A DNA stretch of 64,000 nucleotides from Candidatus Nitrosocosmicus arcticus (GTDB taxonomy: Archaea; Thermoproteota; Nitrososphaeria; Nitrososphaerales; Nitrososphaeraceae), in assembly GCF_007826885.1 (NCBI RefSeq), contig NZ_ML675587.1:1-64000 (forward strand), given 5' to 3'. The translations under genes and the position numbers were made by a program. Under the pieces are notes generated by a model. The model was not told where the DNA came from. It made no database searches and saw nothing but the letters and a program-made list of their open reading frames with translations. Positions 1 to 64,000 of this stretch are shown piece by piece; within the stretch, counting starts at the first letter, position 1; each line of letters begins with the position of its first letter.

Positions 1-237
1 GCACTATACCACCGCATAACAAAACACAACATATACAGTAACAATAACAACATATACACAAAAAATATGAACTACAACTTGCTATTTCATGCGTAAAGAA
101 TAGATATTGATAAAATTTCTAAAACCATATGGAAAATAATTTGATGGAGTCTTATCTTATATTCTGCGTGTAAAAATTATTATTCCTTCAAAAATTATAT
201 ATATAAAACGTACTGAATATACCATATTATTCAACAA

Positions 238-1065
238 TTGGGCCTGGTAGTTAATCAACACAAAAATAGTAATCCAAGTATGGATTTTATCGAGATACTA
301 GGTTACAAAATAAGATATGTTATGTTCGATTGTCCAGAAGCAAAAAAAACCATTGTCTTGTTACATGGGTTAGGCGCGTCTGCAGAAAGATGGGCTGATT
401 TATGGCCTCTGTTAAAAAAATACAACGTAATTATTCCTGATCTCGTAGGATTTGGATATAGTGAAAAACCCTTGATAGAATATACAATCGATTTTTTTGT
501 GAGATTCCTTGAAGAATTCTTTGAGAAGATGCAAATTCGAAATCCAATAGTAATCGGGTCTTCATTTGGAGGACAGTTGGCGTTGGAGTATAGCTTATTA
601 CACAATGATTTTTTTGAAAAAATTATTCTAGTTTCACCTGCTGGGACTTTGGAAAAGCCAACTTATGGTCTTAGCCAGTATATTTTCTCCGGCTTATATC
701 CAACATTTGAAAATATTCGTAGTTCTTTTCAGATGATGGCTAATAATGATGAATATGTCGTGGATGAAATAACAGTTAAAGATTATATGAATAGAATGAG
801 ACTTCCTAATGCCAAATATTCACTCATATCCACCTTGCTTGCAATGCGTAAAGATCAAACATTACGAAAAAGGTTGGTGGAAATATCTCGACCGACTTTG
901 GTTATCTGGGGAAGAAACGATACGACCATACCAGTCGAAAATATAGAGTATTTTAAGGAGATGCCAGTTGTTGAGACTGTGATAATGGAAGAATGCGGTC
1001 ATACTCCATATGTGGAAAAGCCAACCGAATTTTATCAAGTAATTGAAAAGTTTATAGACTCTTGA
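238..1065 (+). CDS. alpha/beta hydrolase, PHA-locus associated
   Basis: Soluble alpha/beta-hydrolase-fold enzyme of 275 residues. The oxyanion-hole segment LLHGLG is near residue 42, the nucleophile elbow G-S-S-F-G places the catalytic Ser at 109, the acid is the Asp in WGRNDTT, and the His sits in ECGHTPY near the C-terminus, so the triad is complete. The open frame begins with TTG; an ATG at 280 (residue 15) is an equally good start and loses no domain. It lies about 60 bases upstream of the AbrB/phasin-like gene and converges on phaC-phaE, so a role in PHA turnover or thioester/ester hydrolysis is plausible, but the substrate cannot be read from the sequence. Confidence 0.85.
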   Translation: MGLVVNQHKNSNPSMDFIEILGYKIRYVMFDCPEAKKTIVLLHGLGASAERWADLWPLLKKYNVIIPDLVGFGYSEKPLIEYTIDFFVRFLEEFFEKMQIRNPIVIGSSFGGQLALEYSLLHNDFFEKIILVSPAGTLEKPTYGLSQYIFSGLYPTFENIRSSFQMMANNDEYVVDEITVKDYMNRMRLPNAKYSLISTLLAMRKDQTLRKRLVEISRPTLVIWGRNDTTIPVENIEYFKEMPVVETVIMEECGHTPYVEKPTEFYQVIEKFIDS

Positions 1066-1122
1066 TTTATTATTACAAAAACCTTTACAACATTAAAATA
1101 TTGATGGGATATTTAATTTTCT

Positions 1123-1431
1123 ATGAGTAATGAGAATGAAAATGGCGATAAGAGTACTGACTTAAAAAAAACAATTGAAAAAACCACAGAATTTCAGCAA
1201 GATCTAGTTAGACAATTTTCAAATTTTCAGTATAACGCCTTCCAGAATATGTTTTCCTCGCTCCAAGGCTTTACCAATTATAATGCTATGTTTAAAACAA
1301 ACGTTCAAAGTGGTGGTAGAATATCAATCCCAGAAGCAGAGCGACAAGCCCTAGGGATTGAAGAGGGTGATCTTGTGCAGGTTATTATAATACCCTTAGC
1401 TCGCAAACAAAAGACTTCCCAAAAAAACTAA
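1123..1431 (+). CDS. phasin-like / AbrB-domain (SpoVT-AbrB) protein
   Basis: Small protein of 102 residues with two parts. Residues 1-58 are polar, helical and rich in Gln, Asn and Phe (FQQDLVRQFSNFQYNAFQNM), as in phasins that coat PHA granules. Residues 59-92 are a SpoVT/AbrB swapped-hairpin motif (GGRISIPEAERQALGIEEGD) that normally binds DNA as a dimer. It ends 7 bases before the convergent phaC stop. Haloarchaeal PHA loci carry a phasin and an AbrB-type regulator as neighbours; here both features appear in one chain. It may sense free granule surface and regulate phaEC, but this is inference. The ATG at 1123 is the only sensible start. Confidence 0.75.
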   Translation: MSNENENGDKSTDLKKTIEKTTEFQQDLVRQFSNFQYNAFQNMFSSLQGFTNYNAMFKTNVQSGGRISIPEAERQALGIEEGDLVQVIIIPLARKQKTSQKN

Positions 1432-1437
1432 ACCGAT

Positions 1438-2511
1438 TCAATGGATTTTTATCCAATTTCCTATCTTAGGCAACACTACGTTTTGTGAATACCCACTAGC
1501 TATCAATCCTACATGGCCGGTTGAAAATCGCATCAAATTCCTATCTGTGCTCGATACGAGGTTATTCAGAGATATGCTACATTCCGGAGAAACCAAATGG
1601 TCTTGATCCGCTACTACATTTAACAATGGCACTTTGATATTTGACAGATTGATTCTATTTTCACCCACAAGCAGCCTATTTTTTGAAAACAGATTATTCT
1701 GATAAATATCTTTTATCCACTGTCTAAAGGTCTCTCCGGCAATAGGGGGGGTATCATATAACCATTTTTCAACTCTCAAGAAATTTTGAACAAAACTTTC
1801 ATCTTTTAGATTATCAAATAAATTCAAGTATTTGTTTAAGCCCTGTTTAAACGGTTTTAATGAAGCATAGAGACTATATAATAACTCATACGGGAAATTT
1901 TCGTAATGGGATAGAATTTTGTCAATATCCATATTCTGAGCCATGTTCTTTATGACTGTCTTGTCCTTCTCGGTATCTACAACAGGTGCTACTGTTATCA
2001 GATTCTTAACATTTTTCTGATATAACGAGGTATAAATTAACGACATTGTAGCACCCATACAATATCCCTGAAGTGATACCTTGTCTATATTTTCAATACT
2101 CTTGACGAGTTCTACGCACTCATAAATAAAAAGGTTAACGTAATCATCAATAGTTGTATATTTATCAAATTTACCGGGTGATTTCCAGTCAATAAGGTAG
2201 ACGTTTATACCTTGATCTAGAATATTTTTTATCCAGCTTTTGTTAGGTTGCAAATCCAAGATATATGACCTGTTGATTAAGGCATATACTATAATCAAAG
2301 GATACTTGTAAACATGTTCCTTATTTGATTTATAATGTAATAGTCGAAACAGATTTGTCTCCTTGATGACCTCATATTCTGTTTGCCCTGTTTCGATTCT
2401 ATCAATATTTGATAATAATTTTTTCATTTCTGTTAATTTTTTAAAATTTTCGGGTTCGTTTAAAAAATTCAGATATTCACTCAAATAGTGGTCTAGAATT
2501 GTTTTATTCAT
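1438..2511 (-). CDS. phaC: class III polyhydroxyalkanoate synthase subunit PhaC
   Basis: Catalytic subunit that polymerises hydroxyacyl-CoA into PHA at the granule surface. The 357-residue length matches class III enzymes. The modified lipase box reads G-Y-C-M-G with the nucleophile at Cys151; the partner residues are Asp304 (ADQDHLV) and His333 (STGHVGLIAS). This spacing is the Allochromatium class III triad (Cys149, Asp302, His331) shifted by two. The start overlaps the 3' end of phaE by 8 bases, so the two are co-transcribed and probably translationally coupled. Nitrososphaerales are known to carry phaC and phaE. Confident. Confidence 0.95.
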   Translation of the reverse strand: MNKTILDHYLSEYLNFLNEPENFKKLTEMKKLLSNIDRIETGQTEYEVIKETNLFRLLHYKSNKEHVYKYPLIIVYALINRSYILDLQPNKSWIKNILDQGINVYLIDWKSPGKFDKYTTIDDYVNLFIYECVELVKSIENIDKVSLQGYCMGATMSLIYTSLYQKNVKNLITVAPVVDTEKDKTVIKNMAQNMDIDKILSHYENFPYELLYSLYASLKPFKQGLNKYLNLFDNLKDESFVQNFLRVEKWLYDTPPIAGETFRQWIKDIYQNNLFSKNRLLVGENRINLSNIKVPLLNVVADQDHLVSPECSISLNNLVSSTDRNLMRFSTGHVGLIASGYSQNVVLPKIGNWIKIH

Positions 2512-3085
2512 TTTTTCTCTCTTTCATCTTGTTTTTGATTTCTAAAGTAATCTTCTTTATTTCGTATAGGTCCTTGAACAATAAATCTTTTTCCTCTTTG
2601 CTCAATGACTGTCTGTTCAAGGAAGGAACCGACGCGTCAAAAAATTTTTGATAACTTGTGTTTAAATCAATAAATATATTAATTAAATTATTATAGCTGA
2701 TTGAAAAATCTGTCGACTCAAACATATTTGAGAAAACTTCTTCGAAAGAATTAATTATTAACTTTCGTGTTTCATTTGGATCCTTGCCCTCTATTCCAGC
2801 AGAAACTTTGTCCAGGGCTAGAAAATATGAATTAATCATTTGGGTCAAATATTTATTGAGAAATCTCTGGTAGTTGATCAGAACATTACCATATTCTCGC
2901 ATGTTATTCACATTAATCTGAGGATCGTTTATCAGAGAAATAAAAGGGCCAACTGTTGAAATTTTATTCAATTCGGTCAGCTGGTTAAAGAAACTTTCAA
3001 ATAAATCAACGAATTTTTCATTTACGAAGGGTAATTTAGCTGAATCATCACCCTCATTTTTTTGGCCCTTTTCTTTAAATTGCAA
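2504..3085 (-). CDS. phaE: PHA synthase subunit PhaE-like
   Basis: Protein of 193 residues, predicted almost wholly helical and charged, with no enzyme motif, as expected for the PhaE partner that activates class III PhaC. A Lys/Glu-rich tail (KITLEIKNKMKERKNE) suggests a short coiled coil. It is the promoter-proximal gene of the pair, directly upstream of phaC and overlapping it. PhaE is poorly conserved in sequence, so the call rests mainly on position, size and composition. It is shorter than bacterial PhaE (commonly 330 or more) but in the range of archaeal versions. Confidence 0.8.
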   Translation of the reverse strand: MQFKEKGQKNEGDDSAKLPFVNEKFVDLFESFFNQLTELNKISTVGPFISLINDPQINVNNMREYGNVLINYQRFLNKYLTQMINSYFLALDKVSAGIEGKDPNETRKLIINSFEEVFSNMFESTDFSISYNNLINIFIDLNTSYQKFFDASVPSLNRQSLSKEEKDLLFKDLYEIKKITLEIKNKMKERKNE

Positions 3086-4099
3086 TCTTTCTATTCACCT
3101 CATTTTTGTAAACATATTTTTCGTAATTAATAAGAGTTACTTTACAGTTGATATTAATTTATAGGTATTCTACGGTTATTAACTTTATTATATGCACCTC
3201 TAAATGAATGAAAGGATGTATTGGTGAGAGCCCATGGTTACATTCTTGAAAGAATAGTAGTCCGTAGGTAGGTTCTCTCCAAGTATCTCACACGTCAGCT
3301 TTATTGGCAAGTAGAATGGGTCCTAAAATCTTGAAAACATAATCGCATAGGCGCACAATCTGCTAATTCCCTATAAAAGGAATTTTATATATAGATATAC
3401 AAAAACAATAAATGACAGCTTGGTGGCTCATGAGTCACTATGTATCGCTTTGGCCTCTTTAAATAGGCTGATCGATAAATTAAGTATAGAAAGTTTCACC
3501 GGTCCTTTATTCTATTGATTTATAAAAAGCGACACGATGGGTTACAGGTACTGTCATAATTAGCCAAAGTATATCTGTACATATCAAGGAATTGCTTATA
3601 TAACACTAGTTTTGCATTGAACCTAAAATATACTACGAAAGGAGCAGGCAAACAATGAGCGTATACCTGTTCTTAATAGCCTATAATATTATCATATGTA
3701 TTGATATTTCTAAAAAGGATGTATCAATGACCAGAACTTATGTCTTTCAGTCCAAATATGACTAAGAATTATAGCAAGTATTATAACATTGAATAGGTTC
3801 ATCTCACGCCAGAGCCATTATTTGGCTAGACTCAGACATGGCTATGGACCTCATTCCGAATCAGATTCTTTGCATCCATATTATGAGGGCCCAAAATAAT
3901 TAGCAAATCAATGAATTCTAAACTAACCCCGTTAATTTGTACTGAAGCATAACACTTTCTTTACACGACTGTCAGAGCATGTACCAGTTAGGTTGAATCT
4001 ATCATGAATCATCATAACTAAGAACTCGGACCCTTATGCTAACAGTACCCATGCAGAGCCCAACAATTTTATAGGGAAGTGCCAATCACAGTTTTTTAA
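3086..4099. other. intergenic region upstream of phaE and tRNA-Arg
   Basis: About 1 kb with no convincing protein gene. AT-rich TATA-like stretches lie near 3385-3400. A potentially structured segment at 3221-3284 has complementary ends (TTGG...GAGAG with CTCTCCAA) around a small ATTCT/AGAAT hairpin. A 36-codon ATG frame at 3655-3765 has no supporting features. The region could hold a small RNA, but nothing here is recognised. Confidence 0.5.
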
Positions 4100-4197
4100 G
4101 GGTCCGTAGCTCAGCATGGATAGAGCGCCTGCCTTCTATCTAATATTATATTTAAGAAGAAAGCCGGAAGTCGAGGGATCGAAGCCCTTCGGGCCCG
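4100..4197 (+). tRNA. tRNA-Arg (anticodon TCT) with a 23-nt intron
   Basis: Cloverleaf read by hand. The acceptor GGGTCCG (4100-4106) pairs with CGGGCCC (4190-4196), with one G-U pair and G4197 as discriminator. The D arm is GCTC/GAGC. The T arm GAGGG/CCCTT encloses loop ATCGAAG. The anticodon TCT is 4135-4137, preceded by T4134. The anticodon stem CCTGC/GCCGG has one T-C mismatch. The intron at 4139-4161 occupies the canonical 37/38 site: CTTCT (4133-4137) pairs with AGAAG (4155-4159), leaving three-base bulges on both sides, the bulge-helix-bulge that archaeal splicing endonuclease cuts. A splicing endonuclease gene is present at 50.0 kb. Without the intron the tRNA is 75 bases. No CCA is encoded. 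Confidence 0.88.
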
Positions 4198-4360
4198 CTG
4201 AAATTTTACCACTTGGTAGGAATCAGAACTTTCACTTGAAGGTAACACTCTAATTATTTTATAAAATTGCAATCGATCTTTTGAATAATGTAAAATGATT
4301 AAGGATTTGTATCTTTAAATAGAGTATTATTTCAGGTGTCTGAGTGGTTAATATCTGAGC

Positions 4361-5665
4361 TTATTTCGTTTCAAAGGTTCTTTTAATCTTTAATATACTA
4401 AACGACAATGCGAAAACTATGAAAATCATCACTGCAGCGATCAAAAAAGTAGGTGAACCTATAGAATTATACAAAAATCCACCTACAATCAATCCAATAA
4501 TACTGGCCAAACTCCCGATACTACTTGCAACTCCCTGGACCGCACCTTGATGGACCTTCCCGGCAAACTTTGAAAGTATAGACATGAATGATGGCCACAT
4601 TAATCCATTGCCAACTGCAAAAAGAATCGCCGCAACATAAATCAAAATTATGCTGTTTGAAAAGAACAATATAAAATTCACTCCTAAGATAAAGCTCCCG
4701 ATAATTATCAAATTACCTTCTGAAACCCTTTGAGATGCCTTTCTCAGAATTGGACCTTGTACAAGTATCATCAACCCACTTAAGATAGCGTAGAAAATTC
4801 CCATTTCTGTTATCGTCCATTTTAGACTTGATACCGCATGAATTGGGAATGATGTATAAAAAATATTAAATCCGAGAAAAATGAAAAAGTTCAATATCAT
4901 TAATAATGGTATATATTTTAATTTGAAAATGTCCTTGAACTTAAGCTTGTCAGGATTTGGAGGATTAAAGCATTCTTTGCATTCATATGAATACGCCCGC
5001 TGAACGCTATCTTTTTGAACAGGTGGAATTTCTTTTATAGCCTTATTTGATTCCTTTAACAATACCCAGAGTGCAATGAAAGCAACCAATGAAACAAAAA
5101 TAGCAATTATTACTGGTAACGTATTCCCATAAAAGGTTCCCCCTAGAATGCCTGCGAGAGCAGGACCAACTATGAATCCCAAATTAGAGGAAATGGCCAT
5201 TTTTCCAAAATTTTTGCTTCTAGTCTTATCGTTCGATAAGTCTGCAATATAGGCATTTGCAACAGAGACATTCCCGCCAGTTATCCCATCTATCGCACGA
5301 GCGATAAACAACACAACCAATGGCATAGAAAGGGTAAAAGCCCCGATTAAAGTGATATTGATATCAATAAGATCAAATTTTGGCATATACAAGGCGAAAA
5401 GGAATATGATCCAACCAATCAAAGTACCAGCAGTACTAATTAAAAGGACTTTCTTTCTACCAAAGGAGTCAGACCATCTCCCCAATATGGGGGCACCAAT
5501 CAACTGAAACGCCGGATAAATCGATGAGAGTATTCCATAAATTACAGAATTCCCTCCAAAATCCACCACAAGGAATACTAAGAAGGGCAATACAATACTA
5601 AATCCTAATGTTCCGACAAAATTGGAAAACAATAATGGAAAAAGTGTAATCTGCTTCATATCCAA
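4361..5665 (-). CDS. major facilitator superfamily transporter (DHA1-like efflux)
   Basis: Integral membrane protein of 434 residues with about 12 hydrophobic segments in two bundles of six, split by a long cytosolic loop near residues 205-250. The MFS motif A variant GRWSDSFGRKK is at residues 62-72, between TM2 and TM3, as in TetA/drug:H+ antiporters. The central loop contains a C-x-x-C pair (YECKEC), unusual for the family and possibly metal-binding. The substrate is unknown; drug or metabolite export is the usual role. Monocistronic, divergent from the fusion gene at 6146. Confidence 0.85.
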   Translation of the reverse strand: MDMKQITLFPLLFSNFVGTLGFSIVLPFLVFLVVDFGGNSVIYGILSSIYPAFQLIGAPILGRWSDSFGRKKVLLISTAGTLIGWIIFLFALYMPKFDLIDINITLIGAFTLSMPLVVLFIARAIDGITGGNVSVANAYIADLSNDKTRSKNFGKMAISSNLGFIVGPALAGILGGTFYGNTLPVIIAIFVSLVAFIALWVLLKESNKAIKEIPPVQKDSVQRAYSYECKECFNPPNPDKLKFKDIFKLKYIPLLMILNFFIFLGFNIFYTSFPIHAVSSLKWTITEMGIFYAILSGLMILVQGPILRKASQRVSEGNLIIIGSFILGVNFILFFSNSIILIYVAAILFAVGNGLMWPSFMSILSKFAGKVHQGAVQGVASSIGSLASIIGLIVGGFLYNSIGSPTFLIAAVMIFIVFALSFSILKIKRTFETK

Positions 5666-6145
5666 ATATGATATCCAATATCAAGAGTATGGATTTAACT
5701 ATAAAAGGATGAAACCTACCTCAGCGAATTCAATATCAAATTAATTATGATATCCCTGTCTTAAAAAATCTAATTATCAAACCCATATTGTGGGTTTAAT
5801 TATGATGACATAATGACCGTAATACAGTATACAAATATTAACATCCAAAAAGATTCTGCTTTTCAAATGGTTACACTCCAAAGTAAATAGCCGGATCTTC
5901 TTATACAAACCCACTTCCATCACCCTTATTTTTTACAACCGCTACACCTCTTTAAAGAGCTTAAATACGCCGGTATTGTATTTGGCGAAAAGAATATCAA
6001 TTTTAAAACAAATAAACCAACATATACGAAAAGATTCGTAACGTATCCGAAATTTTTATTTAACTATGCACAATTCTCTGCTGCTAGCAGTTAAAATTTT
6101 ATGCAAAAAATAGATTAATACGAATATCAATATTAAATCGTTTTA
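5666..6145. other. divergent intergenic region with palindromes
   Basis: 480 bases between two divergent genes, with no coding frame. It contains a perfect 12-base palindrome CTCTTTAAAGAG at 5948-5959, followed by an AATAC...GTATT inverted repeat around 5965-5978. These may be operator or promoter elements; nothing proves it. Confidence 0.45.
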
Positions 6146-7570
6146 TTGAAACAATCAAGCGATAATTCAAACAAAACCACATTTTTTATTAAACGAGTTG
6201 AAATTCCTTACGAAGTTCATGATGTATTCAATTATCACGCCAGAGATAGAGCCCTAGACAGACTGATTCCGCCATGGAGTTTTCTAAAAATCATTAAACG
6301 AAATAATGGACTCGAAAATGGAGCAACTTGTATCCTAAAACTGGAATATGGGCCTCTAAAATTCAAATGGATTGCAGAGCATTTCGGATACGTTCAAGAT
6401 CAAATATTTCAAGATAAAATGATTAAAGGACCTTTAAAGACTTGGGAGCATACTCACTCATTTACTCCTAATAAACTAAGCGGATGTATAATGGAAGACA
6501 AGATAAAGTATTCCTTACCGTACGGACTAAATAGATTGCATATACTAGGGAATCGACTTGAGAAAACCCTATATCAAATGTTCAGTTACCGTCATCGAAT
6601 ACTTCAAAATGATCTGAAGTTATGGGACCTGTTAAAGGAGAACAAAGGAAAAAAAATATTAATTAGCGGATCTACTGGCTTCATTGGGTCTGCTCTAATA
6701 CCTTTTTTAGATACAGCTGGAGAACATAAGATTTCAAGATTAGTAAGGCCAACTTCTGATCATTATGAGAGTGGTAACAGTTCAAATTGCAGGGTATGGG
6801 ATCCTGAAACTGGAAATGTCGACCCTAGTGATCTAGAAGGATTTGACACTATTATCCATTTGTCTGGAGATAACATAGGGGGTAGATGGTCAAAAATAAA
6901 GAAAAAACGAATACGTGATAGCCGAGTGAAGACAACCGAATTATTATGCAACGCAATAAAGAAACTGAAGAAGCCCCCTTCAACGTTGATATGTGCTTCA
7001 GCAATTGGGTATTATGGAAGTCGGGGTGAAGAGGTCGTCACCGAAGAAACCTCGGCAGGGGAAGGATTTCTAGCCAAGTTATGTGTTGACTGGGAAGCAG
7101 AGGCCAAATCTGTTGAAGCCATGGATATCAGAGTTGTAAATGCCCGTTTTGGTCTAATACTCTCTCCAAAAGGGGGAATCTTGAAACTGCTTACCCTTGC
7201 TTCTCACTACAAATTGGGTATAGGGTTTGGTGATGGAAGTAACGTTTTCAATTGGGTTTCAATTGAGGACGTCATTGGAAGTATCCTATATTCGATTGGT
7301 AACACTACTATATGTGGACCGATTAACGTGGTGTCTCCAAACCCGGTAAAGGCCTCATATTTTTCTGAAATAATTTCAAAAATACTAGATAATCAGATTT
7401 TTTTGAGAATCGGATCTGGATCCATGAAACTAGCAATGGGAGAGTTTGCTGATACTATTAATGATTCCAATGGCGTTGTAAAACCCCAAAAACTAATGGC
7501 TTCTGGTTATCCCTTCATGAACACTAGTTTCGAGGATGCGGCCAGACTTCTTTTGGGACGACAGATATAA
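6146..7570 (+). CDS. SRPBCC domain fused to TIGR01777-type NAD-dependent epimerase
   Basis: 474-residue two-domain cytosolic protein. Residues about 12-155 form an SRPBCC/START-like ligand-binding domain (KRVEIPYEVHDVFNYHARD at the start). Residues 168-474 are an extended-SDR Rossmann enzyme of the TIGR01777/YfcH family, with nucleotide motif G175-S-T-G178-F-I-G181, the typical D-x-I-I-H-L-S-G segment, and a C-terminal DUF1731-like tail (PQKLMASGYPF). The fusion is known in several bacteria; its reaction is not established. Start is TTG at 6146. It stands alone. Confidence 0.85.
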   Translation: MKQSSDNSNKTTFFIKRVEIPYEVHDVFNYHARDRALDRLIPPWSFLKIIKRNNGLENGATCILKLEYGPLKFKWIAEHFGYVQDQIFQDKMIKGPLKTWEHTHSFTPNKLSGCIMEDKIKYSLPYGLNRLHILGNRLEKTLYQMFSYRHRILQNDLKLWDLLKENKGKKILISGSTGFIGSALIPFLDTAGEHKISRLVRPTSDHYESGNSSNCRVWDPETGNVDPSDLEGFDTIIHLSGDNIGGRWSKIKKKRIRDSRVKTTELLCNAIKKLKKPPSTLICASAIGYYGSRGEEVVTEETSAGEGFLAKLCVDWEAEAKSVEAMDIRVVNARFGLILSPKGGILKLLTLASHYKLGIGFGDGSNVFNWVSIEDVIGSILYSIGNTTICGPINVVSPNPVKASYFSEIISKILDNQIFLRIGSGSMKLAMGEFADTINDSNGVVKPQKLMASGYPFMNTSFEDAARLLLGRQI

Positions 7571-7770
7571 AATAAATCAGAGCTCGGATTCCTAAAGCGT
7601 CTATAAATCCAACCAATTTTCAAATACCAATAGCTATGCTTCAATGGGCTGGATCAAGTCTTGAAGGCCTTTTCATTAAATCTTGTGAAATGATGTTGGT
7701 GCTTTAATGGGTTAGGCATTATGGTATCGTTTTTATTAGTTCTTAAATAATAGATCATTCATATCATGCT

Positions 7771-8343
7771 ATGTTAAAATTCAAGATTGAAGAATCTCTA
7801 AAATTGTTTATACTTTATTGTTCCCTAGCAGGTTTCATTGCATCTTGGGGGATATCAGGATTGTTAGTTTCAATAGATGTTATATCCCAAACTCCACCTG
7901 GTTCCTTTTTTGGAATAATAGGAGTGTCACTGGGTTTCTATGATCCTGCTACTGCTCCTTTAATTGGTTTTGCCTTGCATTTATTAACAGGTACTATTGC
8001 GGGTAATATATTTGGGCAAGTAGCTATATTTTGGCGACGCATCTCTCCTTATAATGCAAAGCATGGCCTGTTAGCCGGTGTAATTGTGGGAGTAATTTTA
8101 TGGGCATTGTTATTTGTTCCAGTAGCAACATTCGCTATACAACCGATGATTGATTCATTTAAGAACTCAATAACACCTAATCAGTATGTATATTCGATAG
8201 TCGCAAACTTTGAAGGTCTTTACCCGCTAATTATAGCGGGTTCTCTTGTTTTTCATATCATTTATGGCGTACTTTTGGGATACATTTCAGGTCGAATGAT
8301 GGAGCTCAAGACTCTAACAGATACAAGGATGAATTATCATTGA
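7771..8343 (+). CDS. multi-pass membrane protein of unknown function
   Basis: 190 residues with about four to five hydrophobic helices: near 10-35, 60-80, 105-125 and 150-175. A Gly-rich segment, LIGFALHLLTGTIAGNIFG, lies near residues 66-84. No catalytic or transport signature is recognised. The start is ATG, preceded by AT-rich DNA. It has no operon partner; the flanking gaps are about 200 bases on each side. Confidence 0.75.
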   Translation: MLKFKIEESLKLFILYCSLAGFIASWGISGLLVSIDVISQTPPGSFFGIIGVSLGFYDPATAPLIGFALHLLTGTIAGNIFGQVAIFWRRISPYNAKHGLLAGVIVGVILWALLFVPVATFAIQPMIDSFKNSITPNQYVYSIVANFEGLYPLIIAGSLVFHIIYGVLLGYISGRMMELKTLTDTRMNYH

Positions 8344-8539
8344 CTTTAGATAATATGCCCTCAAAGCATCTAGTTTTCCACTAGGAAAGGATTTGTTCAT
8401 AAGGTTTATAGTGGTATTGAATCATCTTTTTTCAACCTCTTATAACAAAGGATTAAGAATTGAGAGTTACGACAGTAGAATTATCAAATGTCCAATTTTA
8501 TGGTGTTAATAGGTTAACTATAAAATAACGATTTTAAAA

Positions 8540-8920
8540 ATGCCGCATATTATCATAAATAGCCGATTCAACTTTGACTTAATACATAGCGAGTTTAAAG
8601 GTAGGGTTATTAGAAGCACCCTCGATGAAGGATGTATTTTTAATTTTAAAGAATCATTTCAGAATGTTTCCAAGGACACTATTCTAATAAACACTATTAC
8701 AATCGAGCCCGAATTTTCCCAAAACTATTTCGTTCAATTGATAAAAAAGTCAAATCAAATAACTGTGAGACTATACCCTACAACTGACCCAAAGAACAAA
8801 ACACCAAATGTTAAGAGATCTCTAGCATTAATAGCCAAAACAATTTTGGAAAGTGATACAAATGGTGGATCCTTCATTGTCAGGACAAACCTCCAACAAT
8901 ATTTGGAAGAACAAATGTGA
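8540..8920 (+). CDS. conserved-looking hypothetical protein upstream of uvsE
   Basis: Soluble protein of 126 residues, no signal peptide or membrane helix, mixed alpha/beta composition. A basic patch (TTDPKNKTPNVKRS) precedes the C-terminal helix. Its TGA ends only 4 bases before the likely ATG of the UV-damage endonuclease, so the two form an operon and may be translationally coupled. This suggests a role in or alongside DNA repair, but I recognise no family. TATA-like AT-rich sequence (GGTTAACTATAAAATAACG) lies just upstream. Confidence 0.7.
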   Translation: MPHIIINSRFNFDLIHSEFKGRVIRSTLDEGCIFNFKESFQNVSKDTILINTITIEPEFSQNYFVQLIKKSNQITVRLYPTTDPKNKTPNVKRSLALIAKTILESDTNGGSFIVRTNLQQYLEEQM

Positions 8921-8924
8921 GCTT

Positions 8925-9812
8925 ATGAAGATAGGATATCCGTGCATTAACCAATCTTTAGGAAAAAAAACTATCTCCACATTTAGATTATCTTCTTACT
9001 CTGAAGAAAAATTGATCAAGGCGGTTAGTTATAATCTCAGTGTACTCAAAGAAATCTTGAGTTATAATATTCAATACAGTCTCCTGTTTTTTAGAATCAG
9101 TTCTGACATCATTCCATTCGCTTCACATCCAATATGCAAATTTGATTGGAAAACTTACTTTAAGAAAGATTTGCTTAGGTTGGGTCAGATGGTTAATGAA
9201 AAGAAAATTAGAATCTCGATGCACCCAGACCAGTTCGTTGTATTAAACTCACCTAATAAGGAAGTAGTAAAAAACGGAATAAGAGAAATTAATTACCAAA
9301 CTGCCTTCCTCGATGCAATGAAGTTAGATAATTCTGCAAAAATTCAAATCCACGTTGGAGGAACTTATAGTGATAAAATCTCCTCATCGGATAGATTTAT
9401 CAAAAATTACAATACACTGTTGTCTGTGGAGGCAAGATCAAGAGTAGTAATTGAAAATGATGATCAACGTTTTAGTTTAAAGGACTGCTTAGTTATACAC
9501 GATAGAGCAAATGTTCCCATTCTGCTTGATGTATTTCACCATGAATGCCTGAATGATGGACACTCCATCCAAAATGCTATTAGTGATGCAGGCAATACAT
9601 GGAAAAAAGACAAAGATGGTGTAATGATGATGGATTACAGTAATCAAGAACCAAATTTCAGGAGAGGAAAACACGCTGATACTCTTGATGTAATTAAGTT
9701 CAATAGATTTCTACTAACAACAATGGATTCCGGCTACGATCTCATGCTTGAAATAAAAGATAAGGAAAGAAGTGCTATTAGAGCCCGACATATCCTTGAC
9801 CAATTAGCATAA
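8925..9812 (+). CDS. uvsE: UV-damage endonuclease UvsE/UVDE
   Basis: TIM-barrel, metal-dependent endonuclease that nicks 5' to UV photoproducts and other lesions. The 295-residue protein begins M-K-I-G-Y-P-C-I-N. Family hallmarks are LSYNIQYSLLFFRISSDIIP-type substrate-groove sequence, the metal ligands in ISMHPDQFVVLNSP, the IHVGG strand, ENDD, DVFHHE and the C-terminal LEIKDKE. The frame is open further upstream to 8853, but the ATG at 8925 starts exactly at the domain and follows the upstream gene by 4 bases. UVDE is patchily distributed in archaea, which hints at past transfer. Confidence 0.93.
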   Translation: MKIGYPCINQSLGKKTISTFRLSSYSEEKLIKAVSYNLSVLKEILSYNIQYSLLFFRISSDIIPFASHPICKFDWKTYFKKDLLRLGQMVNEKKIRISMHPDQFVVLNSPNKEVVKNGIREINYQTAFLDAMKLDNSAKIQIHVGGTYSDKISSSDRFIKNYNTLLSVEARSRVVIENDDQRFSLKDCLVIHDRANVPILLDVFHHECLNDGHSIQNAISDAGNTWKKDKDGVMMMDYSNQEPNFRRGKHADTLDVIKFNRFLLTTMDSGYDLMLEIKDKERSAIRARHILDQLA

Positions 9813-9869
9813 ATTGATACAAAAATGACATAGCTCGAAACAATTTTTATGCTGAATAAAACAAAATTT

Positions 9870-10580
9870 TTATTTATACCTTAATGTTTCATATCCTACA
9901 ATTCTTTTTCGTTCGATTCTTTCGGAATTAAACAGATAGGTCTGATATTTTAAGCTTTTATTAATATAACTTGAACTTCTAAGGCGATCATCATTATACA
10001 GTGTGATGCCGTCGATTTCACTAGTGTATTTTGACGTAGTAAAATTCCTATTCCTGTTATTAATATCTATAAGATTACTATGTATTTCAGAATAACGAAG
10101 ATGTCCTGGTTTGTAGAGCAACCGTTCGTTATATCTTTCTACAATCAAGTTCTGTTTCTCATATTGTTCATCAAACATCTTTATCCCATAGACTTCAGGA
10201 ACAAATTCATTGCAAGACTCCGACAGTTCCTTCCCAGCCTTAACGAAATGCAAATTTCTTCTCAGGGCTTTTTCATCAATTACGGCATACTCATCTGAAT
10301 CTATTACAATCAAAAAATCAATTCCTAACTGAGCAGCGATCTCTAAATATTTGTTTCTTTTTTCTATTTCAGTGATATTGGGATAACAATAATACCTCGT
10401 ATTAGGAAACGACTCTACAACCTCTCTTGAACCATCAATGCTGATGTCATAGTCCTCTTCAAATTCCTTAAACTTCCCATCAATAGTTATAACTAAATCA
10501 ACGTTGGATGCAATTGAGTGTAGGCATCTCTTTAAGCCTTTAGCATCATCAAAAAATACAATCCCCGCCCCAATTCTCAT
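9870..10580 (-). CDS. glycosyltransferase-like (GT-A fold) protein
   Basis: 236 residues resembling family-2-type nucleotide-sugar transferases. It begins RIGAGIVFFDDAKGLKRCL, has TIDGKF where these enzymes bind the nucleotide, and carries a D-S-D-E metal-binding motif after the strand FLIVI near residue 93, matching the DxD motif of GT-A enzymes. No membrane helix is seen. Shorter than typical GT2 proteins; the acceptor domain is small. Donor and acceptor are unknown; a role in surface glycan or glycoprotein synthesis is possible. Confidence 0.65.
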   Translation of the reverse strand: MRIGAGIVFFDDAKGLKRCLHSIASNVDLVITIDGKFKEFEEDYDISIDGSREVVESFPNTRYYCYPNITEIEKRNKYLEIAAQLGIDFLIVIDSDEYAVIDEKALRRNLHFVKAGKELSESCNEFVPEVYGIKMFDEQYEKQNLIVERYNERLLYKPGHLRYSEIHSNLIDINNRNRNFTTSKYTSEIDGITLYNDDRLRSSSYINKSLKYQTYLFNSERIERKRIVGYETLRYK

Positions 10581-10754
10581 GCCTTTATTTTATATCGAAG
10601 GGGTAATATTGATAACTATTAGAATAGATTGTTGATCATAAATTCAAGTGACTAATCAGTAATCATCATTAGGTATTCATAACAATTCGTCAAAATTGTC
10701 TAGATATAGCTAAAATGGAATGTCCCACAGGTATTATTCCTCCACATCTCTGAT

Positions 10755-11231
10755 CTATTTTGATTTAAAAAGGTGAACTGCTTTTACACTTAGATTGATG
10801 ATCAACAAAAAAATTATCCATGCAATGGTGGAAGCTATCATTGAGGTCTGATAGGGTTCAATGAAACCGAGTATTAGCAATTGATAATGAAGGACCACTT
10901 TTGAAACTGAATAAATGGTCTCAGAAATTGCAAAAGCTGTAATCAGCTTCTTAATATCTGTCCTAATCCTATTATAATTTTTTTTACCAGTCTCCAAATG
11001 ATAATAGCGAATTTTATTGTCCAAATAAAACAAATATGAAAAAATGGGAATGTAAATACAATATTCAAAAATGAGAGTAACGATTGAGTTTGATAGACTG
11101 TCGGAACTTAATTCAGAATAAAATTGAGTAAAGATTGCCCCCGCAAAGAAAGCAAAAATACCTGAAATTAATAAATTTTTATTAAACAAAACATAGTCTT
11201 TGTATTTATTATATAATTTTCCAAGTCTCAA
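10755..11231 (-). CDS. four-helix membrane protein of unknown function
   Basis: 158 residues with about four transmembrane helices (near 17-40, 50-68, 90-112, 130-150) separated by a basic loop (KIRYYHLETGKKNYNRIRTD). No signature of a known family. Transcribed away from the gene-poor region that follows. May be lineage-specific. Confidence 0.65.
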   Translation of the reverse strand: MRLGKLYNKYKDYVLFNKNLLISGIFAFFAGAIFTQFYSELSSDSLSNSIVTLIFEYCIYIPIFSYLFYLDNKIRYYHLETGKKNYNRIRTDIKKLITAFAISETIYSVSKVVLHYQLLILGFIEPYQTSMIASTIAWIIFLLIINLSVKAVHLFKSK

Positions 11232-12139
11232 TCCAGTTAACCAACTAATTGAGGGACCAGAACTCTGTTGAAATTAATAAATCTACTGACTGGGTTATGA
11301 CTATAATCAACAGCAAGCTTTGAGAATTTGTATTCGTTGTCCTAATATGGAGGTAAAAAATATTTTGATTTAGAGTTTTTCCTTAACATACCTGAAAAAT
11401 AACTATGCCAGAGATAATAGACAGTTTTAACTCGGACTGTATCATCATGAGCTCTTGGTTTTCTCATCACGTACAAATCGACTAATCTTCTAAATTTGGC
11501 ATTCACCTATTTTTTGAATTTATGCGACAAGTCCGTTATAAACATCAACTTATCCTAATTTAGTATGACCTTCAGTCGAATTGTGCCTGACGGCATCCTT
11601 ATAAAAACTAAAATATTCATTTTTATGGAGTCCTAATTTGGAAGAATTTTACCACGAGCAGTATAAAGGTATGAGAACAGTCTGATGCAGTCCTGGTCAA
11701 GTAATCGCATATGACTATTAGTAATTCAATTTTTTACATAATTTTGAATAAATATCAAGTTAGAACTCATTGCTATTTCACAAAATAGAACACTGATACC
11801 CCGAAAAGTTCTTTAGATAATTTACTTATTCTTGTTGGTGTTGTTGTTTCACCAAATATTTCCTGTCCAAACGGGTGTGCAATTAGATTTCCCTACTCTG
11901 TCCATGAACGGTCGTGCTTCAAAATGTCCGGCCACCCAAAAAAATGCCTTAAGACAAAGTAAGAATGATATGATCGTTCGCCTATATTACAACAAGTAAT
12001 CGTTTAGCGATTTCCTATTTCTGATACTCAAAATCGAAATATTTCAGTATTGCATATTTAGATTAAATAAAACTGTTTCAATCCAGATATTCTAGGTCGA
12101 AATGAAAAGGTTATACTCTATAAATTTGAAATAAATAAC

Positions 12140-12310
12140 TTATTTCAAATCTTCTTTTAACTTTTCTTTTTTATACTCTGTCCCCGTGTCTTTGTCGGTA
12201 TCGTCTAGTTTATCTCCTACGGCTTTTGCGCCCGCTTTTAATTTGTCTCCTGCTTCATCTAGAGCATTCTTCGTGTCTTTTTTCTTATTTTCAAATTCAT
12301 CAGAAGTCAT
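12140..12310 (-). CDS. small LEA/CsbD-like charged stress protein
   Basis: A 56-residue protein, ATG at 12310, TAA at 12140. It is extremely hydrophilic and Lys/Asp/Glu-rich, with an 11-mer-like helical pattern (DEAGDKLKAGAKAVGDKL) typical of LEA group 3, CsbD and related general-stress proteins. It lacks Cys, Trp and aromatic residues apart from one Phe and one Tyr. Such proteins stabilise membranes or proteins during desiccation or osmotic stress. The frame is clean in an otherwise decayed region, which supports it being real. Confidence 0.7.
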   Translation of the reverse strand: MTSDEFENKKKDTKNALDEAGDKLKAGAKAVGDKLDDTDKDTGTEYKKEKLKEDLK

Positions 12311-12992
12311 GTAAATTTATATATGCAACATCCTTTAAATGCCTGGTATACAAATCCAAACAGTCGTTATTATCTTGCGAGTTATTTATATTCGATGGAA
12401 AATGAATATATTGTTTTTTAATTAAAATCACATCACATTAATTCTGAAGATAAGTGTGGTAAGCATATTTTTATAGATTAACTTAAATGATCAGCAGCCG
12501 ATAGGGTTATTTTTAGTAAAAAAATTATCGCTTTATTCTCAAATTATTAGCTAAAATCGGAGATTGTACATTGATGATCTGGGTCAAAAATAAATAGATA
12601 TTTAAGGATACATCTCAGTATGTCCTGATCGTCCCTGATAATCCAGAGGATGGATCCTCCCTAATCTCTTGACAAATCAGTCAATGTGATGCTTCAACAG
12701 ACAATCCGGAATTTCAAATATTAGCTCAATCTTAAAGGGTGACCGATAACGAACATACTGTAAAATATTGCAGATAGGTAGAGGCATGGTCCATGGTATT
12801 TTTCTAAAATGCTTCTGCATTCAAACAGTTCGATTTTTCGTCAATGAATCCACCCTCCTTCAATATACATGAATTTTTCGGCTTTAATCGCGGTTACTAG
12901 AACGCGATATAATGAAATTAGCCAGTTAGTAATAATATTCTTATAATATGCGAGGTTCTTCGTCTCATGTGTAAATCTAACTCCTTACTGCA

Positions 12993-13193
12993 TCATTTTT
13001 GAGGTTCACCTGCAAATTCAGCAAGCATTATTGGTGGCAGCATTTGAACAACGAGTAAACTTAGTGAAATAGGACCAAATAATTTGTTATCCCCATAGAA
13101 TCTCAAAGGAGGGGTTTCATCTCTAAGGCAAACTTTAGCGCCTCACCAGTCCAGAACGGAAATGTAGCTAGTCCTGCCAAAAAATTTATTCAC
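12993..13193 (-). pseudogene. remnant of a small membrane protein gene
   Basis: Read on the minus strand, protein-like sequence moves between two frames. One frame gives LAGLATFPFWTGEALKFAL, and after a shift near 13105 another gives FYGDNKLFGPISLSLLVVQ followed by MLPPIMLAEFAGEPQK and a stop at 12993. A GTG at 13193 could be the original start, with a six-T run nearby as another slip site. Together they would make a protein of about 66 residues with one or two hydrophobic helices. Two compensating indels in homopolymer-like runs suggest decay, or less likely assembly error. Confidence 0.4.
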
Positions 13194-13211
13194 TCCAAAA
13201 TTAGGAGTTAG

Positions 13212-13373
13212 CACCCTATTGAGCGAAGCGAATTTATCTATATTGCCAATCTATCACGAAGAACAGTTCAAGCCTCGGCCGAAGCACTGAAAGAACAAGG
13301 TCTGATGATAGAAAAGAATAGCGGAGACTACACCTGAAAAAAGTCTACAATTTAGTCAAGACCGAGTGGATAT
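13212..13373 (+). pseudogene. remnant of a winged-helix transcription regulator
   Basis: The frame at 13212-13334 reads HPIERSEFIYIANLSRRTVQ then ASAEALKEQGLMIEKNSGDY, which has the helix-turn-helix and wing pattern of ArsR/MarR-like regulators, and stops at 13335. In the neighbouring frame starting at 13334 the sequence continues LKKVYNLVKTEWI, as expected after the wing. There is no start codon at the front. So this is a truncated, frameshifted fragment of a regulator. Confidence 0.55.
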
Positions 13374-13741
13374 GAGAAATAAGGATAGACTTAGACTGCA
13401 TCATGATTTAATTGTTACCCTTTTATATACACAATTTTTTTGCCAGATAATTCTTCGATTTTGTCCTCTTCTTTAGAGACTCCATGAAATTCTAAATAAC
13501 AATACCTAATATTAGAAACGGTATTTTCAAGATAATTTTCCAATAAGACCACGAAACGGAAAAAGTTGATATTTTTCTGCAAACTATGATGACGTACTTG
13601 AGGGCCTGTAATAACATATCTAATTGGGGAGCCGATTTTAGACTCGGTAAATTGTCATGATACGAATGGAGATGACAGAATGATAAAAAACTTGATAAAG
13701 AAAATTGATATACGGGAGGCCTAATAATAAACAGGATTTCT

Positions 13742-14680
13742 TTGTACAAGGCTCCCGAAGACGACGAAAATAAGCGGAAAAATAAGGATGAATCTATTAT
13801 TAATTTAGATGAATCACACTCCATCGAAGAATCAGAAACCATATCTTTGGATGATAAAAGACCAAGAAAAAGCAAAATTCCCTTGAAAAAGAAAATTAAA
13901 TTTGATGAATTTGCAAACACGGTGTTATTTATTGCAGTCTTTATTGGCCTATGGCAACTGGCGTATTTAAGTGGTATTTGGCCAAAAGTATCACTACCAT
14001 CTCCTATAATGGTAGTAGAATCGTTCTATGAACTAATTCTAGATAACACTTTGTTGATAAGTATAGGAATGACTCTTTACAGGCTCTTGATTGGATTTGC
14101 TGCATCAATAGGAATTGGGGTTTGTATAGGACTTGCAATGGTAAGATTTACTGGTTTTGGAAAAACTATGAGCTCTTTTGCAGTAGGATTACAGTCTTTT
14201 CCAAGCGTTGCTTGGGTTCCATTTGCCATTCTGCTTATTGGTCTAAATGATATTGGAATATTATTTGTAGTTATAATGAGTTCAGTATTTTCAGTCATGA
14301 TGTCTGCATACAGCGGAATAAGAAACATACCTCCAATTTATCTTAAGGCTGCAAGAAACATGGGAGCTAAAGGTTTCTCACTATTTAGATATTTAATGAT
14401 ACCTGCAGCAACTCCTGCATTAATAATAGGAATAAAACAAGCGTGGTCATTTGCTTGGCACGCTTTGGTCGGAGCGGAAATACTTATGGCTGCTTCAGTA
14501 GGTATAGGACATATACTGTTAATCGGTAGAGAATTCCAACTGATGGAACAGATAATAGCATCTATGATTACTATTTTCGCATTAGGAATGATATTTGATA
14601 AGGTAATCTTTGCAAAACTAGATGACAAGGTAAGAGAAAAATGGGGATTAAGGCAAGAACAGGACATAGAAAATAAATGA
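13742..14680 (+). CDS. ABC transporter permease, NitT/TauT (SsuC-like) type
   Basis: 312-residue inner component of an ABC importer for nitrate/sulfonate/taurine-like or related small anions. Residues 1-58 form an unusually long, highly charged cytosolic tail (DDENKRKNKDESI). Six membrane helices follow. The EAA loop that docks the ATPase is AARNMGAKGFSLFRYLMIPA. The nearest genes downstream encode two binding proteins for the same transporter class; the likely ATPase is at 38672-39457. TTG start; no ATG precedes the helices. Confidence 0.88.
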   Translation: MYKAPEDDENKRKNKDESIINLDESHSIEESETISLDDKRPRKSKIPLKKKIKFDEFANTVLFIAVFIGLWQLAYLSGIWPKVSLPSPIMVVESFYELILDNTLLISIGMTLYRLLIGFAASIGIGVCIGLAMVRFTGFGKTMSSFAVGLQSFPSVAWVPFAILLIGLNDIGILFVVIMSSVFSVMMSAYSGIRNIPPIYLKAARNMGAKGFSLFRYLMIPAATPALIIGIKQAWSFAWHALVGAEILMAASVGIGHILLIGREFQLMEQIIASMITIFALGMIFDKVIFAKLDDKVREKWGLRQEQDIENK

Positions 14681-14867
14681 TTTTGCCTTGGCTTCATACT
14701 TCAACTAGATCTACTTCCCCATATTTGACCTTCAGTGAGTATCGATAAAGAAGGTAAAATAATGGAAATCAACCATCACGGGTCAGGATCACATTATTTA
14801 AGGTAAAAACTACGTGTAATCTCCTTTTTTTGCCTATTTCTAATTACTAATACATCCCATTTACAAA

Positions 14868-16034
14868 ATGAATAACATGGATTCAAAAGCAAAATTGGGT
14901 ATTTCATTTGCCATAATTATAGCGGTAATTCTTTCTTCTAATTTTAACTTTAATTGGTATACATTGCTTGGTCAGGATACGAGGACAACTGGTTCTATGA
15001 GTCATGGTACGAATGTGAAGGCTGATACTTTAAAAATTGGGTATTTTCCGAATCTAAATCATGCTCAAGCTATCATTGGCCTCGAAAATGGCGATTTTAA
15101 GAAAATACTACACAATGACAAGAATCTAGGTAACATCTCATTAAAAGAGTTTGTTTTTACTGCTGGTCCCTCGGCGATTGAAGCTCTATATGCGGGTCAA
15201 ATTGACGTAGCTTATGTTGGCCCTAATCCTGCTATTAATGGATACGTCGTATCGGGGGGAGAGGGTTTGCGAATTATTTCAGGTGCAGCAAGCGGTGGTG
15301 CTTCATTTATTGTTAGAAATGATTCAGGGATAGAGACCGTCAATGATCTAGGCGGAAAGAAATTTGCATCTCCTCAATTAGGTAACACACAAGATGTGGC
15401 TTTACGAAAATATTTGATTGACAATGGTTTTAACACTGTTGAAAATGGTGGAAACATAACAGTTGTAGCGGCAAAACCGGCAGATATAATCACCTTGTTT
15501 CTAAAGAAAGAGATCGATGGGGCGTGGGTTCCTGAACCATTAGTTGCCATTCTAAAAGTGCAAGGTAAGGGGGTCATCTTAGTCGATGAAAGAGACCTGT
15601 GGCCACAGGATGGTAGGTTTGTAACAGCAAATATTTTGGCTAGAACTGACTATCTTAGAGACAATCCTGAAATTATAAAGAAACTACTTGAGGCCCATGT
15701 CAATGAAACACTATGGATCAGTCAAAAATTATCGAAAACTAATGACACGGAGGTTGATGAAAAAAATATTAATGAATTAACGGTCGCATTCAATGAAGGC
15801 CTAAAGAAAATTACTGGTAAAACTTATCCAGAGGATCAACTAAAAGATGCGCTATCAAGGATAGAATTTACCTACGATCCACTGTCAGCATCGCTTAACA
15901 AGATTGCTACGGATGCCAATGACTTGGGATACATAAATTTAGGAGGTGATCGTGATATTGATTTAGGAAGTATTTATGATCTTGATCTTTTAAACGAAGT
16001 ACTGAGAAGTAAGGGTCTTAACCCCGTTCGATAA
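14868..16034 (+). CDS. ABC transporter substrate-binding protein, NitT/TauT type (copy 1)
   Basis: 388-residue extracytoplasmic binding protein. N-terminal signal/anchor near residues 9-29 (LGISFAIIIAVILSSNFNF). The periplasmic-binding fold of the SsuA/NMT1 family shows LKIGYFPNLNHAQAIIGLENG, AGPSAIEALYAGQIDVAYVG and DGAWVPEPL. No lipobox Cys is seen, so it is anchored by its N-terminal helix or released outside the membrane. The ligand is not identifiable by eye. It follows the permease by about 190 bases and is paralogous to the gene at 16465, sharing a perfect 185-base tract. A TATA-like AT stretch is not obvious upstream. Confidence 0.88.
   Translation: MNNMDSKAKLGISFAIIIAVILSSNFNFNWYTLLGQDTRTTGSMSHGTNVKADTLKIGYFPNLNHAQAIIGLENGDFKKILHNDKNLGNISLKEFVFTAGPSAIEALYAGQIDVAYVGPNPAINGYVVSGGEGLRIISGAASGGASFIVRNDSGIETVNDLGGKKFASPQLGNTQDVALRKYLIDNGFNTVENGGNITVVAAKPADIITLFLKKEIDGAWVPEPLVAILKVQGKGVILVDERDLWPQDGRFVTANILARTDYLRDNPEIIKKLLEAHVNETLWISQKLSKTNDTEVDEKNINELTVAFNEGLKKITGKTYPEDQLKDALSRIEFTYDPLSASLNKIATDANDLGYINLGGDRDIDLGSIYDLDLLNEVLRSKGLNPVR
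15276..15460 (+). repeat. 185-bp perfect duplicate tract (copy A)
   Basis: Identical base for base to 16864-17048 inside the paralogous binding-protein genes; the sequence outside differs clearly. A second identical tract of 60 bases links 15642-15701 with 17227-17286. The pattern suggests recent gene conversion. Confidence 0.9.
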
Positions 16035-16464
16035 TTATTAGGGGATTAATTTGCTTTTTCTTGGTAAACTAAAATATTGCTAGTAACCGGAAGTTAATTC
16101 TATCAATTTATTCCGGAATAGACCATGTTAAAATAGCAGGATATCAAAAGAATCATACATGTTTTCTTACCTGTCAATATTATAATAATTAATTCAAATA
16201 TTTTTTTTAGAATCATTCTCCTCATAATTTTTAATCTTTGGTAACGATACTTTCAAAGTTAATGATGAGAAGAGAGTAAATCGCTTTATGTTCAAGTATC
16301 AGTTTTCCATGAAATACTCGTAATGAGATCAAGATTACAACTCATCAAGAGAATAGCAACTTATTATAACTTTCGATCGGCGCAGAATATATGCTTAAAC
16401 TGCACAATAACAAGGAAAATGGCACAATGAAAATGACTAATATGTAACTTAAATAATATACGAA
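16035..16464. other. intergenic region between the two binding-protein genes
   Basis: 430 AT-rich bases without a coding frame. A T-rich run (eight Ts near 16201-16208) after copy 1 may serve as terminator, and AT-rich sequence just before 16465 may hold the copy 2 promoter. So copy 2 is probably transcribed on its own. Confidence 0.45.
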
Positions 16465-17646
16465 ATGATGAATTACAAGTCAGGGAAAAAAGGTATCAAT
16501 GTTCCAAAGAATATTGATAGCAGAGGACGAACAATTATCTTAGTCTTTACAATGATTTTTACTGCAGTAGCATTGATATCCGCACCTATATCAATTGCCA
16601 GTGCACAATCGATAGGTAATGAAAAAAAGACTTTGAGAATTGGTTACTTTCCAAATATTACTCATTCACAAGCCGTAATTGGCTTAAATAATGGAGATTA
16701 TCAGAAAACTTTAGGAGATAATGTTACTGTTGAAACATTTAGATTTAATGCAGGACCATCTGCAATTGAATCGTTATTAGCAGATAGAATTGATGCTACT
16801 TATATTGGCCCTAATCCTGCTATCAATGGCTATCTTCTTACAGGCGGCGAAGATCTAAGGGTAATTTCAGGTGCAGCAAGCGGTGGTGCTTCATTTATTG
16901 TTAGAAATGATTCAGGGATAGAGACCGTCAATGATCTAGGCGGAAAGAAATTTGCATCTCCTCAATTAGGTAACACACAAGATGTGGCTTTACGAAAATA
17001 TTTGATTGACAATGGTTTTAACACTGTTGAAAATGGTGGAAACATAACGGTGTTACCCATTGCAAATGCGGACATATTAACAGTCTTTTTGAAAAAAGAG
17101 ATAGACGGAGCGTGGGTTCCTGAACCTTGGGCTACAAGACTCGTACAAGAGGCAGACGGTAAAGTATTCCTTGATGAGAAAAGTTTGTGGCCTGATGGTA
17201 AATTCGTAACCGGCAATTTAATAGTCAGAACTGACTATCTTAGAGACAATCCTGAAATTATAAAGAAACTACTTGAGGCCCATGTCGAGGAAACTCTTTG
17301 GATCAATAACAATACAGCAGAAGCAGGAAAGGTGTTTAATAGCCAGTTGAAGAAAATTACGGGTCAAGAGATTTCAGAAAACGTACTAAATAAGGCCTAC
17401 AGCAATTTAGAAATTACATACGATCCATTGAAGTTAACTCTCTTTAAGAGTGCAAATGACGCCTATGATCTAGGATTTATAGAGAAAGGCAAAGATCGAC
17501 CGAATCTTTCAGGCATATATGATACGACCTTACTAAACGAAGTACTCGCTGAAAAAGGCCTAAAGTCGATTGATAATACTGGAGCAATAAGCAATATCAC
17601 AAATAGTACATCAAGTGGTGAGGCAATAACAGATATAGTGGCATAG
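16465..17646 (+). CDS. ABC transporter substrate-binding protein, NitT/TauT type (copy 2)
   Basis: 393-residue paralogue of copy 1. Signal segment near residues 23-47 (ILVFTMIFTAVALISAPISI then ASAQS). Binding-fold hallmarks are repeated: LRIGYFPNITHSQAVIGLNN, AGPSAIESLLADRIDATYIG, DGAWVPEPWATR. A Thr/Ser/Asn-rich C-terminal tail (NITNSTSSGEAITD) extends beyond copy 1. Two perfect-identity tracts with copy 1 sit in the middle, while the ligand-contacting flanks have diverged. The two proteins may deliver different ligands to the same permease. Confidence 0.88.
   Translation: MMNYKSGKKGINVPKNIDSRGRTIILVFTMIFTAVALISAPISIASAQSIGNEKKTLRIGYFPNITHSQAVIGLNNGDYQKTLGDNVTVETFRFNAGPSAIESLLADRIDATYIGPNPAINGYLLTGGEDLRVISGAASGGASFIVRNDSGIETVNDLGGKKFASPQLGNTQDVALRKYLIDNGFNTVENGGNITVLPIANADILTVFLKKEIDGAWVPEPWATRLVQEADGKVFLDEKSLWPDGKFVTGNLIVRTDYLRDNPEIIKKLLEAHVEETLWINNNTAEAGKVFNSQLKKITGQEISENVLNKAYSNLEITYDPLKLTLFKSANDAYDLGFIEKGKDRPNLSGIYDTTLLNEVLAEKGLKSIDNTGAISNITNSTSSGEAITDIVA
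16864..17048 (+). repeat. 185-bp perfect duplicate tract (copy B)
   Basis: Partner of 15276-15460, with no mismatch in 185 bases. The offset between copies is 1588 here and 1585 at the second shared tract, so one codon was gained or lost in between. Confidence 0.9.
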
Positions 17647-18033
17647 TATTATCCATCCATCCATACTTTGGAAGTCCTAGCTTTTATTTTCGATATCTTA
17701 ATAATTATGACATCAACCTAATCAGGATAAAATATTTTTCCCGTTCGTTATTGTTTAACATAACATTTTTAAAATGCGATCTCAACATATACATGACGTA
17801 AATCATTTCACTGTATTATGAGATGTTCCATAAAATCATTAGTAGCTTGCCAATCGTTTAACGTTTCTAATTAGTTGCGAGAGTCTTGTCATCTAAATGG
17901 AAAATTTAAATAATTAAGATAAGACACTTCTGATTGCTAGCTATTAACTTTTATATTTGTAGGCCTGGGCATCTTTGAATTATTCTTGGTACCAAAAATC
18001 CCAGTATTTGCGAAAAATGCATTATCAACTAAT
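17647..18033. other. intergenic region between convergent genes
   Basis: 387 bases between the copy 2 stop and the stop of the minus-strand repeat protein. It begins with a short ATCC microsatellite-like run (CCATCCATCCATAC). No gene, RNA or clear terminator hairpin was recognised. Confidence 0.45.
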
Positions 18034-18447
18034 TTATTTATTGAAATCGCTCTGATTTTTTTTCGCCAAGTCGTCAGTTTTCGTCGAATTTGTGCTAATT
18101 GGATTAGAAGGTTCGGATGCCGTAATAGGGACATCAGCGGTAGAGCTTTTTTCATCCCCGCTGTTAGAGGTGTCAGTGGAGGTGGAGGTGGTGCTCTTTT
18201 CATCCCCGCTGTTAGAGGTGTCAGTGGAGGTGGAGGTGGTGCTCTTTTCATCCCCGCTCTTTATTTCCTCGATTGTTTGTTCAAAATTTCTACTTAGAGA
18301 ACTAAACACACCTTCCTCGTTTTGATCTGTTACCTCATACGACATTCCATGAAACTCGTCCAGGAACGGATTTATTGAAAAAATCAAAATAGTATAAAAA
18401 CAAAATAGTACAGCTAACGATACTTCACTGATTTTTGCTTGTACCAC
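18034..18447 (-). CDS. membrane-anchored protein with Ser/Thr-rich tandem repeats
   Basis: 137 residues. Helix 8-27 (EVSLAVLFCFYTILIFSI) is a signal anchor. The outer part has two perfect copies of GDEKSTTSTSTDTSNS and a third partial GDEKS, then a polar tail ending in Lys/Asn residues. The Ser/Thr/Asp repeat would make an extended, probably glycosylated stalk. The reading in this frame is preferred over the opposite-strand frames because it supplies a signal anchor and a low-complexity repeat typical of surface proteins. Function unknown. Confidence 0.6.
   Translation of the reverse strand: MVQAKISEVSLAVLFCFYTILIFSINPFLDEFHGMSYEVTDQNEEGVFSSLSRNFEQTIEEIKSGDEKSTTSTSTDTSNSGDEKSTTSTSTDTSNSGDEKSSTADVPITASEPSNPISTNSTKTDDLAKKNQSDFNK
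18153..18258 (-). repeat. 48-bp in-frame tandem repeat (2.2 copies)
   Basis: Units at 18153-18200 and 18201-18248 are identical, followed by a partial third copy (10 bases) from 18249. The period is 16 codons, so copy number can vary without shifting the frame. Confidence 0.9.
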
Positions 18448-18595
18448 GTCTTATGAAACCCTTTTATTTTAATAAGAATATTGAAGATATAATTGTTAAG
18501 AATGATTTGTCAATAACAATATTCCTAGCCCTTTCTGCACAATGTTAGTTAAATGCGATACAAAAAATTATAATTGATAAGTTCAAAGTCAATAC

Positions 18596-20254
18596 ATGAA
18601 TTCTTGCCTACTGATTTTTATATCATTTAGTTTTTTGACGTTGGTCAATTTACAAGGTTACTTTGATCCTCCGTCTACTGTAGACAGACAAATCCTGTCC
18701 AGAGCGATGACCGTTGACCAAGGCATGATGTTAGCGAGCAATATGGTAATGGCCCAAGAGGATGACAAGAAATTCATTTCAGGATTCAATACCGGAAGCT
18801 ATCCAGTAGGAATAACCACGAATCCCATCACTAATAAAATTTATGTTGCGAATCAATACTCTAATACAGTTTCAGTATTTGATGCAAATACGGATAAACT
18901 AATAAGTACCGTTCAGACGGGGATTTTTCCTTATAGTATAGACACGAACCAGTTTAATAATAGAATTTATGTAACTAACAGAGGATCTAATGACGTTACG
19001 GTCATTGACGGTTCTACAGATTCAGTTATCGACAATATTACAGTCGGCAAATCCCCGGTTCAAGTTGCCGTGGACCAATCAAGTAGTTGGGTATACGTTA
19101 CAAATATTGATTCTAATTCACTATCGGTGATTGACGGAATTACAAATGATGTTATCAGGACAATAAGCGGCATAAGTACTCCATACGGTATCAGCGTTAA
19201 TCCAGTATCAAATAAGGTATACGTTTCAAACATTGCTAATTCCACTATCACAGTCATGGATGAAGATAATTCCAGTTTCATCAAAAACATCCCAGTAGGT
19301 AAAGCTCCAGTAGGAATTGACATTAATGAAGAAAGAAACATTGTTTATGTTACAAATTACGCCTCAAACTCGCTTTCATTGATAAATGGGACTAATGACA
19401 CAGTAGTGAAGACCATTCAGACCGGTGAGTCTCCAGTTGGTGTGAAAATAAACCCCGTTTTAAACAAGGTATATGTAAGTAATATTGCATCGAATACCGT
19501 AAGCGTAATAAATGAAACATCATCGGAGAAAATAAAAGATATTGCTGTAAATCCGTCCTCAATCATCGAAAGAGCAGAATATCCTTACGCGATTCCAACG
19601 AATATAAAATTCCCATTGATTGCAAGTTTTGTTGCCGTAGACCCTATTACTAATCTCGTATACGTTACGAATACAGCTTCCAATACTCTTTCAATAATAG
19701 ACGGAATAGAAGATGAAAGTATAGTTAGGATTGGATTTGATACCAATCCTGATAATTCCGGATTCATAGAGTGTAATGGTATAAAGAATCTTAACCAAAA
19801 CACTACTACTATTACAACTGACAACGAAGCAACTTGCACTGCTGTGCCTGAGAGAGGATATACATTCGACTCTTGGTCAGGACTTGCATTTAGCACAGAA
19901 AACCCCCTCAAATTTAAGTCCAGTGAATATGGTAACATTCTTGCTAATTTTAGACCTACACTTTCGACTGAACAATATATTTTCCTAATAGGAGGTGTAA
20001 CAGGCATGTCTTCAGTCCTGCTGGGATGGTTTTTTAAGGGCGGACAGAGAAGAAAGTTTAACAAACTAATTCAAATAACTAATAAAGCCATACAGGATGC
20101 AGATGTAGGTGACAAAACCGAAAGCATTATCAAATTAGAAAACCTTAGGAGGGACATATTTAATACGTATAGGCGTGGCTCGTTAACTGATTTTCAGTTT
20201 GATTTTCTTGATAAAAGATTAATCAATTACATAAATAAAATCAGCAATTTATGA
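18596..20254 (+). CDS. surface beta-propeller protein with YVTN repeats
   Basis: 552 residues. An N-terminal hydrophobic segment acts as signal peptide. Residues about 60-375 carry seven or so repeats of the form IYVTNxxSNxVSVIDG, the YVTN/YncE-type beta-propeller found on archaeal cell surfaces. Residues about 380-450 resemble an InlB-like repeat (PERGYTFDSWSG). A membrane helix follows (FLIGGVTGMSSVLLGWFF, near 462-480), then a basic, helical cytosolic tail of about 70 residues. So the propeller is displayed outside and tethered. Ligand binding or adhesion is probable; the role is unknown. Confidence 0.85.
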   Translation: MNSCLLIFISFSFLTLVNLQGYFDPPSTVDRQILSRAMTVDQGMMLASNMVMAQEDDKKFISGFNTGSYPVGITTNPITNKIYVANQYSNTVSVFDANTDKLISTVQTGIFPYSIDTNQFNNRIYVTNRGSNDVTVIDGSTDSVIDNITVGKSPVQVAVDQSSSWVYVTNIDSNSLSVIDGITNDVIRTISGISTPYGISVNPVSNKVYVSNIANSTITVMDEDNSSFIKNIPVGKAPVGIDINEERNIVYVTNYASNSLSLINGTNDTVVKTIQTGESPVGVKINPVLNKVYVSNIASNTVSVINETSSEKIKDIAVNPSSIIERAEYPYAIPTNIKFPLIASFVAVDPITNLVYVTNTASNTLSIIDGIEDESIVRIGFDTNPDNSGFIECNGIKNLNQNTTTITTDNEATCTAVPERGYTFDSWSGLAFSTENPLKFKSSEYGNILANFRPTLSTEQYIFLIGGVTGMSSVLLGWFFKGGQRRKFNKLIQITNKAIQDADVGDKTESIIKLENLRRDIFNTYRRGSLTDFQFDFLDKRLINYINKISNL

Positions 20255-20538
20255 TAGTTGACCATTCAATGATCCGACCTTCTTTATTCCATGTCTATGA
20301 GGTAATTAATCAAAAGATATTATTCGATACCGGTTTAACATTGTAGAATGAGCAATGCCTAGTACATTAAGAACTCGAATTCAAATTTTAGAAAATATAC
20401 AGGGTACACTCAAGGAACCAATGAAAGAAGAAATTAGTTTAAAGATAGTTGCCAATACAAGAGCTATCATATTTGTATACCTTTACAGATTTTATGGCCC
20501 TAAATGATTCTCCCAAGATTATTGTTGATTAATTAGGA

Positions 20539-20781
20539 GAATTACATTTCTTAGTAAAGGGCCACTCAGATGATTATACAATAGAGTGGTCACTGTCGTT
20601 TGTTTGGTTTGATAGCTTGCTAATCCCAGAATAACAAGAATATTAAATGGTGGGCTGACAAGTTTGGCAACAGGGCGATAGTGAGATGATTCACGGAGTA
20701 TGTATTTGATCAGAAATTGTGGAAAAAAATACTGGATCCAGTTAAGAAAGAGAGATTGAGAATCCCCTACGATTCAACTGT
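20539..20781 (+). pseudogene. unidentified decayed gene
   Basis: Protein-like segments are interrupted by stops and a frameshift. Frame one reads ELHFLVKGHSDDYTIEWSLS and on to FVWFDSLLIPE, then stops at 20632. A neighbouring frame reads NKNIKWWADKFGNRAIVR, stops at 20697, and continues in the same frame with FTEYVFDQKLWKKILDPVKK. The Trp/Asp-rich composition differs from random AT-rich translation. I do not recognise the family. Confidence 0.4.
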
Positions 20782-20792
20782 CGTAAAAACGA

Positions 20793-20800
20793 TTTTAAAT
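20793..20800 (+). promoter_or_regulatory. TATA box of rpl1
   Basis: TTTTAAAT about 30 bases ahead of the ATG at 20829, so the mRNA would start within a few bases of that codon. An in-frame ATG at 20799 overlaps this box and is therefore unlikely to be used. Confidence 0.6.
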
Positions 20801-20828
20801 GGCCTTTGCGCGTCTACATTATATATTC

Positions 20829-21482
20829 ATGTATAACAATGATCAATTGAAGGAGCTTGTGAAAAAGGCAAGAGAGGCCGCTCCAAAAAGGAATTTTGCT
20901 CAATCCGCTGAAATAACTCTAGTATTAAAAGACATTGACGTCAAAAAAGGATTCAGTGTCAACGAAATAGTAATATTGCCCAATCCTACTAAGAAAGGGG
21001 CTTCACTTTGTATGCTCGCAACAGGAGATATGGGATTACGAGCCAAAAAAGCGGGTGTAGATCAGGTAATGGAACCTGATACTCTCGACAGGATTGGGAC
21101 AAATAGAAGAGAAGCCAGAAAAATTGTTCGTTCCTATGACTTTTTCCTTGCAGATGCTACTTTAATGTCATCTGTTGGACGCTCGTTAGGTCAGTTTTTG
21201 GGTCCAAAAGGTAAAATGCCCACACCGGTTCCCTACGGAGCTCCGATAGAAAACATAGCATCAAGGTTGAGATCCTCAACAAGAATACGATCTAAAAATC
21301 AATTAAACATGTCAACAAAAATAGGAGATGAGTCAATGACCGATGAGCAGCTAGTAGCAAATGCCAATGCGGTTATAGCTTCAGTTGAAAAGAAGCTCCC
21401 TCAAGGGGACAAAAACTTAAGGAATGCTATAATAAAATTTACTATGGGTAAAGCATTAAAAGCAAGTACCCTTGGCAAATAA
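20829..21482 (+). CDS. rpl1: 50S ribosomal protein uL1
   Basis: Ribosomal protein of the L1 stalk, which helps E-site tRNA release and often represses its own operon. 217 residues from the chosen ATG. The family core is clear: GLRAKKAGVDQVMEPDTLDR, YDFFLADATLMSSVGRSLGQ and the nearly invariant LGPKGKMPTPVP, then the C-terminal RLRSSTRIRSKNQL strand. It is followed after 18 bases by uL10. The L11 gene that often precedes L1 in archaea is not here. Confidence 0.96.
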   Translation: MYNNDQLKELVKKAREAAPKRNFAQSAEITLVLKDIDVKKGFSVNEIVILPNPTKKGASLCMLATGDMGLRAKKAGVDQVMEPDTLDRIGTNRREARKIVRSYDFFLADATLMSSVGRSLGQFLGPKGKMPTPVPYGAPIENIASRLRSSTRIRSKNQLNMSTKIGDESMTDEQLVANANAVIASVEKKLPQGDKNLRNAIIKFTMGKALKASTLGK

Positions 21483-21500
21483 GCGGTAGGGATAATCATA

Positions 21501-22403
21501 ATGAGTCAAACAGCCATCATTAACAAATTAGGAAGAACATCATACCCTGAAAGAAAGGTTAATTTGTATGAAAATTTACAAAACCTGGCTAAATCTTATA
21601 GTGTAATTGCACTCTCGAGGATGACAAAGGTAAGGTCAGCTCAACTCATGGCAATCAGGAAGAAATTCAGAAATGAAATAAAGATAATAACGATAAAAAA
21701 TAAGGTTGCTCAAAGGGCTTTTGAAGAAATTTTTAAGGATGTTAAAGGATTAGAATTTCTCAATAAGGAACTAGAAGGTCAATGCGCTTTGATGTTTACC
21801 AACCTTAGCCCATTTAAAATGAATTTAACTTTCGATAAAAACAAAATATTCATGGCAGCCAAAGGGGGAGATATTGCCCCTAACGAATTGGTCATTCCCG
21901 CTGGTAATACAGGAATAAATCCAGGTCCAGTTTTATCCGAGTTCAAAGAATCTAATGTACCAACAAAAATAGATCAGGGGACAATATGGGTATCTAAAGA
22001 CACAATTGTCGCAAGAGCCGGCGATGTTATCCCCCAAAAGTTAGCTGCTTTGTTAAGTAAGTTAGATGTTAAACCTATTGAAGCAGGAGTCGCAGTAAAT
22101 TTTGCGATTTCCGAGGGGCTCGAATTTAAGGAAAAGGACCTAAAGATTGTAGTTTCAGATTACATACAAGAATTAATAAAATCTTTCCAGGAGGCTCTAT
22201 CCCTTTCAGTAGAAGCAGTATTCTTTACCAAGGAATCAATGCCATTAATCCTCTTAAAAGGAAAACAACATGCATTATCTTTAGCTGCAGAATCTGGATA
22301 TACTTCTCCTGACACGATTGAACTGGTGATACTAAAGGCTAATGCCATTGCTGCAAATCTGGCACACCAGCTCGATTCCAAAGGATTTTCTTCCAATAAT
22401 TAA
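21501..22403 (+). CDS. rplP0: 50S ribosomal protein uL10 (P0)
   Basis: Base of the acidic stalk that binds L12 dimers and recruits translation factors. 300 residues. The rRNA-binding N-domain is present (RKKFRNEIKIITIKNKVAQR), followed by the archaeal/eukaryal insertion (GNTGINPGPVLSEFKE) and helical L12-binding C-terminus. The usual acidic, Ala-rich C-terminal tail with the conserved LFG-type end seen in archaeal P0 is missing: this one stops at HQLDSKGFSSNN. Cotranscribed with uL1. Confidence 0.95.
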   Translation: MSQTAIINKLGRTSYPERKVNLYENLQNLAKSYSVIALSRMTKVRSAQLMAIRKKFRNEIKIITIKNKVAQRAFEEIFKDVKGLEFLNKELEGQCALMFTNLSPFKMNLTFDKNKIFMAAKGGDIAPNELVIPAGNTGINPGPVLSEFKESNVPTKIDQGTIWVSKDTIVARAGDVIPQKLAALLSKLDVKPIEAGVAVNFAISEGLEFKEKDLKIVVSDYIQELIKSFQEALSLSVEAVFFTKESMPLILLKGKQHALSLAAESGYTSPDTIELVILKANAIAANLAHQLDSKGFSSNN

Positions 22404-22409
22404 TTCTAA

Positions 22410-22416
22410 TTTTTTT
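22410..22416 (+). terminator. T-run terminator after uL10
   Basis: Seven Ts begin seven bases after the uL10 stop, matching the oligo-T signal of archaeal RNA polymerase. It separates the uL1-uL10 unit from the convergent L12 gene. Confidence 0.5.
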
Positions 22417-22607
22417 AACAGCTGATTCTAAATCGAGTGCAAAATTAATTATTTATCTTTATATCGGAGTTTTAATTTCTAAAATTTTTAAGGATGTTAC
22501 CACTATGATGTGGGGAATGGCCTCTGGATCTTCAATGATTAATACAATCAAATAGATTAAAAAATATGACGCAATAAAATAATTCTAATATAAAAAATGG
22601 ATAGGGT

Positions 22608-22916
22608 TTAGCCGAAAAGAGAAGACAAGCCTTCTAGTGCTTCTTCTTCTTTTTTCTCTTCTTTCTTCTCGTCTTCTTTTGCTGCAGCTCCTGAGCCTGA
22701 AGCGGCCGGGGTTGCTGGAGCACTTGCTGGAGCAGCGGCTATTGGAGCAGCCTTTAGAGCATCGTCAATATTAACTTCACTTAAAGCAGCAACCAATGAT
22801 TTAACTCTAACATCATCAGGTTCAACACCAGTTGATTTTATTACATTTTTTACATTATCTTCATTGACATCTTGCTTCAATTTATGTAACAATAAAGCAG
22901 CATATACATATTCCAT
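22608..22916 (-). CDS. rpl12: 50S ribosomal protein P1 (archaeal L12)
   Basis: Acidic stalk protein, 102 residues from the ATG at 22916. The N-terminal dimerisation/P0-binding helices read MEYVYAALLLHKLKQDVNED, followed by an Ala/Pro hinge, a Lys/Glu-rich stretch and the C-terminal LSSLFG that contacts GTPase factors. The frame is open 25 codons further upstream, but that extension is not conserved in kind and covers the promoter. Its orientation opposite to uL1-uL10 is unusual, since these genes normally share an operon. Confidence 0.95.
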   Translation of the reverse strand: MEYVYAALLLHKLKQDVNEDNVKNVIKSTGVEPDDVRVKSLVAALSEVNIDDALKAAPIAAAPASAPATPAASGSGAAAKEDEKKEEKKEEEALEGLSSLFG

Positions 22917-22952
22917 GATAAAGGAAAATTTGACAAGTCCATAATATAAAAC

Positions 22953-22960
22953 TTTATAAA
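22953..22960 (-). promoter_or_regulatory. TATA box of rpl12
   Basis: On the minus strand TTTATAAA lies about 40 bases before the ATG at 22916. It overlaps the last codons of the gene at 22954-23457, so rpl12 has its own promoter inside the end of its neighbour. Confidence 0.5.
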
Positions 22961-23457
22961 ATTTGTGAACTCCGTGCCACGGCATAAACATGCTCCTTCA
23001 GTTCCTGAGACATTATGGAGTTCATTTTTTTAATCAAAATACTCCTTGCTTCCGATTTATCTTCATCAGATGTGGAACTAAAGTAATTACTAAATAATTC
23101 CGAAAAACTTTCTTTAATCCACCCATCAAGTACAAAAAATCTATTCTCATTTATCGGGATTACCTTATCGACCCTTGGGTCTATCACATCTTCGAAGTCG
23201 CCAGTATCCAGTTTATCAATTATAAAGAAAATGCAATTGTTAGGCTCTGGGTTGTTTAGAGCCTCAACAGGTTTTCCTTGAGCCCTTCCTGACTTAATTC
23301 TTTCAAGCAGGCCAACTGGCTTTATGAAGGTCCCCCTAACTCTAAAGACTTTATTATTATCAGAAACAATCTGGCCTATTATCACATAATTTGAATTTTC
23401 ATCTCTTTTTACTATAAAAACAAAATTTCCAGGTCGAAGTTTTGACATCCCAAACAT
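22954..23457 (-). CDS. hypothetical soluble protein upstream of rpl12
   Basis: 167 residues. The N-terminal part looks like a small beta-barrel (KLRPGNFVFIVKRDENSNYV, IVSDNNKVFRVRGTF), compatible with an OB- or SH3-like fold, and the C-terminal part is helical and charged. No known signature. It lies directly upstream of rpl12 on the same strand. A second Met at residue 4 is an alternative start. Possibly a translation-related lineage-specific protein, but that rests on position only. Confidence 0.65.
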   Translation of the reverse strand: MFGMSKLRPGNFVFIVKRDENSNYVIIGQIVSDNNKVFRVRGTFIKPVGLLERIKSGRAQGKPVEALNNPEPNNCIFFIIDKLDTGDFEDVIDPRVDKVIPINENRFFVLDGWIKESFSELFSNYFSSTSDEDKSEARSILIKKMNSIMSQELKEHVYAVARSSQIL

Positions 23458-23602
23458 ATTGAAAAGTTATACATGTAATAATATAATATTTGCTAATGAT
23501 CTAATAAAAAAGTGCTAGGTTTTTTAAATTTGTTTATATTTTTAAGCAAATTATTTAATTACATTTATTAATGTAACCAATAATTATTAGATAGATTCAA
23601 TC

Positions 23603-24079
23603 TTGCAAAGATTCGATGAATTAGATATGAAAATTTTGTCAGAATTAACAAAAGATGCAAGTATTTCAATCCCCCAACTGAGTAAGAAATTAAACATTAA
23701 CTCCTCAGTTTTATACAGTAGGATAAAAAGACTTTTGAAACGGGAACTTATTAGAAAATTTACAGTAATAATAAATGAATCACAATTGGGTATTAATATA
23801 AAGGCAACAGTCGGCATAAATCGTGATCCAAAATTGAAAGGACCAATTCATGATGAACTTATCAAGATCCCAGAAATAAGGTCACTCATAGAAGTTACAG
23901 GCCGTTTCGATATAATATTATCAGTACATGCAAGAACTTTGGAGGAGTTACATAAAGTTGTAATAGAGAGAATCGGTAGAATAGAAGGCATTCAAGCTAC
24001 AGAAACCTTTGTAGAGATGCAACGAACAGATAAGGAACCGGTTTATTCGATACAGACTAGCAGTCAGAATTTTAGTTGA
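23603..24079 (+). CDS. Lrp/AsnC-family transcription regulator
   Basis: 158 residues. N-terminal helix-turn-helix (FDELDMKILSELTKDASISI, then LSKKLNINSSVLYSRIKRL) and C-terminal RAM/AsnC effector domain with the strand pair KATVGINRD and VTGRFDIILSV. Such regulators form octamers that bind amino acids or other small ligands and control metabolism genes. TTG start at 23603. An AT-rich promoter with TTTAAATTTGTTTATATTT lies upstream. Target genes are not visible. Confidence 0.92.
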   Translation: MQRFDELDMKILSELTKDASISIPQLSKKLNINSSVLYSRIKRLLKRELIRKFTVIINESQLGINIKATVGINRDPKLKGPIHDELIKIPEIRSLIEVTGRFDIILSVHARTLEELHKVVIERIGRIEGIQATETFVEMQRTDKEPVYSIQTSSQNFS

Positions 24080-24156
24080 GTATTAATATTGCAAATTGGG
24101 TTTTGAAATTAGAAATATTAAAATTATATTGAAATATCTAGACTCTTAGAAATCAA

Positions 24157-24348
24157 TTGTTATCATCAATAGTCAATACGGTTCAAAGAAGAGTGATAGA
24201 GATATTTCAAACATTGAAGTTGGCAAAAAAAACAAGCAAGGATGACTATTTTACTCATCTCAGATTAGTATTGTTGGCTATAGGCGCTGTAGGTGGGATT
24301 GGTTTTATGATAAAGATAGTCGGAGAATTACTATTCATAAATAAGTAG
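24157..24348 (+). CDS. secE: preprotein translocase subunit SecE (Sec61 gamma)
   Basis: 63 residues: an amphipathic N-terminal helix (VIEIFQTLKLAKKTSKDDYF) followed by a single membrane helix (LVLLAIGAVGGIGFMIKIVG), the exact layout of archaeal SecE/Sec61 gamma, which clamps SecY. TTG start at 24157. In many archaea secE precedes the spt5-rpl11-rpl1 cluster; here it is downstream of the rpl block and alone. Confidence 0.85.
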   Translation: MLSSIVNTVQRRVIEIFQTLKLAKKTSKDDYFTHLRLVLLAIGAVGGIGFMIKIVGELLFINK

Positions 24349-24435
24349 TGCTTCGATTTTTATCTTCACTTTACGCCATAATGAGCTTGAATAAAGGATT
24401 TGTCGCTATCTTTTGTATTGATTTTATGAACGAAG

Positions 24436-24666
24436 ATGAGTAAAAACCCTGTAGAGATTGATATTGAAAATAAAATAAAGTTAAACCCTGAATTAATGAT
24501 CATAGAAAAGCTCTACCCGATTATTTTTGAAAATTCAATTTTTTTATTTTATAAGGACGAAAACGAACTCATCAATTGTTATGAAATTAATGACAAGAGC
24601 ATAATAGAAAAGGCAGTGACAAACCCTGATAAAATAATTGAAATTTTAGAAGAGCTAAATAAGTGA
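24436..24666 (+). CDS. small hypothetical acidic protein
   Basis: 76 residues, acidic, Ile/Glu/Asn-rich, with predicted helices at both ends and a central beta-strand pair (NSIFLFYKDENELINCYEI). It is 36 bases before alba, so likely co-transcribed. No family recognised. Confidence 0.6.
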   Translation: MSKNPVEIDIENKIKLNPELMIIEKLYPIIFENSIFLFYKDENELINCYEINDKSIIEKAVTNPDKIIEILEELNK

Positions 24667-24702
24667 TATACCATTATATTATTGAATTTTGCATAATATT
24701 TA

Positions 24703-25011
24703 ATGTCTCATGGCAAATACGAATCGGGGAATAGGAAAAGCAACGAAATTTTTATTGGGAAAAAACCACTAATGACGTATGTGACTGCAACTCTAGTACA
24801 ACTAGCTAATGAGCCAACTGTCGTTATAAAAGCTAGAGGGAAAAGCATCACAAGGGCAGTAGATGTAGCACAAATAATAGTGAAAAGAATGAATACGTTG
24901 GGTTATAGAGTAGAAAAAGTGAAGTTAGGTTCGGATGTTCTAACCGGCACTGATGATGATAAACCTAGAAATGTCTCTACAATAGAGGTATCGGTTTCAA
25001 GATCAAAGTAA
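24703..25011 (+). CDS. alba: Alba DNA/RNA-binding chromatin protein
   Basis: 102-residue Alba-family protein that coats DNA and binds RNA. Signatures are NEIFIGKKPLMTYVTATLVQ, the RGKSITRAVDVAQIIVKRM helix, and the loop-strand GSDVLTGTDDDKPRNVSTIE. The Lys in IGKKP is the residue acetylated in Sulfolobus Alba (Lys16), so comparable control is possible here. AT-rich promoter sequence (GCATAATATTTA) lies immediately before the ATG, consistent with a nearly leaderless transcript. Confidence 0.93.
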   Translation: MSHGKYESGNRKSNEIFIGKKPLMTYVTATLVQLANEPTVVIKARGKSITRAVDVAQIIVKRMNTLGYRVEKVKLGSDVLTGTDDDKPRNVSTIEVSVSRSK

Positions 25012-25087
25012 ATTTTGCCACTTTTTCAGCAAAGTCTAATCGTATAATTTTTCGAATATTTAATAATTACCCGAAAAGTATGATATT

Positions 25088-25693
25088 ATGATGGTACTTC
25101 ACAGATGTTTACAAATATCCATTGGAAAGATTTTGATTTCTATGGTTCTTATTGCATTTATGTTTCACATAAATCAGTTAGTGAATAAGGATCTTTTTAT
25201 TCTGGGTTTCTTTCACGAAAGCCAAAGTCAATCAATGCTAACATATACAGATAATAAATTTTATTTCACAATTAACTATCCCGCTAATTGGGAAAAGTCA
25301 GTAAAGATTAACAATGAAATAATTTTCATTGCCCCTAAGGATAAAGATTCAGTTAGCAGTCCTGCTGGCCTTGTTATTAAAGTAGTCCCCACTCCAGGAA
25401 AGAACATATCGGCCGATTCTGCATCAAAAGAGATTATATCGCAAATTCAATTAGAACACAAAGATTTCACAAAGGAAGCTACTGATACTTTAGCTGTGGA
25501 CGGGAAGAAGGCCGTGAAAGTAGTTTTTACCGCAACAGACAGCAAAATACAAAATCGCAAGGCAATGCAAATTGTGTTTTCCAATTATGAGAATATTTAT
25601 ATTCTGACATACAAAGCCTCTTTAGATAAATACAATACCTTTGAAAATACGGCAAATGATATGATAAAATCTTTTAAATTCCTGCCAAAATAA
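25088..25693 (+). CDS. secreted PsbP-like protein
   Basis: 201 residues. A basic N-terminus and hydrophobic helix (ISMVLIAFMFHINQLV, near 18-33) act as signal or anchor. The rest resembles the PsbP/DUF1795 fold found in many archaeal secreted proteins: YTDNKFYFTINYPANWEKS, the central DGKKAVKVVFTATDS, and a YILTYKAS strand with TANDMIKSFKF at the end. The role is unknown. A strong hairpin lies 14 bases after the stop. Confidence 0.75.
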   Translation: MMVLHRCLQISIGKILISMVLIAFMFHINQLVNKDLFILGFFHESQSQSMLTYTDNKFYFTINYPANWEKSVKINNEIIFIAPKDKDSVSSPAGLVIKVVPTPGKNISADSASKEIISQIQLEHKDFTKEATDTLAVDGKKAVKVVFTATDSKIQNRKAMQIVFSNYENIYILTYKASLDKYNTFENTANDMIKSFKFLPK

Positions 25694-25707
25694 CAATTAA
25701 TAATTGC

Positions 25708-25736
25708 TTAGTGTGCTGATAATATCAGCACACTAA
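25708..25736 (+). terminator. perfect 13-bp stem-loop after the PsbP-like gene
   Basis: TTAGTGTGCTGAT and its exact complement are separated by only AAT, beginning 14 bases after the stop. No long T-run follows, so it may be an mRNA 3' end stabiliser or a protein-binding palindrome instead of a bacterial-type terminator. Confidence 0.5.
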
Positions 25737-26278
25737 ACATGTTCCCCTTCGGTTTGGTCGATGTAACTACTAATAAATATAAATCATATTTAAACTTATC
25801 AATTTTGCACTAATTAGTCGTAAAGACAAATCTTCAGGAAGATTGTGCCAGGTATTTTTATGGACTAAAATTGATTGACCGACCATGCATACATATTTCA
25901 ATACGCCTGATGACGACGACCCAAACATATTAAAAAATCATTCGAGATTGGCGCCAGAACTCTAAACGTTAGGCACCTAGTATTAGGTTCATTAATAAAA
26001 GCCTTGGAGTGGAATCTACCAGGATTGGTAAAATATTTCAAAATAATTATTTTATAATATTCATGGAATAAGGAAGGAAAAAAATTTTGAATATTCAATA
26101 TTCAGTCCATATAAAGATGCAATAAATAAGGACTTGTCCTGTTGTTCTTAACTTCCATAATAAATTTGCATATTTTCGACTTATTTAACTCAGAAAAAAT
26201 TGATCCTTTAATGTCAAGAACAATAAATAGGAAAAAAGGAATACTTTTTTATAAAATATAACAGGTAGAAATAGGGTA
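25737..26278. other. intergenic region with a possible frameshifted small gene
   Basis: About 540 bases. An ATG at 25885 opens MHTYFNTPDDDDPNILKNHS and stops after 26 codons. In another frame from 25965 the sequence NVRHLVLGSLIKALEWNLPG continues to a stop at about 26059. This could be one small frameshifted gene. Otherwise no feature was seen, apart from AT-rich promoter-like DNA before 26279. Confidence 0.4.
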
Positions 26279-26665
26279 TTGAAAATCAGAAGAGTCGAGC
26301 TTATATTGATTGTATTGGTTGTCGTTGTTTCAGCGGTTGTTATTTACAATGTTTTGATTTCTGTACCGTTCAAAGACTATTCGCTGGATGTAGATGCATT
26401 GAAGGACCCGGAGTCCCTGTTGGTCAATTCTCGAGTAGTCTTAAAAAATAATGGTAAAATGGCTCTAAATGATATATACATAGTATATGATAATAATAAA
26501 AATTTGTCTGAAAATTTATTAAGGATTGAACCGGGTCAGACCATAATTTTATCTCCTCCGCAGGGGGCATTGCTCAAAAGCGTTTCTGTATTTACTGGAG
26601 AAGGGATTAGTATCGAAAAAGGTTTTAGATCCCCAATCAAGATGCCCGGCATGATAGGATCATAA
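26279..26665 (+). CDS. membrane-anchored extracytoplasmic protein
   Basis: 128 residues. One N-terminal helix (VELILIVLVVVVSAVVIYNV, residues 5-24) anchors an outer beta-rich domain (SRVVLKNNGKMALNDIYIVY) that looks immunoglobulin-like, as in archaellin or DUF-type surface proteins. TTG start at 26279. Ends 33 bases before the convergent biotin ligase stop. Function unknown. Confidence 0.65.
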   Translation: MKIRRVELILIVLVVVVSAVVIYNVLISVPFKDYSLDVDALKDPESLLVNSRVVLKNNGKMALNDIYIVYDNNKNLSENLLRIEPGQTIILSPPQGALLKSVSVFTGEGISIEKGFRSPIKMPGMIGS

Positions 26666-26697
26666 AAATTGCCAAAATCCAGTACAGGTTCCTCAGA

Positions 26698-27564
26698 TCA
26701 CAAGTTACTTAGATCATATGCTGAATTAATTTTGATCAAATCATCATAGTGGTTGGACTCTAAGTTTTTTACCAACAATGAGCCATCATTGTATACTTTA
26801 ATTATTTCTCCTCTAAATTTATTGCCACCTATCGAAAATCGGTATTTCAAATGTTTCTGTGATTCCATTATCTTAATCTTGTAATAGGCAGTTAATTCCT
26901 CGGCGAATACACTTGACTTTAACTTTGGAAATGCATCATTAATTCTTTTTAAGAAAAAATGTATAAAATCATGATTGGAAATTCCAATATTTTGATTTTC
27001 ATATTTAATAGTTGTTATATCATAATCATAAACCTCGATATTTTTATCTTTGATTAAAAGTTTGGTAGAATCCAAATCGTTGTTGGAATTAATGCCAATC
27101 CCGACAATTACTTGTTTTATACTATCCCCCTCGACCTCTGCATCCAATAATATACCTGCAACCTTCTTCCCGTTGACTAAAATATCATTGGGCCATTTGA
27201 CCATCGTCTTTAATTTGGTATGACTTTCCAAGCTTTGACAAAGCAATCTAGTAACCAGTATTAATATACGAAATAATTCATGAGTTTTCAGATTAGTCTC
27301 CAGTGCCAAAGACATCCAAATTCCCCCTATTGGAGATGCCCAATTAGGTCCCTTCCTCCCTTTACCGCCAGTCTGGAAATCACTAATTATTACTGACGCA
27401 TAAAAATCATCACTATCTTTTAATAATTCATATGCGAAATCTTGGGTGGATTTTATACTATCAAAATAAAAGAAATGCTTAAAAATAAAAGAATCGTCTG
27501 ACGAAGTGACGAGATTGGAAATGAACCTGAATTTATCCTTGTCAGAACACAAAATTTTTATCAT
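26698..27564 (-). CDS. birA: biotin--[acetyl-CoA-carboxylase] ligase
   Basis: 288-residue enzyme that attaches biotin to the carrier domain of acetyl/propionyl-CoA carboxylase, the CO2-fixing step of the thaumarchaeal 3-HP/4-HB cycle. The biotinyl-AMP loop is GGKGRKGPNW, near residues 66-75. The catalytic core is VKWPNDILVNGKKVAGILLD, followed by VGIGINSNND. It has a C-terminal SH3-like domain and no N-terminal helix-turn-helix, so it should not act as a repressor as E. coli BirA does. 15 bases separate it from the UbiA gene. Confidence 0.93.
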   Translation of the reverse strand: MIKILCSDKDKFRFISNLVTSSDDSFIFKHFFYFDSIKSTQDFAYELLKDSDDFYASVIISDFQTGGKGRKGPNWASPIGGIWMSLALETNLKTHELFRILILVTRLLCQSLESHTKLKTMVKWPNDILVNGKKVAGILLDAEVEGDSIKQVIVGIGINSNNDLDSTKLLIKDKNIEVYDYDITTIKYENQNIGISNHDFIHFFLKRINDAFPKLKSSVFAEELTAYYKIKIMESQKHLKYRFSIGGNKFRGEIIKVYNDGSLLVKNLESNHYDDLIKINSAYDLSNL

Positions 27565-27579
27565 TTACTCTGGCCTGTC

Positions 27580-28515
27580 CTATGTCTGGTATAAAAATGC
27601 AAAGATAATGCCTACAATTAGGGAAATCCCATAAAACCTGGAAAAGAGCACCGTATTAGCCATTATGTTTATGTAATAGTCATCATTATTCCGTTTAAAT
27701 TTGTAGAGAAAATTTTTGAATCTGTATAGTACTAGTCCTATATATGGTATAAGCAAAATACAAGGTATAACTGAAAAAAAACTATTTATCAAAGTTGTAA
27801 AGAACCCGAGAGTTAAGAGATAAATTCCAACAATTAACCCAATGGTAAACATGAGAATGAATTGATTGCTCCTTTTTTCGAAAATAATGGCCAAAGTCTT
27901 CCGTCCCATCTGCCTATCTGGAACTATGTCGGGAATTGAATTTATGAATAAAACCAAAGAAGATAACACACCAATTATGCTCCCAAGTAGAATTGATTCT
28001 AAACTAATAATTGTGGTTTGAACATAAAATGTCCCAACCACTATTAAGGCTCCTTTAGTCCCTACAAATAATTCTCCCAATCCCAAATTAACCAGTTTAC
28101 TTGAATAGAGAACTATTGATAGGGCAGCGAATAATAGTATGATAGCTATAACAAATCCTTTAAAGTAAACAAAAATACACCCAATGATCAATCCTAAAAT
28201 TAGAAATGACATGCCTGCAAAATAAACATGGCGGGGTTTCAGAAGACCTTGAGGCAATACCCCCGTTCCCCCACTAAATTTTGTTTTTTTTGTTCTTAAG
28301 TCTATACCTCTATTAAAATCCCAATAGTCGTTTAGCAAATCTACGCTAGAATGAAGGCAAAAAATCCCAATATATGTCAAGACCGAATATGTTAAGCTAA
28401 AATTTTGGGGTTGGTACCATATTGTCAGTGCAAGCCCACAAGTTACGGCGATGGCCGAGGCAGCAAGAAATCTGAACCTTATCGCCCTCAACCATATATC
28501 TAATTTAAAAATCAT
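27580..28515 (-). CDS. UbiA-family prenyltransferase (MenA-like)
   Basis: 311 residues, eight to nine transmembrane helices. Both Asp-rich motifs that bind prenyl diphosphate through Mg2+ are present: NDYWDFNRG near residue 62 and DIVPDRQMGRKT near 196. The NDYxDFxxG form is typical of 1,4-dihydroxy-2-naphthoate polyprenyltransferase (MenA) and relatives that build quinones. Ammonia oxidisers need a membrane quinone, so such a role is likely, but a lipid-synthesis UbiA cannot be excluded. In operon with birA and the aldo/keto reductase. Confidence 0.85.
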   Translation of the reverse strand: MIFKLDIWLRAIRFRFLAASAIAVTCGLALTIWYQPQNFSLTYSVLTYIGIFCLHSSVDLLNDYWDFNRGIDLRTKKTKFSGGTGVLPQGLLKPRHVYFAGMSFLILGLIIGCIFVYFKGFVIAIILLFAALSIVLYSSKLVNLGLGELFVGTKGALIVVGTFYVQTTIISLESILLGSIIGVLSSLVLFINSIPDIVPDRQMGRKTLAIIFEKRSNQFILMFTIGLIVGIYLLTLGFFTTLINSFFSVIPCILLIPYIGLVLYRFKNFLYKFKRNNDDYYINIMANTVLFSRFYGISLIVGIIFAFLYQT

Positions 28516-28545
28516 TCTATGTTGCGAATAGATATTTTGGTCAAG

Positions 28546-29697
28546 TCATTTGTCAGATTTACTCAACACATTCATCAATGTATGATATTCAAATTCGTTT
28601 AAAGGCGGGTATTTAGATATCAAGGTGTTCTCTTTTGTATGATTGGACTTCTTTTGTCCTATTAAGGGGGCGGCAATCCCCGGTGTCGATCGGGCAAATT
28701 GTAATAGTTTAAGTGACATGGTCGGAAGACTGTCTAGGGGCGATTTGTCTAGTTCTGTCTGAAGTAGTTTGCCCTGGTAGAGAGGTACGCTAGTGAAAAC
28801 ATGTATTCCGTATTTTTGAGCAGCTTCCAAGAGAGTTAATTTATTGGCAGTTTCAGTAGGTTGATTTCTAAATGTCCAAGGTTCATTAAGATACATATTA
28901 AAAGGTAATTGCACAAATTTGAAACCGTTCCTACTGCCACCTACATCGTTTGCTATATCAACAACATCTTTTAATGATAGGTAGTCCTTTCTATTTTCTT
29001 TTGAGGTAAAGCAATTCCAAGTTGCCATGCCATAAAAATTAATTTTACCTTTCTGTCTGAAATCCTCATATAACTGGAAAACTCGAGACAACATTTCATA
29101 ATATGTCGATCTATCTACAGTGTTATGCCAACTTTCGAATGAATTATGAATATAAATCAAATCGATCGTATTAATTCCCATATTACATAACGACTTATCG
29201 ATACATTTAGAAATATAGTTTGGATTCATGATATGATATGAAGGACTTAAGTCAGAACGAGATATGGTATCATTATTGAGAAACATTAGTTGTAAATAAC
29301 TATCTATATCTATCTTGCTCAAATCCCCGTCATTAGTTACATATCCATTTTTAGTACAAATAAATACACTTTCTCTTTCAATGACCTCTTCTTCAATTAA
29401 GCTGTTTATAGCTCTGCCTATACATTTCTCAGATAGCATTGAACGGTAATTAATTGATGTATCAATTACATTAATGCCACCTTCCTTTACGCTGTAATAA
29501 AGAGATTTTTCAAGGTCATCATCGTCCTGTGCAGAGAGGTTTCCAAGATAGGTACCCATTCCTACTGATGAAATCTTTAAGTTTTCTATATTTCTAAAAT
29601 GAGATCTATTAGCACCCTTTTTTATAGCGAAATCCATATACTCTGTTGTGCCCTTGGGTGTTGCAAAACCCGAGTAAAATTTCCTATGAAATGACAC
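28546..29697 (-). CDS. aldo/keto reductase family protein
   Basis: 383-residue TIM-barrel oxidoreductase. Signature parts are SSVGMGTYLGN, NVIDTSINYRSMLSEKCIGR (family DxSxxY with the catalytic Tyr), VFICTKNGYV with the Lys, DLIYIHNSFESW in place of the usual His-containing LLHxP, and C-terminal ARSTPGIAAPLIGQK binding the NADPH phosphate. It has an insertion of about 50 residues between the second and third strands. Substrate unknown. Lies 30 bases upstream of the UbiA gene. Confidence 0.85.
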   Translation of the reverse strand: MSFHRKFYSGFATPKGTTEYMDFAIKKGANRSHFRNIENLKISSVGMGTYLGNLSAQDDDDLEKSLYYSVKEGGINVIDTSINYRSMLSEKCIGRAINSLIEEEVIERESVFICTKNGYVTNDGDLSKIDIDSYLQLMFLNNDTISRSDLSPSYHIMNPNYISKCIDKSLCNMGINTIDLIYIHNSFESWHNTVDRSTYYEMLSRVFQLYEDFRQKGKINFYGMATWNCFTSKENRKDYLSLKDVVDIANDVGGSRNGFKFVQLPFNMYLNEPWTFRNQPTETANKLTLLEAAQKYGIHVFTSVPLYQGKLLQTELDKSPLDSLPTMSLKLLQFARSTPGIAAPLIGQKKSNHTKENTLISKYPPLNEFEYHTLMNVLSKSDK

Positions 29698-29772
29698 ATC
29701 CTAGTTAGAGTATGCTACGAATTTAAAATTATCTATGTCTAACCAAATAATCAAGATAAAAGGCAGATTAAT

Positions 29773-29943
29773 CTATTGTTTGATTAGTTCGATTGTAAAG
29801 TCAGTCGGGTTAAGTTCTATACCACAAGTTGAGCATCTATTCATAGTATTTCTTAGAATATCCCTGATAGGTTTTACGTTTATCATATGTTTGATTTTGC
29901 TTCCACACTGGTAGCAAAATATTTCAATAATCGGACAAGACAT
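29773..29943 (-). CDS. small zinc-ribbon protein
   Basis: 56 residues, ATG at 29943, TAG at 29773. Two C-x-x-C knuckles, Cys10-Cys13 (CYQCG) and Cys37-Cys40 (CSTCG), separated by 23 residues, give a classic zinc ribbon; an extra Cys3 lies near the start. The middle is basic (IKHMINVKPIRDILRNTM). It could be a nucleic-acid or protein adaptor. Clean frame, single gene, own start. Confidence 0.7.
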   Translation of the reverse strand: MSCPIIEIFCYQCGSKIKHMINVKPIRDILRNTMNRCSTCGIELNPTDFTIELIKQ

Positions 29944-30080
29944 CAATTTCATTAAATTTTGAGCTTCTAAATTAAGATGTGGTTAACTAACGTTGACTGA
30001 ATGATTAAATAAATCCAAAATATCGATGCGGATATAAACGGTCAGGAAATAATAAATACCTAAGTATTTTTTTTTTAAAT

Positions 30081-30221
30081 GTGCCAGTAGACCCTGTATG
30101 TGGAATTGAACTAACTGAAGATCTAGCAACGATCCTTGAATATAAAGATAAAAAAATATATTTTTGTTGTGAAGGGTGCAAGAAGATATTCCAAAAAAAG
30201 CCAAAAAAGTATTCAAAATAA
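30081..30221 (+). CDS. YHS-domain metal-binding protein
   Basis: 46 residues from GTG at 30081 to TAA at 30221. It is a bare YHS domain: VDPVCGIEL at the front, IYFCCEGCKKIF in the middle, then PKKY. This matches the Cys pattern seen in copper/heavy-metal handling YHS proteins, where CxxC binds the metal. It lies 35 bases upstream of the zinc alcohol dehydrogenase gene, with AT-rich promoter DNA before it. A role in metal delivery is likely by family, not proven. Confidence 0.8.
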   Translation: MPVDPVCGIELTEDLATILEYKDKKIYFCCEGCKKIFQKKPKKYSK

Positions 30222-30255
30222 TAAAATTTTATTGAACAACTCATCATAATATAGT

Positions 30256-31296
30256 ATGAAGGCAGCAGTGCTTGTTAAAAACAAAGTAGAATTGGTGGAT
30301 TTACATTTACCTAAAGTTGGTAATGATGAAATTCTTGTGCGTATGAAGGCGTGTGGAATTTGTGGCTCTGATTTGGAAAAGGTTTTTGGAAAGTATGGGA
30401 TGAAATCTTCAAGGATTGGACACGAACCTGCTGGTGAGATTGTTAAATTAGGAGCAAACATCAAGGATTTCAAAAAAGGCGATCGAGTTTTTGTTCACCA
30501 TCATGTTCCATGTTATTCATGCCATTTTTGTTATAACGATGATTTCACAATGTGTGAAAAATATCAATCGAGTAATATTGACCCATGTGGGCTCTCAGAG
30601 TTCATACTTGTACCACATTGGAATCTTTCTAAAGGTGGACTGATTAGACTTCCTGACAATATTAATTTTAACCAGGCGGCGCTAATTGAGCCAATTGCAT
30701 GTTGCCTGCGGTCCCTAAATAAGGTGGACTTAAAGAAGGCAGATACTATTGTAATATTTGGTGCTGGACCAACGGGTTTGATGCATATGATCTTGGCAAG
30801 GCTTTTTGGCGCTTCAAAGATATTACTTGTCGATGTTAATAGTTTTAGGTTAGATTTTGCCAAGAAAATTGATCAACAAGTTGAAGTCATAAATATGGCT
30901 AAGATGCCTGAAGGTGAATTCAAAAGGAAATCGCTGATATTCCTTGGAAAAGTTGGGTCAGATGTTTCAATTATTTCCACAAGCAACATTAACGCGTTCA
31001 TTCAATCCTTAAGTATTACACGCAGGGGGGGGACGATTTCTCTATTTGGTGTACCACCTAAGGATACTGAAGTCAAAATAGATTTGAATATGATTTATTC
31101 TAAAGAATTAAAGATCTTACCAAGTTACGCTGCATCTGAAAAGGAAATACATCAAACCATTGCTCTAATGGAAGCCAAGATCATAAATTTCGAACGTTTA
31201 ATTACTCACAAGTTTCCGTTACGGGATTCTAACAAAGCATTAATGCATGCTCATCAGGCCAAGGACTCGATGAAGATTATCATTACAGCGGAGTAA
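30256..31296 (+). CDS. zinc-dependent alcohol/polyol dehydrogenase (MDR family)
   Basis: 346-residue medium-chain dehydrogenase. Catalytic zinc site is Cys37 in CGICGSDLEK and the His in GHEPAGEIVKLG; the structural-zinc lobe is reduced to CYSCHFCYNDDFTMC. The Rossmann motif GAGPTGLMH binds NAD(P). The sequence resembles sorbitol/threonine/glucose dehydrogenases. It is followed after 51 bases by the LsrF-like gene in the same direction, so they may act on the same phosphorylated or carbonyl metabolite. Substrate unknown. Confidence 0.88.
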   Translation: MKAAVLVKNKVELVDLHLPKVGNDEILVRMKACGICGSDLEKVFGKYGMKSSRIGHEPAGEIVKLGANIKDFKKGDRVFVHHHVPCYSCHFCYNDDFTMCEKYQSSNIDPCGLSEFILVPHWNLSKGGLIRLPDNINFNQAALIEPIACCLRSLNKVDLKKADTIVIFGAGPTGLMHMILARLFGASKILLVDVNSFRLDFAKKIDQQVEVINMAKMPEGEFKRKSLIFLGKVGSDVSIISTSNINAFIQSLSITRRGGTISLFGVPPKDTEVKIDLNMIYSKELKILPSYAASEKEIHQTIALMEAKIINFERLITHKFPLRDSNKALMHAHQAKDSMKIIITAE

Positions 31297-31347
31297 TCTT
31301 TATCAATATTTTTATAGCATTTCAATAAACTACAACAAGTATTCAAA

Positions 31348-32163
31348 ATGGATTGGGGAATGAAAAACAGATTATCACGAATAATAAAGCCCGTTAATAG
31401 TCGTTGTGTGATGTTGGCGGTAGACCATGGCTATTTTTTAGGTCCCACCGAGAGACTTGAAAATCCAACGGATACCATTGGTCCATTACTTAGTTATGCA
31501 GATTCATTGATGCTTACACGTGGTGTTCTGAGAACATCTGTAATTCCTGAAACTAACACACCAATCGTATTGAGGGTATCAGGTGGTTCCAGCATAATAG
31601 GAGCAGACCTTTCCAAAGAGACTATAGTTACCTCTATAGAAGAGGCTATTAGACTAAATGCATCATGTCTAGCATTATCTATATTTGTTGGGAGTAAGTA
31701 TGAATTTCAAACTCTAAAGAATCTTTCAAAATTGGTTAATGAGGGCGAGAAATATGGGATACCGGTTTTGGCAGTCACAGCAGTCGGTAAAGAAATGGCT
31801 AGAGATTCTCGTTATTTAGGTTTAGCATGTCGGATTGCAGCTGAACTTGGGGCCCATGTGGTAAAAACTTATCATTGCCCTGAGTTTGATAAGGTGATTG
31901 AAGGGTGTCCGGTACCAGTAATTATTGCAGGCGGGAAAAAGCTGGCAGAGCGGGATGCACTGCAATTGACCTTTGATGCAATCAAAGATGGAGCTTCAGG
32001 GGTGGATATGGGTAGAAACATTTGGCAATCGGATAATCCAGTCGCAATGATAAAGGCAGTTAGAGCTATTGTTCATGAAAATTCCACAGTAAAAGAGGCC
32101 TATGACCAATATAGCAGCATGCCCGCCATGAAAGGCGTAATTAGAAAAAAATCAAGGAATTAA
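31348..32163 (+). CDS. LsrF/DhnA-type class I aldolase or thiolase
   Basis: 271-residue TIM-barrel enzyme. It closely resembles E. coli LsrF along its whole length: DWGMKNRLSRI, VMLAVDHGYFLGPT, Lys173 in VVKTYHC as Schiff-base lysine, CPVPVIIAGGKK, and GASGVDMGRNIWQSDNPVAM. LsrF cleaves the phosphorylated autoinducer-2 breakdown product, transferring acetyl to CoA. No other lsr gene is here, so the substrate is probably different; the related archaeal aldolases include fructose-1,6-bisphosphate aldolase and ADH synthase. The call of family is firm, the reaction is not. Confidence 0.85.
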   Translation: MDWGMKNRLSRIIKPVNSRCVMLAVDHGYFLGPTERLENPTDTIGPLLSYADSLMLTRGVLRTSVIPETNTPIVLRVSGGSSIIGADLSKETIVTSIEEAIRLNASCLALSIFVGSKYEFQTLKNLSKLVNEGEKYGIPVLAVTAVGKEMARDSRYLGLACRIAAELGAHVVKTYHCPEFDKVIEGCPVPVIIAGGKKLAERDALQLTFDAIKDGASGVDMGRNIWQSDNPVAMIKAVRAIVHENSTVKEAYDQYSSMPAMKGVIRKKSRN

Positions 32164-32373
32164 ACAATATCGATTTAATACCATAAATCCACATTAGTAC
32201 TCAACTATAGTCACGTAGATTCCTAAAAAAATTTATAAATTAACTTTGTTTATAAATAATGAATGGGATCAATTAAAACAATAAATTGTGAAATGGTAAA
32301 TAGAAAAATATTTCATGTTAAAGGTTTTTTACTATTATAATTTTAGACTTTATAATTAGGAGTTATACCAATC

Positions 32374-34065
32374 ATGAGTGAAATGTCTGGTGCCGCAGCC
32401 TTAATGGCCGCGTTAGAAAAAGAAAAGGTGGAATACATATTTGGCCTTCCTGGTGGAGCAAATTTGCCTATATACGATGCTTTAGTAGATTCTAAAATTA
32501 GACATATTTTGGTCCGGCATGAGCAATCTGCAGCACATATGGCTGATGGCTACGCACGCATCAAGAGGAAGGCAGGAGTGTGTTTCGCAACTTCAGGTCC
32601 CGGTGCCACAAATCTTGTTACCGGTATAGCCACAGCATACGCGGATTCATCTCCGATTATAGCAGTGACTGGCCAAGTTGCCCTGCCGATGATCGGCAAA
32701 GATGCATTCCAGGAGACGGATATTATTGGTGTTACTAATCCATGTACTAAATACGCTTTTCAGCCAAGAATTGCAAGCGAGATACCTGAAATGGTTAAAA
32801 AATCATTTTACATAGCAGAAAGTGGTAGACCGGGTCCAGTATTAATAGACATACCCAAAGACGTACAGCAACAGGTAACGAAGATGGATTTTCCTGAATA
32901 TATCAAGGTCAGAGGATACAATCCTATAGTTGATGCAGATTTATCAGAGATAAATAAGGCCTGTGAAATGATACTTAAGGCTGAAAAGCCCATGATAATG
33001 GCTGGCGGTGGAGTAATTCTTTCTGGTGCCTTCTCCGAATTACAGACTTTAGCAGAGTTACTCTCAATACCCGTGGTAACTACTTTCAAGGGTAAGGGCG
33101 CTTTTCCTGAGAATCACCCGTTGGCACTTGGTCCTATAGGTATGCATGGACATGCCGAAGCTAATAAAATGGTACAAGAAGCAGATTGCATACTTGCGAT
33201 AGGAGCTAGGTTTTCTGACAGGACTGTGGGAAGATTTGATGAATTCGGCAAGGATATTAACGTAATACATTTTGATGTTGATCCGGCTGAAATCGGTAAG
33301 AACAAATCCGTGAACGCTGCGGTAATTGGAGATGTTAAATCATCATTAAGGACTCTCATAAAGTTAATCCCAAAGAATTTCAGAACCAACGAAGAAATTT
33401 CCAAATTATGGTTAAGTCGGAAAAGGGAAATAGTTAATTATTATGAAGAAAGTATCAAGGATTATTCTCGAGAAATTACTGCCAAGAAAGCTTTAAAGAA
33501 GTTACGCGAGATATTGCCTGCAGATGGAATTGTAACCACCGAGGTCGGACAATGTCAAATGTGGGCATCATTGCACTTTGACGTTATTTCTCCTGGGACA
33601 TTTTTTAGCTCTACTGGTTTAGGGACAATGGGATTTGGATTTCCAGCATCCATCGGAGCGAAAGCAGCGAGGACTGATGTACCCGTAGTAGATATTGCAG
33701 GGGATGGATCATTTAATATGACTGAAAATTCACTCGCAGTTTCGGTGTTGGAAGAATTGCCAGTCATTGTGTTCCTACTTAATAATCAAATGTTAGGGAT
33801 GGTTGCACAGTGGCAGAGAACTTTTTATAATAGGAGGTACAGTGGCGTGCATCAAAAGAATTGTCCTGACTACTGCAAACTGGCAGAATCATATGGTGCC
33901 CAAGCACATAGGGTGAGTTCAATGGATGAATTAGACAAGGCGCTTAAGGTTGCCGTTAAATCAAATATAGCTACCGTTATAGACATTCCAATAGATCCGG
34001 ATGAAGATGTATACCCGTTTGTGGCACCAGGAACTGGGCTTAAAGACATGATTATTGGAGCATGA
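32374..34065 (+). CDS. ilvB: acetolactate synthase, large subunit
   Basis: 563-residue thiamine-diphosphate enzyme that makes acetolactate or acetohydroxybutyrate for Val, Leu and Ile. N-terminal domain has GLPGGANLPIYDAL and the catalytic Glu in HEQSAAHMADGYAR. FAD-domain and C-terminal ThDP motif GDGSFNMTENSLAV with NN 30 residues later are present. First gene of the operon ilvB-ilvN-leuA-leuB. A Shine-Dalgarno-like TTAGGAG lies about 10 bases before the ATG. Preceding 200 bases contain paired TTTATAAAT sequences that may be TATA boxes. Confidence 0.96.
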   Translation: MSEMSGAAALMAALEKEKVEYIFGLPGGANLPIYDALVDSKIRHILVRHEQSAAHMADGYARIKRKAGVCFATSGPGATNLVTGIATAYADSSPIIAVTGQVALPMIGKDAFQETDIIGVTNPCTKYAFQPRIASEIPEMVKKSFYIAESGRPGPVLIDIPKDVQQQVTKMDFPEYIKVRGYNPIVDADLSEINKACEMILKAEKPMIMAGGGVILSGAFSELQTLAELLSIPVVTTFKGKGAFPENHPLALGPIGMHGHAEANKMVQEADCILAIGARFSDRTVGRFDEFGKDINVIHFDVDPAEIGKNKSVNAAVIGDVKSSLRTLIKLIPKNFRTNEEISKLWLSRKREIVNYYEESIKDYSREITAKKALKKLREILPADGIVTTEVGQCQMWASLHFDVISPGTFFSSTGLGTMGFGFPASIGAKAARTDVPVVDIAGDGSFNMTENSLAVSVLEELPVIVFLLNNQMLGMVAQWQRTFYNRRYSGVHQKNCPDYCKLAESYGAQAHRVSSMDELDKALKVAVKSNIATVIDIPIDPDEDVYPFVAPGTGLKDMIIGA

Positions 34066-34071
34066 TAAAGT

Positions 34072-34611
34072 ATGCAAAAAAATAAGAACACAATTTTTGA
34101 CGAAGATAATGAAAACAAGATGTATATCCTATCAGTCATAGTCGAAAATAAACCTGGAGTCCTTTTTAGAATCACCAATCTATTTAGGTCCCGGAACTTC
34201 AATATCGAAAGCATTACTGTAGGTATCACCGAGAAACCGGACTTATCGAGGATGACTATAACTACGGTATCAGACGTTAAAACGTTAGAGCAATTAGTTA
34301 AGCAATTACAAAAGTTGATTGATATTATCCAGATTAATGTCCTAAATAAGGAAAACGCTGTTTACAGAGAATTGGCACTGATCAAGATGAATGCCAAAGA
34401 TCCCACTACAAGGATAGAAATTGCAAATTTTGCTACTATATACAGGGGTAATATAATGGACATTAGTAACGAAACTATTACTGTAGAAATAATCGGGACT
34501 CCAGACAAGATTGATGCATTCAAAAATCTTGTTTCAAATTATGGTATAATCCAGGTGGCAAGAACAGGTGTTTCCGCATTACCCAGGGGAGCTGTAAATG
34601 ACGACCTCTGA
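34072..34611 (+). CDS. ilvN: acetolactate synthase, small regulatory subunit
   Basis: 179 residues. It starts with an ACT domain (YILSVIVENKPGVLFRITNL, FRSRNFNIESITVG) that binds valine for feedback inhibition, followed by the conserved C-terminal ALS-regulatory domain (GNIMDISNETITVEIIGTPD). Six bases after ilvB and overlapping leuA by 14 bases, so tightly coupled. Confidence 0.95.
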   Translation: MQKNKNTIFDEDNENKMYILSVIVENKPGVLFRITNLFRSRNFNIESITVGITEKPDLSRMTITTVSDVKTLEQLVKQLQKLIDIIQINVLNKENAVYRELALIKMNAKDPTTRIEIANFATIYRGNIMDISNETITVEIIGTPDKIDAFKNLVSNYGIIQVARTGVSALPRGAVNDDL

Positions 34612-36127
34612 CAATAAAAAGAAAATCAGAATTTTTGATACTACCCTGAGAGACGGCGAACAGACCCCAGGAGTAACGGTTTCTCCGGATCAAAAATTAG
34701 AAATTGCAATGAAGTTGGATGAATTGGGAGTAGATACAATTGAGGCTGGGTTTCCCGTAGTCTCTCCAGGAGAAGTGGAAGCCATAAAAAAAATAATCAA
34801 ACAAGGATTAAAAGCCGAAGTCTGTGGTTTGGCGCGCACCACACAAAATGATATTGATATTGCAATCAAAAGTGATCTAAAGTATATTCATACATTCATT
34901 GCAACATCTGATATACACTTAAAGTACAAATTAAAGATGACAAGGGAACAAGTGTTGGAAAAGGCAATTTATGCCGTAGAGTATGCAAAAAAACATGGAT
35001 TGGTAGTAGAATTTTCCGCCGAGGATGCCACTCGATCTGATATACAATTTTTAAACAAAATATTCAAATCAGTTGCAGAAGCTGGCGCCGATAGGATAGA
35101 CATTCCTGACACCGTGGGCTATTCAACACCTCAATATATATCAAAATTAGTAACAGGTGTAGCAGAGGTAACTGGATTGCCTGTTAGTGTACATTGTCAT
35201 AATGATTTTGGATTGGCTGTTGCGAATTCGATAGCCGGATTTCAGGCAGGTGCTGCTTGTGCACATGTGACCATAAACGGATTAGGTGAGAGAGCAGGAA
35301 ATGCAGCATTAGAAGAATTGGTAATGGCATGTCAGTGTCTTTATCAGATACCACATAATATCAAAACCGAGCAATTGTATGATGTTTCAAAATTTGTTTC
35401 TAGTGCTATGGGAATTATAGTGCAACCCAATAAAGCCATAATAGGGGAGAATGCCTTTGGACATGAATCAGGCATACATACGCATGGGATTATTAATAAT
35501 CCTTTGACCTACGAACCCATCAGCCCTGAACTAGTCGGTAGAAAGAGGTGGATGCAAGCCGGCAAACATGCTGGTGCACATGGCATCAAAGCAATCCTCG
35601 ATGAGTTTGGAATTACATCTTCGGATTTACAACTTAAGGAAATTGTCGAAAAACAGAAATTGATTGCAGATAGTGGAAAATCTATAACTACCTCTGATTT
35701 GTTATCTATAGCCTCTGAGGTTTTAAAGAACAAGAAATTTGATGAAAATTTTAAACTTAATGATTTTCACATAGTAACTGGACTACATATTATTCCAACT
35801 GCTGTGGTTAAACTTAATATTCATGGCAAAGATTTTATCGCCTCAGAGACCGGTGTTGGACCGGTTGATTCAGCATTGAAGGCCATACAGACTATTGCCC
35901 ATGGTATTGCAAACATCAAGATAAGAGAATATAAGCTTGATTCAATTACCGGAGGCTCCGATGCACTGGCGGAAGTATCAGTAAAAGTAGAAGACAAGGA
36001 AGGAAACATCATTTCTGCTAGAAAATCAGGAGCAGATATTGTCGTGGCATCTGTTCAGGCGATGATTGATGCTATAAATACAACAATGTTAAAAAAGATG
36101 ATTCAAAATGGAGAGCCTACCAAATAA
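34598..36127 (+). CDS. leuA: 2-isopropylmalate synthase (or related acyltransferase)
   Basis: 509 residues. TIM-barrel condensing enzyme: DTTLRDGEQTPGVTVSP at the active site, HCHNDFGLAVANSIAG, NGLGERAGNAALEE and the post-barrel ESGIHTHGI, then a C-terminal allosteric domain (residues about 390-500) that binds leucine. The family also contains citramalate and homocitrate synthases; the operon setting with ilvBN and leuB and the full-length regulatory domain favour 2-isopropylmalate synthase. Confidence 0.9.
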   Translation: MTTSDNKKKIRIFDTTLRDGEQTPGVTVSPDQKLEIAMKLDELGVDTIEAGFPVVSPGEVEAIKKIIKQGLKAEVCGLARTTQNDIDIAIKSDLKYIHTFIATSDIHLKYKLKMTREQVLEKAIYAVEYAKKHGLVVEFSAEDATRSDIQFLNKIFKSVAEAGADRIDIPDTVGYSTPQYISKLVTGVAEVTGLPVSVHCHNDFGLAVANSIAGFQAGAACAHVTINGLGERAGNAALEELVMACQCLYQIPHNIKTEQLYDVSKFVSSAMGIIVQPNKAIIGENAFGHESGIHTHGIINNPLTYEPISPELVGRKRWMQAGKHAGAHGIKAILDEFGITSSDLQLKEIVEKQKLIADSGKSITTSDLLSIASEVLKNKKFDENFKLNDFHIVTGLHIIPTAVVKLNIHGKDFIASETGVGPVDSALKAIQTIAHGIANIKIREYKLDSITGGSDALAEVSVKVEDKEGNIISARKSGADIVVASVQAMIDAINTTMLKKMIQNGEPTK

Positions 36128-36156
36128 CAACATTATTGATCATGAGAGAAATATGA

Positions 36157-37197
36157 ATGACTACGTATAATATATCACTACTTGAGGGCGATGGTATTGG
36201 TCCTGAATTATCAGAATGCGTATACGATGTTTTAGAGTGCATACATGACAAGTCAACGTCTCTAAAATTCAACATTTCAAGAGTAGAAGCAGGTGACAAT
36301 GCTAAATTAAAGTATAACAAACCCCTCCCAGATGAAACCTTTGAAAGGATTAAAAACTCTCAAGCCTGCCTGAAATCTCCGGTTGGAGAATCGGCTGCGG
36401 ACGTTGTACTCGTATTGAGGAGATATTTTGATTTATACGCTAATATAAGACCATCCAAAAACTATCCAAATATTTCATCTATATCAAAGGATGTTGACTT
36501 AATCACCGTCAGGGAGAATACCGAAGATTTGTACTTGGGGTGGGAATTTTATGCAGACGATGATACAGTCATATCCCTAAGGAAAATTAGCAGGGCTGCA
36601 TCCAGACGTATTGCGGAGCATGCATTTGAAATCGCAAATTCAAGAAAAGGAAAGAAAGTAACTATAGTTCACAAATCAAATGTTCTAAGAATGAGCGATC
36701 GGCTTTTTATCGATACTTCAAAAGAGGTAGCTAAAAGATATCCTGATATCGAATTTGAAGAAATGTACGTTGATGCCTGCGCTATGGAGTTAATTAGGAA
36801 TCCAAATCGATTTGACACTATTTTAACCACCAATTTATTTGGAGATATTATTTCAGATGAAGCTGCACAAATTACTGGAAGCATTGGATTAGCTCCGGCC
36901 GCAAATATTGGAAAAGACTTTGGAATGTTTGAACCGGTTCATGGAGCTGCTTTTGATATAGCAGGAAAGAATGTAGCTAACCCTACATCATTCATACTTG
37001 CGCTCAAGATGATGTTTGACTGGTTGGGTGAGAAATACCGAGATAGCAATTTGACATCTCAATCAATCAAAATAGAGAAAGCAGTTGATGATTTATTCAG
37101 CAAAAATATCAAAACAATAGATATAGGCGGAAAGTTGTCAACGAAAGAATTTAACAACAAATTCATTAGCCTATTGACGGACCTTGGATATGACTGA
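36157..37197 (+). CDS. leuB: 3-isopropylmalate dehydrogenase-like (beta-decarboxylating)
   Basis: 346-residue NAD-type beta-hydroxyacid decarboxylating dehydrogenase. Features: GDGIGPELSE, the substrate loop TVRENTEDLYLGWE, the Lys in TIVHKSNVLRMSD, and the metal-binding DEAAQITGSIGLAP. The family includes isocitrate and homoisocitrate enzymes; RENTEDLY is shared among them, so specificity is inferred from the operon. ilvC, ilvD and leuCD are not in this window. Confidence 0.85.
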   Translation: MTTYNISLLEGDGIGPELSECVYDVLECIHDKSTSLKFNISRVEAGDNAKLKYNKPLPDETFERIKNSQACLKSPVGESAADVVLVLRRYFDLYANIRPSKNYPNISSISKDVDLITVRENTEDLYLGWEFYADDDTVISLRKISRAASRRIAEHAFEIANSRKGKKVTIVHKSNVLRMSDRLFIDTSKEVAKRYPDIEFEEMYVDACAMELIRNPNRFDTILTTNLFGDIISDEAAQITGSIGLAPAANIGKDFGMFEPVHGAAFDIAGKNVANPTSFILALKMMFDWLGEKYRDSNLTSQSIKIEKAVDDLFSKNIKTIDIGGKLSTKEFNNKFISLLTDLGYD

Positions 37198-37214
37198 GGC
37201 ACGATAAGTATTTT

Positions 37215-37805
37215 CTAGTGATGATATATCAGGTCTAAAAGGTTTTTCAGTATTCTGGCGGTAGCCCCCCAGATCAAATATTCATCCACGGAAAATTTAA
37301 ACATCTTATTATCTCTACTTGAATGCTCCTCATCGACAGCCATGCAATCACGTAAAATTTCGAGTGGTATTTCAATTACTTGTTCTACTTCTTCATTAGG
37401 TTCAAAGGCAAATGATATTTTACCAAGTATCACAATAAATGGATAGATAAGTATTTTGGTTGTATAGGTATTTGTAGGAGTGAGACATCCAATTATTTTT
37501 TCTTTTTGAATTGAGAGACCTATTTCTTCAAAAGTCTCTCTCATTGCGGTTTCTATGATAGAATGATCTTGTTTGGAAACTCTACCTCCTGGAAAGGAAA
37601 TCTCCCCTGCATGATTTCTCAAATTTGAACCTCTTTTTGTGAATATAATCGTTGGAGTATATTCAAGATTAAAATGGATTATAACAAGTACGCTTGATGG
37701 TACCGTGTTGCGGTCACCTCCTCCTTCTAAATTAGTATTTTTAAAATCAAATAAGGTCTTGCTATTCTCCTGGACAATTTCTATGAATTCTTTTTCAGAA
37801 ATCAA
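37215..37805 (-). CDS. Nudix hydrolase, CoA-pyrophosphatase type
   Basis: 196 residues. The Nudix box reads GGRVSKQDHSIIETAMRETF followed by EEIGL, with all metal-binding Glu residues. The preceding LRNHAGEISFPGGR matches the UPF0035/NUDT7-8 signature LLTxRxxxLRxHxGxVxFPGG, typical of CoA or acyl-CoA pyrophosphatases. It would cleave CoA derivatives and help control CoA pools. Convergent with leuB with only 17 bases in between. Confidence 0.88.
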   Translation of the reverse strand: MISEKEFIEIVQENSKTLFDFKNTNLEGGGDRNTVPSSVLVIIHFNLEYTPTIIFTKRGSNLRNHAGEISFPGGRVSKQDHSIIETAMRETFEEIGLSIQKEKIIGCLTPTNTYTTKILIYPFIVILGKISFAFEPNEEVEQVIEIPLEILRDCMAVDEEHSSRDNKMFKFSVDEYLIWGATARILKNLLDLIYHH

Positions 37806-37882
37806 AACTACGAACTATGATAATAATATTATCTAAAAAACCTTTTTTTACCGTAATCTTACTCATTTAACTAAACTATAAA

Positions 37883-38656
37883 ATGAATATAATTTATGAA
37901 TTAAACCCTCCAAAAATACTAAATAGTTACAGGATTGATATCGCACTGCTAAACCAGGAATTGCTAAAGTTTTTGAACAGGGCAAGAATCATTTCTAATT
38001 TCACAAAATACATACATATTACAGATTCTGTCCTTGGTATCCCCAGATTTTCGAGTATTCATGCAGCTCAGATGATGATGAATAATCTAACCAATGTAGC
38101 CTTGAATATAAGCTGTAGTGTAAGGACAAGAGATAGAAACATGAATTCTATTATACAAATGGTAACGGATGCGGTATTGTTAAAAATTAGAGGCCTTTTA
38201 TTTATTCAAGGTGATAAACCTGCCTTTGAGGAATCCGAAAATGCATCCTCACTTTCAAATCCGACAGATGTGATTAAGCTTTTAACCTCCATAGGATTTG
38301 ACAAATTAATAGATCTTGATTTATCCATACCAAACAAGATTTCAAATCAGAAAGTATTCCAAAAAAAGGTAAATTCAAAGCCCCATACATTTATCACACA
38401 ATCAATAAATTCGATTCAGGAGATCAGGGATTTAAAAGATCTCATAAAACCCAAAAATATCCAACTTATTCCTTGCATTATGGTCCCTTCGGTCAAAAAT
38501 GAAAGAGCAGCTGCTATGATTGGTTTGGATTGGAGTGAATACCAAGATAACTTTCTAGGATTCTTAAAAGAAGTTTATCAAGAAACGGACCATATCCTAA
38601 TTACCTCGCCTAATAGTTTTGATGAAGGAATTGAGGTTTTGAAGAAAATAGTTTAA
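37883..38656 (+). CDS. methylenetetrahydrofolate reductase-like (MetF) protein
   Basis: 257-residue TIM-barrel protein resembling MetF: an N-terminal ELNPPK in place of the usual EFxPP, then CSVRTRDRNMNSI, RGLLFIQGDKP (usually LxGD), and a C-terminal PCIMVPSVKNERAAAMIG. In bacteria this reduces methylene-THF with FAD. Thaumarchaeal pterins differ, so the actual C1 carrier is uncertain. Monocistronic, convergent with the ABC ATPase gene. Confidence 0.7.
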   Translation: MNIIYELNPPKILNSYRIDIALLNQELLKFLNRARIISNFTKYIHITDSVLGIPRFSSIHAAQMMMNNLTNVALNISCSVRTRDRNMNSIIQMVTDAVLLKIRGLLFIQGDKPAFEESENASSLSNPTDVIKLLTSIGFDKLIDLDLSIPNKISNQKVFQKKVNSKPHTFITQSINSIQEIRDLKDLIKPKNIQLIPCIMVPSVKNERAAAMIGLDWSEYQDNFLGFLKEVYQETDHILITSPNSFDEGIEVLKKIV

Positions 38657-38671
38657 TATTGCAAAAGCCTA

Positions 38672-39457
38672 TCATATTGTTCTTTTGTGTTGAGTTATTT
38701 CACTCTTTAATTCATCAAGGACCAGTCTGTTGTACTCAAATAAATTAGAATCTTCAGTTAACCTAGGTCTCCTATAATCGATTTCAATCTCCTTCTTAAC
38801 GCGAGCTGGTCTCTTTGTGAATACCACAACCCTGTCACCGAGGCATATTGATTCAGATATATTGTGAGTTACAAATATTATTGTCTTTCTAGTCTTAGCC
38901 CATATCAATTGAAGTTCAACTAATAGAAGATCACGAGTCTGTGAATCAAGTGCAGCAAAGGGTTCGTCCATGAGCAATATGTCAGGATCCATCACTAAAG
39001 CACGTGCAATAGCGACTCTCTGTTTCATCCCGCCTGATAGCTGATATGTATAAGATTTAGAGAATTTGCTTAAATCCATCATTTCAAGGTAATGTAATGC
39101 AATTTTGTTTCGTTTCTCTTTTTCAACTCCAACCATTTTTAATCCAAATTCGACATTGTCAATAACGGTTAGCCATGGGAATAAAGCATTCTCTTGAAAA
39201 ACCATAATGCGATCAGGTCCAGTTTCAAACACAGATTGTCCGTTAAGTACCAATTCTCCTTCAGTTGGCTTTTCTAAACCCGCAATTATATTAAGTAGAG
39301 TAGATTTACCACACCCAGATGGACCCACAAAACACACAAATTGGCCCTCTTCAATTGACAAATTTACATTATCTATAGCTAAAACCCTTCTCCTTTCACC
39401 TGAAGACGAATTCACTGAAAAGGATTTAGTTATATTTTTCAATTCCAATTTACTCAA
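38672..39457 (-). CDS. ABC transporter ATP-binding protein, NitT/TauT (SsuB/TauB) type
   Basis: 261-residue ATPase. Walker A is GPSGCGKST, Q-loop VFQENALFPWLT, signature LSGGMKQRVAIARAL, Walker B ILLMDEPFAALD, H-loop FVTHNISES. Closest in type to SsuB/TauB importers of sulfonates, nitrate or bicarbonate. No permease or binding protein is next to it; those of the same class are at 13742-17646, about 21-25 kb away, so it may be the missing energiser of that transporter. Confidence 0.9.
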   Translation of the reverse strand: MSKLELKNITKSFSVNSSSGERRRVLAIDNVNLSIEEGQFVCFVGPSGCGKSTLLNIIAGLEKPTEGELVLNGQSVFETGPDRIMVFQENALFPWLTVIDNVEFGLKMVGVEKEKRNKIALHYLEMMDLSKFSKSYTYQLSGGMKQRVAIARALVMDPDILLMDEPFAALDSQTRDLLLVELQLIWAKTRKTIIFVTHNISESICLGDRVVVFTKRPARVKKEIEIDYRRPRLTEDSNLFEYNRLVLDELKSEITQHKRTI

Positions 39458-39588
39458 TTAAACTAGTATACTATGGAATTTCAATAATATAATTTAATCA
39501 GAGAAGGCTAATCCTTGTTTGTAAGCAATTATAGATATTGCAGGTCATTTATGGAATCTTTCACCTAGTAACCTTTTTTAAGAATCTG

Positions 39589-41451
39589 ATGAATGATCTT
39601 ATCATAGTTAATTTGAAAAAAAAAATTGTTTTAGATACAAGTATCATAATAGATGGCGATATAAGTCAGAAAATTGATAATAAGGATATTGATGAAAATT
39701 TTGAAATAATAATTCCCCGCGCTGCAATTGATGAGCTGCAGTCGCAAGCTTGTAAACAAAAGGAACATGGATTCATCGGACTCGCAGAACTAAGAAAGAT
39801 TAGAGAAAAATGTAGTGAAAATAATATTTTGGTCAGAATTTACGGAGAAAAACCCAATTTAGAAGATATAAAATTAGCCAAGAATGGGAGAATAGATGCT
39901 CTTATTACCGACATAGCTGAGAAAGAAAATGCGACATTATTTACTGCTGATTACATACAACATTTAACTGCCAACGCTACTGGAATCTCAAGTGTTCATA
40001 TACGATCTCCTGTCTCGGCATCTTTTAATTTAGAAAATTACTTTGACGATAGATCAATGAGTGTTCATTTGATAGAAGGAGTAGAACCATTAGCAAAGAA
40101 AGGTACTCCAGGAGAATTTACATTAGAGAAAATATCGGACAATAAATTGGATAAACAAACTTTAAATCAAATTATGAATTTCCTTTTCTCTACCGAAAAC
40201 AATAAAAAAATATCAAATATAGAAATTTCTTTTGACGGATGTTACGTGGTAATGTACAAGAATTTAAGAATTGTCATTACTCAACCTCCCGTGTCAAATA
40301 AAATAGAAATTACTGCAGTCAGACCGATAAAGAAATTGTCCTTGCAAGATTATCAATTGGACACAACTTTAGTAGATAGACTGTCAAAGGAAGCAGAGGG
40401 AATCTTGATAGCAGGCAGACCTGGTTCTGGCAAAAGTACATTTGCAAGTAGTATCGCAGAACATTACGTCCAAAATAATAAACTCGTCAAGACCCTTGAA
40501 TCACCTAGAGATCTACAAGTACCCGAGAATGTGGTCCAATATGGTTCATTTAAGAATGGGTATGAAAGGGTTGCGGACATCCTATTACTTGTAAGACCAG
40601 ACTTTACGATTTTTGATGAAGTGAGGCGGATAAAGGATTTTGAACTATTTGCAGATCTTAGACTTACAGGTATTGGCATGATAGGAGTAATACATGCTAA
40701 TGAAGCACTGGATGCGATTCAACGCTTTATTGGCAAGATAGAATTAGGTATGATACCTCATGTGATAGACACGGTAATATTTATACACGGAGGCAAAATT
40801 GAAAAAATATACGAATTGAATTTGACAGTAAAAGTCCCTGCGGGTATGGTGGAACAAGATCTTGCTAGACCTGTCGTTGAGATCAGGGATTTTTTTTCAA
40901 AGGAAACAGAATATGAAATCTATTCGTATGGAGAAGAAAACATAATTATCCCTTTAAAGAATATCGATAAAAAAATCGATAAAGAAAGGAACAACAGGAT
41001 AAATAAATTAGCAGAATCCAAGATAAGAGAAGTTATAGGTAAATTTGACCCTAAGGCTGAAATAATGATAATTTCCAATGATAAGATAAGAATCGTAGTC
41101 AATAAAGAAGTAATTCCCCGAATAATTGGGAGAGGAGGATCGACTATTTCAGAAATAGAAAAAACTTTAGGAGTTAGAATTGATGTTGAAGCTAAAGTTC
41201 CGCTCATCGGTAATGAAATAGCATTTAGTATCACCGAATCAGGTTCTAGGATTTACTTGTTAGTAGATGAAATGCATATAGGAAAAAAGGCTAATTTATT
41301 TTTAGGAGACGAGCTACTAATTACCAATCAAATTGGAAAGAAAGCCAAATTAAAATTAGATAAAAAGTCTGAAATCGGCAGAAAAGTATTCAATACCATA
41401 ATGAGTAACAATCAAGACTCTATGAAACTATATGAGAGTAAAGATGAATAA
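39589..41451 (+). CDS. archaeal PIN domain-ATPase-KH domain protein
   Basis: 620 residues from the ATG at 39589. N-terminal PIN nuclease-like domain (KIVLDTSIIIDGDIS with catalytic Asp, RIDALITDIAEKE, LFTADY). Central RecA-like ATPase related to PilT/VirB11 with Walker A GRPGSGKST at about 276-284 and FDEVRR as Walker B. C-terminal KH RNA-binding domain (PRIIGRGGSTISEIEK). This architecture is a conserved archaeal RNA-processing factor. A TTG at 39538 would add 17 residues but the PIN domain begins right after the ATG. Role in RNA decay or ribosome maturation is probable, not proven. Confidence 0.9.
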   Translation: MNDLIIVNLKKKIVLDTSIIIDGDISQKIDNKDIDENFEIIIPRAAIDELQSQACKQKEHGFIGLAELRKIREKCSENNILVRIYGEKPNLEDIKLAKNGRIDALITDIAEKENATLFTADYIQHLTANATGISSVHIRSPVSASFNLENYFDDRSMSVHLIEGVEPLAKKGTPGEFTLEKISDNKLDKQTLNQIMNFLFSTENNKKISNIEISFDGCYVVMYKNLRIVITQPPVSNKIEITAVRPIKKLSLQDYQLDTTLVDRLSKEAEGILIAGRPGSGKSTFASSIAEHYVQNNKLVKTLESPRDLQVPENVVQYGSFKNGYERVADILLLVRPDFTIFDEVRRIKDFELFADLRLTGIGMIGVIHANEALDAIQRFIGKIELGMIPHVIDTVIFIHGGKIEKIYELNLTVKVPAGMVEQDLARPVVEIRDFFSKETEYEIYSYGEENIIIPLKNIDKKIDKERNNRINKLAESKIREVIGKFDPKAEIMIISNDKIRIVVNKEVIPRIIGRGGSTISEIEKTLGVRIDVEAKVPLIGNEIAFSITESGSRIYLLVDEMHIGKKANLFLGDELLITNQIGKKAKLKLDKKSEIGRKVFNTIMSNNQDSMKLYESKDE

Positions 41452-41463
41452 TAAATAAATCAA

Positions 41464-43050
41464 TTAAAAAGAGATTTTTGGTACATATGTCCCAAATATC
41501 TCTTTAAACGTGGTGTTAATTTCGCCAAGGGTTACCTTATTTTTAACACATGATATCAAAAATGGCATCAAATTAACATCTTGTTTTTCGGCTGCTGATA
41601 ACAAGGACGAAATCTGGTGTTGGACTTTAACATTATCACGGGACTTTTTGAATTCCTTTAACCTATTTACTTGTTTTATTTCCAATTGAGGGTCAACTCT
41701 AGCCAATTTTGGCTCTATATCTTGCTGGTCGGTAAATTTGTTTACCCCGACAATTGTTCTTTTATTGCTGTCGATTTCTTTCTTTAGGGAATATGCATTT
41801 TTTCTAATTTCTTCTTGGAAAAAGTTTCGTTCAATTGCAGCTAAGGCCCCACCCATCTTGTCTATTCGGTCAAGGTAAGAATTGACTCCTTCTATAATTT
41901 GCTCAGTTAAATATTCTATATAATAAGAACCCGCTAATGGGTCAACTGTTTTTGTAACTCCCGTTTCGTAGGCTAGAACCTGTTGCGTACGCAGGGCAAT
42001 CTTAACTGACTCTTCAGTAGGTAAAGCTAACGCCTCGTCTCTGGAATTAGTATGCAGAGACTGACATCCGCCCAAAACAGCAGCCAATGCTTCAGTTGTA
42101 ACTCTGATAATGTTATTATCAGCTTGTTGCGCAGTTAGGGATTCCCCACTAGTTTGCACATGAAATCTTAAGTGTGAAGATTTGGGATCTTTGGCATGAT
42201 ATCTTTCTTTGATGATCTTAGAATAGATAACCCTGGCTGCCCTAAATTTAGCAACTTCCTCTAAAAATTCCATAGTACAACAAAAGAAAAAAGAAAGCCT
42301 GGGTGCAAAATTATCTATATCCAATCCCCTATCCATGCATGTATTTATGTACTCGATAGCATCGGCAAAAGTGAAGGCCAGTTCTTGGATTGCATTGGAA
42401 CCTGCTTCACGGATATGATAGCCAGAGATACTAATTGGATAAAATTGAGGAACATCAGTTGAACAATATTGTATCATATCTCCAATAAGTCTTAGTGAAG
42501 GTCTTGGTGGGTAAATGTATGTATTTCTCGAGTGATATTCTTTTAAAATGTCGTTTTGCGTGGTTCCCCTGATTTGGGAAGGCAATACACCTTGTGATCC
42601 TGCAACTGTAATGTACAATGAAAGCAGGGTTGCAGCAGTGGAATTAATTGTCATAGAGGTACTTACCTTGTCAAGTGGAATATCCTTAAAACAAGTTAGC
42701 ATATCATCTATAGAACTTATCGCTACTCCTGTTCTCCCCACCTCACCCTCCGACTGAGGATTATCTGAATCTCTGCCTGTTTGCGTAGGTAAATCAAAGG
42801 CCAAAGACAATCCAGTCTGACCATGACCTAACAAGAACTTGAACCTGTTATTTGTCTCCTCTGCACTACCGAATCCGCTATACTGTCGCATTGTCCAATG
42901 GCGCTCCCTGTACATAGTAGGATATATGCCCCTCAAATACGGATATGTACCTGGGTCAGATTCATTTTCATTCCTGATATCGCTAGATGTATAATACTTT
43001 TTTACTGGGATATTAGAATCAGTTTTGATTGAATTTTTATCTTCGCTCAT
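41464..43050 (-). CDS. mcmA1: methylmalonyl-CoA mutase, large (catalytic) subunit
   Basis: 528 residues. Catalytic TIM-barrel part with no B12-binding domain, as in archaea where a separate small subunit carries cobalamin. Conserved stretches are TMRQYSGFGSAEETNNRFKF, GLSLAFDLPTQTGRDSD, TMTINSTAATLLSLY, PISISGYHIREAGSNAIQEL and TSGESLTAQQADNNIIR. The enzyme interconverts methylmalonyl-CoA and succinyl-CoA in the 3-HP/4-HB cycle. It is preceded by meaB with a 6-base gap. The small subunit gene is not in the window. Confidence 0.96.
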   Translation of the reverse strand: MSEDKNSIKTDSNIPVKKYYTSSDIRNENESDPGTYPYLRGIYPTMYRERHWTMRQYSGFGSAEETNNRFKFLLGHGQTGLSLAFDLPTQTGRDSDNPQSEGEVGRTGVAISSIDDMLTCFKDIPLDKVSTSMTINSTAATLLSLYITVAGSQGVLPSQIRGTTQNDILKEYHSRNTYIYPPRPSLRLIGDMIQYCSTDVPQFYPISISGYHIREAGSNAIQELAFTFADAIEYINTCMDRGLDIDNFAPRLSFFFCCTMEFLEEVAKFRAARVIYSKIIKERYHAKDPKSSHLRFHVQTSGESLTAQQADNNIIRVTTEALAAVLGGCQSLHTNSRDEALALPTEESVKIALRTQQVLAYETGVTKTVDPLAGSYYIEYLTEQIIEGVNSYLDRIDKMGGALAAIERNFFQEEIRKNAYSLKKEIDSNKRTIVGVNKFTDQQDIEPKLARVDPQLEIKQVNRLKEFKKSRDNVKVQHQISSLLSAAEKQDVNLMPFLISCVKNKVTLGEINTTFKEIFGTYVPKISF

Positions 43051-43056
43051 ACCAGA

Positions 43057-43995
43057 TCATTTACTAGAAAATACTAATAAAGATAATTCTTCCGCTGCTG
43101 TGTAAGGATCTTTTGACTTGTCGAGCATAGATTCGACCAACTTGTTTATCTCCATGTTTTTTGAGTTCAACACCTGCACTGACTTCTCCCTCACTTCATC
43201 TAATACCATCAATTTTAATTCGGCTTTCAAATCTTCTCTTTCCTTTTTCTTCTTTTTGGAAATCCAGTCATCTGTATTGATCAAATCTCTTAATTTTTTT
43301 GACAATTCTTCTAGACCTTCCCCGGAATGCGCCGATACTTTAAAAATCAGTGGTTTTCTAGGCAACTCTCCTATGAGGTCTAGAAGTGTCAGATACAGTG
43401 TATTAGAGCCTTCTATATCTGACTTATTCACGATGTATACATCTCCAATCTCAGTCAATCCTGCTTTAACAGCTTGTACATTATCGCCGGTATTTGGATT
43501 GAAAATTACAACCGTTAAATTTACAACCTTTGAAATTTCGATTTCTAGTTGGCCAGCCCCCACACTCTCTACTAATATTAGATCATACCCTGCCGCATCT
43601 AAAATTCTAATTATATTTCTAAGAGATTTAGAAATTCCACCAGAAGCACCCCTTGAACCTAAACTCCGCATGAAAATGTCCTCATCGTCCATCGTAGTAG
43701 GCATACGGACTCTGTCACCAAGGATAGCACCCCCTGAAATAGCACTAGTAGGATCTACTGCCAATATAGATATCTTGAAACCATAATTCTTAAAATAAGA
43801 AATCAATTTTCCGATAAGAGTACTCTTACCTGCACCAGCAGGACCTGTAAATCCTATTGTGATCGCTTTTCCTGTTTTTGGATATATATTTTTTAATATT
43901 TCATGGGACAATGGATCCTCGTCATCAATCTTTGAAATAGATTGTGCAATAATTCTTTTATTTTTATTTAATATTCCTTCAACAATATCATCCAT
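43057..43995 (-). CDS. meaB: methylmalonyl-CoA mutase-associated GTPase MeaB/ArgK
   Basis: 312-residue G3E GTPase. Walker A is GFTGPAGAGKSTLIGKL, Walker B/switch region VESVGAGQLEIEISK, and NKSD is the guanine-specificity motif. MeaB gates cobalamin loading and protects methylmalonyl-CoA mutase from inactivation. Immediately upstream of the mutase large subunit, same operon. Slightly shorter than bacterial MeaB. Confidence 0.95.
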   Translation of the reverse strand: MDDIVEGILNKNKRIIAQSISKIDDEDPLSHEILKNIYPKTGKAITIGFTGPAGAGKSTLIGKLISYFKNYGFKISILAVDPTSAISGGAILGDRVRMPTTMDDEDIFMRSLGSRGASGGISKSLRNIIRILDAAGYDLILVESVGAGQLEIEISKVVNLTVVIFNPNTGDNVQAVKAGLTEIGDVYIVNKSDIEGSNTLYLTLLDLIGELPRKPLIFKVSAHSGEGLEELSKKLRDLINTDDWISKKKKKEREDLKAELKLMVLDEVREKSVQVLNSKNMEINKLVESMLDKSKDPYTAAEELSLLVFSSK

Positions 43996-44047
43996 AACGA
44001 TGAGATAAAAGAACTGGAAATAAATTATTTTGCAATCTTCGATTGAT

Positions 44048-44845
44048 TCAATCAGAGTAGTGAATCATGCTGTTAGGGTTTCTAAATAAATCGTCATGTT
44101 CACTTCGCAATAACGTGTTTATGCTAATTTCGTGGTCATCAGCTATTGACAGTGTTTCATATTCATAGCCCCTTATAATAGCTGCTGGTATCTTTAAAGT
44201 TTTACCCATTACAAGTTCAGCGGCTGCAGCAAATTCATCTGCTATGGCAATTTCTGTTACCATCAATTTCTTCCCATATTCATCACTCAGTCCCACATAA
44301 CTTTTTAACGGGGTTATGCCGGCTATCCCGATGGCAATGTTAGTTTGACCTGTTCTGAAAGGTCTGCCAAAAGTATCGGCTATAATTATGGATACTATTT
44401 TTCCAGAAATATCGTGAATTGATTTCCTCAGCTTTCTCGCGGAAATATCAGGATTCTCCGGTAATAAAAGAGCGTGCTGAGAATCTTTAGAGACATTACT
44501 TTGATCTATTCCCGCATTAGCGCAAATCAATCCATGTTTAGTCTCCACTATCAAATGTTTCTTTGTAATTCGTATAATTTTAGTGGCTTCACTTAAGATC
44601 AATTCAATCAATCGTGGATCCTTATTGTGAAAATTAGCCAATCGAATCGATCTTCGAGATGGAATAATGTTTCTTAAATCCCTCATCCTATTCTCTGATT
44701 TTGACACTATTTTTTGAGCCACCACGATTATGTCATTATCATAAACCTGTACGTTGCTCAATTGTAGTGATTCAAGAATGATCTTTGGCAAGTCGTCGTT
44801 TGGTTCAATATTCTTATTAATTTTTATTGGGATAATGGAAATCAA
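44048..44845 (-). CDS. cofE: coenzyme F420-0:L-glutamate ligase
   Basis: 265-residue enzyme that adds glutamates to F420-0 in a GTP-dependent reaction. Signatures are VVAQKIVSKSENRMRDL, GLICANAGIDQSNV, IIADTFGRPFRTGQTNIAIG and AIADEFAAAAELVMGK. Together with the luciferase-like enzyme at 58415 it shows that the organism makes and uses F420. Preceded by the HAD phosphatase gene, same strand, 28 bases away. Confidence 0.94.
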   Translation of the reverse strand: MISIIPIKINKNIEPNDDLPKIILESLQLSNVQVYDNDIIVVAQKIVSKSENRMRDLRNIIPSRRSIRLANFHNKDPRLIELILSEATKIIRITKKHLIVETKHGLICANAGIDQSNVSKDSQHALLLPENPDISARKLRKSIHDISGKIVSIIIADTFGRPFRTGQTNIAIGIAGITPLKSYVGLSDEYGKKLMVTEIAIADEFAAAAELVMGKTLKIPAAIIRGYEYETLSIADDHEISINTLLRSEHDDLFRNPNSMIHYSD

Positions 44846-44873
44846 TAAAAAAGAACCACGTATTCTTTTCTCT

Positions 44874-45518
44874 TTATGAATTAATCTTTATTTTGAATTT
44901 CTCTTTTATTATGGGGATTAACAAAGACAAATCCTTCTTATCAATAACTATATTTGCTTTGTCACGGATTACGTCCACTGCACAAAATCCCACCGTAAAA
45001 GAAGATAAATCAAACAACTTCAAATCGTTAGCACCATCCACTACTACTACGATTTCATCCTTCGAAAGACTATTCTCTTCTACATACGATTTTACTGCAG
45101 CAGATTTGTCCGACGTAACTCTTACGGTTACGTCTACAAGTTTGTTGTCTTGAAAGACTAGGTCATTAGAAAATATTTTATCGATATTTAGTTCTGAATA
45201 TAGTCTATCAGTTATGATGGTAAACCCCCCGGAAACGGCCACTAGCTTCCATCCAAGACCTTTTAAAAAAGAACATAATTCTCTTGCCCCTGGCATGATC
45301 TCCAAATTCTGGGCTATGTTGGAGGCTCGATCATATTCTACACCTCTTAGTGCATGGACCCTCTCCCTTAATCCCTCTTCCCAATTAATTTCGCCACGAA
45401 TGCCTTTGTTAGTTATATCCCAAATTTGCTTCTCCTTTTCTGGACCAAACAAATTTGCCAAAACTGGTAGATACTCAGCATTCAGGAGTACACCTTCTAC
45501 GTCAAATATAACAAGCAT
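44874..45518 (-). CDS. HAD phosphatase, SerB/ThrH-like
   Basis: 214 residues from the ATG at 45518. HAD fold with N-terminal nucleophile motif FDVEGVLL: Asp6 is the nucleophile, but the second Asp is Glu8, and Thr is Val, as in the ThrH type of Pseudomonas (DLEGVL), which acts on phosphoserine or phosphohomoserine. Motif II is VSGGFTII, the Lys in TSDKSAAV, and motif III is VVDGANDLKLF. Likely a serine- or threonine-pathway phosphatase. The frame is open four codons upstream to 45530. Confidence 0.82.
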   Translation of the reverse strand: MLVIFDVEGVLLNAEYLPVLANLFGPEKEKQIWDITNKGIRGEINWEEGLRERVHALRGVEYDRASNIAQNLEIMPGARELCSFLKGLGWKLVAVSGGFTIITDRLYSELNIDKIFSNDLVFQDNKLVDVTVRVTSDKSAAVKSYVEENSLSKDEIVVVVDGANDLKLFDLSSFTVGFCAVDVIRDKANIVIDKKDLSLLIPIIKEKFKIKINS

Positions 45519-45794
45519 AACACAAATCATTCTCCTTGTCCATACATAATATTAAGATATTGAAAGGAATAGTCCATCTATTTCGATCCTGTATTATCAC
45601 TTTATAAGCGCAATTTAATTTTATGTGAGTATAGTCAACTAATAAGATTGAAATAGTCATTCTAATAATCAAAAAAATAACCTTTCAAGTTCAACAAAAT
45701 TAGATTAATGGTCGATAAGAAACTGAAATCAATAAATAATGCCTAGTATATTTTGCAAAAACATTTAATTAAGTATATATGCTTTTATTTACCT

Positions 45795-46052
45795 ATGTCT
45801 TCCAGTCCTGACGATAACATAAAGTCCAGTATGAAAACAATCGATGTAAGGGGTCTTTATTGTCCTGAACCAGTCTTTAGAACCAAAATTGAAATCGAAC
45901 GTATGACTAAAGGTGATATGTTAAAAGTAGTTTCTGACGATCCTGATTCGGAGGAAGATATTTCTAGATGGGTAAACCGAAACGGACATGAACTGTTATC
46001 GTTAAACAAATCAAATAATGATTTAGAATTTACAATCAAAAAGGCGAAGTAG
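45795..46052 (+). CDS. TusA-family sulfur carrier protein
   Basis: 85 residues from the ATG at 45795. The TusA/SirA fold has the conserved C-P-E-P motif with the persulfide-carrying Cys23 (VRGLYCPEPVFRTKIEIERM). Such proteins relay sulfur for tRNA thiolation, molybdenum cofactor and related pathways. One base separates the stop from the cysteine-synthase ATG, so co-translation is almost certain. The frame is open to 45753 but that extension lacks conservation. Confidence 0.9.
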   Translation: MSSSPDDNIKSSMKTIDVRGLYCPEPVFRTKIEIERMTKGDMLKVVSDDPDSEEDISRWVNRNGHELLSLNKSNNDLEFTIKKAK

Positions 46053-46053
46053 G

Positions 46054-47070
46054 ATGACGACTTCTACAACTTGTCCAGCAACTGATAATATAACTGAAAG
46101 AATCGGAAATACACCATTGGTGCAATTGAAAAGCTTTTCCACCGATAATGTGAAGATGTATGCAAAGCTTGAATGGTATAATCCCTTTGGATCCGTAAAA
46201 GATAGGGCAGCTTATTGGATGATAAAAAATGCAGAGGAAAAAAATATTCTTAGAAAAGATAAAAGCATAATTATTGAACCTACCTCAGGAAACACGGGCA
46301 TTGCACTAGCAGGAATAGCATCTCATTTAGGGTATAAAGTCGAGATTGTAATTCCTGAAAAAGTGAGTAAAGAAACCAAGGAGATTCTTAGAAAATTGGG
46401 AGCTACTTTACATGAGACTTCTGATGATTTGTGCCCACGAGTAGGTGCTGGTACGGACCAGAGCATTGCCCTTGCTTATGCAATTTCGAAACCTAGACCA
46501 GATGTTTATTATATGCCAAATCAGTATGAGAATGATTCTAATTATCTCGCTCATTTTCAAAGTACTGGCCCCGAAATATGGGAACAGACCGATGGAAAGA
46601 TAACTCATTTTTTTACTGGAGCGGGAACTGGAGGTACCATAACGGGAACCGGAAAATTCTTGAAAGAAAAGAACAATGAAATCCAAGTAGTTGCTATTCA
46701 AGCACAGAGAAATCATCTGCTCCAAGGGTTAAGAAACTTTGAAGAGTCCGCTAAGCCTGAGCTTTTCTTGAGGCGAGAAGAAGTAGTAGATGATTGGTAT
46801 ACAGCTACAAACGACAAATCATTTCAAATGGTAAAACAAATTGCGTTGAATGAAAATATGTTGGTGGGTCCCTCTTCTGGCTCTGTTTTGGCTAGCATGG
46901 TAGAACGAGCTCAGAAGAGTACTGATAAGGACCAAGTATTTGTGGGTATATTCGCTGATGATGGTCGCAAGTTCAAAAGCTTGTACAATGAACATTTAGT
47001 ATTTACAGACGATGAATATGAAAATTATTTGAAAAACAATAATTTTTTGCCAAAACTAGCTTATCAGTAG
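46054..47070 (+). CDS. cysteine synthase family PLP enzyme
   Basis: 338 residues. It has the OASS signature: ERIGNTPLVQLK, NPFGSVKDRAA with PLP Lys49, the PTSGNTGIALAG substrate loop, the GTGTGG-type phosphate cup (FTGAGTGGTITGTG), and GPSSGSVLASMV near the end. Archaeal members may use O-phosphoserine instead of O-acetylserine; the specificity cannot be read here. The pairing with TusA, one base upstream, suggests that the enzyme receives or hands over sulfur through the carrier. Confidence 0.9.
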   Translation: MTTSTTCPATDNITERIGNTPLVQLKSFSTDNVKMYAKLEWYNPFGSVKDRAAYWMIKNAEEKNILRKDKSIIIEPTSGNTGIALAGIASHLGYKVEIVIPEKVSKETKEILRKLGATLHETSDDLCPRVGAGTDQSIALAYAISKPRPDVYYMPNQYENDSNYLAHFQSTGPEIWEQTDGKITHFFTGAGTGGTITGTGKFLKEKNNEIQVVAIQAQRNHLLQGLRNFEESAKPELFLRREEVVDDWYTATNDKSFQMVKQIALNENMLVGPSSGSVLASMVERAQKSTDKDQVFVGIFADDGRKFKSLYNEHLVFTDDEYENYLKNNNFLPKLAYQ

Positions 47071-47136
47071 AAACCTACTAGATAATTTTCTAATGAACCT
47101 TTACCTACTTATTTTAACATAAATTAAAAGATTGTA

Positions 47137-47144
47137 TTTTTTTT
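47137..47144 (+). terminator. T-run terminator after the cysteine synthase gene
   Basis: Eight Ts about 65 bases after the stop, overlapping the end of the convergent trxB gene. Typical oligo-T signal for archaeal RNA polymerase. Confidence 0.4.
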
Positions 47145-48132
47145 ATTTACCTTTTGTTTCAACTAACCATTTTTCAATGTCTAAAGCAGCCATGCAGCCA
47201 AATCCGGCCGCAGTAATCGCCTGTCTATATCTAAAGTCATGAACATCCCCTGCTGCGAAAACACCGTCGATATTTGTCCTGGTACCATTCTGCACTATTA
47301 CGTAGCCCCTTTCATCTAGGTCCACTTGCCCCTTTAAGATCGCTGTGTTTGGTTCGTGACCTATTGCCACAAAAACACCTCCGGCCTCTAGATTTTTTTC
47401 TTCAGCTGTATTCATGTTCCTAACGACCACGGAGGTGACTTTCTTGTCTCCTTTGACATCTACAATGGATGAATTCCAAATAAATTCTATCTTTGGATTT
47501 TCAAAGGCGCGTTCTTGTAGAATTTTGCTCGCACGTAGGTTATCCCGTCTATGAATAAGTTTAACTGTTTTCCCAAATTTGGTCAAAAAGGTTGCTTCTT
47601 CCAAAGCGGTATCTCCGCCGCCCACGACCACTATGTCTTGATTCTTAAAAAATGGCCCATCACAAGTTGCACAATAAGATAACCCTTTTCCAGAAAATTC
47701 TTGTTCGCTTTTAATCCCCAATTTCCTCGGGGTGGCACCCGTACTAATTAATACGGAATCAGAAGTATAGGTTGACGAGCCGGTAAAAATTTTAAATGGT
47801 TTAGATCCAAAATCCACGCTTGTGACTTCGTCGATGAGCATGGTAGTTCCAAATCTCTCGGATTGTTGTTGCATATAGATCATCAAATCAGGTCCATTTA
47901 TACCATTAGGGAATCCCGGATAATTTTCAACTTCGGTAGTGGTCATCAATTGCCCCCCAGGTAAACTTCCTGAGATTACTAGGGTCTTTAACTTTGCTCT
48001 TGAAGTATAGATGGATGCCGTGTATCCGGCTGGGCCAGAACCAATTATTGCAACATCAAAGTGATTTTCTTCTGCATTACTTGGGGTATGATTTTCTTTT
48101 TCTTTATCGAATCCGTCCACAGATAGCGTCAT
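47143..48132 (-). CDS. trxB: thioredoxin-disulfide reductase
   Basis: 329-residue FAD/NADPH enzyme. FAD motif GSGPAGYTASIYTSRA, redox-active C-A-T-C in YCATCDGPFF, NADPH motif GGGDTALEEA with HRRD basic residues, and C-terminal FAAGDVHDFRYRQAITAAGF. Reduces thioredoxin for oxidative-stress defence and thiol metabolism. Monocistronic, convergent with the cysteine synthase gene. About 25 polar residues precede the FAD domain, more than usual. Confidence 0.95.
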   Translation of the reverse strand: MTLSVDGFDKEKENHTPSNAEENHFDVAIIGSGPAGYTASIYTSRAKLKTLVISGSLPGGQLMTTTEVENYPGFPNGINGPDLMIYMQQQSERFGTTMLIDEVTSVDFGSKPFKIFTGSSTYTSDSVLISTGATPRKLGIKSEQEFSGKGLSYCATCDGPFFKNQDIVVVGGGDTALEEATFLTKFGKTVKLIHRRDNLRASKILQERAFENPKIEFIWNSSIVDVKGDKKVTSVVVRNMNTAEEKNLEAGGVFVAIGHEPNTAILKGQVDLDERGYVIVQNGTRTNIDGVFAAGDVHDFRYRQAITAAGFGCMAALDIEKWLVETKGK

Positions 48133-48273
48133 ACCTAATAAACCTAGAATTTCTTTTATTAATGTATTAGGCCTGATTTTATAACCATCTCAATTTTTTC
48201 CCACTTAATATAATTGATTTCTAATACAAATTTTATTATATTCTCCAATAATAATCATAAAAGGATAATTCTA

Positions 48274-49290
48274 ATGAGAATAATAGTTTGTGGAATGGGG
48301 GTTGTAGGCCAAAGTTTTTTAAGATTATTGATTTCTAATTCGAGCTTGTTATATAAGAATTACGGGATAAAACCAAGGGTTGTGGCGTGTATGGACAGTA
48401 AGGGGATTGCTTATTCTCAAACTGGCTTAGATATGGAGAGAGTCTTAAGAGTTAAGGAAAAATATGGGGAAGTCAGCAAGTATTCTGAATCAATATTTAA
48501 AACTGATAATTATATTGAAAATATTGACGCTGAAGTCTTGCTAGAACTTACTCCCACCAACCTGACTACAGCTGAACCAGGGTTGTCTCATGTAATTTCA
48601 GGGTTGAGAACAAAAAAGAATGTTATTACTGTAAATAAGGGACCATTAGCGTTATCCTTTTCCTCCCTAGTAGAACTATCTGAATATAATAACGTTATGC
48701 TGAGGTTTAGTGGAACAGTAGGTGGAGGCACACCCGTATTGGATTTTGCAAAGCATTGTCTAAAAGGAGATAGAATCACATCCTTTACAGGGATTTTGAA
48801 TGGGACAACAAATTATATCTTAACTAAAATGGCTGATGGATTACTTTTTAGGGAAGCACTTCAAGATGCTAAGGAGAAAGGATACGCTGAAGCGAACCCT
48901 TCTTTGGATATTGATGGCGATGATGCGGCAGCGAAGCTAGTTATAATGGCTAACTGGATAATGGGATACAAAGTAACATTAAACGATGTCGACAAAACGG
49001 GAATTACTAATATAGATCAAGAGGAAATAATTAAGGCAGCAAAGGAAAGGAAATCATTAAAATTAATTGCCAAATGCGACAAAGAGAACCTTTTCGTTAG
49101 GCCCATTCCAATATCGAAAGATGATCCCATATGTGTTAATGGGACTTTAAATGCTGTTACTTTTCAATCCGAACATTCTGGTGCGCAAACGATCATAGGA
49201 AAAGGAGCTGGTGGTATAGAAACCGCTAGTTCTGTTTTAAGAGATCTCATCGAAATTAAGGAAAATTTCACCAACTATCAGTTAAATTAA
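48274..49290 (+). CDS. hom: homoserine dehydrogenase
   Basis: 338 residues from the ATG at 48274. Rossmann motif IIVCGMGVVGQSFL, catalytic core GGGTPVLDFAKHC, GILNGTTNYILTKMADG, and the Asp/Lys pair in AEANPSLDIDGDDAAAKLVI. It lacks the C-terminal ACT domain, so it is not expected to be inhibited by threonine through that route. It reduces aspartate semialdehyde to homoserine for Thr and Met. A frame extension to 48214 is open but out of place before the Rossmann strand. Confidence 0.94.
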   Translation: MRIIVCGMGVVGQSFLRLLISNSSLLYKNYGIKPRVVACMDSKGIAYSQTGLDMERVLRVKEKYGEVSKYSESIFKTDNYIENIDAEVLLELTPTNLTTAEPGLSHVISGLRTKKNVITVNKGPLALSFSSLVELSEYNNVMLRFSGTVGGGTPVLDFAKHCLKGDRITSFTGILNGTTNYILTKMADGLLFREALQDAKEKGYAEANPSLDIDGDDAAAKLVIMANWIMGYKVTLNDVDKTGITNIDQEEIIKAAKERKSLKLIAKCDKENLFVRPIPISKDDPICVNGTLNAVTFQSEHSGAQTIIGKGAGGIETASSVLRDLIEIKENFTNYQLN

Positions 49291-49370
49291 AGTATTAAAC
49301 GAGATGATTCATTCCTCAGATTGTTTATAATAAAGAATTATATGAACAAACAAGCTTTTGTAACCAATAA

Positions 49371-50018
49371 ATGTATAGCGCTGAGCTAGAGGTCCAAACA
49401 AAGAGGAAAACGATAGCAATACTACAAGAAGAGATGAATAAGTTTCTTAATTTATCTAGAGAATTAGCAATCATGACGGATGCAATTCTCCATGATAACA
49501 AAGTTGGAATTAGAGAATCCTCTCAAAATATGATCATCATCGAAAACGATATAATGATGTTGAGAAAACAAATTACTAGAGAAGTAATATCCATTGGAAG
49601 TTTAATGACAGATAGAGAAGACCTTTTGAGAACGGCATATTTTATTGATGAAATTTCTGGTTATATCAGTGGGATCTCATTTGGATTGTCAAACATCGAA
49701 CCGAAAGTCATTACACTAAATTTTGAATTAGAGTTGAAAGACATGGTTGACAAGATAATAAAGATTATACACAAAATTAATGAGATGTCAAGAACTCTTG
49801 CAAGCAAACCGGAAAACGGAATTGAACTAGCAGGTGAGGTCCAAAGGATAGAGATGGAAGTAGATAAAAGGTACAGAGAATTGACAGTTAAAGTGCTAGA
49901 TCAAATAACTTCCCAGAATTTGATTCCGTTCAAGGATACTATAGAAGGTATCGGAGGGATGGTCGACAAATGTCAACAGGCTTCTAATTCTTTTACAATA
50001 CTAGCTTTAAGCATTTGA
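49371..50018 (+). CDS. PhoU-like / DUF47 helical protein
   Basis: 215 residues, entirely helical, with heptad patterns and E-x-x-x-D/R pairs typical of PhoU and DUF47 phosphate-transport regulators (SRELAIMTDAILHDNKVGIR, AYFIDEISGYISGISFGLSN). These often bind Fe or Zn clusters. Its last four bases overlap the splicing endonuclease start. No pst or pit transporter is nearby; role uncertain. Confidence 0.7.
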   Translation: MYSAELEVQTKRKTIAILQEEMNKFLNLSRELAIMTDAILHDNKVGIRESSQNMIIIENDIMMLRKQITREVISIGSLMTDREDLLRTAYFIDEISGYISGISFGLSNIEPKVITLNFELELKDMVDKIIKIIHKINEMSRTLASKPENGIELAGEVQRIEMEVDKRYRELTVKVLDQITSQNLIPFKDTIEGIGGMVDKCQQASNSFTILALSI

Positions 50019-50569
50019 TAACCACGTTTACTGGTCAACTAGTCGAAAACAGAATATTCATTCATGATATTCTGGAATCACAGGCATTGTTTGGTGATGG
50101 ATATTATGGCAAGCCTTTGGGTATATCCAAACCTAAAAATTCGGAGTTTGATGCGCCATTAGTACTTGACCTAATTGAGGGATACTATCTTAATAATAAG
50201 GGCCGACTTAAAATTTTTAGAAATTCAGATACAAATGTTGAATCAAAGGAGATCCTAAAAATTTGTAAGAAACAATATGTAAACTTTGAAGTCAAGTATG
50301 TGGTATTTGAAAATTTGAGAGATAAAGGCTATATTGTTACGCCAGGCATAAAATTTGGTTGCGACTTTGCTGTTTATATTCATGGACCTGGCATCGATCA
50401 TGCACCCTTTCTCGTAAAGGTGTTGAAACAAAATGACAATATTACAAGCGTAGATATAGTGCTTGCAGGAAGGCTTGCAACTACGGTTAAAAAGCAATTC
50501 ATTTTGGCAATTGTTAATCAGTCAGACAGATCTATTAAATTTGTAGGCTTTGACTGGTGGCGTGCTTGA
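50015..50569 (+). CDS. endA: tRNA-splicing endonuclease
   Basis: 184-residue archaeal EndA that cuts bulge-helix-bulge introns. The catalytic triad is visible as Tyr121 (FGCDFAVY), His129 (DHAPFLV) and Lys159 or Lys160 (RLATTVKKQF). The signature LRDKGYIVTPGIKFGCDF is present. TTG start overlaps the upstream gene. The intron in tRNA-Arg(TCT) at 4139-4161 is a predicted substrate in this window. Whether it works alone as a tetramer or with a second subunit cannot be judged. Confidence 0.95.
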   Translation: MITTFTGQLVENRIFIHDILESQALFGDGYYGKPLGISKPKNSEFDAPLVLDLIEGYYLNNKGRLKIFRNSDTNVESKEILKICKKQYVNFEVKYVVFENLRDKGYIVTPGIKFGCDFAVYIHGPGIDHAPFLVKVLKQNDNITSVDIVLAGRLATTVKKQFILAIVNQSDRSIKFVGFDWWRA

Positions 50570-50617
50570 TTTATCTCGCATCAAGTAAGATCGAACGAAA
50601 ACTGATTCAGAATCTTG

Positions 50618-51298
50618 TCATGTTTTTGGTAAATCAAATTTAATGAAGTTCTCACCTGAAATTGTTAACCGAGTTGATAATTTTTCAATACCTGGCTCAA
50701 GCCAACCTTTGTATCTTATAGAATTTTTCACAATGTCAATAATACTTGGTTTTTTTTCGTTGATTTCTTCATAACATGAGAGTATTTCCCCGAATTTAAT
50801 TTCCTGGTGTTTATTATATTTGGTTAGATAAAAGACAAACAGAGTAGTTTTTTCATAGTGATTTGTAGGTTTTTTCTCGGCATAAAATTCTCGGAGGCCA
50901 ATTTTTTCATCATTTTGTTTCAAATCTACAGGAACTGGAGGTATATTAATAGAGATCTTTGGAATCGAATGCCTAGAAGACTTGCTTGAAAGCGGTAATT
51001 CGGTTTGAACATCACTAATCTCTGAGTCTTGAAAAGTTTTACGCTTTGACGAGTGATTTCTTGCTTCTTGAGAAGAATAGTTTTCTAGGGGGATTGGAGC
51101 ATTGTCTACAGTTGAGTTAGATGGTGTAGTAGTTGTGTAATTAAGCAAATTATCCTTGTTATTAATAATGACCTCCTTGATAGCAACCTTAAAAATTTCT
51201 TCAAACTTTTCTAAATGTTTGTCTACAAATGATTCGTTTCCTTCAAGTTCGAAAAGACCTTCTTTTAGATTAATCCTGAACTTCGTATCGGAGGCCAA
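50618..51298 (-). CDS. hypothetical protein with conserved C-terminal helical domain
   Basis: 226 residues. The N-terminal 40 residues look like an alpha/beta cap (FRINLKEGLFELEGNESFVD). The middle, about 55-125, is disordered and Ser/Pro/Asn-rich. The C-terminal 95 residues form a helical, probably winged-helix-like module starting LREFYAEKKPTNHYEKTTLF and ending with ISGENFIKFDL. Such a module occurs in several archaeal proteins of unknown role. No enzyme motif. Confidence 0.65.
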   Translation of the reverse strand: MASDTKFRINLKEGLFELEGNESFVDKHLEKFEEIFKVAIKEVIINNKDNLLNYTTTTPSNSTVDNAPIPLENYSSQEARNHSSKRKTFQDSEISDVQTELPLSSKSSRHSIPKISINIPPVPVDLKQNDEKIGLREFYAEKKPTNHYEKTTLFVFYLTKYNKHQEIKFGEILSCYEEINEKKPSIIDIVKNSIRYKGWLEPGIEKLSTRLTISGENFIKFDLPKT

Positions 51299-51346
51299 TA
51301 AAAATTTTCCAATTCATAATTATATAACTATTTGCTTTTGATTGAA

Positions 51347-52855
51347 TTAAAGATAATCAAAATCGTCCTTCTCGTGCCAATAATTGAATCTTTGATGTAA
51401 CCATGGAAAAAAGTTACTTTCTCTATTTTCAAACTCTTTTTTCATTATTTTCACTATTTTTTTGGATACCTCCCCGGGTTTTCCGTAAATTTTTTTTTTC
51501 TTTTTAAAATTAAATCCATAATCCACTCCTTTTTCATATGTCAAAGTTATCATTTTCGGTAACCACATTCGGTTTATCGGAGGAACTAGAAGATTCCCTT
51601 TCGCCTCAAAGACCGTTTCGGGCCGATCGGTATTGAATCTAACGGTAAAAGAGCTGACTTTTGGGAAATATAATAACTCTTCTTGCAATGAACCCGAGTC
51701 AGTAATTTCGGCCCAACATTTCCCACTATCTAAGAATTCTACAACGTGGCCGTATTCTTTCCATAATTCAGTCATCATGAATTTATCAGGATAAGATATC
51801 TCTAGATCTTTAAGCTTATGGTAAAGATCAAATCTGTTCAATGCAGATATGGTAGCATTCAACAAGACCAAAACTATTTTAAATTCCGAATCTTTGATCA
51901 AATCAGTCAACCCGCCTATTATAGCATTAAACCTGTGATTCGTTAGATTTTCCCTACGATGAATATCCATTCTGATCCAGTTTCCGGATTCCAATTTAGG
52001 ATATAATTCAAAAATACTATTCGCAGGCTTACTCATTCTTTTGATACCAATAGCATCTACAACTGAATTCCCAACTATATGAATATCTTCTTCTGGATAC
52101 CCTTCTCTAAGTAAATGCTCTTTGTTTAGTTTAGTAGGAACAAAAAAAAACTTTGTTCCTGAAGAACATACCCAAGTGTCAATTTGTTCGGGAAACGGCT
52201 CCTCCCTAGTTAGGAACCAAGATGACGATAACTGATCGGTAATAAATTTTTCTAAAACAGAACGGCTTGGATTTACATTCATCTTTATACCTTTGATAGA
52301 AGTTGGACTCATTGACCTAAGTCCAGCCTCATTTTGTCCGACCTTTTGCCCTAGTCCAAAAACCCAAGACAATGTCGCAATTCCTGCCACTAACGTATCT
52401 CCATGAACAATCGGTAAAATTCGATTGCCTGAGAATCTTCTTTTTAGATATCTGCCAAAGTATCCGAATTTCATAATTAAATCACTAGATTTTTCCATCA
52501 AGTCCCCACGAATCTGTAGGTCGCACACAATTGAATTTTCCAAGTCAAATTCCTTTATCCCATAACCTAGTAATTCATCATAATGTTGTCCTGTAGAAAT
52601 GATAAATGACGGTAAACCCTCCTTAATTGATTCTATTAAGAGTGGAGCTTGCTTATAGAAATCGGGCTTGGTGCCTATCACAATAGCTAAAGCTTTGTTA
52701 AAATCATTACCCTTAGAAAAAATCGTATCTAAATTAGTTTTGTTGATTCTAATTGGAAGAAATTCCTTGTCTATCTTCAGCGTATCAAATTTTCCGTCAA
52801 AATTTTTCTGATCGGTCTTAATAAATTTACTAGAATATTGTTTATCATACCCCAT
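51347..52855 (-). CDS. UDP-N-acetylglucosamine 2-epimerase family protein, divergent
   Basis: 502 residues, over 100 longer than WecB-type enzymes. GT-B fold with GTKPDFYKQAPLL, STGQHYDELLG, VHGDTLVAGIATL, VVDAIG and MDIHRRENLTNH (keeping the catalytic-type His). The usual HVEAGLR reads QNEAGLRS, and DSGGxQEE reads DSGSLQEE. It has an N-terminal extension of about 45 residues and a basic, Lys-rich C-terminus. It would make UDP-ManNAc for surface glycans, but changed motifs leave the reaction open. Confidence 0.82.
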   Translation of the reverse strand: MGYDKQYSSKFIKTDQKNFDGKFDTLKIDKEFLPIRINKTNLDTIFSKGNDFNKALAIVIGTKPDFYKQAPLLIESIKEGLPSFIISTGQHYDELLGYGIKEFDLENSIVCDLQIRGDLMEKSSDLIMKFGYFGRYLKRRFSGNRILPIVHGDTLVAGIATLSWVFGLGQKVGQNEAGLRSMSPTSIKGIKMNVNPSRSVLEKFITDQLSSSWFLTREEPFPEQIDTWVCSSGTKFFFVPTKLNKEHLLREGYPEEDIHIVGNSVVDAIGIKRMSKPANSIFELYPKLESGNWIRMDIHRRENLTNHRFNAIIGGLTDLIKDSEFKIVLVLLNATISALNRFDLYHKLKDLEISYPDKFMMTELWKEYGHVVEFLDSGKCWAEITDSGSLQEELLYFPKVSSFTVRFNTDRPETVFEAKGNLLVPPINRMWLPKMITLTYEKGVDYGFNFKKKKKIYGKPGEVSKKIVKIMKKEFENRESNFFPWLHQRFNYWHEKDDFDYL

Positions 52856-52882
52856 GACTAAAATATCGCCATTTTCTACTAG

Positions 52883-53320
52883 TCAGAACTCATTATTTTT
52901 AGCGGATAAGTACGCCTTTTTTCTATAGTTTATGTAACCTATAGCGACCAAAAGTATACCAAGTAGAGAAAATATCCATGGTGCATAGACAACCCAGGAG
53001 GGCAACTCTATTTCAGTTATCATAGGTATCAATGAAGTTACATAGAGCATCCCGAATATTAAGCAAATTCCAGCTGCTAACACCAGCAAGGAGGATAACC
53101 GTGATCCTTCTGATAATACGTTTGTAAAAAATGCGAGTCCGATCGCTGGGGCTAGAGAAATGAAAATGAACTGAATATATGCAGTGGAGGGATCGACTGT
53201 GGTTGTTGGTCCGGTCCCTTCCGGACCAATCAGAAAAGTGAAGAAGGCAATTGACGTGAAAATAAATAAAACAACAAGACCCAAAACTGCAATTGACAAC
53301 CATTCGCCGGCTCTAAACAT
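52883..53320 (-). CDS. four-helix membrane protein of unknown function
   Basis: 145 residues with four hydrophobic helices (near 7-30, 47-65, 76-99, 109-128) and a basic C-terminus (NYRKKAYLSAKNNEF). No signature recognised. Same strand as GalT and the epimerase, with gaps of about 27 and 55 bases, so possibly one unit with sugar-nucleotide genes. Confidence 0.65.
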   Translation of the reverse strand: MFRAGEWLSIAVLGLVVLFIFTSIAFFTFLIGPEGTGPTTTVDPSTAYIQFIFISLAPAIGLAFFTNVLSEGSRLSSLLVLAAGICLIFGMLYVTSLIPMITEIELPSWVVYAPWIFSLLGILLVAIGYINYRKKAYLSAKNNEF

Positions 53321-53375
53321 TTCTATATTTTGTATTTTAATAGGTTTAATATTTTAATATTGTTACACGAATCTG

Positions 53376-54443
53376 TTAAAGAACTCCAATCAATCTTGCC
53401 AACTCTTTTCTTGAAGCTTCGCCCAGTATTTTAGCGGAATCTTCCGGATTTGGTGTGTTAACGTAAATCCCGAACCCCCTTTCTAATCCGGACCATGAAG
53501 AAATTAGAGGATATACTTCCAGGTGCCAGTGTAATTGCCTACTATTCTTCTTCTCTGGAGAAATATGAAAAGCTATGCTAAAATCTGTCTTGCCCAGTAT
53601 TTTATCCATCCCTCGTAGAGATGAACAAATAACCAAAGCTAGATCATTTATTTCCTTCTGACTTGCTTTTGAAAAAAAGGTAGAATGTTTTCGAGGACAT
53701 ATCCAAAATTCATAATTATATGTTGGTGCCCATGGGACTAGGGTTATGAAACCAGTGGTAGAGAATAATTGCCTGGGACCGTTAATTTCAGCTTCTATCA
53801 TACTGCATGCAGGACAACTTCCGCTTTCGTTCATGGATTGGTGAAAGGTTTTTGCTTCCTTTTCAATTATAGGAGGGATTGATGAAAATGTGGTGATATG
53901 GAAATGAGGGTGTTTTATTTTACTGCCCCCATTTATTCCTCGGCTTGCATATATAGCAACATAGGTCACTCCTCGCTGGCTGTACAGCCATCTCACCCTG
54001 TCCTGGAGAACCAACAACAAATTTGTCCATTGATCAATGGACATTTCTGAAAGAGCGATATCGTGCTGCGGTGTCGGAACAATTATGAGGTCAAATCCAC
54101 ATGCTGGTTCTCTGTAAAAAGGTCTATCAGAATACTGCTGATTTGAGTGTGCGGTCACGAGAGGATTTGTGCATTCAAAGACACGGATCGACCAGTTCTC
54201 ATTCTCATCGTCTGTTGTATCATATAGTCTTTGTAATATCCCTTCCTTGACTACAAAGGATAATACAAGATTGTCGCAATCCCCGGTAGATCCAGGGCAA
54301 TAGGGACATGCCTGAGCATTAGTAACAGGAACGGGTTGCTGTGTATTGTAAATGATTTCAGGGTTTTTATTTATTTGATCAATATTATTAGGTATTAAAA
54401 CAAATTTATCTTGAACATAATAATCCTTTCTTAATTCCGACAA
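53376..54443 (-). CDS. galT: galactose-1-phosphate uridylyltransferase
   Basis: 355 residues of the GalT/HIT superfamily. Nucleotide-transfer motif HPHFHITTF with the catalytic His; second metal/nucleotide motif QLHWHLEVYP; zinc-type Cys in CPYCPG and CPACSM. The enzyme exchanges UMP between UDP-glucose and sugar-1-phosphate. It may be broader than galactose in archaea. First gene of the minus-strand cluster with sugar-nucleotide epimerase downstream. Confidence 0.92.
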   Translation of the reverse strand: MSELRKDYYVQDKFVLIPNNIDQINKNPEIIYNTQQPVPVTNAQACPYCPGSTGDCDNLVLSFVVKEGILQRLYDTTDDENENWSIRVFECTNPLVTAHSNQQYSDRPFYREPACGFDLIIVPTPQHDIALSEMSIDQWTNLLLVLQDRVRWLYSQRGVTYVAIYASRGINGGSKIKHPHFHITTFSSIPPIIEKEAKTFHQSMNESGSCPACSMIEAEINGPRQLFSTTGFITLVPWAPTYNYEFWICPRKHSTFFSKASQKEINDLALVICSSLRGMDKILGKTDFSIAFHISPEKKNSRQLHWHLEVYPLISSWSGLERGFGIYVNTPNPEDSAKILGEASRKELARLIGVL

Positions 54444-54681
54444 TTTTTCTACCTAAAAAGTTCACCAAATTGTTTTAATTAAATATTATGTATCCTTTTT
54501 TTGTAAAAGGGATAGTTCCTGATATAATAAAATTAAAAAACGACCCTAATCATTCGACGAAATTACGTTTTTACAAAATATATTGAAAAATGTGGTTTCC
54601 TGAAATAATCGAATCGTTTGTGGCCTCCTCCTGACCTGTTTGATTGTCAAAAATTAAATTAAGTAAAAGTAAATAACATTT

Positions 54682-55959
54682 GTGCCTCAGTCAAGTAGCG
54701 ACCAGAAATGGGATTCAGTAAGAAAATATAAATTAACTAAAATGTTAAATGACCTATCTAAGATAAGTGGTCATGGTACTGAACTAGTTACTGTTTATAT
54801 TCCACCCAAAAGGCCAATCTTTGATGTTATAGCGCAATTAAGAAATGAAGCAGGAACCGCATCAAACATAAAATCAGATTTGACTAGAAATCACGTCCAG
54901 GATGCGCTTAATAAAACAATGGAACAATTAAAATTATATAAGGAACCTCCTGAAAACGGATTAGTTATTTTTTGCGGGGCCATTCCCACCGGTAAAGGTT
55001 TGGGAACTGAGAAAATAGAAATATTCACGGTTGTTCCACCGAAACCAGTTCAGATTAATTTGTATAGATGTGACGACCATTTTTGGATAGATCATATTAA
55101 AGAAATGCTAAAAGATGATCGTACTATCGCCATTATATCTATAGACACTCAGGAGGCAGGTCTAGGAATTTTAACTGGTGATAGATGGGAAACAGTCGAT
55201 ACTTTGACATCTGGAGTTTCAGGTAAACATCGTCAAGGCGGGCAGTCTGCTCGAAGATTTGAACGCCTCAGGGATAATGAACTAAACGAATATTATCATC
55301 GTATTGCAGATTATGCCCAAAAAATTTTTATTGATCAATTTACCGTCAGGGGTGTGATTATTGGGGGCCCCGGACCGACAAAAGAAACCTTTGTTAGAGA
55401 GGAATATCTCGACTACAGGTTGCAGAATAATATCATTGCTACGCTTGATACCTCTTATTCTGGCGACGAGGGTGTAAGAGAGATCATCGACAAAGTAAAT
55501 GATCAAGGAATAATGTCGGAATTCCGTTCCATGGAGGAGAAGAAAATAGTGAAAAAATTTATGGGCGAAGTTTTTTCAGGAAAGGGTTTAGGAATATATG
55601 GGATAAATGATGTTGTAAATAATCTAAAATCAGGAATAACGGATTCGATAATTGCAACTGACAGTATTGACCTAGTATACATTGAAGTAATTTGCAAAAA
55701 ATGCGATTTCAGATATGAAAAAATAGTTGAAAGAGACCATCTGGTTGAAACAAAACAAAACATTATTTCTAACCCTTGTTCAAAATGTAGCGGACAGGAT
55801 TATACAATTAATGAAAAGGATTTCATTGACTATTTGGAGGAGTATGCTTCATTAGCTGGAACAAAACTTGATATAATTTCTTCTAAAACCGAAGAAGGGG
55901 CCCAGATTCAAAGCCTTGGAAAAATTGGAGCGTTGCTAAGATTTAGGCCCACTACATAA
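54682..55959 (+). CDS. prf1: peptide chain release factor aRF1
   Basis: 425 residues, the archaeal/eukaryal class I release factor reading all three stops. NIKS stop-codon motif is in ASNIKSDLTRNHVQ; the GGQ peptidyl-tRNA hydrolysis motif is in SGKHRQGGQSARRFERLR. The C-terminal domain binds ABCE1/aIF5B and has a mini-zinc CxxC pair (CKKC, CSKC). GTG start at 54682; no ATG nearby. Confident. Confidence 0.97.
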   Translation: MPQSSSDQKWDSVRKYKLTKMLNDLSKISGHGTELVTVYIPPKRPIFDVIAQLRNEAGTASNIKSDLTRNHVQDALNKTMEQLKLYKEPPENGLVIFCGAIPTGKGLGTEKIEIFTVVPPKPVQINLYRCDDHFWIDHIKEMLKDDRTIAIISIDTQEAGLGILTGDRWETVDTLTSGVSGKHRQGGQSARRFERLRDNELNEYYHRIADYAQKIFIDQFTVRGVIIGGPGPTKETFVREEYLDYRLQNNIIATLDTSYSGDEGVREIIDKVNDQGIMSEFRSMEEKKIVKKFMGEVFSGKGLGIYGINDVVNNLKSGITDSIIATDSIDLVYIEVICKKCDFRYEKIVERDHLVETKQNIISNPCSKCSGQDYTINEKDFIDYLEEYASLAGTKLDIISSKTEEGAQIQSLGKIGALLRFRPTT

Positions 55960-55968
55960 CTCTTGAAA

Positions 55969-57255
55969 TCAAACTTTCCGGTTTTCTAAGTGCTTTAAGG
56001 CAGTATCTAATACTTGATATCCATAAATCTTACCTAGCGATCCCCTCTTGGAATTTGATTCAGTGAATCTTGAGGTAGCATCCCTCTGAATGCCTTGGCC
56101 TGAAACAATTATAGGTATGGGATCGCCAGTGTGAGTTTTTTTTATACAAGGTGTTGAGTGATCGCCTGAAATTATGAAATAGATTTCTAGACCTTTGGTT
56201 GTGTTGGTTCCTTCTAATATTTTCCTAAAGAAACGTTTATCAATTTCATCTATGTTTCTTTTTTTACCCTTGGCATTGCCATCATGCCCAAATTCATCGG
56301 GACCTTTAATATGGACATAAACAACATCATGATTATCAATTATCTTGAGTAATTCGGCAGCCTTTAATTCATATTCATCTGTTGAACCAGCGTTATATGA
56401 TTTCATTCCCAGTATCTGTGAAATTCCAATTTCCACAGGCATATCAACAAGAGATGCGAAATTCAAATTGTACTTATCATTAATGCTCTGTAACTGAGGA
56501 TATCTATTCCCAGCGTCTCTTAATAAAATACAATTTATTGCCAACAAATTCTTTTCCCTTCTCTCTATATTCACCGGACAATTATCTAATATTTCTATTA
56601 CTTGGTCAGAGAACTGATTTATGACTGCGGCAGATAATTGAGAATTTCCATCCTTTGGTTCTGATGTTGCAACATACAGATCTCCTTTGGAAGTATCCAA
56701 TGCAATACCAATCCCGTTTATCTTGTCATAAGCAGGATCTGTATTTGTAATGTTCTCACCAAGTGTTGTACCTTTCTTCCTGAATCTTAAGACAACTCTA
56801 TGCCCAATAGTTGGCTCTATCGAGAACTCTACCCCTTCTATCTTAACATTCTTCCTGATAAGATCACAGATTGCGGCCGAATCCGCCTCGGTCACAATTC
56901 TACCAGCTCGTCTGTCTAAAATTCTCTTATTAGTTGGGTCAATGGTTGCAAAATTGCCTCTTAGTGCTAGGTCTCCCGCCTCAAAATCAATCCCGCACCC
57001 TATGCATTCTACTACTCCCCTCCCAAAATATTCAATGTCTCTAAAATTATAGCCCAACATATTAAAAACTGCAATATCAGACTGTGGAGCAATCCCATCT
57101 CCAACACTCACAACTTGGCCTGAAACACCCATTCTAGCAATTCTATCAAGATTTGGTGTATATGCCGCTTCCAGTGGGGTCAAATAATTCAAATCAGGAT
57201 GTGGAAGGTCGCCTATCCCATCAAGCAAAACATAAACAATCTTTGATTGATTCAA
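55969..57255 (-). CDS. apgM: cofactor-independent phosphoglycerate mutase, archaeal type
   Basis: 428 residues of the alkaline-phosphatase-like ApgM family. It begins YVLLDGIGDLPHP, with Asp metal ligand, then DIAVFNMLGY carrying the phosphorylated-residue position, DxHxxD-type GPDEFGHDGN and the C-terminal GDHSTPCIKKTHTGDPIP metal ligands. Interconverts 2- and 3-phosphoglycerate in gluconeogenesis. Convergent with aRF1, stops nine bases apart. Confidence 0.95.
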   Translation of the reverse strand: MNQSKIVYVLLDGIGDLPHPDLNYLTPLEAAYTPNLDRIARMGVSGQVVSVGDGIAPQSDIAVFNMLGYNFRDIEYFGRGVVECIGCGIDFEAGDLALRGNFATIDPTNKRILDRRAGRIVTEADSAAICDLIRKNVKIEGVEFSIEPTIGHRVVLRFRKKGTTLGENITNTDPAYDKINGIGIALDTSKGDLYVATSEPKDGNSQLSAAVINQFSDQVIEILDNCPVNIERREKNLLAINCILLRDAGNRYPQLQSINDKYNLNFASLVDMPVEIGISQILGMKSYNAGSTDEYELKAAELLKIIDNHDVVYVHIKGPDEFGHDGNAKGKKRNIDEIDKRFFRKILEGTNTTKGLEIYFIISGDHSTPCIKKTHTGDPIPIIVSGQGIQRDATSRFTESNSKRGSLGKIYGYQVLDTALKHLENRKV

Positions 57256-57349
57256 TTCCTTAATTTTGATTTAATATAAATTTAATTTTAATGTATTCAA
57301 ATATATGGAATAATATTAAATAAATAAGCTCAGATAAGATAAACTAATA

Positions 57350-58402
57350 GTGCTGTACCAAATCACCTCGGATGCTAAACATCAAATACTACTTACAAGC
57401 AAGGAAAAAAAAATATATCTAGATCCGAGGCAAATTTTAGCTGAAAATTATGTTTTCATTTCGCATGCACATATCGATCACATGTTAAATAAGACTGCTA
57501 TCAAGAGATACAATTTAAAAAATAAGATTATGTGTTCACCTGAAACGGTGGCTATTGCGAACCTTCGTGGCTACGTCTTTGAAAAAGAAATTTGTTCTCA
57601 AGACGACTGTACGTTAGTTGATACTGGGCATATTCTAGGATCAAAAGGTCTTTTGATTGGAAATGAGATTTTTTATACTGGTGACCTATCTATGAGGGAT
57701 AGAGCATTTCTTAGGAAACCAACTATCCCACGAGCTGAAACCCTGATTATTGAAACTACCTTTGGGAAGCCGGACTATATTTTCCCTCCAATAGAGCAGA
57801 TTACACATTCGGTAAATTCTTTAATATCAGAAATGTATAGTAGAGGAATTCCAGTCATCTTAATGGGATATTCATTAGGGAAAGCGCAGGTTCTTACTTC
57901 ATTATTTGGTGCTTGGAAGCCGCTTATCGTTCATGATGAAATATTCAGATTCAATCAAATGTACAAGGAATTTGGAGTTTCCTTAGAAGATTCCATCTCA
58001 TTGTCAGATGCAAAAGAACTGGGTTTATTGGAGAAAGGACCATGGATAATGATACATCCTTTAACTAACGGCAAGCATCCCAAGATTGCTCATTATAGGG
58101 AAAAATATGGTGCCATTACGATTGGCTTCAGCGGATGGGGAATAAACAGAAATTACAGAAACATGATGAACCTTGATTATGTGATCCCTTTTAGCGACCA
58201 TTGTGATCATAGAGAATTACTGGAAGTTGTAAAAAAGTGCAACCCAAGTAAAATATATACATTTCATGGGTTTGAAGAAGAGTTTGCTAATTATCTAGTC
58301 AAATTAGGATATGACGCAGAATCGGTAACTAAAGGAAGTAGGACAGTCAAGAAAGAATCAAAGCTGCTTCCGAAAACAAAATCATTAGATATTTATTTTT
58401 AG
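57350..58402 (+). CDS. metallo-beta-lactamase-fold (beta-CASP-like) nuclease
   Basis: 350 residues. MBL metal motif HAHIDH near residue 37, second ligands in DTGHILGSKG and YTGDLSMRD, and a C-terminal IPFSDHCDHRELLEVVKKCN with the CASP-region His. The family includes CPSF73/Ysh1-type mRNA 3'-end nucleases and DNA-repair exonucleases; this smaller form is often annotated as an mRNA 3'-processing exonuclease. It probably cuts RNA or DNA. GTG start. Confidence 0.85.
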   Translation: MLYQITSDAKHQILLTSKEKKIYLDPRQILAENYVFISHAHIDHMLNKTAIKRYNLKNKIMCSPETVAIANLRGYVFEKEICSQDDCTLVDTGHILGSKGLLIGNEIFYTGDLSMRDRAFLRKPTIPRAETLIIETTFGKPDYIFPPIEQITHSVNSLISEMYSRGIPVILMGYSLGKAQVLTSLFGAWKPLIVHDEIFRFNQMYKEFGVSLEDSISLSDAKELGLLEKGPWIMIHPLTNGKHPKIAHYREKYGAITIGFSGWGINRNYRNMMNLDYVIPFSDHCDHRELLEVVKKCNPSKIYTFHGFEEEFANYLVKLGYDAESVTKGSRTVKKESKLLPKTKSLDIYF

Positions 58403-58414
58403 GAAATAAAAAAG

Positions 58415-59494
58415 TTATTTTTGCATGTCAGCAAAATACGGAATAACTTTATTTCCGAAGGTCTCTATGTTTTGATAAAGCCCCTCACCCCAAAAACGAA
58501 TTATGAAATGGTTTGTACCCGCTTTTATAAATCGTTCCAACATTTCTATTACGTCATCTGGGCTCCCAACACCTATAGCAGTTCTTGCTACATCATCAGG
58601 TATGTGCAAAGATGCTTTTTTCATTTGCTCCATCAATTCAGGTTTGTTCATGGCATATTCTGTAAAGTATCTCCTAAAATCAAACTCTGAGTCCTGCTTT
58701 ATGTTGTGAACTTTTAGTAATTCAGGTTTGTAGAGGCTGACTTTAACAGCGTTTTTCATCTTTTCCCATGCTGCTTCTCCGTCTGCAGCAAAATAAACGT
58801 CAACATCATTTGCAAACTCAAAGTTGGATATGTCCCTACCTAATCTCTTGGCGTGGTCCTTAATGACATTTGCATGATGTTCAAATAAGGCTGGAGTATA
58901 GCCAATAGGTATCCAGCCGTCGCCAAAAGTTGCACACAGCTCTAAAGTTTTTGGTGCTCCGGCAGCGATATAGACCGGTGGTCGCGGTTTTCTGACAGGT
59001 TTTGCTTGTAAACAAGCTTCAACAAGGCTATAATATTTACCCTGGTAATTCACATGATTGCCTGGATGTGATTCAAAAAGCTTTTCAATTACTTCCAACT
59101 GCTCCTTAAATTTTGACACAGGTTTACTAAACTCGATACCAAAATCAACCACATTCTGTGCCTCCCCAGCACCGATTCCCAAGATGCCTCTACCTTTAGT
59201 TATTCTGTCAAGAGTCACCGTCGACAAAGCGATGGTTGAAGGGTGCCTCCTAATGGCATCTGTTACGCATGTCCCTAACTCCACGTTGTTAGTCACCGCC
59301 CCTATTGCTGCTAACATTAACCAGGCATCATTTACTACAGCGTTTTTCCATTGAGGCACATTGGTATGATCCATTGCCCAGACAGAGTCAAAATTAGTTC
59401 TATCGGCTATTTGTGCTGCAGTTATTACCTGCATTTCATCCAGCCCTAATCTAGCGACGTTTAGGCCAAATGTCAACCCGAATTTAATTTTCAC
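58415..59494 (-). CDS. F420-dependent luciferase-like oxidoreductase
   Basis: 359-residue LLM flavin-dependent barrel protein. N-terminal KFGLTFGLNVARLGLDEM, then FDSVWAMDHTNVP, RGILGIGAGEAQNV (the F420/phosphate segment), PVYIAAGAPKTLELCATFGD and GTNHFIIRFWGEGLY at the end. Matches the mer/F420-dependent glucose-6-phosphate dehydrogenase branch better than FMN luciferases. Substrate unknown. Stops 13 bases from the convergent MBL gene. Confidence 0.88.
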   Translation of the reverse strand: MKIKFGLTFGLNVARLGLDEMQVITAAQIADRTNFDSVWAMDHTNVPQWKNAVVNDAWLMLAAIGAVTNNVELGTCVTDAIRRHPSTIALSTVTLDRITKGRGILGIGAGEAQNVVDFGIEFSKPVSKFKEQLEVIEKLFESHPGNHVNYQGKYYSLVEACLQAKPVRKPRPPVYIAAGAPKTLELCATFGDGWIPIGYTPALFEHHANVIKDHAKRLGRDISNFEFANDVDVYFAADGEAAWEKMKNAVKVSLYKPELLKVHNIKQDSEFDFRRYFTEYAMNKPELMEQMKKASLHIPDDVARTAIGVGSPDDVIEMLERFIKAGTNHFIIRFWGEGLYQNIETFGNKVIPYFADMQK

Positions 59495-59704
59495 TTAACT
59501 ATTTACCCCCAATACCATAAATCCTCTTATAATTCCATAATTCCCCATTTCTATATTATCTCTGAAATGATACTTATTTTATAAGTTTTATTATAATTAT
59601 AGAGAAGCAAAGGACGATTTACAAAATATATGAATTATTCGTTCAAAAATACATTGGGTGATAAACAATTAATATTAGAGATTTAAGTCTCATTAAATAT
59701 TAAC

Positions 59705-61480
59705 ATGAATAAGAGTGACAAAACAATACTTGTTACAGGGAGTGGAACAGGGATTGGTCAGGCTGTGGCAAGAAAATATGCTAAATCAGGTTACAATATC
59801 ATAATTTTAGGTAGGAGGAAAGAACCACTAATCGAAGCATCAAAAATTTTAAAACAAATAATCACGGACGAAAAATTTGAATCATCCGTAACTTATTATC
59901 CAGGGGTAGATGTTTCAGATTTTGAAGCAATTAATGCGATGTTTGATAAAATTGGTACCGACTTAGGTCAAATTGATATTATTGTAAATAATGCCGGAGT
60001 TTCTGGTCCAGTTAAGATTTTTACTAATTCAAGTTATCAAGAGTTTAAAGATTGTGTTTCAATCCACCTGACTGGTACTTTTTGGACAAGCATTAAAGCT
60101 TTAGAAGTACTCAGCAATACAGGCAAGATAATTACAATCTCCACTTTTTTCACTGAGGAAAATAAATATGAGCAGAGGCCATACAGGTTTAGAACACCTT
60201 ACACTGCCGCTCAAGGTGCAAAGAACAGACTATCTGAGTGTCTTTCTTGGGAACTAGTTGATGAGGGTATCAAAGTTGTAGCAACAAATCCGGGTCCGGT
60301 TCATTCAGATAGAATATATAAAACCGTTTACCCTAAAGCAGCAGCTGAATTTTTAAGAGTCGGAGGTTTTCCGGGTTTGAGTCACAAGCATATCGAAGAG
60401 ATTTCAGCTGCCTTATTACCATATTTAGGTGATGAACCCGAAATAATCGACACTGAATCGAAGAAAATTGCGACTTCTTTAGCTAAAAAATACAAAGATT
60501 TGGATCCTGTAAAGACTCAGCATTTGGCAAAGGAACTTTTGGCTAAGATTCAAGAAATTGCTGAAAAGGTACAGAATAATACGAAGAAAATGATAGTTGA
60601 TAATGAATTCTTATCTCAGGAAGATGTAGCTGAGATGGTACATAATTTAGGAAGCGATGAAATGAGCAAGTTATTAAATGGAAAAGTGATTCCAAATGAC
60701 AGGGTTTTCTACCCAGTAAAACCAATAGTTGAAAGGACCTTAAACATTGAGATGGATAAGACCCTAGAAGATAAAACAATTTTAATTACCACGACCTCTA
60801 CAGAAGAGAAATTGTTGAACTATATCAAGAAAATTGCAGCCAAGATTAATGGCTTAAACGTGAAGCAACTAATTGTCCTTACACATACCGATGAACATTC
60901 ACTAGAAGTGAGCAAAATGTTTGAAGGATTTCACCATCACGCTATCGATTTAGGTAATGAGGTTACAGTTAAGAAAATTTTCAATACAATCAATTCACGA
61001 TATGGCAGAGCAGATTCAGTCATACATTTTACCGGTAGTTACGACTATGATAAAAAACTAACTTCGCTTGACCGTAAAGGATGGGACAACTTGGTGGATA
61101 ACTTCGTTAATATCCCGCACCTAGTCACAACCGAATCAGTATTATCAATGACTACACACCAGGCGTTAGATGACCCTTCACTATTTAAAGGAGCTAAGGG
61201 AAACATCGTAATCGTCGGTCCTAATTCGCCGGTGGGGAAGAAAGTAGGTGGTGAGGTCCGTGCCAGGTCAGAAGTTTTTAGGGGAGCGTTAAGACCATAT
61301 GTCACTACTGCCAATCAAGAACTCCACGATGTATTAAATTCCGACATAAATCTAACTCTCGTTTTACCGGGGAACATAAATGGCGATTTACCAGACTATG
61401 ACAAAATGGAGAATTCATTGATTGGTTTATGCTCGCAAGAATCTCAAAAAAATAATTTAATTTATTATATAGACGAATAA
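59705..61480 (+). CDS. tandem short-chain dehydrogenase (SDR) protein, malonyl-CoA reductase-N-like
   Basis: 591 residues, two Rossmann-type SDR domains. Domain 1 (1-250): TGSGTGIG at 11-18, NNAG at 95-98, STFF at 146-149 and Y166, but the YxxxK Lys is Gln170; Lys173 is nearby. It resembles the first half of Chloroflexus malonyl-CoA reductase (PGPxxSDRI after the active site). Domain 2 (about 345-590) lacks a clear glycine loop (TILITTTSTEEK). A helical linker joins them. Possible role in the 3-HP/4-HB cycle at the malonate-semialdehyde step, though the missing Lys argues for caution. ATG start. Confidence 0.8.
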   Translation: MNKSDKTILVTGSGTGIGQAVARKYAKSGYNIIILGRRKEPLIEASKILKQIITDEKFESSVTYYPGVDVSDFEAINAMFDKIGTDLGQIDIIVNNAGVSGPVKIFTNSSYQEFKDCVSIHLTGTFWTSIKALEVLSNTGKIITISTFFTEENKYEQRPYRFRTPYTAAQGAKNRLSECLSWELVDEGIKVVATNPGPVHSDRIYKTVYPKAAAEFLRVGGFPGLSHKHIEEISAALLPYLGDEPEIIDTESKKIATSLAKKYKDLDPVKTQHLAKELLAKIQEIAEKVQNNTKKMIVDNEFLSQEDVAEMVHNLGSDEMSKLLNGKVIPNDRVFYPVKPIVERTLNIEMDKTLEDKTILITTTSTEEKLLNYIKKIAAKINGLNVKQLIVLTHTDEHSLEVSKMFEGFHHHAIDLGNEVTVKKIFNTINSRYGRADSVIHFTGSYDYDKKLTSLDRKGWDNLVDNFVNIPHLVTTESVLSMTTHQALDDPSLFKGAKGNIVIVGPNSPVGKKVGGEVRARSEVFRGALRPYVTTANQELHDVLNSDINLTLVLPGNINGDLPDYDKMENSLIGLCSQESQKNNLIYYIDE

Positions 61481-61488
61481 TTTTTTTT
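61481..61488 (+). terminator. T-run terminator after the SDR gene
   Basis: Eight Ts begin right after the TAA stop, in the 12-base gap to the convergent membrane-protein gene. A strong oligo-T signal for archaeal RNA polymerase. Confidence 0.55.
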
Positions 61489-61492
61489 CAAA

Positions 61493-61708
61493 CTAATGGT
61501 GATGTTTAGTATGATGTAGGTTATTCTTTCTTTCATACATCGCGGTCCAAAACCCGACTCCAATGGTCGCAATACCAATGGCCATTATAAGATAATCTAC
61601 TATGAAAATAGTTGCCCAAATGGAATTTAAAAGTCCAGCGATGAAGAACAGAAAACCCAGTAAGAATAAAGACACCCCTGCTATTATTTCAGAATTTAGC
61701 ATTAGCAT
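61493..61708 (-). CDS. small two-helix membrane protein with His-rich tail
   Basis: 71 residues. Two hydrophobic helices (IIAGVSLFLLGFLFFIAGLL and IFIVDYLIMAIGIATIGVGF) and a His/Asn tail ending HHTKHHH that could bind metal. No family recognised. Possibly a subunit of a membrane complex. Confidence 0.6.
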   Translation of the reverse strand: MLMLNSEIIAGVSLFLLGFLFFIAGLLNSIWATIFIVDYLIMAIGIATIGVGFWTAMYERKNNLHHTKHHH

Positions 61709-61775
61709 AAAACTAAAAATTGTATTCTATTATAAAAACTATTAGATTATATCCTAACGTGAATACGTATAATTA

Positions 61776-62462
61776 TTGAGAATGGCAGGCTTATTTTCTG
61801 GAGGTAAAGATAGTACCTTTGCAATCCTCAAAACCACTTTACAAAAACATGACTTGTGCTGCATCATGACAATGCATCCAAGTACCGATGACAGCTTATT
61901 ATTTCATTATCCAACCACCAATCTATTAGGTAAAATTTCTAGAGCTATAGGTGTACCCGTTATTGAGCGCTTTTGCGGTGTAGCTGAGAAAAACTATGAA
62001 GTTAAAGAATTAACCCAATTGATTAAAACCGCTGTAGACGAATTTTCAATTGATGGTTTAGTAAACGGTTGTATTTCCAGCAAATTTCAATTAAACATTT
62101 TTCAGGATATATGCGACAAACTAAACATAAGATTAATTTCACCTCTTTGGAATGTAAACAGTGATTATTACTATGAACAGTTGCTAGGTCAGGGATTTGA
62201 AATAATGATTACTAGAGTCGCAGCACTAGGTTTGGACAGTAGTTGGCTTGGAAAGATAATTACAAGAGATAATTATTCTACCCTAAAAAAATTAAGTCAT
62301 AAATATCAATTTAACATGACATTTGAGGGCGGAGAAGCTGAAACTTTAGTACTAGATTGTCCTTTATATAAGAAAAGGATTTACGTTAAAGACCACATCA
62401 TCACATGGGATGGGATCAGGGGAATGTTTGAAATATTAGATATTGATTTAATAGAAAAGTAG
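61776..62462 (+). CDS. diphthine--ammonia ligase-like PP-loop ATPase
   Basis: 228 residues of the ATP-pyrophosphatase group. PP-loop SGGKDST (residues 8-14), and conserved VNGCISSKFQ and FEGGEAETLVLDCPL (the archaeal Dph6/MJ0570 signature E-G-G-E-x-E-T). Dph6 makes the amide of diphthamide on EF-2, which fits an archaeon. TTG start at 61776; the ATG at 61782 is an equal alternative. 6 bases before SRP54, so co-transcribed. Confidence 0.88.
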   Translation: MRMAGLFSGGKDSTFAILKTTLQKHDLCCIMTMHPSTDDSLLFHYPTTNLLGKISRAIGVPVIERFCGVAEKNYEVKELTQLIKTAVDEFSIDGLVNGCISSKFQLNIFQDICDKLNIRLISPLWNVNSDYYYEQLLGQGFEIMITRVAALGLDSSWLGKIITRDNYSTLKKLSHKYQFNMTFEGGEAETLVLDCPLYKKRIYVKDHIITWDGIRGMFEILDIDLIEK

Positions 62463-62468
62463 AGAACC

Positions 62469-63833
62469 ATGCTGGATAGTTTAAAAGATAATTTGAGATT
62501 GGCCCTAAAGAAAATCGTTGGGGCTTCAGATATTAATGAAGAATTGATTAATGAATTGTGTAAAGATCTCCAGCGCGCATTACTAGGTGCGGATGTAAAT
62601 GTTCGATTAGTCTTAGAAATAACAAAAAATCTTAAAGAAAGATCCTTAAGTGAAGCCCCTCCAAAGGGTTTGTCTAAAAAAGACCATATCATTACTATTC
62701 TTTACGGCGAACTATCAATAATGCTGGGGTACAGTGGTGAAGATATTAAAACCATTGACGCAAAAAGAATGGATGAAAATCTAATAAACTTCAATTCTGA
62801 TAAAAAGAACACTATTTTGATGCTAGGAATCCAAGGTAGTGGTAAGACTACTGTTATCGCCAAACTAGCAAGATGGCTCTCAAAACATGGTTATAGGATA
62901 GGAGTAATCGGAGCAGATACTTGGCGACCAGGTGCGTTAACCCAATTAAAAATGAATTGCAGTAAAATCAACGCTCAAGTCTATGGTGAGGAAGGTAACA
63001 ATAATGCACTAGAAATAGTGAAAAATGGACTGGTTTTCTTTAACGATCAGCCAGTTGATATTATAATTATCGATACTGCCGGGCGACACAAAGAGGAACA
63101 AGGATTGCTCGAAGAAATGCGAACTATGTATTCAATCATCATACCTGATCAGGTATTTCTTATTATCGATGGGACAATTGGGCAGCAAGCATATAATCAG
63201 GCAAAGATTTTCCACGAGAATGCCAAAATCAGTGGTATTATTATTACAAAATTAGATGGTACTGCTAAGGGGGGTGGGGCGATAGCTGCTTCTTCTGCCA
63301 CTGGTGCAAAGGTCCTTTTCATTGGAACTGGTGAAAGAATTGATGACCTGGAGCAATTTTCCCCTACAAGCTTTGTTGGCAGGCTTTTAGGGATGGGAGA
63401 TATAAAGGCCCTTCTTGAAATGGCACGCAACTTAGAAATTCAATCTGATGAAAATCAAGCAAAGAGGCTTATGAGTGGCAAAATGACAATCGAGGATTTT
63501 TATGCTCAAATGGAAAACATGGGGAAAATGGGATTCCGAAATGTAATTGAAAATTTGCCAGGGCTCTCAAACTTTGTAAAAGATGACCATCTTGATGTTC
63601 TGCAACAAAAAATGGAGAAGTGGAGATTCATAATCCAATCCTTTAGTACTGACGAAAAGAAGAATCCAGATATTATTAATGAGGCTAGGAGAAAAAGAAT
63701 CGCAAGAGGTTCCGGAGTTATGGAACATGATGTTAAAGATCTCATCAAACAGTATAACAATTCAAAGACAATGATGAAACAAGCAAAGGGCCGTCAGATG
63801 CAAGGACTTTTAAGGAGATTTGGGCTTGGCTAA
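62469..63833 (+). CDS. srp54: signal recognition particle protein SRP54
   Basis: 454-residue GTPase that targets membrane and secreted proteins. N domain (LKDNLRLALKKIVGASDINE), G domain with P-loop GIQGSGKTTVIAKLA, DTAGRHKEE, TKLDGTAKGGGA, and a Met-rich M domain (MTIEDFYAQMENMGKMGFRN) that binds signal peptides and SRP RNA, ending in the basic RIARGSGVMEHDVKDLI. Co-transcribed with the Dph6-like gene and the following gene. Archaeal in length and sequence. Confidence 0.97.
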   Translation: MLDSLKDNLRLALKKIVGASDINEELINELCKDLQRALLGADVNVRLVLEITKNLKERSLSEAPPKGLSKKDHIITILYGELSIMLGYSGEDIKTIDAKRMDENLINFNSDKKNTILMLGIQGSGKTTVIAKLARWLSKHGYRIGVIGADTWRPGALTQLKMNCSKINAQVYGEEGNNNALEIVKNGLVFFNDQPVDIIIIDTAGRHKEEQGLLEEMRTMYSIIIPDQVFLIIDGTIGQQAYNQAKIFHENAKISGIIITKLDGTAKGGGAIAASSATGAKVLFIGTGERIDDLEQFSPTSFVGRLLGMGDIKALLEMARNLEIQSDENQAKRLMSGKMTIEDFYAQMENMGKMGFRNVIENLPGLSNFVKDDHLDVLQQKMEKWRFIIQSFSTDEKKNPDIINEARRKRIARGSGVMEHDVKDLIKQYNNSKTMMKQAKGRQMQGLLRRFGLG

Positions 63834-64000
63834 AAACCATGGAGAATCTAAAAACTCTAGAAATAAAAATTTGAAAAAAACAAATCAACTTCAGATTCCT
63901 CTCTGTAATTTTTGTTATAATCGAAATCTTTCTAAAGAGAAGATGTCCTTAGTGAAATATGCAATTCCTGTCAAGATAATAAAAACAGGTATGAAAGTTT
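63826..64000 (+). CDS. 5' end of a gene downstream of srp54 (possibly Pus10)
   Basis: The frame begins with TTG at 63826, overlapping the srp54 stop by 8 bases, and stays open for 58 codons to the window end. A basic leader is followed by a zinc-type CNFCYNRN. Archaeal Pus10 pseudouridine synthases begin with a CxxC element (LCxxCLGR) that this resembles, and Pus10 lies near srp54 in some archaea. The identity is a guess. Confidence 0.45.
   Translation, partial: MAKNHGESKNSRNKNLKKTNQLQIPLCNFCYNRNLSKEKMSLVKYAIPVKIIKTGMKV

Follow-up and report, generated by a model that had tools for sequence, protein, structure and literature searches.

A tandem SDR protein conserved in ammonia-oxidizing archaea as a candidate stand-alone malonyl-CoA reductase

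Ocean and soil nitrification are dominated by organisms that use the thaumarchaeal 3-hydroxypropionate/4-hydroxybutyrate (HP/HB) cycle and are among Earth's most abundant microbes; the title of a 2014 paper by Konneke et al. reportedly calls this cycle the most energy-efficient among aerobic pathways of CO2 fixation. The malonyl-CoA/succinyl-CoA reductase of Sulfolobales is a paralogue of aspartate-semialdehyde dehydrogenase. Full-length malonyl-CoA reductase (MCR), as in Chloroflexus and Roseiflexus, is bifunctional, a chain of ∼1,200 aa with the order SDR1-SDR2-SDR3-ED-SDR4. Its C-half (PDB 8i6z, 8a30, 8hi5, 6k8s) is a tandem of a catalytic and a degenerate SDR domain that yields malonate semialdehyde from malonyl-CoA, and its N-half (8hi6, 8aew, 6k8v), the malonate semialdehyde reductase, is likewise a tandem SDR unit. 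The catalytic residues of the RfxMCR C-half are Ser731-Tyr749-Lys753, plus Arg785 and Arg799, and a Tyr743-Arg746 pair has been proposed to protonate CoAS-; in the N-half the set is Thr165-Tyr178-Lys182 plus Tyr172 and Arg175 (PMC10470521). In FabI the catalytic Lys is found at Tyr+7 (Tyr156/Lys163), and the SDR variants YxxMxxxK and YxxxN have been recorded (PMC10864336).

In ammonia-oxidizing archaea (AOA) the genes for the malonyl-CoA, acryloyl-CoA, succinyl-CoA and succinic semialdehyde reductases are listed as unidentified, with the activities present in extracts, including malonyl-CoA reductase activity in those of N. maritimus (PMC6038301). A study of 2020 also failed to find the malonyl-CoA reductase gene (PMC6964070). 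The first-pass annotation had connected the gene described here with this unassigned step, and that link is upheld. In a marker set from 2026, K15017 stands for malonyl-CoA reductase in variant I only; variant II has no marker for this enzyme, and K18602, malonic semialdehyde reductase, is among its markers (PMC12894919). Nitrosocaldus SDRs ∼30% identical to Chloroflexus MCR were described as possible malonic semialdehyde reductases (Abby et al., 2018; PMC5797428). As one passage of that paper has it, the N. maritimus member of the Nmar_1110-type iron alcohol dehydrogenases (Fe-ADH) is a characterised malonic semialdehyde reductase, and Nitrosocaldus is without this type (PMC5797428). Our literature search, conducted outside subscription journals and preprints, found no paper assigning the AOA malonyl-CoA reductase gene.

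The window, i.e. the whole 64,000-nucleotide stretch of the Candidatus Nitrosocosmicus arcticus contig that was analysed, contains a gene for a 591-aa protein (Table 1); archaeal amoA is present in the source genome, and this and the closest named relatives make the organism an AOA. The ORF translation contains the motifs TGSGTGIG, NNAG, STFF, RTPYTAAQ (Y166..Q170) and PGPVHSDRI, and those named in the first-pass annotation, together with the YxxxQ at Q170, were found as described. Pfam adh_short spans residues 6-202 (E 1.4e-38). The AlphaFold2 model (pLDDT 79.7, pTM 0.78, 20 sequences in the alignment) contains two alpha/beta units of Rossmann type (residues 1-345 and 346-591), confirming the two SDR folds in series reported for this ORF. 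Model confidence is low at 154-161 and 196-207, and therefore side-chain geometry is not readable from it. The second unit, SDR2, probably has a structural role.

Table 1. Positions of the candidate gene and its features in the window
Feature	Position	Strand	Basis
Tandem-SDR gene, candidate stand-alone malonyl-CoA reductase	59705..61480	+	ATG ORF, 591 aa; family searches; structure model
SDR1, catalytic Rossmann domain, residues 1-221	59705..60367	+	Pfam, model, family alignment
TGSGTGIG nucleotide-binding loop, residues 11-18, invariant	59735..59758	+	Family alignment
NNAG motif, residues 95-98, invariant	59987..59998	+	Family alignment
His121 at SDR tetrad Asn position	60065..60067	+	Aligned columns, 57/57
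Thr147 at catalytic Ser/Thr position	60143..60145	+	Aligned columns; RfxMCR Thr165/Ser731, PMC10470521
Y160-x-x-R163-x-x-Y166 = RfxMCR Tyr743-Arg746-Tyr749 (C-half), Tyr172-Arg175-Tyr178 (N-half)	60182..60202	+	Aligned columns
Gln170 at SDR catalytic Lys position, invariant 57/57	60212..60214	+	Aligned columns
Lys173 at Tyr+7, invariant 57/57; spacing as FabI Tyr156/Lys163	60221..60223	+	Alignment; PMC10864336
PGPVHSDRIYK, residues 196-206; R203 = RfxMCR Arg785 (C), Arg215 (N)	60290..60322	+	Aligned columns
All-helical insert, residues ∼222-300, at place of MCR-C extra domain	60368..60604	+	Model
SDR2, degenerate Rossmann domain, residues 346-591	60740..61477	+	Model, family alignment

The first PDB matches by phmmer were full-length MCRs (2e-33 and 1e-28), E-values that are flattering because two matching halves are summed. 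Per domain, MCR (63 and 54 bits by HMMER) scored no better than ordinary SDRs, and the family profile gave 83 bits for glucose dehydrogenase vs. 74 for MCR. In a whole-chain Foldseek search of the PDB, ranks 1-25 were all MCR (E 1.4e-21 to 1e-16), followed by SDRs at 3e-11; the RMSD of 11-18 Å over 620-700 columns means that the architecture and the folds of the domains agree without a tight superposition. The protein does not have the full MCR layout, being 591 aa long with two SDR domains. In a tree built from all columns, the AOA protein, MCR-N and MCR-C stood apart from 34 ordinary SDRs (support 98/91). After removal of the active-site loop columns 147-170 and 198-225 the AOA/MCR grouping was lost and the MCR halves separated too, which makes active-site convergence possible. 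Grouping with ordinary SDRs, named earlier as the outcome that would count against an MCR-type protein, was thus not seen with the full domain or the whole-chain fold, and the MCR grouping itself depended on the active-site columns. Common descent of the AOA protein with MCR is likely, resting on those columns and on architecture. Within AOA, the f2 sequences (L066/L067, then L068) branched first in the all-column tree, as in vertical inheritance from an AOA ancestor. An alphaproteobacterial single-domain SDR (L091, G946:C1:269922-270530; 258-aa frame) was 41% identical to the MCR-C catalytic domain. A plasmid search for MCR returned ordinary SDRs only, among the matches listed.

The resemblance to MCR claimed in the first-pass annotation held for architecture, active-site set and whole-chain fold, but not for the N-half in particular, to which domain 1 had been assigned. 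Domain 1 scored 54 bits with the N-half and 63 with the C-half by HMMER, and 64 and 74 bits by profile; profile comparison of the MCR halves gave no separation (score N 210 vs. C 204). C-half chains led the Foldseek list by E-value (∼1e-21, TMq ∼0.65) with N-half chains nearly equal, and the target-normalised TM favoured N-half chains (0.70 vs. 0.60). The AOA protein has two insertions at places where the C-half also has one: six residues before the catalytic Tyr, giving FxxEExxYxxxPY (shared with the C-half only), and a helical insert after beta-6, between beta-6 and alpha-G, where MCR-C has its extra domain. The AOA helical insert is shorter than the MCR-C extra domain, and a profile search detected no sequence similarity of residues ∼222-300 to that domain or to any sequence. 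Common to both are YxxRxxY, PGP-x4-R and an NADPH-type Arg. The C-half, however, comprises ∼650 aa within a longer chain, whereas the AOA protein is stand-alone, with Lys changed to Gln, Asn to His and a Lys at Tyr+7, and with an SDR2 that is more SDR-like than MCR SDR4. Profile comparison of SDR2 with MCR SDR2/SDR4 found no specific match (SDR2-SDR4 match only 10%). The N-half, which also has YxxRxxY, differs in its own alpha-4 insert, missing in the AOA protein, and in being without the helical insert; it keeps Asn and Lys, both lost in the AOA protein, where the Thr-Tyr spacing is six residues longer. Features found with the N-half alone are Thr at the catalytic Ser/Thr position (T147) and SDRI, within PGP-x-x-S(D/E)RI. 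The all-column tree joined the AOA protein to MCR-C with moderate support (94/69). An N-half origin is thus not supported. The six-residue insert, the helical insert and the tree point to the C-half reaction as a better fit than that of the N-half.

We compared the active-site columns of the AOA proteins with those of eight MCR catalytic domains and ordinary SDRs. Y160, R163, Y166, F149, P198 and R203 are common to the AOA protein and both MCR halves. YxxRxxY was present in 57/57 AOA sequences and 8/8 MCR catalytic domains vs. 0/32 ordinary SDRs with a YxxxK motif; F149, P198 and R203 are likewise common to AOA and MCR domains, a set absent from ordinary SDRs. The classical signatures TGxxxGxG and NNAG are present, but the Asn-Ser/Thr-Tyr-Lys tetrad is replaced by His121-Thr147-Tyr166-Gln170. 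The tetrad Asn column holds His in all 57 AOA sequences and Asn in 8/8 MCR domains and 32/34 ordinary SDRs; the catalytic Lys column, where Lys753 is essential in the RfxMCR C-half, holds Gln in every AOA protein and Lys in 8/8 MCR domains and 33/34 ordinary SDRs. Lys173 is present in 57/57 AOA sequences, and this column is never Lys elsewhere in the comparison set. FabI, a divergent SDR (enoyl-ACP reductase), has the same spacing of seven residues from the catalytic Tyr to its Lys, and Lys173 may thus be a reasonable substitute for the lost Lys; unlike the AOA protein, FabI is a single domain with a different reaction, and the AOA residue at +3 is A/S rather than the Met of YxxMxxxK. R218 is invariant near the position of Arg799 in the RfxMCR extra domain, although the alignment there is unsure; Arg1164 of RfxMCR lies in SDR4, the domain that SDR2 matched at only 10% by profile.

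Conservation was assessed with 57 distinct homologues from four families (f1, f2, f3, f9). There were 101 invariant positions, among them T147, Y160, R163, Y166, Q170, K173, H121, R203, R218 and the block PGPVHSDRIYKTVYPKAA. A sequencing error at Gln170, considered in the first-pass annotation, can be dismissed because Gln is found in all 57 distinct homologues. Mean pairwise identity was 70% for SDR1, 45% for SDR2 and 43.5% for the helical insert. A catalytically dead or regulatory protein would be in keeping with YxxxQ and with loss of the tetrad Asn, but Y166, T147, NNAG and both the glycine and PGP loops do not vary, and SDR1 is far more conserved than SDR2, contrary to what decay of the active site would give; we consider this reading highly improbable. 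The identities and invariant motifs make decay through Lys loss unlikely and fit a protein whose SDR1 is active and whose SDR2 is structural, and the AOA catalytic centre looks rewired rather than dead.

Homologues across the class were single full-length copies with ∼46-93% identity to the 591-aa protein; the closest named relatives were mostly Nitrosocosmicus MAGs. Two MAGs titled Nitrosopumilus sp. carry copies 93% (L009, JACDCB010000186.1) and 65% (L013, JACDHC010000013.1) identical, and are probably mislabelled Nitrosocosmicus; gene order around the L013 homologue is that of Nitrosocosmicus. The gene was found in 43/43 genomes of the four AOA families and in 0/18 other Nitrososphaerales, with best matches below 1e-100 in the former vs. 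1e-19 or weaker in the latter; amoA was present in 39/43 and 0/18, respectively. Matches were obtained in 213 of 300 genomes class-wide and 61 of 349 phylum-wide; among the matches listed, all lie in f1, f2, f3 and f9 in the former search and in f1, f2 and f9 in the latter. Some MAGs of f1 and f9 gave no match in the class search (e.g., G280, G281, G151). The gene is therefore single-copy in practically every AOA and absent from the other archaea checked, and its presence in all ammonia-oxidizing groups sampled shows that the ORF is not a chance one. The AOA families may share one ancestor, and the gene/AOA correlation may thus be one gain event; near-universal retention, including in the 0.8-Mb genome G169, adds weight beyond this.

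Strong matches to the Nmar_1110-type Fe-ADH came from most of f1 and from f9, but from neither f2 nor f3. Two amoA-bearing f3 genomes (G038, G054) are without a strong copy, like f2. This distribution bears on a second reading, in which the protein is a malonate semialdehyde reductase or converts malonyl-CoA to 3-hydroxypropionate at one site. Families f2 and f3 keep the candidate gene without a strong Fe-ADH, Nitrosocaldus is reported to lack the enzyme (PMC5797428), and Thr147, SDRI and the N-half TMt of 0.70 recall MCR-N; however, f1 and f9 hold both genes, the N-half insert is absent and the C-half insert is present. We regard this reading as rather improbable. The candidate gene occurs in all four families and a strong Fe-ADH does not, which fits the candidate carrying out the first, universal reduction and not the second, although in f2/f3 the enzyme may be bifunctional. 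The f2 genomes carry two tandem PF11794 genes, as reported for Nitrosocaldus (PMC5797428); PF11794 (4-hydroxybutyryl-CoA dehydratase family) also occurs in non-AOA and is a less informative marker.

The chances seem to us about even that the 591-aa protein is a stand-alone half-MCR, which would convert malonyl-CoA and NADPH to malonate semialdehyde and CoA, the second reaction of the AOA HP/HB cycle. It is the best candidate so far for the AOA malonyl-CoA reductase gene, and we infer substrate, direction and mechanism. NADPH would be bound by SDR1 (GSGTGIG, R37-R38) and the malonyl carboxylate held by R163, Y160 and R203; after hydride attack on the thioester carbonyl, the Y160-R163 pair would give a proton to CoAS-, the role suggested for its counterpart in RfxMCR SDR3, in a CoA pocket that SDR2 and the helical insert may close. 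The Asn/Lys proton relay would be rewired to His121/Gln170, with Lys173 (Tyr+7, FabI-like) perhaps replacing Lys. In AOA that have an iron-dependent malonic semialdehyde reductase of the Nmar_1110 type, this enzyme would take over the malonate semialdehyde. A succinyl-CoA or dual malonyl-/succinyl-CoA reductase would be expected to have the same distribution, both substrates are dicarboxylyl-CoAs and both steps are listed as missing in AOA (PMC6038301), but the only characterised relatives use malonyl-CoA/malonate semialdehyde and the carboxylate-binding residues are kept, and we find this assignment rather improbable. More tentatively, and a little short of an even chance, the half-MCR may represent a third malonyl-CoA reductase type: a stand-alone half of bacterial-MCR architecture, perhaps branching near the N/C duplication, with the relay rebuilt to His121/Gln170/Lys173. 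The Sulfolobales enzyme has a fold unrelated to that of the AOA protein, with the same proposed reaction and pathway, and a Pfam scan of the 591-aa protein gave no match to PF01118/PF02774 (semialdehyde dehydrogenase fold). In the sample, AOA and non-AOA genomes both carried ∼2 semialdehyde dehydrogenase (ASADH)-type genes each, and therefore there is no spare Sulfolobales-type copy. If correct, a universal single-copy candidate would close a gap in pathway markers and in genome-scale models, and its rewired SDR tetrad would be of interest for 3-hydroxypropionate production.

In the loci read, no HP/HB genes were seen adjacent to the candidate gene. A 150-aa protein is encoded directly downstream on the same strand in 13/13 f9 genomes (L071:4567-5010 (-), L073:4562-5104 (-), 11 others); it has no Pfam match, and its relatives are only weakly MaoC-like structures (1q6w, E 1.5e-4, profile). 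In f1 it occurs patchily or is broken, and it was not found in G000. This neighbour hints at a CoA-thioester context in f9. A TauE/SafE exporter lies near the candidate gene in 15 loci of f2, f3 and f9 (L066:4119-5087, L071:3576-4373, 13 others), many of which also contain a homoserine dehydrogenase. Such neighbours in f9/f2, the lack of HP/HB synteny and a tree grouping that hangs on active-site columns would suit another AOA-specific SDR function (e.g., 3-hydroxyacyl-CoA or sulfonate/aldehyde reductase) in a protein that came to its MCR-like architecture by convergence; we judge this unlikely, as MCR is the best whole-chain fold by ten orders of magnitude and ordinary SDRs lack the YxxRxxY and R203 set. 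Synteny of the candidate gene is kept within the genus only, where it sits between an F420/LLM-type oxidoreductase and dph6-srp54. In the window the former, an F420/LLM-class, methylenetetrahydromethanopterin reductase-like protein, is encoded at 58415-59494 (-); it is 90-93% identical across the genus vs. 52-71% for several neighbours, and is thus unusually constrained.
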